Assembly (NCBI GenBank): GCA_020356065.1
Contig: CP070632.1
Coordinates: 1,834,897-1,869,153 of the forward strand
DNA from: Nitrospiraceae bacterium
GTDB taxonomy: Bacteria > Nitrospirota > Thermodesulfovibrionia > UBA6902
Direction of reading: 5' to 3'
Length of the DNA stretch: 34,257 nucleotides
Shown in pieces: positions 1 through 34,257 of the stretch (position 1 is its first letter; the number at the start of each line of letters is the position of its first letter). The position numbers were made by a program, and so were the translations under genes. Under the pieces are notes generated by a model. The model saw only the letters and a list, made by a program, of their open reading frames with translations, searched no databases and had not been told where the DNA came from.

Positions 1-60
1 GTTATCTGCTTCTTTCAGTATCGATACGATCTGAGTTTCGGTAAATCTTCCCTTCTTCAT
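1..60 (-). CDS. IS3-family transposase OrfA, N-terminal fragment cut by the window edge
   Basis: The minus strand from base 60 reads MKKGRFTETQIVSILKEADN, the characteristic opening of the IS3-family OrfA helix-turn-helix protein. A strong AGGAGG lies 5 bases before the ATG, at about 66-71. OrfA binds the IS ends and is normally joined to the OrfB DDE integrase by programmed frameshifting. Only 20 codons are inside the window, so whether the element is intact cannot be judged. The family call rests on the N-terminal motif only, but that motif is distinctive. Confidence 0.85.
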   Translation of the reverse strand, partial: MKKGRFTETQIVSILKEADN

Positions 61-134
61 TCGAACCTCCTGGTTTGTTATTTTGCCAGAAAGCTCTACT
101 TATGTCCTGTCTACTTTTATGGGAAGCTTACGCA
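61..134 (-). mobile_element. Probable outer (left) end of the IS3-family element
   Basis: On the minus strand, the 74 bases before the transposase start open with TGCGTAAGCTTCCCATAAAA and continue to GTAGACAGGAC. This is the style of an IS3-family terminal inverted repeat: it starts with TG and is followed by a CCCATAAAAGT-GACAGG-like tract. The outer boundary is therefore placed at about 134. The other end and any target duplication lie outside the window, so the exact boundary is inferred. Confidence 0.5.
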
Positions 135-260
135 ATGACACCGGTAAAGATCAAATTGAAAAGAAATACACAGGACAAATATTCATGGGACCTCAGCGGA
201 GACGATCCGGATAAAATAATAGAGACTGATAGAATGCTGAAGAAATCTTTGGAGAAATAA
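135..260 (+). CDS. Small hypothetical protein (41 aa) abutting the IS end
   Basis: An ATG at 135 opens a 41-codon ORF. It encodes a charged, soluble peptide beginning MTPVKIKLKRNTQDKYSWDL and ending in an acidic-then-basic helix (DRMLKKSLEK). I do not recognise a named family. The frame is open further upstream, but that part lies in the IS end, so the ATG at 135 is the most sensible start. A GGGAAG about 9 bases upstream is a weak ribosome site and belongs to the IS. The ORF may be a complete small gene that lost its promoter to the insertion, or the 3' remnant of a longer gene. Confidence 0.45.
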   Translation: MTPVKIKLKRNTQDKYSWDLSGDDPDKIIETDRMLKKSLEK

Positions 261-315
261 GAAGATTTTTTATACGTATCACTGAATGAGATCAGCTATT
301 GTCTCTGGATTCTAT

Positions 316-1413
316 TCAATAGTCCGGATATCCTTCAATAAGCACATCTTTGCCAACTGCCATTACCCTGAGATCTTTCACCGGTATTGCACTGATTAAT
401 CGTGATGGAGATGTGCCGCCTACTGAAGGTATGGCATCTTCACCTCCGATAATTCTTGGTGCTGAAAAAAACATGACTTTATCAACCAGCCTTTCTGACA
501 ACACTGAAGCGCTTATGGAAGAACCGCCTTCAATAAGCAGACTTGTTATTTCAAGCTTGCCAAGCTCCTTCATTAATTTTTTTAAATCCACCCGGCCCTT
601 TCTCGCTTTAAGTACTATTACCCTGTTCCCGCTTTTTAATATGTCATTTATTTTTTTGTCCGGCGCCCTGTCGGTTGTCGCGATAATTGTTTTACGGTCA
701 GCATGTTTTAACACTTTAGCCCTCAAGGGTATTCTTAAAGTGCTGTCGACGATAATGCGGTATGGATTCCTGCCTCTGTTGAATCTGCAATCAAGAGAAG
801 GGTCATCTTTTTCCACTGTTCCCATACCGACAAGTATGGCATCCACTCCCTTACGAATCTTTTGCACCATGTTTCTGGCCTGATGACCAGTGATCCATTT
901 TGATTCTCCCCTGGCAGTCGCTATTTTTCCGTCCAGACTCTGGGCTATTTTCAGAGTTACAAAAGGCTTTCCTGTTGATATGAATTTAACAAACGCCTCA
1001 TTCAGTCTTCGTGCATCATATTTTAATACCCCTGTTATGGTCCTGATCCCCGCTGCTCTGAGAATTTTAATACCCCTCCCCGATACTTCCGGATTCGGAT
1101 CAATCATGGCAATAACAACCTCTGTAATTCCTGATTTAATAATGGCATCCGTACATGGCGGAGTTTTTTTTAGCGTATGACAACATGGTTCCAGGGTGAC
1201 ATAAAGAGTAGCACCAAGAGCACGGGCACCTGCTTTTTTTAACACAAGCACTTCGGCGTGAGGACTTCCTGCTTTTCGGTGGTAGTCAGCAGCAATAATC
1301 CTGCCGGATTTCACAATGAGCGCACCTACCATTGGATTTGGACTTGTCCTGCCCCTGGCCCGTTCGGCAAGATCCAGCGCTTTTTTCATGTATAGCTTAT
1401 CCGTCTTGTTCAT
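316..1413 (-). CDS. ribD: Bifunctional riboflavin biosynthesis deaminase/reductase RibD
   Basis: RibD catalyses the second and third steps of riboflavin synthesis in the cytoplasm: deamination of the diaminopyrimidine ribosylamine phosphate, then NADPH-dependent reduction of the ribose. The 365-aa protein has the usual length. The N-terminal cytidine-deaminase-like domain shows the zinc site: HAE at 52-54, PCCH at 76-79 and PPC at 85-87. The reductase domain starts near residue 147 (KPFVTLKIAQSLDGKIA) and carries the substrate/NADPH-binding G-x-GTV-x-DDP and LIEGG motifs. The gene stands alone; no other rib gene is in the window. No anomaly is seen, and the active-site residues are intact. 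Confidence 0.97.
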   Translation of the reverse strand: MNKTDKLYMKKALDLAERARGRTSPNPMVGALIVKSGRIIAADYHRKAGSPHAEVLVLKKAGARALGATLYVTLEPCCHTLKKTPPCTDAIIKSGITEVVIAMIDPNPEVSGRGIKILRAAGIRTITGVLKYDARRLNEAFVKFISTGKPFVTLKIAQSLDGKIATARGESKWITGHQARNMVQKIRKGVDAILVGMGTVEKDDPSLDCRFNRGRNPYRIIVDSTLRIPLRAKVLKHADRKTIIATTDRAPDKKINDILKSGNRVIVLKARKGRVDLKKLMKELGKLEITSLLIEGGSSISASVLSERLVDKVMFFSAPRIIGGEDAIPSVGGTSPSRLISAIPVKDLRVMAVGKDVLIEGYPDY

Positions 1414-1637
1414 TTTTATTATACGTTTTACAGAAAGAACTGAAGGTAAGGAAAATCAGTCACATAGCATTGTATCAGAAATTATATAACTTGTTCATAA
1501 TATGTGTCACTTTTTTCGTCTTCACACAATACGTTACTTATCATTATAAAAGGTAGTGTCTTAACAGCTGTGACCCGGCACATTTCTGTGACATCCATTC
1601 AGCCTGCGGAGTCACACTTTTTTAAGTATATACATAG

Positions 1638-1673
1638 TAATTCAAATAATTAGCATGTTAACTATTTGAATTA
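1638..1673. promoter_or_regulatory. Inverted repeat, candidate activator site upstream of sigma-54 promoter
   Basis: The arms TAATTCAAATA (1638-1648) and TATTTGAATTA (1663-1673) are perfect 11-bp complements separated by 14 bases. The repeat ends about 27 bases before the -24 element. Sigma-54 promoters need an upstream-bound AAA+ activator, so a dyad here is a reasonable binding site. The identity of the protein is unknown. Confidence 0.55.
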
Positions 1674-1699
1674 TATCACAATTTAAAATATTTCAAATT

Positions 1700-1716
1700 T
1701 GGCATCATTATTGCAA
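1700..1716 (+). promoter_or_regulatory. Sigma-54 (-24/-12) promoter
   Basis: TGGCAT-CATTA-TTGCA matches the sigma-54 consensus. GG is at 1701-1702 and GC at 1713-1714, exactly 10 bases apart. The predicted start of transcription is near 1726, giving a leader of about 77 bases before the gene at 1803. PEP-CTERM genes in Zoogloea are known to depend on RpoN and the PrsK/PrsR two-component system, which fits the downstream gene. Confidence 0.75.
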
Positions 1717-1802
1717 ATTATCATATTATTCACGAGTATGGACGCAGGGTATCTGCTGCCTTAGTTTCGCATCAAATAAAATCATGTGTCAGGAGATAGA
1801 AA

Positions 1803-2441
1803 ATGACAAGAATTCGGGTAAAGAGCGCCCACGGAAACTCCGCTGCTAATGTCCTCCTTATCCTGTTGATGATGTTCGCCATGTCGGCATGCGGCAGTGC
1901 GGTCGGAGAAAACCTCAATATTGGTCAGGTTGACAACACATCAAACCAGTCTGATGATGATGGCAGTTCAGACAGCAGTGACAGCGGTACAGGCGGAGAT
2001 GACAGTAATTCCAATGGTGGTGATGGCAGTACAGATGGAAACGACAGCACCGGGAACGGAGGTGAAACAAACACTTATCTTATATCAGGCATGGGATATA
2101 ACAATGACATCACCTTTCAGATCACTCAGACTATCTCAATTTCATCGACTCTTATGGAAGGCGAATATACTCTTATTGATCACCTTTCAAGACAGGAATT
2201 TAAGAGCATTTCGATTAACAGCATTGATGTTTCAGATGAAACGGCTACGATAACAGGCAATGCAGCTGTGAAAATGCTGGATGATGTGGACTTCACCGAG
2301 GGTTACACGTTCGAGTTGACCGTAACAGGGGGAACTCCCGGTGATGCTAGTTTGAGGATACTTAATCCTGACAGTGCAGTTTACTATGATCTGCCATCCA
2401 ACACGTTTAACACTGGCATATTTGTAATAGAATTTAAATGA
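1803..2441 (+). CDS. Secreted lipoprotein-like protein with an Asp/Ser/Gly-rich linker
   Basis: The 212-aa product has an N-terminal hydrophobic segment (about 17-28) ending in MSAC, an acceptable though not ideal lipobox, so a lipidated Cys near residue 30 is possible. Residues about 46-90 are a low-complexity tract of Asp, Ser, Gly and Asn, likely a disordered spacer. The rest (about 91-212) is Thr/Ile-rich and probably beta-structured, with no recognised family. AGGAGA lies 6 bases before the ATG. The gene is followed after 34 bases by a PEP-CTERM gene and probably shares its sigma-54 promoter. It is likely a surface or extracellular matrix component; that role is inferred from context only. 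Confidence 0.75.
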   Translation: MTRIRVKSAHGNSAANVLLILLMMFAMSACGSAVGENLNIGQVDNTSNQSDDDGSSDSSDSGTGGDDSNSNGGDGSTDGNDSTGNGGETNTYLISGMGYNNDITFQITQTISISSTLMEGEYTLIDHLSRQEFKSISINSIDVSDETATITGNAAVKMLDDVDFTEGYTFELTVTGGTPGDASLRILNPDSAVYYDLPSNTFNTGIFVIEFK

Positions 2442-2475
2442 TTACACATAACGGCATCATAAAGAGGTGACAATA

Positions 2476-3021
2476 ATGATCGCGAACAAAAAATATTTAA
2501 TGGTGTTCATCACAATCTGTTTTTGCGTAATAACGCATTCAGCTCATGCGGCGCCCGGCGCCAGTATTATGTTTAATGAGACAGCAGTATCAGGAGGATA
2601 CTGGAAATATGACTTTACGTTCCGTAACACATCTTCTGAAGAATATCTCTATGGGGTGCGACTGGAATTTAGCGGTTTGACTGATGTGATCAGCCCTGTA
2701 TTGGGAGGCTCATGGGAAGGGATGTGGGGTAACTTAAGCCCTGCACTTTTTTTGGAAGCACATAGCAGCAACAGTGCTTTCGACATTGCCTCCGGAAATA
2801 CAGTTACCGGATTTAGTATTACTTCTTCTTCCCAGATAGGGGATACCGCTTTTACAGCATTCTTTGATGACCATAACGGGAACAGATCATACACTACCGG
2901 AGCAGCCGCTATGAACACCTCTCCTGTCGCACCTGAACCTGTCAGTACCGTTCTTTTTCTTGCCGGAGGTGCAGTAATGGCAATCAGGTTTAGACTGAAA
3001 AGAAAGATACAATTGGCGTAA
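2476..3021 (+). CDS. PEP-CTERM sorting-domain protein
   Basis: The 181-aa protein starts at the ATG at 2476, 6-7 bases after AAAGAGGTG. An in-frame GTG at 2467 lies inside that ribosome site and is rejected. It has a signal peptide ending near AHAA, then a beta-rich domain. The C-terminus is a textbook PEP-CTERM signal: VAPEP, a hydrophobic helix (VSTVLFLAGGAVMAI) and a basic tail (RFRLKRKIQLA). Such tails are recognised by exosortase for anchoring or export with extracellular polysaccharide. No exosortase or prs/eps genes occur in the window, so this is an orphan substrate. It is probably co-transcribed with the gene before it and ends at the terminator at 3051. Confidence 0.92.
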   Translation: MIANKKYLMVFITICFCVITHSAHAAPGASIMFNETAVSGGYWKYDFTFRNTSSEEYLYGVRLEFSGLTDVISPVLGGSWEGMWGNLSPALFLEAHSSNSAFDIASGNTVTGFSITSSSQIGDTAFTAFFDDHNGNRSYTTGAAAMNTSPVAPEPVSTVLFLAGGAVMAIRFRLKRKIQLA

Positions 3022-3050
3022 CAGATAATTCTGTTTATATCAAGAATGTT

Positions 3051-3094
3051 AAAGACAAAGCTCCGTGAGTTGTATAACGTGCTTTGTCTTTTTT
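3051..3094 (+). terminator. Rho-independent terminator after the PEP-CTERM gene
   Basis: AAAGACAAAGC (3051-3061) pairs perfectly with GCTTTGTCTTT (3081-3091) around a 19-base loop, and a T run to 3094 follows. It closes the 1803-3021 transcription unit and separates it from the sigma-54/riboswitch unit downstream. Confidence 0.85.
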
Positions 3095-3176
3095 ATGTGC
3101 CGGTCATTATCATCGCATTATGATATTTACCTCCATGTGTTTTGCATCGCAATTTTATAGCACAATTTCATGATCG

Positions 3177-3193
3177 ATGACAAAATTTGTCAT
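3177..3193. promoter_or_regulatory. Perfect 17-bp palindrome, candidate activator site
   Basis: ATGACAAA-A-TTTGTCAT is a perfect palindrome with 8-bp arms and a single central base. It lies about 73 bases upstream of the -24 element of the promoter at 3266, a suitable distance for a sigma-54 activator. The 3022-3451 gap otherwise holds the terminator, this site, the promoter and the riboswitch, and no gene. Confidence 0.6.
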
Positions 3194-3265
3194 TCCAATC
3201 ATTTTTTCTCAAAATGTCCCCTGAAACATTCTATACAACAACATGTAATTTAAGGCTTCTGTTAT

Positions 3266-3282
3266 TGGCATTTTACTTGCAT
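3266..3282 (+). promoter_or_regulatory. Sigma-54 (-24/-12) promoter upstream of the c-di-GMP riboswitch
   Basis: TGGCATTTTACTTGCA has GG at 3267-3268 and GC at 3279-3280, exactly 10 bases apart. The start of transcription would be near 3292. That places the riboswitch aptamer (from about 3318) close to the 5' end of the transcript, as expected for a riboswitch leader. Confidence 0.75.
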
Positions 3283-3317
3283 CATATTATAATCAGAAAA
3301 ACATAACGACGTTTTCG

Positions 3318-3394
3318 AAACGGTAAACCATGGGTAACCATGGGACACAAAGCCACGGATCCCGATGAATCTGAGGATGGCCGGGCTGCCGAAG
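3318..3394 (+). ncRNA. Class I cyclic di-GMP riboswitch (GEMM-I)
   Basis: The conserved GEMM-I parts occur in order: CGGTAAACC at 3321-3329, a CCATGG/CCATGG stem capped by a GTAA (GNRA) tetraloop, GGGACACAAAGCCACGGATC at 3342-3361, then GGATGGCCGGGCTGCCGAAG at 3375-3394. CGGTA pairs with TGCCG to close the aptamer. Three positions differ from the commonest sequence: CGGTA for CGGCA, GACAC for GACGC, and GGGCTG for GGGTTG. It senses c-di-GMP and controls the downstream secreted HEXXH protein. The expression platform is described separately. It is a clear match by eye; an Rfam RF01051 covariance search would confirm it. Confidence 0.88.
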
Positions 3395-3404
3395 AAACAC
3401 CCAT

Positions 3405-3450
3405 CTCCACGCTGGTGGCTGTTTCAAGGCCATGAATACTGGAGGTGGAG
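3405..3450 (+). promoter_or_regulatory. Riboswitch expression platform with ribosome-site sequestration
   Basis: CTCCAC (3405-3410) can pair with GTGGAG (3445-3450), which is the ribosome-binding site of the gene starting at 3452. Its CCAC can alternatively pair with the nearby GTGG (3415-3418) in a short local hairpin. Two exclusive pairings of one element, one of them hiding the ribosome site, are what a translational riboswitch needs. Which state c-di-GMP favours cannot be told from sequence. Confidence 0.5.
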
Positions 3451-3451
3451 C

Positions 3452-4369
3452 ATGTATAAGATATTAATAATGGCAGTGGCTGCCGTACTTCTCCTGCCTT
3501 CCCTTTCATTGTCAAAGACAAGCGCTGAAACCGATAGTAGTGACAATCATTATCGTGGCATACTGGAATTCAAAAGCCCATACATGACCTACGAAGACAG
3601 TCAAGGAAAAACCACCTCAATCAAATTTAAGCATTTTGAATCAGGGCCAATGGTTTTGCCTGAAGATAAAAAGTCTCGATATATGAAAGAGCAACGCCAG
3701 AACTTTAATGCTTTAACAACATCATATTCATCAAGTCAAAACACGCCTCAGCCCTTTGTCGGTAATTTGAGCATCGACCCTTATTTTGGAGAGAAAAAAA
3801 AATCATTAAAATCATCTGTGTTCGAACTTCCTTCAAATCTTGGTGAATTATTAATAACAGGAGTCGCCTTTCTGACCAATATGGCCGCACATGAATTTGG
3901 ACATGCACTGGTAGGGGAACATGTAGGTGCCTCCGGGAACACCGTTAATTTTTTTGATAAACAGGGAGGACAGTTCTTTCTTGGCATGAGTTCTGTTAAA
4001 AGTATAAAAGCCGAATCAAAACTGCCATATACAATGGGCGGAGAGTTTTTTGCAGATCTTACGTTTGAGCATGCGTTGAAAAGTTACAGAAAAAAACCGA
4101 ATTTCTATAATACGTCCCTGTTACTTTACAGTGGCACCGATTTCCTCTGGTACTGCATCTATGCTTTCTACGTAAGTGATGGTCACTCAGGTTTTGACCC
4201 GAATACCATCTCCAGGGAAACCGGGCTGTCCGAGGATGAACTCTTTTCTATTGTACTCGCAAAGACCATAATTAACACCTACAGGATCTATTCCGGCCAG
4301 GACCGGGTCATCCCCTATTTTAGTGTTAACAGCAGTTCGGCCGCATTAAACCTCTCGGTTCCTTTCTAA
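3452..4369 (+). CDS. Secreted HEXXH-motif protein (putative zinc metallopeptidase), riboswitch-controlled
   Basis: The 305-aa protein starts at the ATG at 3452, preceded by GGAGGTGGAG. A longer frame from 3365 would overlap the riboswitch and is rejected. Residues 1-25 form a signal peptide. A hydrophobic helix (about 131-146) leads into HEFGH at 147-151, a zinc-binding HEXXH motif. GGEFFADLTFE (196-206) may supply a third ligand. A second hydrophobic stretch lies at about 221-241. I do not recognise the family; the layout resembles membrane-associated or M50-like zincins, but proteolysis is unproven. The sigma-54 promoter and c-di-GMP riboswitch suggest a role in surface remodelling or matrix processing linked to lifestyle switching. 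Confidence 0.8.
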   Translation: MYKILIMAVAAVLLLPSLSLSKTSAETDSSDNHYRGILEFKSPYMTYEDSQGKTTSIKFKHFESGPMVLPEDKKSRYMKEQRQNFNALTTSYSSSQNTPQPFVGNLSIDPYFGEKKKSLKSSVFELPSNLGELLITGVAFLTNMAAHEFGHALVGEHVGASGNTVNFFDKQGGQFFLGMSSVKSIKAESKLPYTMGGEFFADLTFEHALKSYRKKPNFYNTSLLLYSGTDFLWYCIYAFYVSDGHSGFDPNTISRETGLSEDELFSIVLAKTIINTYRIYSGQDRVIPYFSVNSSSAALNLSVPF

Positions 4370-4400
4370 CTCTGATAGTCGAATAATTAGATGTATCCTT

Positions 4401-5180
4401 TCATGGAAGCAGTCCCTTTAAGGGTACTACATAGAAGCCAGGAGAAACAATATATTTACCCAGCATCATTGATTCAAGTGCATTCAACTTGTCCCGGTCA
4501 GGCATAAGTTCAATTGCCAGATCCATTCTGTTATTAACGATGTTGCCTTTTAATCGTGCATACCCTTTATCTCCCTCAAGAGAGATTGAGTCAATTCTCA
4601 CCTGATTATCGATTATAGTCACAGCACCCTGAATAGTACGAAACGTGCTGATAAGGGGGATAATAGTGGAAGACTCGTCTATATTTAAATCCGGCACCTT
4701 AAACTGAATATCTATTTTTTGATTGTGAATATTGATGTCCGCATAAGCCTGCCCGCTGATATCTAGACCAAAGCGGTTCAAGTACGCTATTTTTTTCAGC
4801 TCTGCCTTCTCTATTTTTATATCTCCCTCAGCAGGAAGCTGGAAAGTACCATTCATGTCCCCGTCGGCTATTTCACCTGTAACAGATGCCCCTAATGTTC
4901 CTCTCAATAAGGAACCAGGAGCAAATCTCCCTTTAAATTCAATAATATCAACAGCAGGGGTATTATCAATGGTGAGATGAAGCTTGTCTGCAAACAGACT
5001 AAAGAACAGTCCTTTGTTCAGACCTTCAATGTCCAGCCTCATATTGCTGTTACCTGAATGAGCAACAATATCTTCAATATTCGACTGTATAAGATTGACA
5101 GGAATTACAAGAAGCCATACAAGAACCAGGAAAATCACGATACCTCCCGGAACATATAGAATTTTAAGGAACCTGGTCAT
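4401..5180 (-). CDS. gspN: Type II secretion system protein GspN
   Basis: The 259-aa last gene of the operon encodes a protein with one N-terminal membrane helix (about 9-29) and a periplasmic beta-rich region. That region contains an AsmA-like end segment (GYARLKGNIVNNRMDLAIEL). Its position after gspM and its architecture fit the GspN family found with T2SS in many Desulfobacterota and related phyla, where it is an accessory component of the inner-membrane platform. It is 15 bases from gspM. Sequence conservation is low, so the call leans on context. The gene converges on the HEXXH gene, with only 31 bases between the stop codons. Confidence 0.8.
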   Translation of the reverse strand: MTRFLKILYVPGGIVIFLVLVWLLVIPVNLIQSNIEDIVAHSGNSNMRLDIEGLNKGLFFSLFADKLHLTIDNTPAVDIIEFKGRFAPGSLLRGTLGASVTGEIADGDMNGTFQLPAEGDIKIEKAELKKIAYLNRFGLDISGQAYADINIHNQKIDIQFKVPDLNIDESSTIIPLISTFRTIQGAVTIIDNQVRIDSISLEGDKGYARLKGNIVNNRMDLAIELMPDRDKLNALESMMLGKYIVSPGFYVVPLKGLLP

Positions 5181-5195
5181 ACGGCAATATGGTGT

Positions 5196-5711
5196 CTATC
5201 CCTCGGTCATGAGTGCAAGTATGATCTTAAGTTCGAATTTATCAGGGTCTTCAAAGGATGTTTTCATCGAAGTGCTCTTGATTTTAATCGGCACAGGAGA
5301 GCTTTCTATTTTGTACAGCAGATTCACTATATGATTTAGGTCTGCCCCCTCTAACTCAAGTTCAGCATTTTCCTCCATATATTCAAACACCTTTTTTTTA
5401 TCGAGCGGTTTAATTGTCTTGGCTTTCAGGCCAAGCACCTCAAGGTTTTGCTGTAAGACTGAAACCACACCTTTTGTTTTTCGTAATCCGATTTTTTTCT
5501 CTTTAAGCTCCACAAAGTCTTTTATATCGACCACGGTGCCGGCAACTGAATTTATTTCATTCAACTGTCGACGGAGTGAATTATTGTCAGCCTTCGTGTC
5601 GCTTGCATAGATGAAAGTCACTATGATCACAGCAATCGCTACCAGAGACAATACAACCAGAATTGATATTGCTTTGTCAAAAAACAGCACTTTCTTTATC
5701 AGGTCATTCAT
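5196..5711 (-). CDS. gspM: Type II secretion system protein GspM
   Basis: The 171-aa protein has a short cytoplasmic N-terminus, a membrane helix at about 14-34, a coiled segment and a small ferredoxin-like periplasmic domain. This matches GspM, which partners GspL to hold the GspE ATPase at the inner membrane. It overlaps gspL by four bases (ATGA), indicating translational coupling. As is usual for this family, the sequence is divergent, and the call relies on size, topology and operon position. Confidence 0.85.
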   Translation of the reverse strand: MNDLIKKVLFFDKAISILVVLSLVAIAVIIVTFIYASDTKADNNSLRRQLNEINSVAGTVVDIKDFVELKEKKIGLRKTKGVVSVLQQNLEVLGLKAKTIKPLDKKKVFEYMEENAELELEGADLNHIVNLLYKIESSPVPIKIKSTSMKTSFEDPDKFELKIILALMTEG

Positions 5712-6772
5712 GGTTTTTCTCCCAGCATCTGCATTGTGAATGCCACCTTTTTATCAGCACCGGCACTGGAATCAGTGACCTTGACACTGTTGAATACTTT
5801 GGCGAAGTTGTTCTTTATGGATTCAACATCTTCAAATGATGCTGCAGTACCTTTTACGTTTATATTTTTCCCATCTGCACTGAGTTCACTTAATGTCGCA
5901 GTCCTGTTATTCTTCAGAGCAACTTCACTGAGGATCTCCAGCATTGATATCCCTGCCAGAGCCTCTTTCTTTTTCTTCAACGCATTATATTGACCTTTAA
6001 ACTGCCTTTCCACATCAACAACTTTCTTTTCACCGGGAAATACTTTCCTGTATACTTCCTGAACATGCTGTGACAGCTCCCTGTGTTCTCTCCTTGCAGC
6101 CATTAAATTCATCGTGGAGAAAACTCCGAATATTATGAGTAATATGAGCACGAGGGCGGCCGTCACCCTGAAACCCTTTTTAAACTTTTCAATGTCTCCG
6201 GTGTATGCCAGTTCATCCTGTCTCAGGTTAATGGAAGGACTTTCCAGTTCCTTCCTTGCAGTTTCAACCCTTACACTCCTGTCAGAAATCGGTCTGCCAA
6301 GGAAATCCTCTCCGTTGCCCCCGTATAGCCAGAGATCAATTGAGGTGATAACTTTAGGATCAAGACCGGCAAGAGAAAATGTCTCAATGATCTCCCGCAG
6401 CACTGTTTTCTCCAGACAGACAGCGAGCACGTTACTGCTATTCTCAGATGATTCCGTAATAACATGATCTACTGAATACTGATTTATACTTTCCAGCAAC
6501 ATACCCTCCAGCTCATATGCGATCGTATCCCTGATCTTTTCTCTATCAGAAAAAGGAAACGTCTTCTCCCGTATCGTGAGGAAACTGAGCGAAAGGCTTA
6601 CATATAAACTGTCAGGTTTGGTTTCAAACTGTGACTCAAGCAGAGAAGATGTCAGTCCCTCTTCTACTGATACAGACCTGCTGCCAATATGTTCATAGTC
6701 ATTTCCAGACCTGACATATTCATAAATATAAAGTTCATTTCCCGTCCAGTCTATAAATACAACATTATTCAT
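5708..6772 (-). CDS. gspL: Type II secretion system protein GspL
   Basis: The 354-aa protein has an actin-like cytoplasmic domain (about 1-195, with the family-style opening VFIDWTGNELYIY), a membrane helix at about 202-224 and a periplasmic ferredoxin-like domain. GspL binds GspE in the cytoplasm and GspM in the membrane. It overlaps gspK and gspM by four bases at each end. The protein is somewhat shorter than the proteobacterial model but has all three regions. Confidence 0.88.
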   Translation of the reverse strand: MNNVVFIDWTGNELYIYEYVRSGNDYEHIGSRSVSVEEGLTSSLLESQFETKPDSLYVSLSLSFLTIREKTFPFSDREKIRDTIAYELEGMLLESINQYSVDHVITESSENSSNVLAVCLEKTVLREIIETFSLAGLDPKVITSIDLWLYGGNGEDFLGRPISDRSVRVETARKELESPSINLRQDELAYTGDIEKFKKGFRVTAALVLILLIIFGVFSTMNLMAARREHRELSQHVQEVYRKVFPGEKKVVDVERQFKGQYNALKKKKEALAGISMLEILSEVALKNNRTATLSELSADGKNINVKGTAASFEDVESIKNNFAKVFNSVKVTDSSAGADKKVAFTMQMLGEKP

Positions 6773-7686
6773 ATTTCTCTCCAGAAATAGATTCTTGAGC
6801 TGGTGTCTACAATGCTCTCGATGACTCTTGTCACATCATTTACCACTGCCCGGGTAGTTACTCTGTAATTTTCACTCCTCACATCGGATTTACCAATGAA
6901 GTTTATTCCTATTTTTTCTAATCCAGAGATGTTCTGAACCTGCTCTACTGTTTCAAAAGGAGTATCTTTTCTATAATCAATTATGCTTTCTGCAAGTGTT
7001 ATCGTCATTTGATCATCCATAATGAACAACACCGGCAAATCTGCTGTATTGATGTTAACTTTCCATCCGAACCAGTTACTCGTTGCCGTTACATACGGGC
7101 TTATTTTAGCAAATACTTCGTTGTCTATACCTTTTATTAACTTCAGCTCATCAATTGACCAGAACTCACCGTTTTTTGCCAGATCTTCTGACTCAGACGT
7201 TCTCGGATCACTGTCAGGGTCTCTCCAGTCAGCGATGAGTAAAGCAAGGTCAGGGTTAATCTTAAGGTATTCAAAGAGCTTTTTCAAGGAATCGACAGAT
7301 TTATCGTCCGTCAATTTGTTTAGATTAAATTTTGAATTTTCATCTTCAACCATCACGGCCAGAGAGGAAGCCGGGCCGAAATCTATGGCAACGGGCAATG
7401 CAATCTCACGTATGTTTGTCGGAGGATACAGTTTGACCTGCTTAATGAAACTGACCGCAATATTCTGTCCCGATTTTGCGATATATGATGCTCTTTGTGC
7501 ATTGCTCCAGTTCGATACCGCTGACGAGTCCATATACACCTCATAAACAAAGTTAACCACGAGCCCTACGAGTATCGTAATAAGGAGAAGCGTAATAATA
7601 AGTGCCGAACCTCTGTTATCAACTACAGGGGACTGGTCCGTAACTGATCCGGATTTTTGTTTATTATTTATTTCCGCTATCATCAT
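6769..7686 (-). CDS. gspK: Type II secretion minor pseudopilin GspK
   Basis: The 305-aa protein has a charged leader ending in G before SALIITLLLITILVGLVVNF, the typical GspK prepilin site and helix; GspK commonly lacks the Phe found at +1 in other pilins. The large alpha-helical insertion and the helix-hairpin-helix-like ending (VNINTADLPVLFIM, then VQNISGLEKIG) are GspK features. GspK caps the pseudopilus tip with GspI and GspJ. Its start overlaps the gspJ stop in a TAATG arrangement. Confidence 0.93.
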   Translation of the reverse strand: MMIAEINNKQKSGSVTDQSPVVDNRGSALIITLLLITILVGLVVNFVYEVYMDSSAVSNWSNAQRASYIAKSGQNIAVSFIKQVKLYPPTNIREIALPVAIDFGPASSLAVMVEDENSKFNLNKLTDDKSVDSLKKLFEYLKINPDLALLIADWRDPDSDPRTSESEDLAKNGEFWSIDELKLIKGIDNEVFAKISPYVTATSNWFGWKVNINTADLPVLFIMDDQMTITLAESIIDYRKDTPFETVEQVQNISGLEKIGINFIGKSDVRSENYRVTTRAVVNDVTRVIESIVDTSSRIYFWREI

Positions 7687-8321
7687 TATCTAAAGTCAAT
7701 CATTGGTCTCGCATACTCCGAAAGTCTGACAATCTGTCCGTTGTTCTCAAACTCAAGTGTCACCCTCACTGCTTCCGGCAGTTTGCGGGTATCAGCGGCA
7801 TTCCATGTTTTGACCCACTTATTATTGAACAGAACCTCCACAGTAAAACTTTCTATTCCATTGATAAGGTCAACAGTATATCCCTCGGATTCTATAATAG
7901 GAGGTTTCTCATTTTTCATGAGAGACAGAACTTCATTATCATCCTGTACAAAATACGATAATGTACTCATTCCTGTCCCCCTGAAAGAGAAAGCCGTCAG
8001 ATCAAGTGAGGAAACAGTTTTACCGAAAATGTCCCTGTCTTTCACCTCAAATGATGCCCTGTCAAGTACATCCTCCTGTTTAGGGTTTTTTAATATCGCG
8101 GCCTCAATCTCACGTCTCAAAATGTCAAGCGTGGTACGGGCTTCATGATATCGCAGCGATACATTATCAAACCGTTCAACCGCCCTTTGCACAGAAAAAA
8201 AAGAACTGTATACAGCCCCAAGCACAACAGTGAGCAACGTCAAACTTACCAGAACTTCAATAAGAGTGAATCCATGTTGTGTTTTCCTCGCCGACCGATC
8301 ATTCCTCATATGTCTAATCAT
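7686..8321 (-). CDS. gspJ: Type II secretion minor pseudopilin GspJ
   Basis: The 211-aa protein carries a clean prepilin cleavage motif, G^FTLIEVLVSLTLLT, after a basic leader (cleavage near residue 17). The C-terminal beta domain has the expected size. Met5 is an alternative start. GspJ forms the pseudopilus tip complex with GspI and GspK. It lies 40 bases downstream of gspI. Confidence 0.93.
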   Translation of the reverse strand: MIRHMRNDRSARKTQHGFTLIEVLVSLTLLTVVLGAVYSSFFSVQRAVERFDNVSLRYHEARTTLDILRREIEAAILKNPKQEDVLDRASFEVKDRDIFGKTVSSLDLTAFSFRGTGMSTLSYFVQDDNEVLSLMKNEKPPIIESEGYTVDLINGIESFTVEVLFNNKWVKTWNAADTRKLPEAVRVTLEFENNGQIVRLSEYARPMIDFR

Positions 8322-8361
8322 TCATAACGAACCACGCCTTATTTCATCCATGTCGTAAACA

Positions 8362-8724
8362 TTACCTGGAAACCATTTCACTCAGAACAACTTCCTTTCC
8401 TTTGCCATAAATAACTGTTTTCAGTTCAATAAGCCCCACCTCATCCCTGTTTGTCACGGTACTTTCATACTCCAGACCTGTTTCATCTATTTTGCCCTTT
8501 GATTCTGCCGGATTCATTTCCAGCTCATGCATCTTCTCTTTGGCGATCTGATACATTTCAGTAGTAAGCGTATTTTCATAAAGAACAGTCGCATGATAAT
8601 TAACTGTATGAATCACTACGGTCAGGGTTATTCCTATGATAGCCAATGCGATCATTATTTCAAGAAGTGTAAACCCGGAAGGATCAGAAGATATGAGTTC
8701 GGATCGTGGCCAGTTGCCTTTCAT
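8362..8724 (-). CDS. gspI: Type II secretion minor pseudopilin GspI
   Basis: The 120-aa protein has the prepilin motif SG^FTLLEIMIALAIIGI after a 17-residue leader and the small beta domain typical of GspI, which nucleates the tip complex. Its ATG follows the gspH stop codon directly with no intervening base, so translation is probably coupled. Confidence 0.93.
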   Translation of the reverse strand: MKGNWPRSELISSDPSGFTLLEIMIALAIIGITLTVVIHTVNYHATVLYENTLTTEMYQIAKEKMHELEMNPAESKGKIDETGLEYESTVTNRDEVGLIELKTVIYGKGKEVVLSEMVSR

Positions 8725-9258
8725 CTATTGCCTGTACCCCTCATATACTTTGGTCCTGCCGCTGATATGATTAAAGATTACCGTGTACTCTTTTTCATTC
8801 TTCATGAGATGCACAATCACCGGTTCCTCAGGACCTAATGGTCCGAATGCCATTATTACTTCACCAAAAGATACATTTCCAATAGACGGAACAATAATAT
8901 CCTTAAACATTACCCTGTCCTTTAATTCAAAACTGCGTGAATCATTCTTACTTGTATAATTCCATGTGTCCTTATCGAGATTAATCTTCAGGTTAAACGT
9001 CTGCTTCTTTCCGAGAGCTTCATCATATATATACCGAAACGTATTGCTGATACGCCGTGATTCTGTCTTCAGTGCCCTTTCTCCCCTGTCCCATAATGAT
9101 GGCATTATCAGCGCTGCCGTCATTGAGATAATAAAAATAACAATAATAAGTTCAACAAGAGTAAAGGCTTTTGAGCGTGAATGCAGCAAACAGGTTGATG
9201 AAAAGTGGAAAAAGGACGTATTTACATTGCCTGGATTTCTCTCGTCTTCTGCGGTCAT
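8725..9258 (-). CDS. gspH: Type II secretion minor pseudopilin GspH
   Basis: The 177-aa protein is identified by the pilin helix SKA^FTLVELIIVIFIISM and its place between gspG and gspI. The residue before the cleavage point is Ala rather than the usual Gly. The leader from the ATG at 9258 is about 31 residues, long for a prepilin. No strong ribosome site precedes the ATG, which lies 6 bases after the gspG stop, so translation is likely coupled. An internal start cannot be excluded. Confidence 0.88.
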   Translation of the reverse strand: MTAEDERNPGNVNTSFFHFSSTCLLHSRSKAFTLVELIIVIFIISMTAALIMPSLWDRGERALKTESRRISNTFRYIYDEALGKKQTFNLKINLDKDTWNYTSKNDSRSFELKDRVMFKDIIVPSIGNVSFGEVIMAFGPLGPEEPVIVHLMKNEKEYTVIFNHISGRTKVYEGYRQ

Positions 9259-9264
9259 TCCGGA

Positions 9265-9708
9265 CTAAAAATCCCAGTTAATAATATCTGCATCAAGATC
9301 ATCACCCTCAGGGAGTCCGTCAGCGCCATACGATATGATATCATAATCGCCCCTTTCTCCCGGAGATATATAAACATACTCATTGCCCCAGGGGTCAGCA
9401 GTGATCACTTTCTTCTCGAGGTAGCCGGTTTCTTTATAGTTTTCAGGAATCTGTCCCGAAGTAGGCGGAGTAATGAGTGCTTCCAGCCCCTGCTCGGTAG
9501 AAGGATAAAATCCATTGTCCATTTTAAAAAGTCTGAGTGCAGTTTCAAAGTTCTTTATCTGTATTTTTGCTTCTGTCACTTTTGCCCTGTCAGCCTTGCC
9601 CATTAATCGAGGTGCAACCAGCGCGGCAAGTACACCTATGATGATCATGACCACCATGAGCTCAATCAGGGTAAACCCTTTATGTTGTCCGAGTGTTAAC
9701 GCTCTCAT
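9265..9708 (-). CDS. gspG: Type II secretion major pseudopilin GspG
   Basis: The 147-aa protein has a short leader ending in KG^FTLIELMVVMIIIGVLAA, the most conserved major pseudopilin signature. The C-terminal region shows DPWGNEY and an Asp-rich segment (DGLPEGDDLDAD), which in GspG form the calcium-binding loop. GspG polymerises into the pseudopilus that pushes substrates through GspD. It overlaps gspF by four bases. Confidence 0.97.
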   Translation of the reverse strand: MRALTLGQHKGFTLIELMVVMIIIGVLAALVAPRLMGKADRAKVTEAKIQIKNFETALRLFKMDNGFYPSTEQGLEALITPPTSGQIPENYKETGYLEKKVITADPWGNEYVYISPGERGDYDIISYGADGLPEGDDLDADIINWDF

Positions 9709-10880
9709 TTCATCATTTCATTCAGTTCGAAAATGGGCATCAGCACAGCCACTACAATGAATCCCACAACAAGCCCCATTAATAATATAAGGGCCGGCTC
9801 AAGCAGGCTGATCATTCGGTGAAGTTTCCTGTCAAATTCTGCCTCGTACGATTCCGATGTCTTCTGTAAAACCTCGGGTAATTTCCCTGTCTCTTCTCCG
9901 GTGGAAATAATCTGCAGCAACGTGGGCGGAAAGCCTTCAAGACTGTTTGAAAGCTTGGCTCCCTGTGTTACATGGTTTTCCGCTTTAATTATTCTATTTT
10001 CAAGCACAACATTACCTATTGATTTACCTGTTAACTTCATAGCCTGAAGAATCGGCAGTCCTCCCGACAGAAGAAATCCCATGGTCATGGTAAACCTCAG
10101 CATATACAGACCCATAAGAATGCCGGTAGGGTCTTTTATCAGTACCGCATCTATTACATCTTTCCGGGTCTCTTTAATTTTTTTGAACATCAGGATTGCA
10201 GCGACTGCAAGGGCTATGAACAGCCACCAGAATTTTTTCAATGTTGCGCTTACCCATATAAGTATGATTGTCATAATGGGCAGCGATGTTGCAGTATCTT
10301 CGAATATTTTTGTTATTTTGGGAATCACAAACGTAAAGAGAAACAGCACGATGGCAATGCTGACAACAGCCATGAAGATCGGGTAAATCAATGCGGTCTT
10401 GACCTTATTTTTTATATTTATTTCATTCTCGAGAAAATCAGAGAGCTTTAAAAGGACATCAGTAAGCTTTCCGCTACTCTCTCCAGCAGCTATAAGTCCT
10501 GTATAAAAATCCGGGAACACATCAGGATATGCCTCAAATGCGCGGGCAAGTGTGGCCCCCCCTGCAAGCCTCTCCTTCACGTCAATTAATAAATTCTTCC
10601 ACTCACTTTTCTGCTCAACCGATAGTGAACTAATAGCATCAATTAATGGAACACCTGAAGACAAAAGCGTTGAAAGCTGTCTCGTTAATCCGGCAAGAAC
10701 AAGAGGTGAAAATTTTTTGAACAGAACTTTTTTCTGTGAGGAAACTTCTTCTGATATTACTTTGGGAAAGACGCCCTGTGTCTTGATTTTAAGGGCAGCA
10801 TCTCTTTGCCCGTCCGCCTCAATTACCCCTTCTGTCTCCGCGCCAGCATGATCATATCCTTTATATCTGAATATGGGCAT
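9705..10880 (-). CDS. gspF: Type II secretion inner-membrane platform protein GspF
   Basis: The 391-aa protein has the GspF/PilC architecture: two cytoplasmic helical-bundle domains and three membrane helices (about 160-185, 205-225 and 365-385). Both copies of the family's G-E-x-(S/T)-G-x-L motif are present: GLIAAGESSGKL and IISTGEETGKL. GspF couples GspE rotation to pilin insertion. It begins MPIFRYKGYDHAGAETEG, a typical start, although no clear Shine-Dalgarno precedes it. The preceding gap to gspE is 108 bases. Confidence 0.96.
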   Translation of the reverse strand: MPIFRYKGYDHAGAETEGVIEADGQRDAALKIKTQGVFPKVISEEVSSQKKVLFKKFSPLVLAGLTRQLSTLLSSGVPLIDAISSLSVEQKSEWKNLLIDVKERLAGGATLARAFEAYPDVFPDFYTGLIAAGESSGKLTDVLLKLSDFLENEINIKNKVKTALIYPIFMAVVSIAIVLFLFTFVIPKITKIFEDTATSLPIMTIILIWVSATLKKFWWLFIALAVAAILMFKKIKETRKDVIDAVLIKDPTGILMGLYMLRFTMTMGFLLSGGLPILQAMKLTGKSIGNVVLENRIIKAENHVTQGAKLSNSLEGFPPTLLQIISTGEETGKLPEVLQKTSESYEAEFDRKLHRMISLLEPALILLMGLVVGFIVVAVLMPIFELNEMMK

Positions 10881-10988
10881 AATGTCTTAATAACATAAAA
10901 AAATATATAGTTTTAATTCGTATCATTCCAACGTCACTTACAGAATATGTTACAGGGATATAACAGATTATTCCGGTTTCCCTGCCTG

Positions 10989-12515
10989 TTATGGTGTTTT
11001 TGTAATTTCATGGCTATGTGTAACCCGTAAAACTTCATCAATAGTTGTGACCCCGCTTATGATTTTATCAATTCCATCCTTATACATTGGTTTGAATCCC
11101 TGTTCAGATGCAAACTTTGTGATTTTCTGCGCGTCTGTCCTTTCCCCTATCAAACTTCTGATTTCCGAATTCACTTCGAGAAGTTCATATATCCCTGTTC
11201 TTCCCAGGTAGCCCTTATTCAGGCATTTATCACATCCCTTCCCACGATACAAATGGAGTGGTGTCCGGTCCAGTTCAAGATAATCGATCTCCTGTTGCGT
11301 CGGCGTATACGCCTCCTTGCAATATGGACAAATCTCCCTTACAAGCCTCTGAGCAAGGATACAAACGAGTGACGATGACACAAGAAAAGGCTCTATCCCC
11401 ATATCAACGAGCCTTGCCACAGCACTTGGCGCATCGTTTGTATGCAGAGTGCTCAATACAAGATGCCCCGTGAGCGAAGCATGGACTGCTATCTCAGCTG
11501 TTTCAATGTCTCTAATTTCACCAATCATCATGACATCAGGGTCCTGCCTCAGTATGGATCTCAACCCGGTCGCAAATGAAAGTCCTATCTTCGGATTTAC
11601 CTGCATCTGCCCTATTCCGCTTAACTGGTACTCAACCGGATCTTCAACAGTAATTATGTTCCTGTCTTCTGTGTTTAACTTTAGAAGAGATGCATAGAGA
11701 GTGGTTGTTTTTCCAGACCCGGTAGGTCCGGTCACAAGTATTATTCCATTCTGTCTGGAGAGCGCGCTTTTCATTGAGTAAAGAATGGCGTCAGCCAGGC
11801 CCAGCATTTCAAGACTCAACACCCCGGCCTGTCTGTCCAGCAATCTCAGCACGGCCCTCTCTCCAAGAGCAGTGGGAATAATTGAGACCCTGATATCGAT
11901 ATTTTTTCCGCCTACCAGAAGCTTTATCCTGCCGTCCTGAGGCAGTCTTTTCTCCGCAATATCAAGATCAGCGATAATTTTAATTCTGGATATAAGGGCA
12001 TCATGAATAATTTTCGGAGGCGTGAGCACTTTATTAAGGATCCCGTCTACCCTGAACCTGACGTCCACTCCTTTTTCATACGGTTCAATATGTATGTCAC
12101 TTGCCTTTTCCTTTACTGCTTCCATCAGCATGGCATTAAGCAGTCTGATAATGGGTGCTTCTTCGGTAAGTTCCAGAAGGTCTTTCGGGGACTCAAATTC
12201 AGTGGCTATCATTGACAGGTCCTCGCCCTTGATATCACCCATTACCTCATTGACCCTGCTGGTCTGGCTGTAAATCCGGTTAATGGCATCAATGATGATT
12301 TCTTCTCTTACCTCAATGGGATGGGGGGTCAGATTCATTTTTCTCGCGAGGTCCCTCAGTGCGTAGATTCCCCTGTTGTCAGCTACAGCACCCAGAAGTT
12401 TGCTTTCATGACTTCTCAGCGGCAGGAATACATTACCTTTAACAAACGAAAGGGGGAGGTTTTTCAACAGGGCGAGATCTATCTCATCATCTTTAATATT
12501 GTCAACAGTTTCCAT
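10989..12515 (-). CDS. gspE: Type II secretion ATPase GspE
   Basis: The 508-aa hexameric ATPase powers pseudopilus assembly. Walker A is GPTGSGKT at 263-270, the Asp box ITVEDPVEY is at 288-296, the Walker B region MMIGEIRD is at 329-336 and the His box is STLHTND at 355-361. Four zinc-binding cysteines (C396, C399, C428, C431) form the C4 domain of GspE/PilB ATPases. The N-terminal domain (about 1-90) is a short GspL-binding region without an obvious c-di-GMP-binding MshEN motif. It lies 21 bases after gspD. Confidence 0.97.
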   Translation of the reverse strand: METVDNIKDDEIDLALLKNLPLSFVKGNVFLPLRSHESKLLGAVADNRGIYALRDLARKMNLTPHPIEVREEIIIDAINRIYSQTSRVNEVMGDIKGEDLSMIATEFESPKDLLELTEEAPIIRLLNAMLMEAVKEKASDIHIEPYEKGVDVRFRVDGILNKVLTPPKIIHDALISRIKIIADLDIAEKRLPQDGRIKLLVGGKNIDIRVSIIPTALGERAVLRLLDRQAGVLSLEMLGLADAILYSMKSALSRQNGIILVTGPTGSGKTTTLYASLLKLNTEDRNIITVEDPVEYQLSGIGQMQVNPKIGLSFATGLRSILRQDPDVMMIGEIRDIETAEIAVHASLTGHLVLSTLHTNDAPSAVARLVDMGIEPFLVSSSLVCILAQRLVREICPYCKEAYTPTQQEIDYLELDRTPLHLYRGKGCDKCLNKGYLGRTGIYELLEVNSEIRSLIGERTDAQKITKFASEQGFKPMYKDGIDKIISGVTTIDEVLRVTHSHEITKTP

Positions 12516-12536
12516 GATGTTTGTCTCTTAGAAAGC

Positions 12537-15428
12537 TCAATGATTATTTCCGAGATAAGGGAGTAGATTGAAGTCATCCTCAAGCTCCATCATCATGAGG
12601 TATCCTTCATGTTTTGTTTTGATTCCGGCTATACGCACCTTGTTAAAATTATTTTCCTTGATAATATACGTATCAGGAAAACGGTCTTTCAGTTTTAAAA
12701 TGGTTTCTCTCGCATGTTTCAGTTCTTTCCAGGCGCCTACCTGAATAAAAAACCTTCCATCACGACTGATTTCCCCTTTATGAAACATAGTATTGTCATC
12801 ATTCACCATTGCAAGCTTATCTTCCTGAACTTCAGGTTCGTCGCGCATTACTTCCACATTTTTTCCCATTGCTGATTCACTTCCAACCGTTTCCTGAGGC
12901 ATTACCGGATTAAAAACTGTCTCATCCTCATCTTCTATTATGCTCTCCGGAATTTCTATTTTTTTTGCTGAATCACTACTTGCCGTATCCTGGCGCGATA
13001 CCGGATTAAAAGCCGTGTCATCCTCATCTTCTGTTATGCTCTCCGGAATTTCTATTTTTTTTGCTGAATCACTACTTGCCGTATCCCGGCGCGATACCGG
13101 ATTAAAAGCCGTGTCATTCTCATCTTCTGTTATGCTCTCCGGAATTTCTATTTTTTTTGCTGAATCATAACTTGCCGTATCCCGGCGCGATACTGGATTA
13201 AAAGCCGTGTCATCCTGGTCTTCTGCTGAACTCTCCTTAATATTTATTTCAGGTGTGTCGTCTCTGGTGGGATTCACCTGCACTGCAGATATTATTTTAT
13301 CTGTATGTATGTTATCAGGAGACGGTTTTTCTTTATCCCTTTCACGCTCCTGAAATGACGTTTCCTGCTGCATCTTATCGACTGAACTCTCCCCGGGGAT
13401 TTCGGGATGTTTATCCTGCTCTTTATAGCCCCTGTCAGACAGGTCGTTATTCAGACTGATTTTATAGTTCGGCTCTGCATACATAACTTCAGGATAAGCG
13501 ACTAATTTCTCAACTGTTTCTTCAACCTGCTTCTTGGATTTAAGTATTATCCGGTACACACCACTGCTTTCAAGGTATTCAATTACCGATGCATTTTCGC
13601 TTTTAATTATGTCCAACGCCCTTTCTTCCGGGACACCATTATTAAACTTTACAATAAGTTCCCCCGGATAATAAAACTTCTCCTGTTTAACAAATCGATC
13701 ACGCTTATATTCAGATATTTTTTTCAGATCATCTTCCTCTTTAACGATATGAGGTGACAGGAATACGAGAAGGTTTTTCTTGTTCTTTGATTTACTTTTA
13801 AATTTAAACAGCCATCCAAGGAGAGGAATGTCACCAAGCAGCGGTACTTTATTCACACTCTCCTCCTCGGTTTCCTGCATGAGACCACCAATGACGACCG
13901 TTCGGCCATCTTTTACTACAACCGATGTTTTTGTTGATCTCTTTGTTGTCGATGGACCGACTGATGTGAGAATATCATCAGAGGCCGTCTTAACAGCAGA
14001 TATTTCCTGAAATATTTCCAGCTTGACATAATTCCCCTCTGTTATCTGAGGTTTAATGCGGAGCTTTATACCTGCATCCGTCCGTTCGATAGTGTTGAGC
14101 ACAGTATTTGACGTAGTCGCGTTTCTTTCCCGCTGGGATATGAACGGAACATTTTCACCAACAAAAATCTCAGCCTCTTCATTGTCCGACGTAAGGATCT
14201 GCGGGGTTGATAGAACATTAATAACATCTCTAAACTCATTCATACTGAACAGTGCCGCAAATCCCGGTGTCGTGAGGGTATCCGTCGAAACTGATCCATC
14301 CGAACTGATTGACGTGACCGGAACGTCAAGGAAGTTGCCCAGACTGCCTGCGGTAAATCCCGACAAACCATTAATAATGCTCAGTGTGGTGGCTGAGTCA
14401 ATATTTCCAACCCCGCCGATTGCCACAGGCTCACCCTCATATGTAGCCGCTGCCCTCCACTTTGTTCCCAGTTCCTGCAGTTTATCGGTTGATGCCTCCA
14501 TAATCATTGCCTCTACATACACCTGTTTTCTCTTCTTATCAAGTGTCTTTATCACCTCTTCGATATTTCCGAACTCAGACTGAGGAGCGACGATAACCAG
14601 TGAATTCGTGGCCTTGTCAGCAGTTACATTAAGGACCGGAGGGCTTTTTGCCGTGGTTTTCTTCCCGTTCCGGGTAATAGACTTGCGGGCTGTCTGAAGG
14701 TTTCTGATGATTCCCTGCAGGACTTTTGAAAGTTCAACCGCATCAGCATGCTCAAGAAAATAGACAAATATTTTTGCCTCTTCAGCCATGGCAGTCGGCT
14801 GGTCGACCAGTTTGAGTATAGAAATAATCTTCTCGATGTTCACCGCAGAGTCAACTACAAGCAGCAGGTTACTTGGACCAAAGGCTGATATATGTCCGTC
14901 CTTTGACACAATTGGACGCAGAAACTGTAATGTTTCCTCTGCCTTAATATGTTTCGTGGACAAAACCTTGGTTATATACCCTTCATTGACCGGCTTTATG
15001 TCATCGACAGAAATAACCCCTGCCTGCTTTGCAAGAGATGACGGAATAACCTTGTATGTCTTTTCCCCTGATGGAATTATGGTGTATCCCTTGAGTGTCA
15101 GAATAGATGTAAAAAGACGGAATGACTCATCAATTGACAGTTTGGTAGGGGCAATTATCGTAATTTTACCCTTCACTCTTTCGTCAAAGATAAAGTTATA
15201 ACCCGTAATCTCACTGATAAACTTGATGATAGTGGTTATATCAACATCAACAAAATCAAAAACTATCCCGGGTTCCTGATAAAGCGTGTTCGGTTTCGTA
15301 TATTTTTTACCAGCTGCTCCGGTTGATATTTCTGTCTTTCCATCTGTCTGGGCAAATGATATGTTTGATAAAAAAACGGTAATTGACACAAACAAAACAA
15401 TCGTAACCAGAAATTTAATTACCTTCAT
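12537..15428 (-). CDS. gspD: Type II secretion secretin GspD with prodomain-like, repeat and SPOR extension
   Basis: The 963-aa outer-membrane secretin is about 300 residues longer than usual. A signal peptide (1-26) is followed by N domains (about 50-300) and the secretin core to about 565, with the hallmark VPLLGDIPLLGWLF at 528-541. The extension holds three things. Residues about 586-658 (PGELIVKFNNGVPEERALDI, then VMYAEPNYKIS) resemble the fervidolysin/subtilase N-terminal prodomain. Residues 656-885 are acidic and disordered, with 32-aa tandem repeats from about 740. Residues 890-955 (GRFFIQVGAWKELKHA, then NFNKVRIAG) look like a peptidoglycan-binding SPOR domain. The secretin call is certain; the extension calls are by pattern. 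A separate promoter lies upstream. Confidence 0.95.
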   Translation of the reverse strand: MKVIKFLVTIVLFVSITVFLSNISFAQTDGKTEISTGAAGKKYTKPNTLYQEPGIVFDFVDVDITTIIKFISEITGYNFIFDERVKGKITIIAPTKLSIDESFRLFTSILTLKGYTIIPSGEKTYKVIPSSLAKQAGVISVDDIKPVNEGYITKVLSTKHIKAEETLQFLRPIVSKDGHISAFGPSNLLLVVDSAVNIEKIISILKLVDQPTAMAEEAKIFVYFLEHADAVELSKVLQGIIRNLQTARKSITRNGKKTTAKSPPVLNVTADKATNSLVIVAPQSEFGNIEEVIKTLDKKRKQVYVEAMIMEASTDKLQELGTKWRAAATYEGEPVAIGGVGNIDSATTLSIINGLSGFTAGSLGNFLDVPVTSISSDGSVSTDTLTTPGFAALFSMNEFRDVINVLSTPQILTSDNEEAEIFVGENVPFISQRERNATTSNTVLNTIERTDAGIKLRIKPQITEGNYVKLEIFQEISAVKTASDDILTSVGPSTTKRSTKTSVVVKDGRTVVIGGLMQETEEESVNKVPLLGDIPLLGWLFKFKSKSKNKKNLLVFLSPHIVKEEDDLKKISEYKRDRFVKQEKFYYPGELIVKFNNGVPEERALDIIKSENASVIEYLESSGVYRIILKSKKQVEETVEKLVAYPEVMYAEPNYKISLNNDLSDRGYKEQDKHPEIPGESSVDKMQQETSFQERERDKEKPSPDNIHTDKIISAVQVNPTRDDTPEINIKESSAEDQDDTAFNPVSRRDTASYDSAKKIEIPESITEDENDTAFNPVSRRDTASSDSAKKIEIPESITEDEDDTAFNPVSRQDTASSDSAKKIEIPESIIEDEDETVFNPVMPQETVGSESAMGKNVEVMRDEPEVQEDKLAMVNDDNTMFHKGEISRDGRFFIQVGAWKELKHARETILKLKDRFPDTYIIKENNFNKVRIAGIKTKHEGYLMMMELEDDFNLLPYLGNNH
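12905..13225. repeat. 96-bp in-frame tandem repeat within gspD
   Basis: The word CGGATTAAAA or its close variant recurs at 12905, 13001, 13097 and 13193 (start of CCGGATT or its ACTGG variant), an exact 96-base period. The units from 13001 and 13097 are nearly identical. The 12905 end (the C-terminal side in the protein) has diverged. Each unit encodes 32 residues of the form DTAFNPVSRRDTAS, a DSAKKIEIPESI segment and an acidic TEDED. Exact multiples of 3 keep the reading frame. Confidence 0.93.
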
Positions 15429-15482
15429 ATGTATACCTTTGTTATATTAGTATAGCGAGCGCGCCTGAAATACGCTTAAAAC

Positions 15483-15511
15483 ATTATCATGAATCCCCTG
15501 ATAATTGTCAA
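15483..15511 (-). promoter_or_regulatory. Sigma-70 promoter for gspD with embedded inverted repeat
   Basis: On the minus strand, TTGACA (15511-15506) and GATAAT (15488-15483) are separated by 17 bases. A start near 15476 would give a leader of about 48 bases before gspD. The spacer and -10 contain an inverted repeat, ATTATCA/TGATAAT (15483-15489 and 15499-15505), so a repressor may bind here. The gspC-gspD gap is 103 bases, unlike the tight spacing elsewhere in the operon. Confidence 0.65.
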
Positions 15512-15531
15512 TTTTTTTATCCAATACATTC

Positions 15532-16437
15532 CTATCGCATCTGGTAGTCAATCGACATTCTTTCTCCATTTCTCATGATATCAAGATCAATCCTGTTCAT
15601 TCCCTTAAGCGCTGACATCGCCTGAATGGCCACTTCAGGATTGGCGATCTCAAGACCGTTTATATTTAAAAGAATATCTCCGTTTCTTAAACCCAGACTA
15701 TGGTACAGGCCGTCTGGAACTACTTCACTTATCTTGAAACCTTCCTGTTTCCCATCGATTATGTTAGGCAGGAGCCTTGCATCAGTGAGCACTTTTTCCG
15801 GATTTTCAATTGATTTCTGAACCATATCCCGATCAAGCAGATATTCCCGTTCTCCTATCTGTTTTGCAAAGGAATTTCTGGAGGTGCTTTTTCTGCTGGT
15901 CCTCCTTTTAACAGAGCTTATTCGGGGCGTGTCGGATGTCCTGTCAAAATCAATCGTTAAAGAAAAGCTCCTCTCACCCTGTATTATTTCAACTGATGAT
16001 CTTTCGATTTTATTAAGGATTCCATAATCGTATACCTTTTCTCCATAATGAAAAATGTCCTCCTGCCCTGTCCTGGTTTTGTCCTGAAACACGGCGTAGC
16101 TGAGATAATTGGGACCAACCACCGTGCCTACAAGTTTGAGATCAGATATAGGCGCTGCCTTGCTGGTGCCTGTGTCATTTTTTTCTGTCCCGCCTATTGG
16201 CTGAAGCTGCATCGGCTTGCCAAAAGGATTGTTCTGAAGTACCCCTGCATATTCCATTAAATTTATTCCTTTAGCTTTTTTTCGGGCACTTAATTCTTCG
16301 GCAAAAGTCACAAACGGTTTTTTCTTCGAAAAAGAAATATCAACAATAAACCTGATGAGGAGAAGGGCTGATAATACGATGAGCACCAGGATCCCTATAT
16401 TGAGATAACGAATTTTTTTTAATGAAAATTCAAGCAT
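15532..16437 (-). CDS. gspC: Type II secretion system protein GspC (PDZ type)
   Basis: The 301-aa inner-membrane protein has a short cytoplasmic start, one membrane helix (about 12-33), a periplasmic HR-like domain (about 90-170) and a C-terminal PDZ domain (about 215-301) containing GFKISEVVPDGLYHSLGLRNGD, the canonical PDZ carboxylate-loop pattern. GspC links the platform to the N domains of GspD and may recruit substrates. It is the first gene of the operon. A Ser/Arg/Lys-rich stretch (about 175-190) forms a basic linker before the PDZ domain. Confidence 0.93.
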   Translation of the reverse strand: MLEFSLKKIRYLNIGILVLIVLSALLLIRFIVDISFSKKKPFVTFAEELSARKKAKGINLMEYAGVLQNNPFGKPMQLQPIGGTEKNDTGTSKAAPISDLKLVGTVVGPNYLSYAVFQDKTRTGQEDIFHYGEKVYDYGILNKIERSSVEIIQGERSFSLTIDFDRTSDTPRISSVKRRTSRKSTSRNSFAKQIGEREYLLDRDMVQKSIENPEKVLTDARLLPNIIDGKQEGFKISEVVPDGLYHSLGLRNGDILLNINGLEIANPEVAIQAMSALKGMNRIDLDIMRNGERMSIDYQMR

Positions 16438-16445
16438 TTTCCTAG

Positions 16446-16472
16446 ATTATACAATAGACCGTTTCCTGTCAA
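16446..16472 (-). promoter_or_regulatory. Sigma-70-like promoter of the gsp operon
   Basis: On the minus strand, TTGACA (16472-16467) and TATAAT (16451-16446) are both perfect hexamers but only 15 bases apart. A start about 7 bases past the -10 falls at about 16439, one or two bases before the gspC ATG. The transcript would then be nearly leaderless. AGGA lies 4 bases before the ATG and would be used only if transcription starts further upstream. Confidence 0.55.
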
Positions 16473-16576
16473 TGAAGCAAATCACGGTTTATTAACAGGG
16501 AAAAGGTTTCAGTACTCAAGAATATGTACTATATTACCGATTCTGTATAAATATATAAATAGCATTATATAACATT

Positions 16577-17590
16577 ATGAATATACAGCACAAAATATCG
16601 GTCCCGTTACAAATCTGCCTCTTTGTTTTCATAATCATTCACTCTGTTTACTCCCCGTACGCCATGGCAGAACACCTTCATATGAATGATCTGGTCGGCA
16701 TGCCTTTTAGCGATCCCATGAAAACACAGAACATGCCTGAAGAATGGCAGAAGAAAACTATAGATTACGGTCCGTCCATTAAGAATGCTGACATAGTTGT
16801 TACCCTGAATCAGAATTTCAGTACTGCTTTACAACCTCTGATAAAAAAGTACGCACAAGAAACGGGATTGAAAATCAAAACCGGTAATGGAACATGCGGA
16901 ATTTCGGCCGGGAAACTGTCCCATAAGGCCACTGACATCGGCGGATATTGCTGTCCCCCTGATACCACGGACAGATTGCCGGGTATCAGGTTCCATACTC
17001 TTGGCATTGCCGCTATTGCCATGATCGTCCATCCGGATAATCCTGTCCAACATGTCACACTGGATCAGGCTCAACATATTTTCTCGGGTGAAATATCCCG
17101 CTGGTCAGAAATTAAGCCGGGATTAACACTCCCTATCCGAACAGTGGCCCGTCTGCATTGTAAACTTCGTCCGGGTCACTGGCGTATGCTGCTTGATAAT
17201 GAAGACCTTTTCAGTCCACAACTATTTGAAGTGGGAGCAATTCCGGACATTATCACGATGATATCTGATAATCAGGGAGCCATCGGGTATGAAACATTAT
17301 GGATGGTCCACCGCTATAAGGACAAAGGCAAAGTAAAGATTATAAAACTTGATGGTCAGGACCCTTCGGACAGTTCCACACTGCTGTCAGGGAAATATCC
17401 TTTATACCGTGTCCTGAATATTACTACCTGGGAAGGAGCGCATGTTGAGAATAAACATGCACAGAAGCTCGTTGAGTACCTTCTTGAAGAGGTGGAGCAT
17501 CTCAATCCTGTATACGCAATAATATCTCCTTCCCGGTTAAGAAAAGCCGGATGGAAATTCTTCGGTAATGAACTCGTAGGTTTACCATAA
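16577..17590 (+). CDS. PstS-like periplasmic substrate-binding protein
   Basis: The 337-aa protein has a signal peptide (about 1-31, ending YAMA-EH) and a periplasmic binding fold of the PstS-like type. Residues about 70-130 (ADIVVTLNQNFSTALQPLIKKYAQETG, GNGTCGISAGKLSHKATDIGG) and the segment with HPDNPVQHVTLDQAQHIFSGEISRWSEI are typical of phosphate-binding-protein relatives. No ABC permease or ATPase genes adjoin. Instead a GGDEF-EAL receptor follows after 18 bases, so a sensory rather than uptake role is likely. The ligand is unknown; the canonical PstS phosphate loop is not obvious. There is no Shine-Dalgarno before the ATG, and a TATATA lies at 16566-16571, so the mRNA may be leaderless. 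Confidence 0.85.
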   Translation: MNIQHKISVPLQICLFVFIIIHSVYSPYAMAEHLHMNDLVGMPFSDPMKTQNMPEEWQKKTIDYGPSIKNADIVVTLNQNFSTALQPLIKKYAQETGLKIKTGNGTCGISAGKLSHKATDIGGYCCPPDTTDRLPGIRFHTLGIAAIAMIVHPDNPVQHVTLDQAQHIFSGEISRWSEIKPGLTLPIRTVARLHCKLRPGHWRMLLDNEDLFSPQLFEVGAIPDIITMISDNQGAIGYETLWMVHRYKDKGKVKIIKLDGQDPSDSSTLLSGKYPLYRVLNITTWEGAHVENKHAQKLVEYLLEEVEHLNPVYAIISPSRLRKAGWKFFGNELVGLP

Positions 17591-17608
17591 CAAAGAACAG
17601 CCATTCAC

Positions 17609-20401
17609 ATGTTTCAATATGATCAGGATAAAGAAAATTACGCCCGGGCACAGGTTTCTTCAGAGGCTTCGGTACGCAGGATTCATCACCGGTTCCCCTT
17701 AACACTGAAAATGTTGACACTGACCATTACGATCGGGCTTGCTGCATGGGCTGCTGTTGATATCATTCAGACCCGACACATAAACCATTTTTTTAAAGAA
17801 CATCTTGATAAGCAGCTTAACGATCAGGCCCTTGAAGACCGTTTACGCTTTGATCATTATGTAAAAACATTTCATCAGTCTGTAAGGCTTTTTGTAACGC
17901 TCGAAATCTTCAGTGATTATATAGACGACAATGACTGGTTAGAACACAGCCGGGACTCAATTACGTATTACACCAGATCTCCTGCCTGGTTTCCAGGCAC
18001 TTCCATACAGCGTACATTTGCTCATCCTCGATATGCCCTGCTCCTGAGTCACGACGGAAAAGTACGGGAAGTATACATGCGACGCAGAGGCACATTGCCC
18101 CGGTTTCTGCTTGAGCCTTCTTCATTACTGCTTGCCAAAAGCAGGAGACAGGGATTTATCACTACGTTTATGGGACAGCCTTTCATTGTTACAAACGAAT
18201 CGTACCCTGACTCAGAAGGGAATGTTAAAGCGATACTCATGATCGCCTCGCCTATTGATGACGAATTGCTGATCACAGCACTTGGAACTTTTTCACACGG
18301 ACGTCTGGTCGCCCTGTTGACCGATGAAGAAGAACCAAGAATCCTGACAAGCAGCAATATTGATAAATTACCTCCAGGCGCTGCGCTCAAGGTCCTGGAG
18401 CAAAATCATCTCATTACAGGACAGGAGTTTTTTGATTATGGTGCGGCAGAACAGGCTGTCAGATTTGTTTCGTTCATATCAGCGGATGAAATAGAGGCCC
18501 AGGCACAGGCTGTTATCTCAAGAGGCCGCCAGCATATAGCCATGACCGCCCTGGTCTTTATTGTTACCTTTGGAGTCATTATGTTCTGGATAACTCAGCG
18601 GGTTCAGAGATTAACTCTTCGCATATCTGATTTTTCGAAACAGTCATTAGGATCAACATCCCAGGAGTGCACGAGCGGCGACCAGCTTCACATCCTGGAG
18701 GACCGCTTCCATGTGCTTACGGAAGAGGTTCTGACAGCAAGAGAGGTTATCAGGACTGAGGCCGAGGAGAGATTGCTGCTTGAAAAAAAGAACATGGAAA
18801 TACAGCAGAAGGAAAAGCAGCTTTCGCTTCTCCAATCAGTAACACAGGCTGTTGGAATAGGTGTGTTATCAAAGACTGATAACGGGCTGGAATCTGTTAA
18901 TAAACAGATGGCCCGGTTCGCTGATATCTGTAAAGGACTACATCATTTCGATATTGAAGATTCTGAATATGAAGAGCGCACATTACCGGATGAACAAGGA
19001 GACAATCACATTTTTCATATAAGCCGACCTGAGATTTTCAAGGAAAAGAAAATCTATCTCATAAGGGACATCACAAAGGAGAGGTTACAGACTGCAGCCC
19101 TTGAACATCTTGCAATGCATGATTCACTCACCGGACTCCCTAACAGGGTCCTGCTCAGGGACCGTCTGCAACAAGCCATTGTAGCAGGGCAAAGGGACAA
19201 TCAAAAGGTTGCACTGCTCATGATAGACCTTGACCGGTTTAAAGAGATCAACGATACCCTGGGTCACCATGTTGGGGACATGCTGTTAATGGAAGCAGGC
19301 TCCCGCTTGCCTTCGGTACTGAGGAAGTCTGACACAATAGCCCGTCTTGGCGGTGACGAGTTTGCTGTTGTCCTGCCATCAACCGAACGAGCAGAGTCCA
19401 AACAGGCAGCCAAGAAGTTACTGAATATACTGGAAGACCCCTTTGTGATACAGGGCCACAGTCTCTATATCGGAGCAAGTATTGGAATAGTATGTTTTCC
19501 CGATCACGGTCAAGACGCCAGCACCCTTTTACAGCATGCCGATGTTGCAATGTATCTGGCGAAGAACTCCCAGAGAGGACTGGCTTTTTATAATCCGGAT
19601 CGGGATCAGCATAGTCTGAGAAATCTTGTGCTGATGGGTGATTTGCGTCAGGCAATCGAAAACGGAGAATTATCACTTAATTATCAGCCAAAAGTCAGCT
19701 GCGCATCCCGAAAGATCATCGGTGTTGAAGCCCTTGTACGCTGGAATCATCCTGAACATGGTTTTATTCCTCCTGATCAGTTCATTCCCGTCGCTGAACA
19801 CACCGGATTAATCAAACCACTTACCATGTGGGTCATTGACACAGCATTGCAACAATGCAGCGAGTGGAAATATTTAATTCATGATTTACATATAAGGATG
19901 TCCGTGAACCTGTCTGTACGCAATCTTCTGGATTTGCAGTTTCCCGAAGAGGTGTCTGACCTTTTGATAAAATGGGACATTGATTCCAGCTCTCTTGAAC
20001 TGGAAATAACAGAGAGCGCGGTCATGGAAGATCCTGATCATGCAATGAAAGTTCTTATGCTCCTTGATACGTTAGGGGTTCAGCTTTCTATCGATGACTT
20101 CGGAACCGGTTATACATCTCTGGGATACCTGAAGAAGCTTCCTGTTGACATAATCAAGATAGATAAATCTTTTGTCATGAATATGCTGATGGATCAAAGT
20201 GATGCAATGATAGTCCGGTCAACTATCGACCTTGCACATAATCTGGGATTAAGCGTTATTGCTGAAGGTGTTGAATCTGAAGAGATTTTACTGTCGCTAA
20301 GCAATATGGGCTGTGACGGTATACAGGGTTATTATATATGCCGGCCAGTACCTGCAGATGATTTTAGTACCTGGTTTAAAAATTCGAAATGGGGAACTTG
20401 A
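17609..20401 (+). CDS. Membrane-bound diguanylate cyclase/phosphodiesterase (GGDEF-EAL)
   Basis: The 930-aa protein has membrane helices at about 29-50 and 308-330 flanking a periplasmic sensor region of about 255 residues. A HAMP-like/coiled segment and a degenerate PAS-like region (about 400-495) follow, then GGDEF (about 505-665) and EAL (about 680-925). The cyclase active site is intact (ARLGGDEFAVVLP near 580), with an RKSD inhibitory site just upstream. The EAL domain retains VEALVRW, EITESAV and the DDFGTGYTSL metal-binding loop. Both activities are therefore plausible. It probably forms an operon with the binding protein before it, which may present a ligand to the periplasmic domain. 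Its product is the ligand of the riboswitch at 3318. Confidence 0.95.
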   Translation: MFQYDQDKENYARAQVSSEASVRRIHHRFPLTLKMLTLTITIGLAAWAAVDIIQTRHINHFFKEHLDKQLNDQALEDRLRFDHYVKTFHQSVRLFVTLEIFSDYIDDNDWLEHSRDSITYYTRSPAWFPGTSIQRTFAHPRYALLLSHDGKVREVYMRRRGTLPRFLLEPSSLLLAKSRRQGFITTFMGQPFIVTNESYPDSEGNVKAILMIASPIDDELLITALGTFSHGRLVALLTDEEEPRILTSSNIDKLPPGAALKVLEQNHLITGQEFFDYGAAEQAVRFVSFISADEIEAQAQAVISRGRQHIAMTALVFIVTFGVIMFWITQRVQRLTLRISDFSKQSLGSTSQECTSGDQLHILEDRFHVLTEEVLTAREVIRTEAEERLLLEKKNMEIQQKEKQLSLLQSVTQAVGIGVLSKTDNGLESVNKQMARFADICKGLHHFDIEDSEYEERTLPDEQGDNHIFHISRPEIFKEKKIYLIRDITKERLQTAALEHLAMHDSLTGLPNRVLLRDRLQQAIVAGQRDNQKVALLMIDLDRFKEINDTLGHHVGDMLLMEAGSRLPSVLRKSDTIARLGGDEFAVVLPSTERAESKQAAKKLLNILEDPFVIQGHSLYIGASIGIVCFPDHGQDASTLLQHADVAMYLAKNSQRGLAFYNPDRDQHSLRNLVLMGDLRQAIENGELSLNYQPKVSCASRKIIGVEALVRWNHPEHGFIPPDQFIPVAEHTGLIKPLTMWVIDTALQQCSEWKYLIHDLHIRMSVNLSVRNLLDLQFPEEVSDLLIKWDIDSSSLELEITESAVMEDPDHAMKVLMLLDTLGVQLSIDDFGTGYTSLGYLKKLPVDIIKIDKSFVMNMLMDQSDAMIVRSTIDLAHNLGLSVIAEGVESEEILLSLSNMGCDGIQGYYICRPVPADDFSTWFKNSKWGT

Positions 20402-20452
20402 CTTCTTAATCGTTTCGTAAAGAAAATATGATAATCTGATGCTGAAAGAGGT

Positions 20453-20824
20453 CTATACCTCCAGGACAATACTGCCAATTCCATATTCTCTCTCGTGACT
20501 CAATGAAATATGACAGTGTTTAATACCTTTTGAGAGAAAGAACTTTTCAATATTACCCTTTACCTCAATGAACGGTTTACCGTTTTCTCGGCTTATGATC
20601 TCTATGTCCTTCATATTAACAGCGATTTCAGATCCGATCGCCTTGATCAGCGCCTCTTTTGCAGCAAACCTGACAGCAAGCGACGGATAGGGAACTTTCT
20701 TATGAAAGCAGTACGCTATTTCATTGTCAGTAAAAACCCTCTCGAAAAACCTTATGCCCCACTTTTCATAGGCTTCCTTCATTCGCTCGATTTTAACCAG
20801 GTCAATGCCTATTCCGTAGATCAT
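20453..20824 (-). CDS. acpS: Holo-[acyl-carrier-protein] synthase AcpS
   Basis: The 123-aa protein transfers 4'-phosphopantetheine from CoA to apo-ACP. Both family signatures are present: IGIDLVKIERM with the metal-binding Asp8, and RFAAKEALIKAI with Glu57 at 52-62. The C-terminal HCHISLSHEREYG is also typical. It is 63 bases downstream of pdxJ, a common pairing, and probably co-transcribed with it. The gene converges on the GGDEF-EAL gene, 51 bases away. Confidence 0.96.
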   Translation of the reverse strand: MIYGIGIDLVKIERMKEAYEKWGIRFFERVFTDNEIAYCFHKKVPYPSLAVRFAAKEALIKAIGSEIAVNMKDIEIISRENGKPFIEVKGNIEKFFLSKGIKHCHISLSHEREYGIGSIVLEV

Positions 20825-20887
20825 TTTCAGTCAGGTTTCAAAGATCCAGGGGGGACCAATGGTTCTTGTGTAACATTACCCGTCCTC

Positions 20888-21628
20888 TCACCTCTCCTGG
20901 AACCCTAAATTTTGTGCTTGTTTCATCAGCCTTTTCATTTCCTTAACAGCGCTCTCCAATCCAAGGTAGATGGAATTTGCTATGATGCTGTGTCCTATAT
21001 ACAGACCTCTTATGCCCTTAATGGCTGCTATGTTCTTCACATTCGAAAACTTCAGTCCGTGCCCCGCATTTACAAGAAGCCCTATCTCATTGCCTCTCTT
21101 TACCGCCTTTCTGACCCGTTCAAGCTCAGATATCTGTTTTCTTCCTGCCGCATTTGCATACAGCCCTGTATGGATCTCCACCATTGAGGCTCCAAGCTGT
21201 TTCGACATATGAATGTCTTTTATTGCCGGATTTATAAAAAGACTGACAGGAATGCCTTTGGCCTGGATTGAATCAATTGCCTTTTTAATCTTTTTACTGC
21301 ACTTCTCTAATTCAAGACCACCTTCAGTTGTAAGCTCTGCCCTTTTTTCAGGTACGAGCGTAACCAAGTCAGGTCTGATTTTCAGGGCAATATTGACCAT
21401 TTCATTTATAGCGGCCATTTCGAGATTGATTTCGACCTTTTTGAGGTTGCTTCGTACCCGCCGCAGGTCCCTGTCATTAATATGCCTTCTATCTTCACGC
21501 AGGTGAACAGTGATACCGTCAGCTCCACCATCTATCGCCATTTTAGCTGCAATCAGGGGATCAGGTTCTGTCTCTCCTCTGGCCTCTCTTATGGTTGCTA
21601 CATGGTCAACATTTACGCCAAGAAGCAT
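20888..21628 (-). CDS. pdxJ: Pyridoxine 5'-phosphate synthase PdxJ
   Basis: The 246-aa TIM-barrel enzyme condenses 1-deoxyxylulose 5-phosphate with 3-amino-2-oxopropyl phosphate to form pyridoxine 5'-phosphate. It opens LLGVNVDHVATIREARG and has HLREDRRHI at 42-50, LVPEKR and the NAGHGL motif, all family hallmarks. The length is normal. A TGGAGGGATGA precedes the ATG. Its presence implies the DXP-dependent vitamin B6 pathway. Confidence 0.97.
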   Translation of the reverse strand: MLLGVNVDHVATIREARGETEPDPLIAAKMAIDGGADGITVHLREDRRHINDRDLRRVRSNLKKVEINLEMAAINEMVNIALKIRPDLVTLVPEKRAELTTEGGLELEKCSKKIKKAIDSIQAKGIPVSLFINPAIKDIHMSKQLGASMVEIHTGLYANAAGRKQISELERVRKAVKRGNEIGLLVNAGHGLKFSNVKNIAAIKGIRGLYIGHSIIANSIYLGLESAVKEMKRLMKQAQNLGFQER

Positions 21629-21834
21629 TCATCCCTCCAGTATAGTAATTGCAGCTTTAAGTTAATTATATTACAGGATTTCAGTTTTAATTATACGAAT
21701 TTAATATTATTGAAGGTGATGCCGGATGTATGTAATTAGTATCGGTATAAACGGCAATTCATACCGCTGTTACATGCGTTAAATTAATTAAATTAACATC
21801 ACGTTGTCAAGCCGCAAAGGCCCTTGCAGCGGAT

Positions 21835-21863
21835 TTGACTTAGCATATGTAAATCTGTTAATT
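21835..21863 (+). promoter_or_regulatory. Putative sigma-70 promoter for the DksA-type gene
   Basis: TTGACT (21835-21840) and TTAATT (21858-21863) are separated by 17 bases. The -10 is weak. A hairpin-forming repeat, AATCTGT/ACAGATT (21852-21858 and 21865-21871), overlaps it and could be an operator or a leader stem. The rest of the 21629-21906 gap is AT-rich, with a TTAAATTAA direct repeat near 21779-21797. Confidence 0.4.
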
Positions 21864-21906
21864 TACAGATTATTTAAATTTGACAACTACTACCGAGGTA
21901 CAATGA

Positions 21907-22464
21907 ATGGCTAAGAAAACAACGGCAAAAAAGAAATCTTCAGCAAAGAAGAAGGCCGCATCAAATACGAAAAAGAAGACTGTAAAGAAGTCTGTTTCCA
22001 GGAGCTCAGCAAAAGCAAAAAAACCTGCCTTGAAAAAAACTGTCAAAAAATCTACCGCCCCAAAAAAGAAAGCAGCAAAAAAGAAAGCGGCAATGTCTAG
22101 AAGAGAAAAACTGATCCAGCAGATCAAACAGGATCTGATTGCCCAGCGCGATTCACTCTTAAAGGAAGCTGAAGAGACGCTCAATGCACTGCCAACGGAT
22201 TTGAATTTTCCTGATATGGGAGACCAGGCTACAGCGGAAACCGATAGAAATTTTATGCTCAGGCTTCGGGACCGAGAGCGCATGCTGCTGAAGAAAATAG
22301 AGGAAACGATTGAGCGCATAGACAATAATGAAGAATATGGAATATGTGAGGAGTGTGGAAATGAAATAGGCATTAAACGTCTTGAAGCCAGACCTGTTAC
22401 CACTTTCTGTATTGACTGCAAGACACGTCAGGAAGAGGACGAGAGAATAGCTGAAGGCGGATAA
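21907..22464 (+). CDS. DksA/TraR-type zinc-finger transcription factor with Lys-rich N-terminal tail
   Basis: The 185-aa protein has two parts. Residues 1-62 are almost wholly Lys, Ala, Ser and Thr (AKKK-type repeats), like histone H1-like tails. Residues 63-185 are a DksA/TraR protein: a coiled coil, an acidic tip region near DMGDQATAE (103-111), and a C4 zinc finger with C147, C150, C168 and C171 (CEECGNEIGIKRLEARPVTTFCIDC). DksA-type proteins bind RNA polymerase in its secondary channel, often with ppGpp. The tail may add nonspecific DNA or RNA binding. The start at 21907 is set by GAGGT 8 bases upstream. A strong terminator follows. Confidence 0.92.
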   Translation: MAKKTTAKKKSSAKKKAASNTKKKTVKKSVSRSSAKAKKPALKKTVKKSTAPKKKAAKKKAAMSRREKLIQQIKQDLIAQRDSLLKEAEETLNALPTDLNFPDMGDQATAETDRNFMLRLRDRERMLLKKIEETIERIDNNEEYGICEECGNEIGIKRLEARPVTTFCIDCKTRQEEDERIAEGG

Positions 22465-22490
22465 GTCACCTTTACTACAATTTAATTATT

Positions 22491-22520
22491 AAAAACCCTG
22501 CATAACCTGCAGGGTTTTTT
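22491..22520 (+). terminator. Rho-independent terminator after the DksA-type gene
   Basis: AAAAACCCTGCA (22491-22502) pairs perfectly with TGCAGGGTTTTT (22508-22519) around a 5-base loop, ending in a run of six T. It is a strong intrinsic terminator and could work in both directions because of the A tract on the other side. Confidence 0.95.
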
Positions 22521-22643
22521 GTGATATTGAGTCATTCGGTGTTCAAATGGCATTGGAACTTTGATATTGGTCATTATTAAGGAATGGATGAGTAAACGGC
22601 AACTATTGTATTATAATTAAGTTGATTTCAAGTGACCTTGAGA

Positions 22644-22719
22644 GCCACCGTAGCTCAGATGGTAGAGCAGTTCACTCGTAATGATCAGGTCAGCGGTTCG
22701 ATTCCGCTCGGTGGCTCCA
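22644..22719 (+). tRNA. tRNA-Thr (anticodon CGT)
   Basis: The 76-base cloverleaf has acceptor GCCACCG/CGGTGGC, a GCTC/GAGC D stem, anticodon loop CTCGTAA at 22675-22681 giving CGT (reads ACG), T stem AGCGG/CCGCT with TTCGATT, and an encoded CCA. All stems pair except a T-T mismatch at the second pair of the anticodon stem (22671 and 22685). Only the ACG isoacceptor is present here. No other tRNA is nearby. Confidence 0.96.
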
Positions 22720-22915
22720 TTTAAAAATCAATATCTTATGCATTTTTATCTTACTACAGCCATCTCCCCTCATTACTCATAATGTTCAAAACGCCTTTCA
22801 GAAAAGTACGAATGCAACCTTTTCATTAATTATAGAGTCAATGTGTTTTTGATATTAATTCCTTACTTATCATCAATACTTGATCCTGCCAACATCCCAA
22901 GCCACATACCGGAAA

Positions 22916-22944
22916 AGCATATTCTTACTGAAAGTCAATATGCT
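22916..22944. promoter_or_regulatory. Inverted repeat upstream of the third sigma-54 promoter
   Basis: AGCATATT (22916-22923) and AATATGCT (22937-22944) are perfect 8-bp complements 13 bases apart. The repeat lies about 53 bases before the -24 element, a normal place for a sigma-54 activator site. Its sequence differs from the dyads near 1655 and 3185. Confidence 0.5.
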
Positions 22945-22996
22945 AATTAAAAAGGATCATAAACCATATTTGATGAAAATCAAGCAGTTACATACC

Positions 22997-23013
22997 TGGC
23001 AATGGAATTGCAT
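22997..23013 (+). promoter_or_regulatory. Sigma-54 (-24/-12) promoter
   Basis: TGGCAATGGAATTGCA has GG at 22998-22999 and GC at 23010-23011, exactly 10 bases apart. The predicted transcript starts near 23023, about 60 bases before the small ORF at 23080/23086. Confidence 0.72.
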
Positions 23014-23079
23014 ATCTACAATCAGAACTCAATAAGGCAGTAGTCTTAGTACCTGTCAATTATCTCAATAAAAGGAGAT

Positions 23080-23244
23080 ATGAAGATGAGAAATTTAAAA
23101 ATAAATCCAAATAAAAGAGCAGCCAGACTGATTCATGTAATTGGCAACAGGCAAATATGGGAAGTCCATTATGCATGGCTCCATTGCACAAGTCTTATGG
23201 TTATGGAAAACGGCAACATTCTCTGCGTACAAAGAAAGCCATAA
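23080..23244 (+). CDS. Small hypothetical protein (52-54 aa) behind a sigma-54 promoter
   Basis: This is a short ORF with in-frame ATGs at 23080 and 23086. GGAG at 23074-23077 favours the second start (8-base spacing), giving 52 aa. The product opens MRNLKINPNKRAARLIHVIG, is basic at the N-terminus, then has aromatic and His/Cys residues (QIWEVHYAWLHCTSL) and ends NILCVQRKP. There is no signal peptide or clear membrane helix. I do not recognise a family. Support comes from the ribosome site, the well-placed promoter and the following secreted-protein gene. Confidence 0.55.
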   Translation: MKMRNLKINPNKRAARLIHVIGNRQIWEVHYAWLHCTSLMVMENGNILCVQRKP

Positions 23245-23340
23245 TCTCCAACAACCTGAAATATAAATGAAAATATCTCTGGATGATTATGTGCTGATGA
23301 AAGCAGCAAAAATAATTTAAACCTCAAAGGGGGAATAAAA

Positions 23341-23664
23341 ATGAAAAAGACAATGTATGTGGCAGTTAGTACATTGATAACTGTTTTCCTGATGTCAGGC
23401 GCGGCGTTATCTGCCAGTGATACAACCGCCAAGGATATGAAAGGTCTTATAATTACCGTAATTATGGGAACTATTAACAATTCAAACGAGCTTGTGGACA
23501 TCGATGGGCAGACGTTTCATGTTGCGGACAATGAAGAAGGCAAGAAGCTGTTCTCCCATACCGGCCACAAAGTTCTGGTATCGGGTAATGTAATAGAAAG
23601 GGAGGGTAAAAAACAGATCATAGTTTTAGCTTATAAACTCATTCCCGAACATCCTGACTATTAA
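23341..23664 (+). CDS. Small secreted protein (107 aa), possibly OB-fold-like
   Basis: GGGGGAATAAAA precedes the ATG. Residues 1-25 are a signal peptide (MKKTMYVAVSTLITVFLMSG, then AALSA). The mature part of about 80 residues alternates beta-like segments: ITVIMGTINNSNELVDIDGQ, TFHVADNEEGKKLF, GHKVLVSGNVIEREGKKQII. This pattern recalls small secreted OB-fold proteins of the type 'G-x-V...VDIDG...GHKVKVTG'. No catalytic motif is visible. It follows the 52-54-aa ORF by 96 bases and is probably expressed from the same sigma-54 promoter. Function unknown. Confidence 0.8.
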   Translation: MKKTMYVAVSTLITVFLMSGAALSASDTTAKDMKGLIITVIMGTINNSNELVDIDGQTFHVADNEEGKKLFSHTGHKVLVSGNVIEREGKKQIIVLAYKLIPEHPDY

Positions 23665-23696
23665 TCAGCTGGCATAATGTAACAGTAGATATAAAA

Positions 23697-23918
23697 CTAT
23701 TGGATTCCGGGTCTGGCTCCCATTTTGAAGAGAATATTCGCCATGATACAATAACCGCTCAAGGCAAATATAAGAAGATTAACACCTACCATCCCGGTTA
23801 AGATAAGCCAGTATGTGCTATGAATTCCTGCAAGCACAGTGCCCGTCAGGGTAAACACCCCTGCCAAAAACCATATGATTCTTTCCATATACCAGGTATC
23901 TTTTTTTGCGATATACAT
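23697..23918 (-). CDS. DUF2892-type (YgaP-like) small membrane protein
   Basis: The 73-aa product starts at the ATG at 23918 with GGAGGG 6 bases upstream. The longer frame reaching 24041 would overlap the RND gene and is rejected. It has two membrane helices (about 11-29 and 34-54) preceded by MERIIWFLAGVFTL and ends in GYCIMANILFKMGARPG, the typical closing motif of the DUF2892/YgaP transmembrane family. It is 43 bases downstream of the RND gene and is likely the last gene of the efflux operon. Such proteins often accompany rhodaneses or metal/sulfur genes; the role here is unknown. Confidence 0.8.
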   Translation of the reverse strand: MYIAKKDTWYMERIIWFLAGVFTLTGTVLAGIHSTYWLILTGMVGVNLLIFALSGYCIMANILFKMGARPGIQ

Positions 23919-23961
23919 TGTAATCCCTCCTGATTCTGAATTATTCGTTATATTGTTCCCA

Positions 23962-26900
23962 TTAATTTTGGACCCTTTTCTTATACTCATAATAAAGCAC
24001 CGGAACAAGTGTTCTTGACAGAAATGTCGAAGCAACTTCACCTGCCATTAATGAAATAGCCATGCCCTGGAAAATTGGGTCAAAGAGGATGACTGATGAA
24101 CCGACCACAACAGCTGATGCAGTGAGAAGCATCGGTCTGAATCTGATTATTCCGGCCTGCACCACTGCTTCCTTGAGAGGCATTCCACTCCTGATTTGAA
24201 GTTCTATAAAGTCAACAAGAATAATTGAGTTTCGTATAACAATGCCGGCACCGGCAATAAAACCGATCATAGATGTGGCAGTAAAAAAGGCCCCCATAAC
24301 TGCATGGCCGGGCAATATGCCTACAAGTGACAGGGGAATAGGGGCCAAAATGACCAAAGGCGTGATAAATGACCTGAACCAGCTGACTACCATAACGTAA
24401 ATTAAAATGATCACCGCAGCAAATGCAATGCCCAGATCCCTGAAGACTTCAAGTGTAATATGCCACTCACCATCCCATTTCATGGCGTATGTGTTGTTAA
24501 GCACCGGCTGAGTTGTATCATATTGTTTCAGCTCATAGCCTTCGGGAAGTTCGAGGTGCTTTATTTTCTCCTTCATTTTCATGATAGCGTATACAGGACT
24601 CTCCTCTGTGCCTGCAATATCACCTGTTACATATACCACCCGCTTCAGGTTCTTTCTGTATATGGACTTGTCTTCTTTCCTTTTGTTCACCTTTACCAGT
24701 TCCGAAAGGGATATGTTTTTTCCTGATGCTGATAATACATTTATCTTTTTCAGATCCTGGATGCTTGCTCTTTCCGCTAGTGGCGATCTCAGAAAAATAT
24801 CTACAGGTTTGTTTGAATCTTCAACATGAAGGAGTCCTGCAGATGTTCCTGCAAGCGCCAGTCTCAGAGTTTTTGAAATACTGTCTGTGGTTATACCGTG
24901 ATAGGCGGCCTTTTCCTTGTCAACAACAAACGTGATCTTATCCTGGTCATCTTCAACATACCAGTCTACATCCACAACGCCATCTGTTTCTTTGAATATC
25001 TTCTTTATCTCATTTCCGATTCCGATCTGTCTTTCATAATCGGGGCCGTATACTTCTGCTACCAGCGTGCTCAGTACAGGTGGACCGGGCGGGACTTCAA
25101 CAATTTTGATATTTGCAGCATAGTTACTGCCAATTTTTTGAATCCCGGGCCTTATCCTTTTTGCAATATCATGGCTCTGTGATTTTCTATCATGCCTGGA
25201 AACAAGATTGACCTGTATATCAGCGACATTACTGCCAGCCCTTAAAAAGTAATGCCTTACAAGACCATTGAAATTAAAGGGAGCAGCAGTACCAACATAG
25301 ACCTGATAATCCGTAACTTCAGGAACTGTCTTCACATAATCACCGATCTCTCTTGATACCTTTGCAGTATGTTCAAGAGATGTTCCCTCAGGCATATCAA
25401 TAATTACCTGAAGTTCGCTCTTGTTGTCAAAAGGAAGCATCTTCACAGTTACAAGTTTAAAAACCAGAAACAATATTGAGATGCCAAGCAGAAAAACTAT
25501 CAATAAATAGGCGATCATCCTTTTAAAATTACTTTCAAGCAGTCCCCGAAGGTTTCTTTCATAAAATCTGTTAAAGAACCCGATAATTCTGCTTTCTTCT
25601 TTCTCTTCAGCGGGAGTATGCTTGCCTTTTTTTTTCAGTACGATAAAACTCAGCCATGGGCTGATAATAAAAGCAATAAGCAGGGATATCACCATGGCGG
25701 CAGAAGCACCGACCGGTATTGGTCTCATGTAGGGTCCCATCAGTCCTGATACAAACGCCATCGGCATAAGGGCTGCAATTACGGTAAAGGTAGCCAGTAT
25801 TGTGGGATTGCCCACTTCATCTACAGCCTGCACTGCTGTTTCAAAAGATACGCCTTTCATTCTGAAATGCCGGTGAATATTCTCAACAACAACAATAGCG
25901 TCATCAACAAGAATACCTATCGAGAATATCAGGGCGAACAGAGTCACCCTGTTCAGAGTATAGCCATACATATAATTTACAAGTATGGTGAGCGCCAGAG
26001 TTACAGGGACGGCAACGCCAACGATAAGAGATTCTCTCAAGCCAAGGGCGAGCGCTATGAGAACCGTAACGGAGATTGCGGCAATGAACATATGTTTGAG
26101 GAGTTCATCAGATTTTTCTTTTGCCGTATCCCCATAATTTCTTGTTGTCGTCACCTCGATATCCCCGGGGATAATAAACCCTTTCAGGGCTTCCATTTTA
26201 TCAAGCGACCTGTCTGCCAGATGTGTTGCATTGGTGCCTTTCTTCTTTGCTACTGAAATCGTTACCGCATCATACAGGCCTCTCTTCTTTATCTTTAGTT
26301 CAGATGCAGGACCAAAACCTGCGAGAACATAACTTGATGGTTCCTCAGGACCATCAATTATATCCGCTGTATTCCGCAGATAAACTAACTTGCCATTGGA
26401 AATTCCTACGACCACGTTTCCGACGTCTTCTGCACTTGTTAAAAAAGAACCTGTTTCAACCATAAATTCTTTATTACCGTATGTCATGGTACCTGAAGGA
26501 AGAGAGATGTTAGCTCCCTTTAGCACCTGCAATATATGCAGGGGCGACAGATGATATGCTTTGAGTTTGTCAGGTTTGAGCACAATTCTCAGCTGTCTTC
26601 TCTGCCCGCCGGTTATGTTGATCTCAGACACATCCGGATCTTCTTTCAGTTTTTCGGCAACTTCCGCTGCTACATGACGCAATACGTCCCCGCTGTATCG
26701 TTCGCTCCAGAGGGTCAATGAAAGTACAGGAACATCATCGATGGATTTGGGTTTTACAAGAGGTTCAGAAACACCTCGGGGAATCCTGTCATAATTTGAC
26801 ATGAGTTTGTTATAGAGCTTAACAAGACTGTCCTCCATATCCTCGCCAACATAAAACCTGATTATGGCAAGAGACATTCCAGGCCGTGATATGGAATACA

Positions 26901-27156
26901 CATATTCAACGCCCTTGATTTCCCAGAGGAGTTTTTCCATGGGTTTTGTGACCCGGTCCTCAACTTCCTTTGCAGATGCCCCGGGATATTGAACAAAGAC
27001 ATCCACCATGGGAACAATAATCTGAGGTTCTTCTTCTCTGGGCGTGATGATAACGGCAAATATACCGAGAAGTAAGGATGTAATGACGATCAGGGGGGTG
27101 AGCTTTGAAACTAAAAACGCACGTGCTATCCGCCCTGCAATTCCGGTCTTTTCCAT
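23962..27156 (-). CDS. RND-family efflux permease (AcrB/MdtBC-like)
   Basis: The 1064-aa inner-membrane transporter has the RND layout: an N-terminal helix, a large periplasmic pore/docking loop, helices 2-6, a second periplasmic loop and helices 8-12. Helix 4 carries [20 protein letters not shown]; the paired Asp residues form the proton relay, and this DD form is typical of the HAE (drug/hydrophobe) branch rather than the metal CzcA branch. The ATG follows the adaptor stop codon directly. Substrates cannot be predicted. The ArsR-type regulator upstream hints at induction by a metal, metalloid or sulfur species. Confidence 0.95.
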
Positions 27157-28269
27157 TTATCTGATGCTGCCTCCGTCAACTGCATGCTCCACTCCTTCAA
27201 CAATAATACGTTCACCCGGGTTGAGGCCTGAGAGAACCTCGTAAAGACCGTCTTCCTTTTTTCCGATTTTTATAATGCGCAGTGTAATGAGCCCTTCATC
27301 ATCTACCGTATACACCCCTTTCAACTCTCCTCTGGTGATGAGCGCTTGTTCATCTATATAAAGCGTTGTTTTCTTCCCTACCGGAAACCTTACCCGGGAG
27401 TAAAAACCGCCGCGCATTAATTTGCTGCTTTCCTTTATATCAATTTTAACGGTAAATGACCTGGTAGCCGGGTCTATCTGGTGTACTATCTCACCAACAG
27501 TGCCCTGTTTTTCCAATCCAAGTGAATCAATAAAAATTTTCACTGGCATTCCAACTTTCATCAGAGCAAACATCCCCTCATCAACCGTGGTCTCAATCCT
27601 GTATGTGTTTTCTTCAATAATGATGAGAGGCATTCCCGGTGCGGCCATGCTTCCAATATCAATATGTTTATCCGCTATAATTCCATTTACAGGGGATCTG
27701 ATAGTTATATAGTCGCTAAAGGCTTCTGCCTCTTCCAGCGCAGCCTGCGCCTTTTTTAGGGAATTCTGTGACAGCTCATATTCAAGAATTGCGACATCTC
27801 TTTTTGTCCTGATTTCATCGAATTCCTGTTCAGAGACAGCCTTTTCCGTATAAAGTTCTTTAAATCTGCTAAATGTTTTTTCCATCAAGGTCTTTTGCTC
27901 ATGAGCCATGTCCAGGGCTTTTTCAGCTTCTCCAAGAGCTTCCGATGCTGCCCTGATTCGTGCGTCGATATCCGGGGACTTTATCACCAGCAGGAGGTCC
28001 CCCTTCCGGACACTGTCCGATACGTTCACCTTGATATCACTTATCTCTCCCATCACTTTTGCAGCAATGACAGACGTGTTTACCGACCGTACCGTACCTG
28101 ATGACTCATGGAACTCCGTGACTTCAACAGGCGTTAGTTTCTTTACAACTGCTCCCTGTACCACTGGATGTTCAACCTTATGTTCACCGGGTATATTGTT
28201 CTCTCCACAGCCTGATACCATTATCACGCTGATAATGAATCCAATCACACGCACCAGATAACTCATCAC
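27157..28269 (-). CDS. RND efflux periplasmic adaptor (membrane fusion protein), lipoprotein
   Basis: The 370-aa protein has a signal peptide with lipobox VSGC (Cys21), so it is likely lipid-anchored. It contains the two half-lipoyl motifs (VIAAKVMGEISDIKVNVSDS and FSDYITIRSPVNGIIADKHI) flanking a long alpha-helical hairpin (about 105-185), then beta-barrel and membrane-proximal domains. It bridges the RND pump to the TolC-like channel. Met2 is an equally possible start. Its stop is directly adjacent to the RND ATG. Confidence 0.95.
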   Translation of the reverse strand: MMSYLVRVIGFIISVIMVSGCGENNIPGEHKVEHPVVQGAVVKKLTPVEVTEFHESSGTVRSVNTSVIAAKVMGEISDIKVNVSDSVRKGDLLLVIKSPDIDARIRAASEALGEAEKALDMAHEQKTLMEKTFSRFKELYTEKAVSEQEFDEIRTKRDVAILEYELSQNSLKKAQAALEEAEAFSDYITIRSPVNGIIADKHIDIGSMAAPGMPLIIIEENTYRIETTVDEGMFALMKVGMPVKIFIDSLGLEKQGTVGEIVHQIDPATRSFTVKIDIKESSKLMRGGFYSRVRFPVGKKTTLYIDEQALITRGELKGVYTVDDEGLITLRIIKIGKKEDGLYEVLSGLNPGERIIVEGVEHAVDGGSIR

Positions 28270-28285
28270 TCATGCCTCCAATATC

Positions 28286-29620
28286 TCATTGCAATGTATT
28301 CAGTGTGTTTAACAGGGTTCCACTTTGATAATGCAGGTCGGCAATGGAGCCTGTATAGTCACTCTCCGCACTCACAATTCCTGCCCTGGCGTTGTTCAGC
28401 ATAACCTGTGTGTCCAGCAGGTCTACTATCGAGGCAAGAGAATTCTCGTACCTTAATCTGACAAGTCGTATGGCCTCCTCCGCCTCTTTCAGTACCACTC
28501 TGGAGAGTATCAGTTTCTGCTCCTTTTCCCTGACCCTGATATATGCATCATGCACACTGAAATTGACTCTGTTTTTTAAAGCTGTAAGATGCTCTCTCAC
28601 CACATGTTCATCTGCTTTAGCTTTTTTGATTCTGCTGTACTTTGATGCATCAAAAAGGTTCCATTTGAGAAATCCCATAATCATATAGCTCTCCCCGTCA
28701 GGAGAAAATGGACTTTCATGATCATTCATCTGGTAACTTCCTCTCATCCCAATTTCCGGAAGAAAATCAGATTTCTGCATTTTTACCTCTGCTTTCGCAT
28801 TTTCATATCTCATCATTTGCGCCTTAATATCTTTTCTGTTAAGCGAGGCCGCAAGACATGAATTCAGATCACTCAGTGGGATTACTATTGTGTCTCCTGT
28901 TATGTAAACCGGTTCTGTTTTACCAAGTACCATTCCAAGTGCCCTTCTGGCCACCTCAAGGTCTGCCTCGGCACTGGCCAGAAGGGCCTCTGCATTTTTC
29001 TCGGCCACGTCAGTCCTGAGTTTGTCATAATATACTGCTGCACCCGCATCAAACCTTGAGGAAGCCAGTCTCTTATGTTCCAGGGCATCCTCGAGAGTCT
29101 TTTGAGCTGCATGTACATGCTCACGAGCTGTTCGTACCCTTAAAAACATCTTTACAACATCAAGGGCGATACCTTCCTGTTTTGATTGAAATTCAGCCTC
29201 CTTTGCCTTTAGCTCCTTATGTGCCATTCCGAATCCTATGTGAATTTGGGGAACAAACAGAGGCTGCTCAACAGTTATGAGCGTCTGAAAATCAGATATA
29301 TCATCCGGATTGTTAAGCCTGTTAATGAGGAAGTCTTCCTGGGAAAACCTTTCCTGGTTGAGCTTTGACATGAATCCAAACGTTGGATTGTCTGTCCTCA
29401 AAAACCTTTCTTCAATATTGAACCGGGGATAATAGCGCCCTTTTTCCGCATTGGCATTATTCTTCTGACTATATATTGACCACGTGTATGCCTTCAGATC
29501 AGGGTTATCCCTGAGTGCCATGTTAACGGCCTGCTTTAGCGTAAGTATTTCTGCTCCCGCATAGTGTACGATGGAAAAAATAACAAGAATGGAAATACAT
29601 ACAGATATGAAAAATCTCAT
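28286..29620 (-). CDS. TolC-family outer-membrane efflux protein
   Basis: The 444-aa protein has a signal peptide (1-23, ending YAGA) and the two-fold repeated long helices of the outer-membrane efflux family. LTLKQAVNMALRDNPDLKAY near the mature N-terminus and an internal repeat (RLVRLRYENSLASIVDLLDTQ near 385-405) are characteristic. It forms the trimeric exit duct. GGAGAGGGGAT precedes the ATG. It lies 21 bases after the arsR-type gene and 16 bases before the adaptor gene. Confidence 0.93.
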   Translation of the reverse strand: MRFFISVCISILVIFSIVHYAGAEILTLKQAVNMALRDNPDLKAYTWSIYSQKNNANAEKGRYYPRFNIEERFLRTDNPTFGFMSKLNQERFSQEDFLINRLNNPDDISDFQTLITVEQPLFVPQIHIGFGMAHKELKAKEAEFQSKQEGIALDVVKMFLRVRTAREHVHAAQKTLEDALEHKRLASSRFDAGAAVYYDKLRTDVAEKNAEALLASAEADLEVARRALGMVLGKTEPVYITGDTIVIPLSDLNSCLAASLNRKDIKAQMMRYENAKAEVKMQKSDFLPEIGMRGSYQMNDHESPFSPDGESYMIMGFLKWNLFDASKYSRIKKAKADEHVVREHLTALKNRVNFSVHDAYIRVREKEQKLILSRVVLKEAEEAIRLVRLRYENSLASIVDLLDTQVMLNNARAGIVSAESDYTGSIADLHYQSGTLLNTLNTLQ

Positions 29621-29641
29621 ATCCCCTCTCCTTTTTTTAGA

Positions 29642-30091
29642 TCAACATAAATCATATTGTGCCTGAATGATTGACTGGTTTTTTTGATCTCTTATCTGTT
29701 TGTCTTTTTTTTTTATCCTCATGAATTCCTGTAATGTCTTCATATCACACTTTCCGGTCTTCTTCTGGAATTCAGTGCACTCTTTTAATGTCAGAAGGTC
29801 TTCTTTATACTTTTTATCAGATTTAACCATGGTGCGCAACAGGGCAAGGACAGCTTTTTTATCTTCTGATAAATCTCTGCGTATGCTGTAATATCTGAGC
29901 TTGCCGTCTCTTCTTTCATCGAGAAACCCTCCCCTGTAAAGAAGAGAGAGATTTCTTGAAGTAAGGGACTGGGAGGACCCTATAATGCCCATTATCTGGC
30001 ATACACTTAATTCCATGGTGTTGAGAAGCATCAACGTCCTTAATCTATGTTCATCTGAAAGCAATTTTAAGATGTCTGTTAAATTTTTCAT
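29642..30091 (-). CDS. ArsR/SmtB-family transcriptional regulator of the efflux operon
   Basis: The 149-aa winged-helix protein opens ILKLLSDEHRLRTLMLL, the ArsR signature. The recognition-helix region SSQSLTSRNLSLLYRGGFLDERRDGKLRYYSI (about 39-70) is complete. Cys31 (ELSVCQIMGI) matches the classic ELCVCDL position with one Cys lost; other cysteines are C105, C115 and C149, so metal or thiol sensing is possible but not canonical. The gene heads the efflux operon and its promoter contains a perfect palindrome, suggesting autorepression relieved by an inducer. No ribosome site precedes the ATG. Confidence 0.9.
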   Translation of the reverse strand: MKNLTDILKLLSDEHRLRTLMLLNTMELSVCQIMGIIGSSQSLTSRNLSLLYRGGFLDERRDGKLRYYSIRRDLSEDKKAVLALLRTMVKSDKKYKEDLLTLKECTEFQKKTGKCDMKTLQEFMRIKKKDKQIRDQKNQSIIQAQYDLC

Positions 30092-30117
30092 ATCAACATA
30101 TTATCATATGTTGATAT
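30090..30117. promoter_or_regulatory. ArsR-type operator: perfect 12-4-12 palindrome
   Basis: ATATCAACATAT (30090-30101) and ATATGTTGATAT (30106-30117) are perfect complements with a 4-base centre. ArsR/SmtB operators are typically 12-bp dyads of this kind. It covers the -10 element, most of the spacer and the first codon of the arsR-type gene, so binding would block RNA polymerase. Confidence 0.85.
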
Positions 30118-30126
30118 CATTGTCAA
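30098..30126 (-). promoter_or_regulatory. Sigma-70 promoter of the arsR-RND operon, apparently leaderless
   Basis: On the minus strand, TTGACA (30126-30121) and TAATAT (30103-30098) are separated by exactly 17 bases. A start 7 bases past the -10 falls on 30091, the A of the ATG. With no Shine-Dalgarno present, the mRNA is predicted to be leaderless. Confidence 0.75.
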
Positions 30127-30274
30127 GCAGCACATCCAAGAGCAGCACCATGTCATGAGAAACAGCTCTAAGCCATGATATTTATGAAGAAAAGCAGGTA
30201 TGTCAGAGAAAAACTATGGAAGTAATAAAGTTATCGGAAGAGAACAGATAATCAGGGATGGAGATGCAGACCGG

Positions 30275-31852
30275 TCAGATCCTGCCCCTTCTGATTATTT
30301 CCTGAAAGTAAACCGGATTATCAGAACATTGCAATCCTGCATCAAATTCAATTTCACCCTCAAGACAAAGTCTCGCCAGGCCCTGATCAATGGAAGACAT
30401 GTCTTCTGAACCGGTATGCATCAATTGCCCGATATTGGATATCTGCCCTTGCCTGATCAGGTTTGATACCCTTGATGAGTTCATGAGCACTTCATATACC
30501 CGGATTTTGCCCTCTCCTTCTTTTTTTGGAACAAGCTTCTGGGATATCAAAAGCAGCAGGGTTTCAGCAAGTTGAATTTTTATCTGGGAACGGAGGACAT
30601 CAGGAAATATATTCACTATTTTTTCCATGGCTGTTATCGTATTTAATGAATGAATTGCTGCAATTACAAGCTGCCCTGATTCAGCAGAGTTCAGTGCTGC
30701 AGAGATACTTTCCTGATTGCTCAGATCACTGATAAGGATTACGTCCTGTCCCTGCCTCAGTACATGTTTCAGTCCAGACGCAAACGTATCAGTATCTATC
30801 CCTATCTCTCTCTGGTTTACATTGCTCTTCTTATGCTTATGGAGATATCGGATGGGATCTTCCAGCGTAAGTATATTACAGGATCTGCTGGAATTAATCA
30901 GGTCAGTTATAGCCGCCAGAGTTGTTGATTTGTCCTGACCGGCCGGACCGGCAATAATAATCAGCCCTTTCTGTTTCAGGGCAACATCTCTTACCAGTTC
31001 AGGAAGATTCAGGTCAGATATGGAAGGTATATCTTCGTACATTAACCGGGCAGATAATGATATTGATTTCCGCTGTTTGAATACATTGATTCTGAATCTT
31101 CCGATGTCGGAAAGGGTAAGAACAGTGTCCAGCTCGTTGCTGGATTCAAATTCACTTATTTGATCCATAGTAAGTATGTCCGATATATAATCCCTCATCT
31201 GCGCTGAAGAAATCCTCGGCATGGATAGCCTCTTTAATTCATTGTTTATTTTCATTCCAGGAGGAGCCCCGGCAGTAAGGTGCAGTTCTGTTGCCTTAAA
31301 ATCAGTAACCAGCTTAAGCAGCGCAACCATTTCAGGGACTCTTTCTTTATGGATGACCTTCTCTTCTCTGAGCCTCTCTCCCTCAAACGCAACGCTTCCA
31401 TATCCGTCTTTCTCAAATACGATGATTGCTCTGTTGATCTGATAAGAAGGAACGACATGAGGTTTAACAGAAGTTCCCACAGCAGACTCTATATTCTTGA
31501 TAGTCTCAGCATCACTGGGATCGACCATGGCAACAGAAAGCGTGTCATTCGTCCTACTGAACGGGAGAACTTTCAAAGACCTGACCTGCTCAAAAGGCAG
31601 AAGGTCCAGTATTTCAGGGGTTACGTTTACTTCGTACAGATTAACAAACGGCGTGTCATACTGCCTTCCAAGCACACTTAACAGCGTATCACTATCGAGG
31701 TAGCCCAATCCCTCCAGCACAGAACCGAGATGGTCTCCTGTCTGTACCTGCCTGTCCAGGGCCATGACAAGCTGCTCCCGTGTTATTAATCCGTAATCAA
31801 GAAGCATTTCTCCTATACGTGTGTGATGTCTCTTTTTATCAGGTGTAGCCAT
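30275..31852 (-). CDS. MshEN-domain PilT/PilB-like ATPase with degenerate Walker motifs
   Basis: The 525-aa protein has an N-terminal MshEN domain (about 10-145) with two copies of the c-di-GMP-binding pattern: RIGEMLLDYGLITREQLVMA, then LGSVLEGLGYLDSDTLLSVL. It is followed by a PilT-like motor domain (about 172-520). PilT hallmarks remain (LEDPIRYLHKHKKSNVNQRE at 330-349 and an Asp-box), but Walker A is GPAGQDKST at 302-310, so the Gly before the key Lys is Asp. The Walker B region is VILISDLSNQES instead of VILVGEMRDLET, and the His box is AIHS. ATP hydrolysis may be weak or lost. It could be a c-di-GMP-responsive regulator of a pilus or secretion motor. No other pil genes are in the window. 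Confidence 0.85.
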   Translation of the reverse strand: MATPDKKRHHTRIGEMLLDYGLITREQLVMALDRQVQTGDHLGSVLEGLGYLDSDTLLSVLGRQYDTPFVNLYEVNVTPEILDLLPFEQVRSLKVLPFSRTNDTLSVAMVDPSDAETIKNIESAVGTSVKPHVVPSYQINRAIIVFEKDGYGSVAFEGERLREEKVIHKERVPEMVALLKLVTDFKATELHLTAGAPPGMKINNELKRLSMPRISSAQMRDYISDILTMDQISEFESSNELDTVLTLSDIGRFRINVFKQRKSISLSARLMYEDIPSISDLNLPELVRDVALKQKGLIIIAGPAGQDKSTTLAAITDLINSSRSCNILTLEDPIRYLHKHKKSNVNQREIGIDTDTFASGLKHVLRQGQDVILISDLSNQESISAALNSAESGQLVIAAIHSLNTITAMEKIVNIFPDVLRSQIKIQLAETLLLLISQKLVPKKEGEGKIRVYEVLMNSSRVSNLIRQGQISNIGQLMHTGSEDMSSIDQGLARLCLEGEIEFDAGLQCSDNPVYFQEIIRRGRI

Positions 31853-32025
31853 AGGAATTTAATGAATGCGAATAAGCTATACCATTTTTTATAATATTCA
31901 TCATGATTTGTCAATATAAATGTTGATTTTAAATAGTTTTTTTGACTATTCCCATATTTCTTCCTCATAATTAAATTCTAAAGCATCATCCCGAAAATTT
32001 GAGACAGGTTATCATTAGATTCTTC

Positions 32026-32034
32026 TGATATAAT
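32026..32034 (+). promoter_or_regulatory. Extended -10 promoter for the Lys-rich coiled-coil gene
   Basis: TGATATAAT matches the extended -10 pattern TG-n-TATAAT perfectly. A start near 32041 gives a leader of about 34 bases before the ATG at 32075. No good -35 is seen, as is common for extended -10 promoters. Confidence 0.55.
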
Positions 32035-32074
32035 GCTCGTATACAGAAATTATTTAATTTTTAAGGAGGAGCGA

Positions 32075-32542
32075 ATGGCTGAAAAAAAGTCTGTCAAGAA
32101 ATCCGTAAAGAACACAGCAAAAAAGACCAAAGCAGTTGTATCTCGGAAAAAAAATGCAGATACAGTCAAGCAAAAAACTGGCAGGATGTCATTGTCAGAT
32201 TTTGCTCATTCCACAAAGGAGGAGCTCATAAAGCTGGGAGACAGAATTCATGAGGCAGCTGACAAAGGGATTCATGTGGCTCATGAAATTGCTGAAGATG
32301 TGAATACATTCGCAAAAAATGCAACTGAGTTGACCAGGCTTAAAATTGACCTTCACAATTTAAAAGAGGAAAAAGATAAATTGTATACACTTATGGGTGA
32401 ACAGTTAAGAAACCTGTATAAGATAGACAAGCTTTCCCGTATTAAAACAAGAATGAAGGATGATTTTTTAAGGCTTGATGAACTTGAATCATTAATAAAT
32501 GAAAAACAACAACGGGTATCCGACATATCATTGTCAAAATAA
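32075..32542 (+). CDS. Lys-rich tail plus coiled-coil protein (155 aa), function unknown
   Basis: The ATG at 32075 follows AAGGAGGAGCGA; the frame is open 14 codons further upstream, but this start has the ribosome site. Residues 1-36 are basic (KKSVKKSVKNTAKKTKAVV and so on), resembling a histone H1-like tail. Residues about 38-150 are almost entirely helical with heptad-like spacing (ELTRLKIDLHNLKEEKDKLY). No membrane helix or catalytic motif is seen. It may be a nucleoid- or envelope-associated protein. The tail resembles that of the DksA-type protein at 21907, although the rest differs. Confidence 0.75.
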   Translation: MAEKKSVKKSVKNTAKKTKAVVSRKKNADTVKQKTGRMSLSDFAHSTKEELIKLGDRIHEAADKGIHVAHEIAEDVNTFAKNATELTRLKIDLHNLKEEKDKLYTLMGEQLRNLYKIDKLSRIKTRMKDDFLRLDELESLINEKQQRVSDISLSK

Positions 32543-32675
32543 TCTGTGTAATACATCCCGCTTTAGTACAGTGTAATTTATACTTTAGATTTAAAAAACG
32601 TAACACCTATTATCTTCTCTTTTATTTGCAGCCATTGGAATGGATTCATTAAGAATGAACAAACAATTAATTTTC

Positions 32676-32703
32676 TTGACATATGCCGGCTAATATGTAT
32701 TAT
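32676..32703 (+). promoter_or_regulatory. Sigma-70 promoter of the peptide/radical-SAM operon
   Basis: TTGACA (32676-32681) and TATTAT (32698-32703) are 16 bases apart. Transcription would start near 32710, leaving a leader of about 64 bases before the precursor ORF. This gives the small ORF its own promoter, supporting that it is expressed. Confidence 0.7.
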
Positions 32704-32773
32704 GGGAATATAGCCTTGACCGTTTCATCTTCATAGTCAGTCCAACCTTCTGGTCATGAAAGGAGGTGAGATC

Positions 32774-32893
32774 ATGAAAAAGCCTTTAAGCAAAAAGGCG
32801 CTGTTAAAAGAGGCCGATTTCTGGGGAAAAATTAAAAAAAGATCAGGCGACCCTGGAAAAACCTGTCTCAAGTGAAAGGGCTGAAAGAGTTAA
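32774..32893 (+). CDS. Candidate selenocysteine-containing RiPP precursor peptide (SbtA-like)
   Basis: AGGAGGTGA 4-5 bases before the ATG is a near-perfect ribosome site. The ORF opens MKKPLSKKALLKEADFWGKI, is Lys-rich, and reads GDPGKTCLK up to a TGA at 32873. As an ordinary gene it would encode 33 residues. If that TGA and the next one at 32882 are read as selenocysteine, the peptide continues U-K-G-U-K-S to a TAA at 32891, giving 39 residues with a C-x-x-U-x-x-U end. A SECIS-like hairpin follows at a suitable distance, and a radical SAM/SPASM gene starts 107 bases downstream. This matches the 'selenobiotic' family idea, in which a Sec-containing peptide is modified by a dedicated radical SAM enzyme. 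The small ORF is likely real; the Sec reading is strongly suggested but unproven. Confidence 0.72.
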
Positions 32894-32919
32894 CGTTGCT
32901 GGTCAGCAACCAAGGCCCT
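32877..32919 (+). promoter_or_regulatory. Bacterial SECIS-like element
   Basis: GTTGCT (32895-32900) and AGCAAC (32905-32910) form a perfect 6-bp stem capped by GGTC. An outer helix AGGGC/GCCCT (32877-32881 and 32915-32919) can extend it. The E. coli fdhF SECIS, bound by SelB, has GUUGC-AGGUCU-GCACC at its tip, so stem sequence and the GGUC loop are nearly the same. The loop begins 16 bases after the TGA at 32882 and 25 after the TGA at 32873; in fdhF the distance is about 18. This would recruit SelB with Sec-tRNA. No sel genes are in the window. Confidence 0.72.
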
Positions 32920-33000
32920 GGATATGGCAGGGACATCATCTCTATAAACCAGTTTCTGCCATGTCCATTTATAACCCTCTCAACTATATAGGCTTTCTCA

Positions 33001-34044
33001 ATGGCAACAAAAGAAACGTTTGATTTTTTAATCCAGTGGCATCTGACCGAACTATGCAACCTGAAATGCACCCACTGTTATCAGCATGGCCATGGTTCTG
33101 ATGAGCTTGCCCTTGATGAGGTCCTGTCCACAATTAATGAAATAGAATCCACTCTTGAAATCTGGGAGGATGCGTATGCAATGGCCTTTTCTTCAAGTGT
33201 TAATATTACAGGCGGAGAACCGCTGCTTCGAAACGACCTGTTCGAAGTAATCTCTGCATTTCATAACATCGGCTTTGATACGTATCTCCTTACAAACGGA
33301 ATTTTCATCGATAATAACATTGCAAAAAAATTATGTGCCCTCAATGTCAAAGGCGTCCAGATCAGTATAGAGGGACCTGAAGGGATACATGACTCTATCA
33401 GAGGGAAGAACAGTTTTAAACAATCAATCAGAGGAGTGAAACTCCTTAAAGATGCAGGAATGGAAGTGACGTTAAACGCAACAGTTTCAGAAATTAATGC
33501 AGCTTATTTAACAGATACAGTTAAGCTCGCATCCGGTCTTGGAGCAGACAGGCTGGGGTTTTCCAGACTTGTCCCGTCAGGCAGGGGCAGGTCGTTATTG
33601 AAAGAACTGATGAAGACGTCTGAGGTGAAAAGTTTATATGAGAAAATATTCTCAATAAAACCGGACAATGGACTGGAGATCGTTACAGGCGACCCGGTAG
33701 CATCACAGTTCAGAAACAAGACTGGTAACAAGGATTATGGAGATATAGCACTGGGAGGCTGCGCTGCAGGAATATCAGGACTCACCATAATGCCTGATGG
33801 TACGGTAGTGCCATGCCGGAGGCTGCCGGTTCCTGTCGGAAATATAAGGAAGAATTCAATACGGGAAATTTGGGCCATGTCACCTGTGCTTAATGATCTC
33901 AGGGATAGAGGTAAATATAAAGGCAAATGCAGGACATGCGATAATTGGGCTAACTGCCGGGGGTGCAGGGCTATTGCCTATTCGTATTCAGCTTCAAAAG
34001 GGGAAGCTGACATACTTGCACCTGATCCACAGTGTTTTATATAG
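33001..34044 (+). CDS. Radical SAM/SPASM peptide maturase (SbtM-like, selenobiotic type)
   Basis: The 347-aa protein has the radical SAM cluster motif C19-x3-C23-x2-C26 (ELCNLKCTHCYQ), the GGEP SAM-binding motif at 71-74 and the barrel segment ISIEGPEGIHDSIRG. A C-terminal SPASM domain carries cysteines at 254, 272, 310, 313, 319, 322 and 345, enough for two auxiliary Fe-S clusters. SPASM enzymes mostly modify ribosomal peptides through thioether (or C-C) bonds. The opening QWHLTELCNLKC and the neighbour peptide suggest the SbtM group. The start is fixed by an in-frame stop at 32989, yet no good ribosome site precedes it. Chemistry on Sec, such as a selenoether bond, is inference. Confidence 0.88.
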   Translation: MATKETFDFLIQWHLTELCNLKCTHCYQHGHGSDELALDEVLSTINEIESTLEIWEDAYAMAFSSSVNITGGEPLLRNDLFEVISAFHNIGFDTYLLTNGIFIDNNIAKKLCALNVKGVQISIEGPEGIHDSIRGKNSFKQSIRGVKLLKDAGMEVTLNATVSEINAAYLTDTVKLASGLGADRLGFSRLVPSGRGRSLLKELMKTSEVKSLYEKIFSIKPDNGLEIVTGDPVASQFRNKTGNKDYGDIALGGCAAGISGLTIMPDGTVVPCRRLPVPVGNIRKNSIREIWAMSPVLNDLRDRGKYKGKCRTCDNWANCRGCRAIAYSYSASKGEADILAPDPQCFI

Positions 34045-34150
34045 GATCAGGATCCACGGGGTCGAGGATTCCAGGTTCGCAGTATTTTTTAATTGGACTA
34101 ATTATTTAGAACCTATCAAAAAAATTGATTTTATAAGTAATAAACCATGA
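34045..34150. other. Intergenic region after the radical SAM gene
   Basis: About 105 bases, AT-rich from 34085, with no coding sequence and no clear terminator. It ends at the repeat element starting near 34151. Confidence 0.5.
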
Positions 34151-34229
34151 ATCGTCATTCCCGACTCGATCGGGAATCCAGTCTTTCCAAGATGTTCTGG
34201 ATGCCCGCTTACAAACTGCGGGCATGACA
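34151..34229. repeat. REP/MITE-like element with two hairpins and inverted ends
   Basis: ATTCCCGA-CTCGA-TCGGGAAT (34157-34177) and ATGCCCGC/GCGGGCAT (34201-34208 and 34218-34225) are perfect 8-bp hairpins. The left end (CGTCATTCCCG) and right end (CGGGCATGACA) are approximate inverted copies. 'CGTCATTCCCG...GGGAATCCAG' elements are widely dispersed in intergenic DNA of many bacteria, often as miniature transposable or REP-type repeats. Only one copy lies in the window, so dispersal is assumed from general knowledge. Confidence 0.75.
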
Positions 34230-34257
34230 AATACTGCTAAAATGATTTTAAGATAGG

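Follow-up and report, generated by a model that had tools for sequence, protein, structure and literature searches.

Gene content of the locus

The window, by which we mean the whole stretch of 34,257 nucleotides of a Nitrospiraceae genome that was analysed, contains a very short gene followed by a gene for a radical SAM/SPASM protein (Table 1). By translation the short open reading frame reads MKKPLSKKALLKEADFWGKIKKRSGDPGKTCLK-U-KG-U-KS-stop, with the ATG, two TGA codons and the terminal TAA all in one common frame, and a hairpin of the bacterial SECIS type follows the stop codon. An earlier, sequence-only reading had described a TGA at 32873 continued in frame by AAG GGC TGA AAG AGT TAA, and a C-x-x-U-x-x-U tail beside a radical SAM/SPASM gene. 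The codons lie at exactly these positions, and tail and neighbour are both present. The spacing pattern TGA-N6-TGA-N16-GGTC occurs once in the window, versus 0.07 occurrences expected by shuffling.

No family was found for the peptide in Pfam or NCBIfam; a match to SkfF (E 0.003) and similar weak ones were set aside as short helical matches. Its AlphaFold model has a pLDDT of 68.6 overall, with block means of 72 and 84 over residues 1-20. The family is invisible to standard annotation because the gene has only 39 codons, two of them UGA, and would be truncated at a stop codon. A Shine-Dalgarno sequence precedes the gene, and AGGAGGTGA is found 5′ of the ATG in most homologues. The promoter-like site farther upstream is weak (about 1.4 such sites are expected by chance in the scanned stretch). 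The terminator-like inverted repeat that separates the two genes, followed by a T run, also occurs in relatives. None of these three signals had been mentioned in the sequence-only reading.

Table 1 Features of the peptide and radical SAM genes in the window
Feature	Position	Strand	Details and basis
Promoter-like site, TTGACA-16-TATTAT	32676-32703	+	consensus scan, 11/12
Shine-Dalgarno sequence, AAGGAGGTGA	32760-32769	+	sequence
Peptide gene	32774-32893	+	39 residues, predicted Sec34 and Sec37, TAA stop at 32891-32893; by translation
Leader-like part, residues 1-30	32774-32863	+	peptide alignment; predicted helix 7-24
Core-like part, C-x-K-U-K-[GSA]-U-K-S	32864-32890	+	71 homologues, codon table
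UGA1, predicted Sec34	32873-32875	+	TGA in 71/71 loci
UGA2, predicted Sec37	32882-32884	+	TGA in 71/71 loci; next two codons K/R and S through synonymous changes
Bacterial SECIS hairpin, 6-bp stem, GGUC loop	32895-32910	+	covariation; spacing of 16 and 25 nt
Terminator-like 15-bp hairpin between the two genes	32920-32966	+	-23.8 kcal/mol, z -4.9
Radical SAM/SPASM protein, 347 aa, proposed maturase	33001-34044	+	Pfam, conservation, co-occurrence

Conservation of the two UGA codons

Relatives were sought in 150 related genomes with the adjacent radical SAM/SPASM protein, and a short open reading frame was found upstream of many of its orthologues. A peptide profile was built from the alignment of these upstream frames and then run on the 150 genomes, where it matched in 48, each time with exactly two in-frame TGAs. 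When the sample was widened to 396 genomes of the phylum, 59 convincing peptide matches were obtained, eight of them in another class, and again all have two TGAs. From 71 distinct homologous loci in two classes we compiled a codon table. The homologue consensus is MKKPLSKKALxKEAAFWxxLKKxAKENPGKxC[HRLQ]K-U-[KSN][GSA]-U-[KR]S-stop, and both TGAs are invariant (71/71), with Cys at neither position in any locus. The peptide alignment also shows conserved residues far 5′ of the UGAs (E13, A14, W17, P27 and C31).

Homologues with Cys at the TGA positions, which are usual for bacterial selenoproteins although not required, were not found among the 396 genomes, all of a single phylum. Four apparent Cys versions (G069:C33, G387, G388:C219 and G321) were rejected as weak, chance-like matches. 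A second but incomplete leader copy on one contig (G031:C39:1984-2070; E 0.005) has a single TGA and could be what is left of a paralogue.

Changes were counted, on a tree made from the upstream leader DNA, over the 15 sites that lie between UGA1 and the end of the Ser39 codon. At these sites we inferred 17, 9 and 42 changes at the first, second and third codon positions of the Sec frame (42/68 at the third). Nearly all third-position changes are synonymous, and nearly all first-position changes come from a single Gly/Ser site. Residue 36 is kept as Gly, Ser or Ala by unrelated codons (GGY, AGY, TCC, GCC and GCT), residue 38 is Lys (AAG or AAA) and once Arg (AGA), and residue 39 remains Ser (AGC, AGT and once TCG). 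The codon after residue 39 varies freely among TGA, TAA, TAG, GAA and TCA, and translation therefore ends there or one residue later. A third TGA stands right after the KS pair in about half of the homologues; we rejected it as a Sec codon, as it is not conserved and is too near the hairpin, and it is most likely an ordinary stop.

A selenoprotein gene is expected to keep its in-frame TGA in homologues and to show coding conservation on either side of it, as the 71/71 loci and the codon pattern do here. The sequence-only reading had proposed to ask whether the TGAs align with TGA or with Cys codons in orthologous loci, and would have been refuted by homologues with neither coding conservation after the first TGA nor a hairpin; the TGAs align with TGA throughout, and both conservation and hairpin are seen. 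We regard predicted Sec decoding at both UGAs as very well supported. Sequence evolution, the SECIS and the Sec machinery all uphold the Sec insertion inferred in that reading, but it has no experimental demonstration.

A SECIS hairpin past the stop codon

The SECIS of E. coli fdhF consists of a short stem with a GGUC loop. The hairpin in the window is made of GTTGCT (32895-32900), the loop GGTC (32901-32904) and AGCAAC (32905-32910). It differs from that of fdhF in sitting entirely 3′ of the stop codon and in seeming to serve two UGAs, and also in that the loop in the homologues is often GGUC plus one base, with no bulged U seen. Its loop begins 25 nt past the first TGA and 16 nt past the second, distances that the sequence-only reading had given exactly and that lie inside the published window of 16-37 nt. 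Under the published rule a bacterial SECIS has a loop of 3-9 nt with G in the first two positions, a stem of 4-16 bp, a distance of 16-37 nt from the UGA and a minimum free energy of -7.5 kcal/mol or lower (PMC13188914). The hairpin in the window meets this rule with its 4-nt loop, 6 bp, both distances and -14.6 kcal/mol; a few relatives depart from it (loci L071, L126, L059, L095, L138 and L098).

Folded as a single sequence, the region is only modestly better than its shuffles (z = -1.2), so that the window alone is no proof of a SECIS and comparative evidence is needed. A downstream 6-bp stem with a loop of the GGU/GGG type, in most cases GGUC or GGUCN, is present in 69/71 loci when, as counted here, one mismatch is tolerated. 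The stems covary, as in GUUGCU/AGCAAC, GUUGCC/GGCAAC, GCUGCC/GGCAGC, GCCGCC/GGCGGC and CUCGCC/GGCGAC. Across 25 aligned sequences 98.7% of cells are paired and 15 are compensatory, a level reached by 0/500 shuffles, and sliding the pairing partners destroys the signal. The loop lies 16-18 nt from UGA2 and 25-27 nt from UGA1 in most loci. The hairpin picked out by eye in the earlier reading is thus present, covaries and keeps its GGUC loop in homologues, and one SECIS is apparently common to both UGAs.

Rfam holds no known family for the hairpin region. A lower stem in the window fold (AGGGCU/AGGCCCU) was dropped, as it is not seen in relatives, and a small RNAalifold hairpin (16-19/25-28) was ignored, as it lies in codons. 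Two loci (L138 and L098) have an extra hairpin, CCCGCAGTTGCGGG, between UGA2 and the SECIS, which lengthens the distance to the loop to about 38 nt for UGA2 and 47 nt for UGA1. The hairpins of L071 (G044) and L126 (G379) look broken and that of L059 (G036) has a mismatch, while both TGAs remain in each; the missing, replaced or mismatched 3′ arms in these three loci could reflect decay.

Selenocysteine machinery

The sequence-only reading had named selA, selB, selC and selD as genes that the genome ought to contain, and all are accounted for, selC as a 5′ half only. The source genome has selA, a 631-aa selB open reading frame, and a selD that scores over its cut-off and has one in-frame TGA followed by a hairpin; the genome hence shows Sec use elsewhere. 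SelD (G000:C1:1606201-1607112, locus L155) is itself a predicted selenoprotein, with the sequence KAGGUAAKLG. The tRNA-Sec gene is represented by its 5′ half (G000:C1:2032116-2032168, locus L147), with a CUUCAAA anticodon loop in a TCA anticodon arm, and is followed by a 100-N scaffold gap. A search with RF01852 gave no tRNA-Sec over the cut-off, its weak matches being other tRNAs, and a search for the anticodon-T-arm pattern gave none; both missed the gene because it is cut by the gap, as became apparent with a relative's tRNA-Sec as query. Three relatives have a complete tRNA-SeC near selB. The assembly has additional 100-N gaps, one after selB (L047 15854-15953) and one after the radical SAM gene (L079 9155-9254).

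Since selB is matched in 135/150 genomes, its co-occurrence with the peptide is uninformative. Five of the 48 peptide genomes lack a selB match, and three of these five have selA. Neither selA nor selB was matched in G006 (88% complete) and G091 (99% complete), which have the peptide. G091 is the one awkward case, to be explained either by a missing contig or by ongoing decay of the system. Its peptide and radical SAM genes are on separate contigs (loci L095 and L096), and its SECIS stem has one mismatch.

The radical SAM/SPASM partner

The enzyme has a CxxxCxxC motif at residues 19-26, no N-terminal extension and seven conserved Cys in the SPASM region (254, 272, 310, 313, 319, 322 and 345 in the alignment), a pattern consistent with two predicted auxiliary clusters. 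It represents an unnamed family of radical SAM/SPASM proteins. The best-scoring sequence models are the haem enzymes AhbD (TIGR04545, 190.2 bits) and NirJ2 (TIGR04055, 182 bits), far below their cut-offs of 500, and unlike those enzymes the one here is paired with a peptide gene. Next come ACGX and GeoRSP, also far below cut-off. The maturases of ACGX, GeoRSP, mycofactocin and PQQ, all with scores below cut-off, have the same radical SAM plus SPASM architecture and a small adjoining precursor; we know of no precursor in these four systems described with Sec. The predicted fold is nearest to SkfB, SuiB, PqqE and anSME, leaving aside the antibiotic enzyme BlsE, and all four of these act on peptides or proteins.

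The link between the genes is stronger than the sequence-only reading had stated. Close orthologues of the enzyme and the peptide occur in exactly the same 48/150 genomes, neither being found apart (Fisher p about 2e-40, although the genomes are related and not independent). In seven genomes (G021, G027, G029, G032, G034, G091 and G121) the two are on different contigs, and the coupling is therefore functional and not mere linkage. In general a radical SAM/SPASM RiPP system is expected to pair such an enzyme with a short gene for a precursor, and the locus fits this description. On the basis of the co-occurrence the peptide is likely the substrate of its neighbour, although this, like any enzyme-dependent modification, is inferred.

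No third gene is constant in the neighbourhood in relatives, and no conserved RRE, protease, transporter, exporter or immunity gene was found there. YceI-like or PEMT-like genes lie 3′ of the enzyme only in some relatives, a YceI-like gene directly following the radical SAM gene in L080, L081, L083 and L090. Distant radical SAM homologues (36-42% identity) in seven genomes (L091-L094; G071, G095 and G132) are without the peptide and were set aside. The four loci of this distant clade that were examined (L091-L094) lie beside a large membrane protein (TIGR04222-like in L091), with a TPR protein in L091 and L092.

Relation to SbtA/SbtM

To our knowledge SbtA/SbtM is the only closely comparable system, and it is, as far as we could find, the one family of ribosomal peptides with encoded selenium and radical SAM tailoring. 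There, a Sec-containing precursor is accompanied by a radical SAM/SPASM enzyme, which forms a thio(seleno)oxazole (PMC11002830). The locus resembles SbtA/SbtM (TIGR04081/TIGR04082) in its short precursor with up to two Sec, its SECIS just 3′ of a TGA and its radical SAM/SPASM neighbour (PMC13188914, PMC11002830). The comparison drawn in the sequence-only reading stands as a functional likeness; as to family membership, neither partner matches. The SbtA motif is SGUG versus CxKUKGUKS here, and 25 peptides compared with NCBIfam gave no match to SbtA at E <= 1. The enzyme reaches 136.9 bits against SbtM versus a cut-off of 350, covering only profile positions 199-503 of 516, and the N-terminal part is absent.

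An inventory published in 2026 catalogues 119 families of prokaryotic selenoproteins (PMC13188914); compared through their listed motifs and family models, though not through their sequences, none of them is a C-x-x-U-x-x-U peptide like this one. On the evidence of the listed motifs, the peptide family is neither SbtA/SbtM nor one of the 119 catalogued families; prior mention is not fully excluded, since a 2025 work by Haft and Tolstoy is the source of several entries. Peptide and enzyme would thus form a separate, widely conserved family in two bacterial classes, with an unrecognised selenium-containing modified peptide, the modification being inferred.

Proposed pathway and alternatives

We consider it quite probable that the locus is a two-gene system of a two-Sec precursor and a radical SAM/SPASM modifying enzyme. 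An mRNA would run from the promoter-like site, with the Shine-Dalgarno sequence, to the terminator-like hairpin and yield a precursor of 39 residues, in which a helical leader is followed by the tail C-x-K-U-K-G-U-K-S. SelB, acting on the single GGUC-loop SECIS past the stop, would direct Sec insertion at UGA1 and, nine bases later, at UGA2, and TAA after KS (TGA or TAG in relatives) would terminate translation. The radical SAM enzyme may then modify the precursor, most likely in the Cys/Sec segment, with the helical leader serving for recognition. Sequence evolution backs the predicted read-through at UGA1 and UGA2, as well as the SECIS, the Sec machinery and the obligate gene pairing, whereas the chemistry is inferred, a seleno/thioether or comparable cross-link being one possibility. 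If the proposal holds, the locus is a small natural system in which to ask whether a single bacterial SECIS suffices for Sec insertion at two closely spaced codons.

The near-invariant core suggests a single conserved product and not a diversifying toxin. We infer an intracellular product, a cofactor-like or redox/metal-binding peptide, which is favoured over a bacteriocin because the core is near-invariant and no exporter, protease or immunity gene is conserved. The fullest form of this proposal we advance only tentatively: a peptide-derived selenium cofactor, or a selenium redox/metal centre, made from a two-Sec RiPP precursor by a new radical SAM family, with one SECIS past the stop serving both UGAs and in some lineages doubling as coding sequence for the enzyme N-terminus.

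The alternative that survives best, which we nevertheless hold to be unlikely, is that the peptide works alone, as a small selenoprotein with a redox or metal-chaperone role, and that the radical SAM enzyme makes a different product, perhaps one of haem metabolism, which enters a shared pathway. AhbD and NirJ2 are indeed the closest NCBIfam models, and C-x-x-U-x-x-U is like redox or metal-binding motifs. However, 39 residues with a leader-like helix and an unstructured tail have the shape of a RiPP precursor, the co-occurrence is complete, and the nearest folds are peptide-modifying enzymes.

It is doubtful, to a greater degree, that only UGA2, at the canonical spacing of 16 nt, or only UGA1 encodes Sec, the other terminating translation or being read by another tRNA. 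A stop at UGA1 would free the later codons to drift, and no drift is seen, while the codons after UGA2 change synonymously and go on encoding Lys/Arg and Ser. The attraction of a single Sec is that a bacterial SECIS normally serves one nearby UGA and that UGA1, at 25 nt, is farther from the loop than the UGA of fdhF is; both distances are nonetheless within 16-37 nt.

We give still less credence to a selenium-sensing leader, in which the reading of UGA would control the terminator, and hence radical SAM expression, and the peptide itself would be functionless. The position of the terminator-like hairpin between SECIS and radical SAM gene would suit such a device, as would the overlap of the radical SAM start with UGA1 in nine genomes, but the residues conserved far 5′ of the UGAs and the seven genomes with peptide and enzyme on different contigs are at odds with it.

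Least credible of all is a peptide that ends at the first UGA, with the remainder read in the +1 frame, from an overlapping ATGA/GTGA, as the start of the radical SAM protein by translational coupling. This frame does run from an overlapping start into the enzyme in nine genomes, but in the 62 other loci it usually stops early and the hairpin distance is mixed modulo 3, even within one genus. Changes concentrate at its first positions and avoid its third, where coding in this frame would produce the reverse, and seven genomes have peptide and enzyme genes on separate contigs.

Overlapping frames in nine genomes

Contradicted for most genomes, +1-frame translation could hold alongside the two-Sec reading in the nine. 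In these (L131, L133, L137, L138, L141, L144, L098, L130 and L136) the frame of the enzyme starts at an A/GTG overlapping UGA1, and the predicted Sec codons and the SECIS also encode the enzyme N-terminus, which is dual coding. A selenium-dependent balance between precursor and enzyme is possible in these overlapping lineages.
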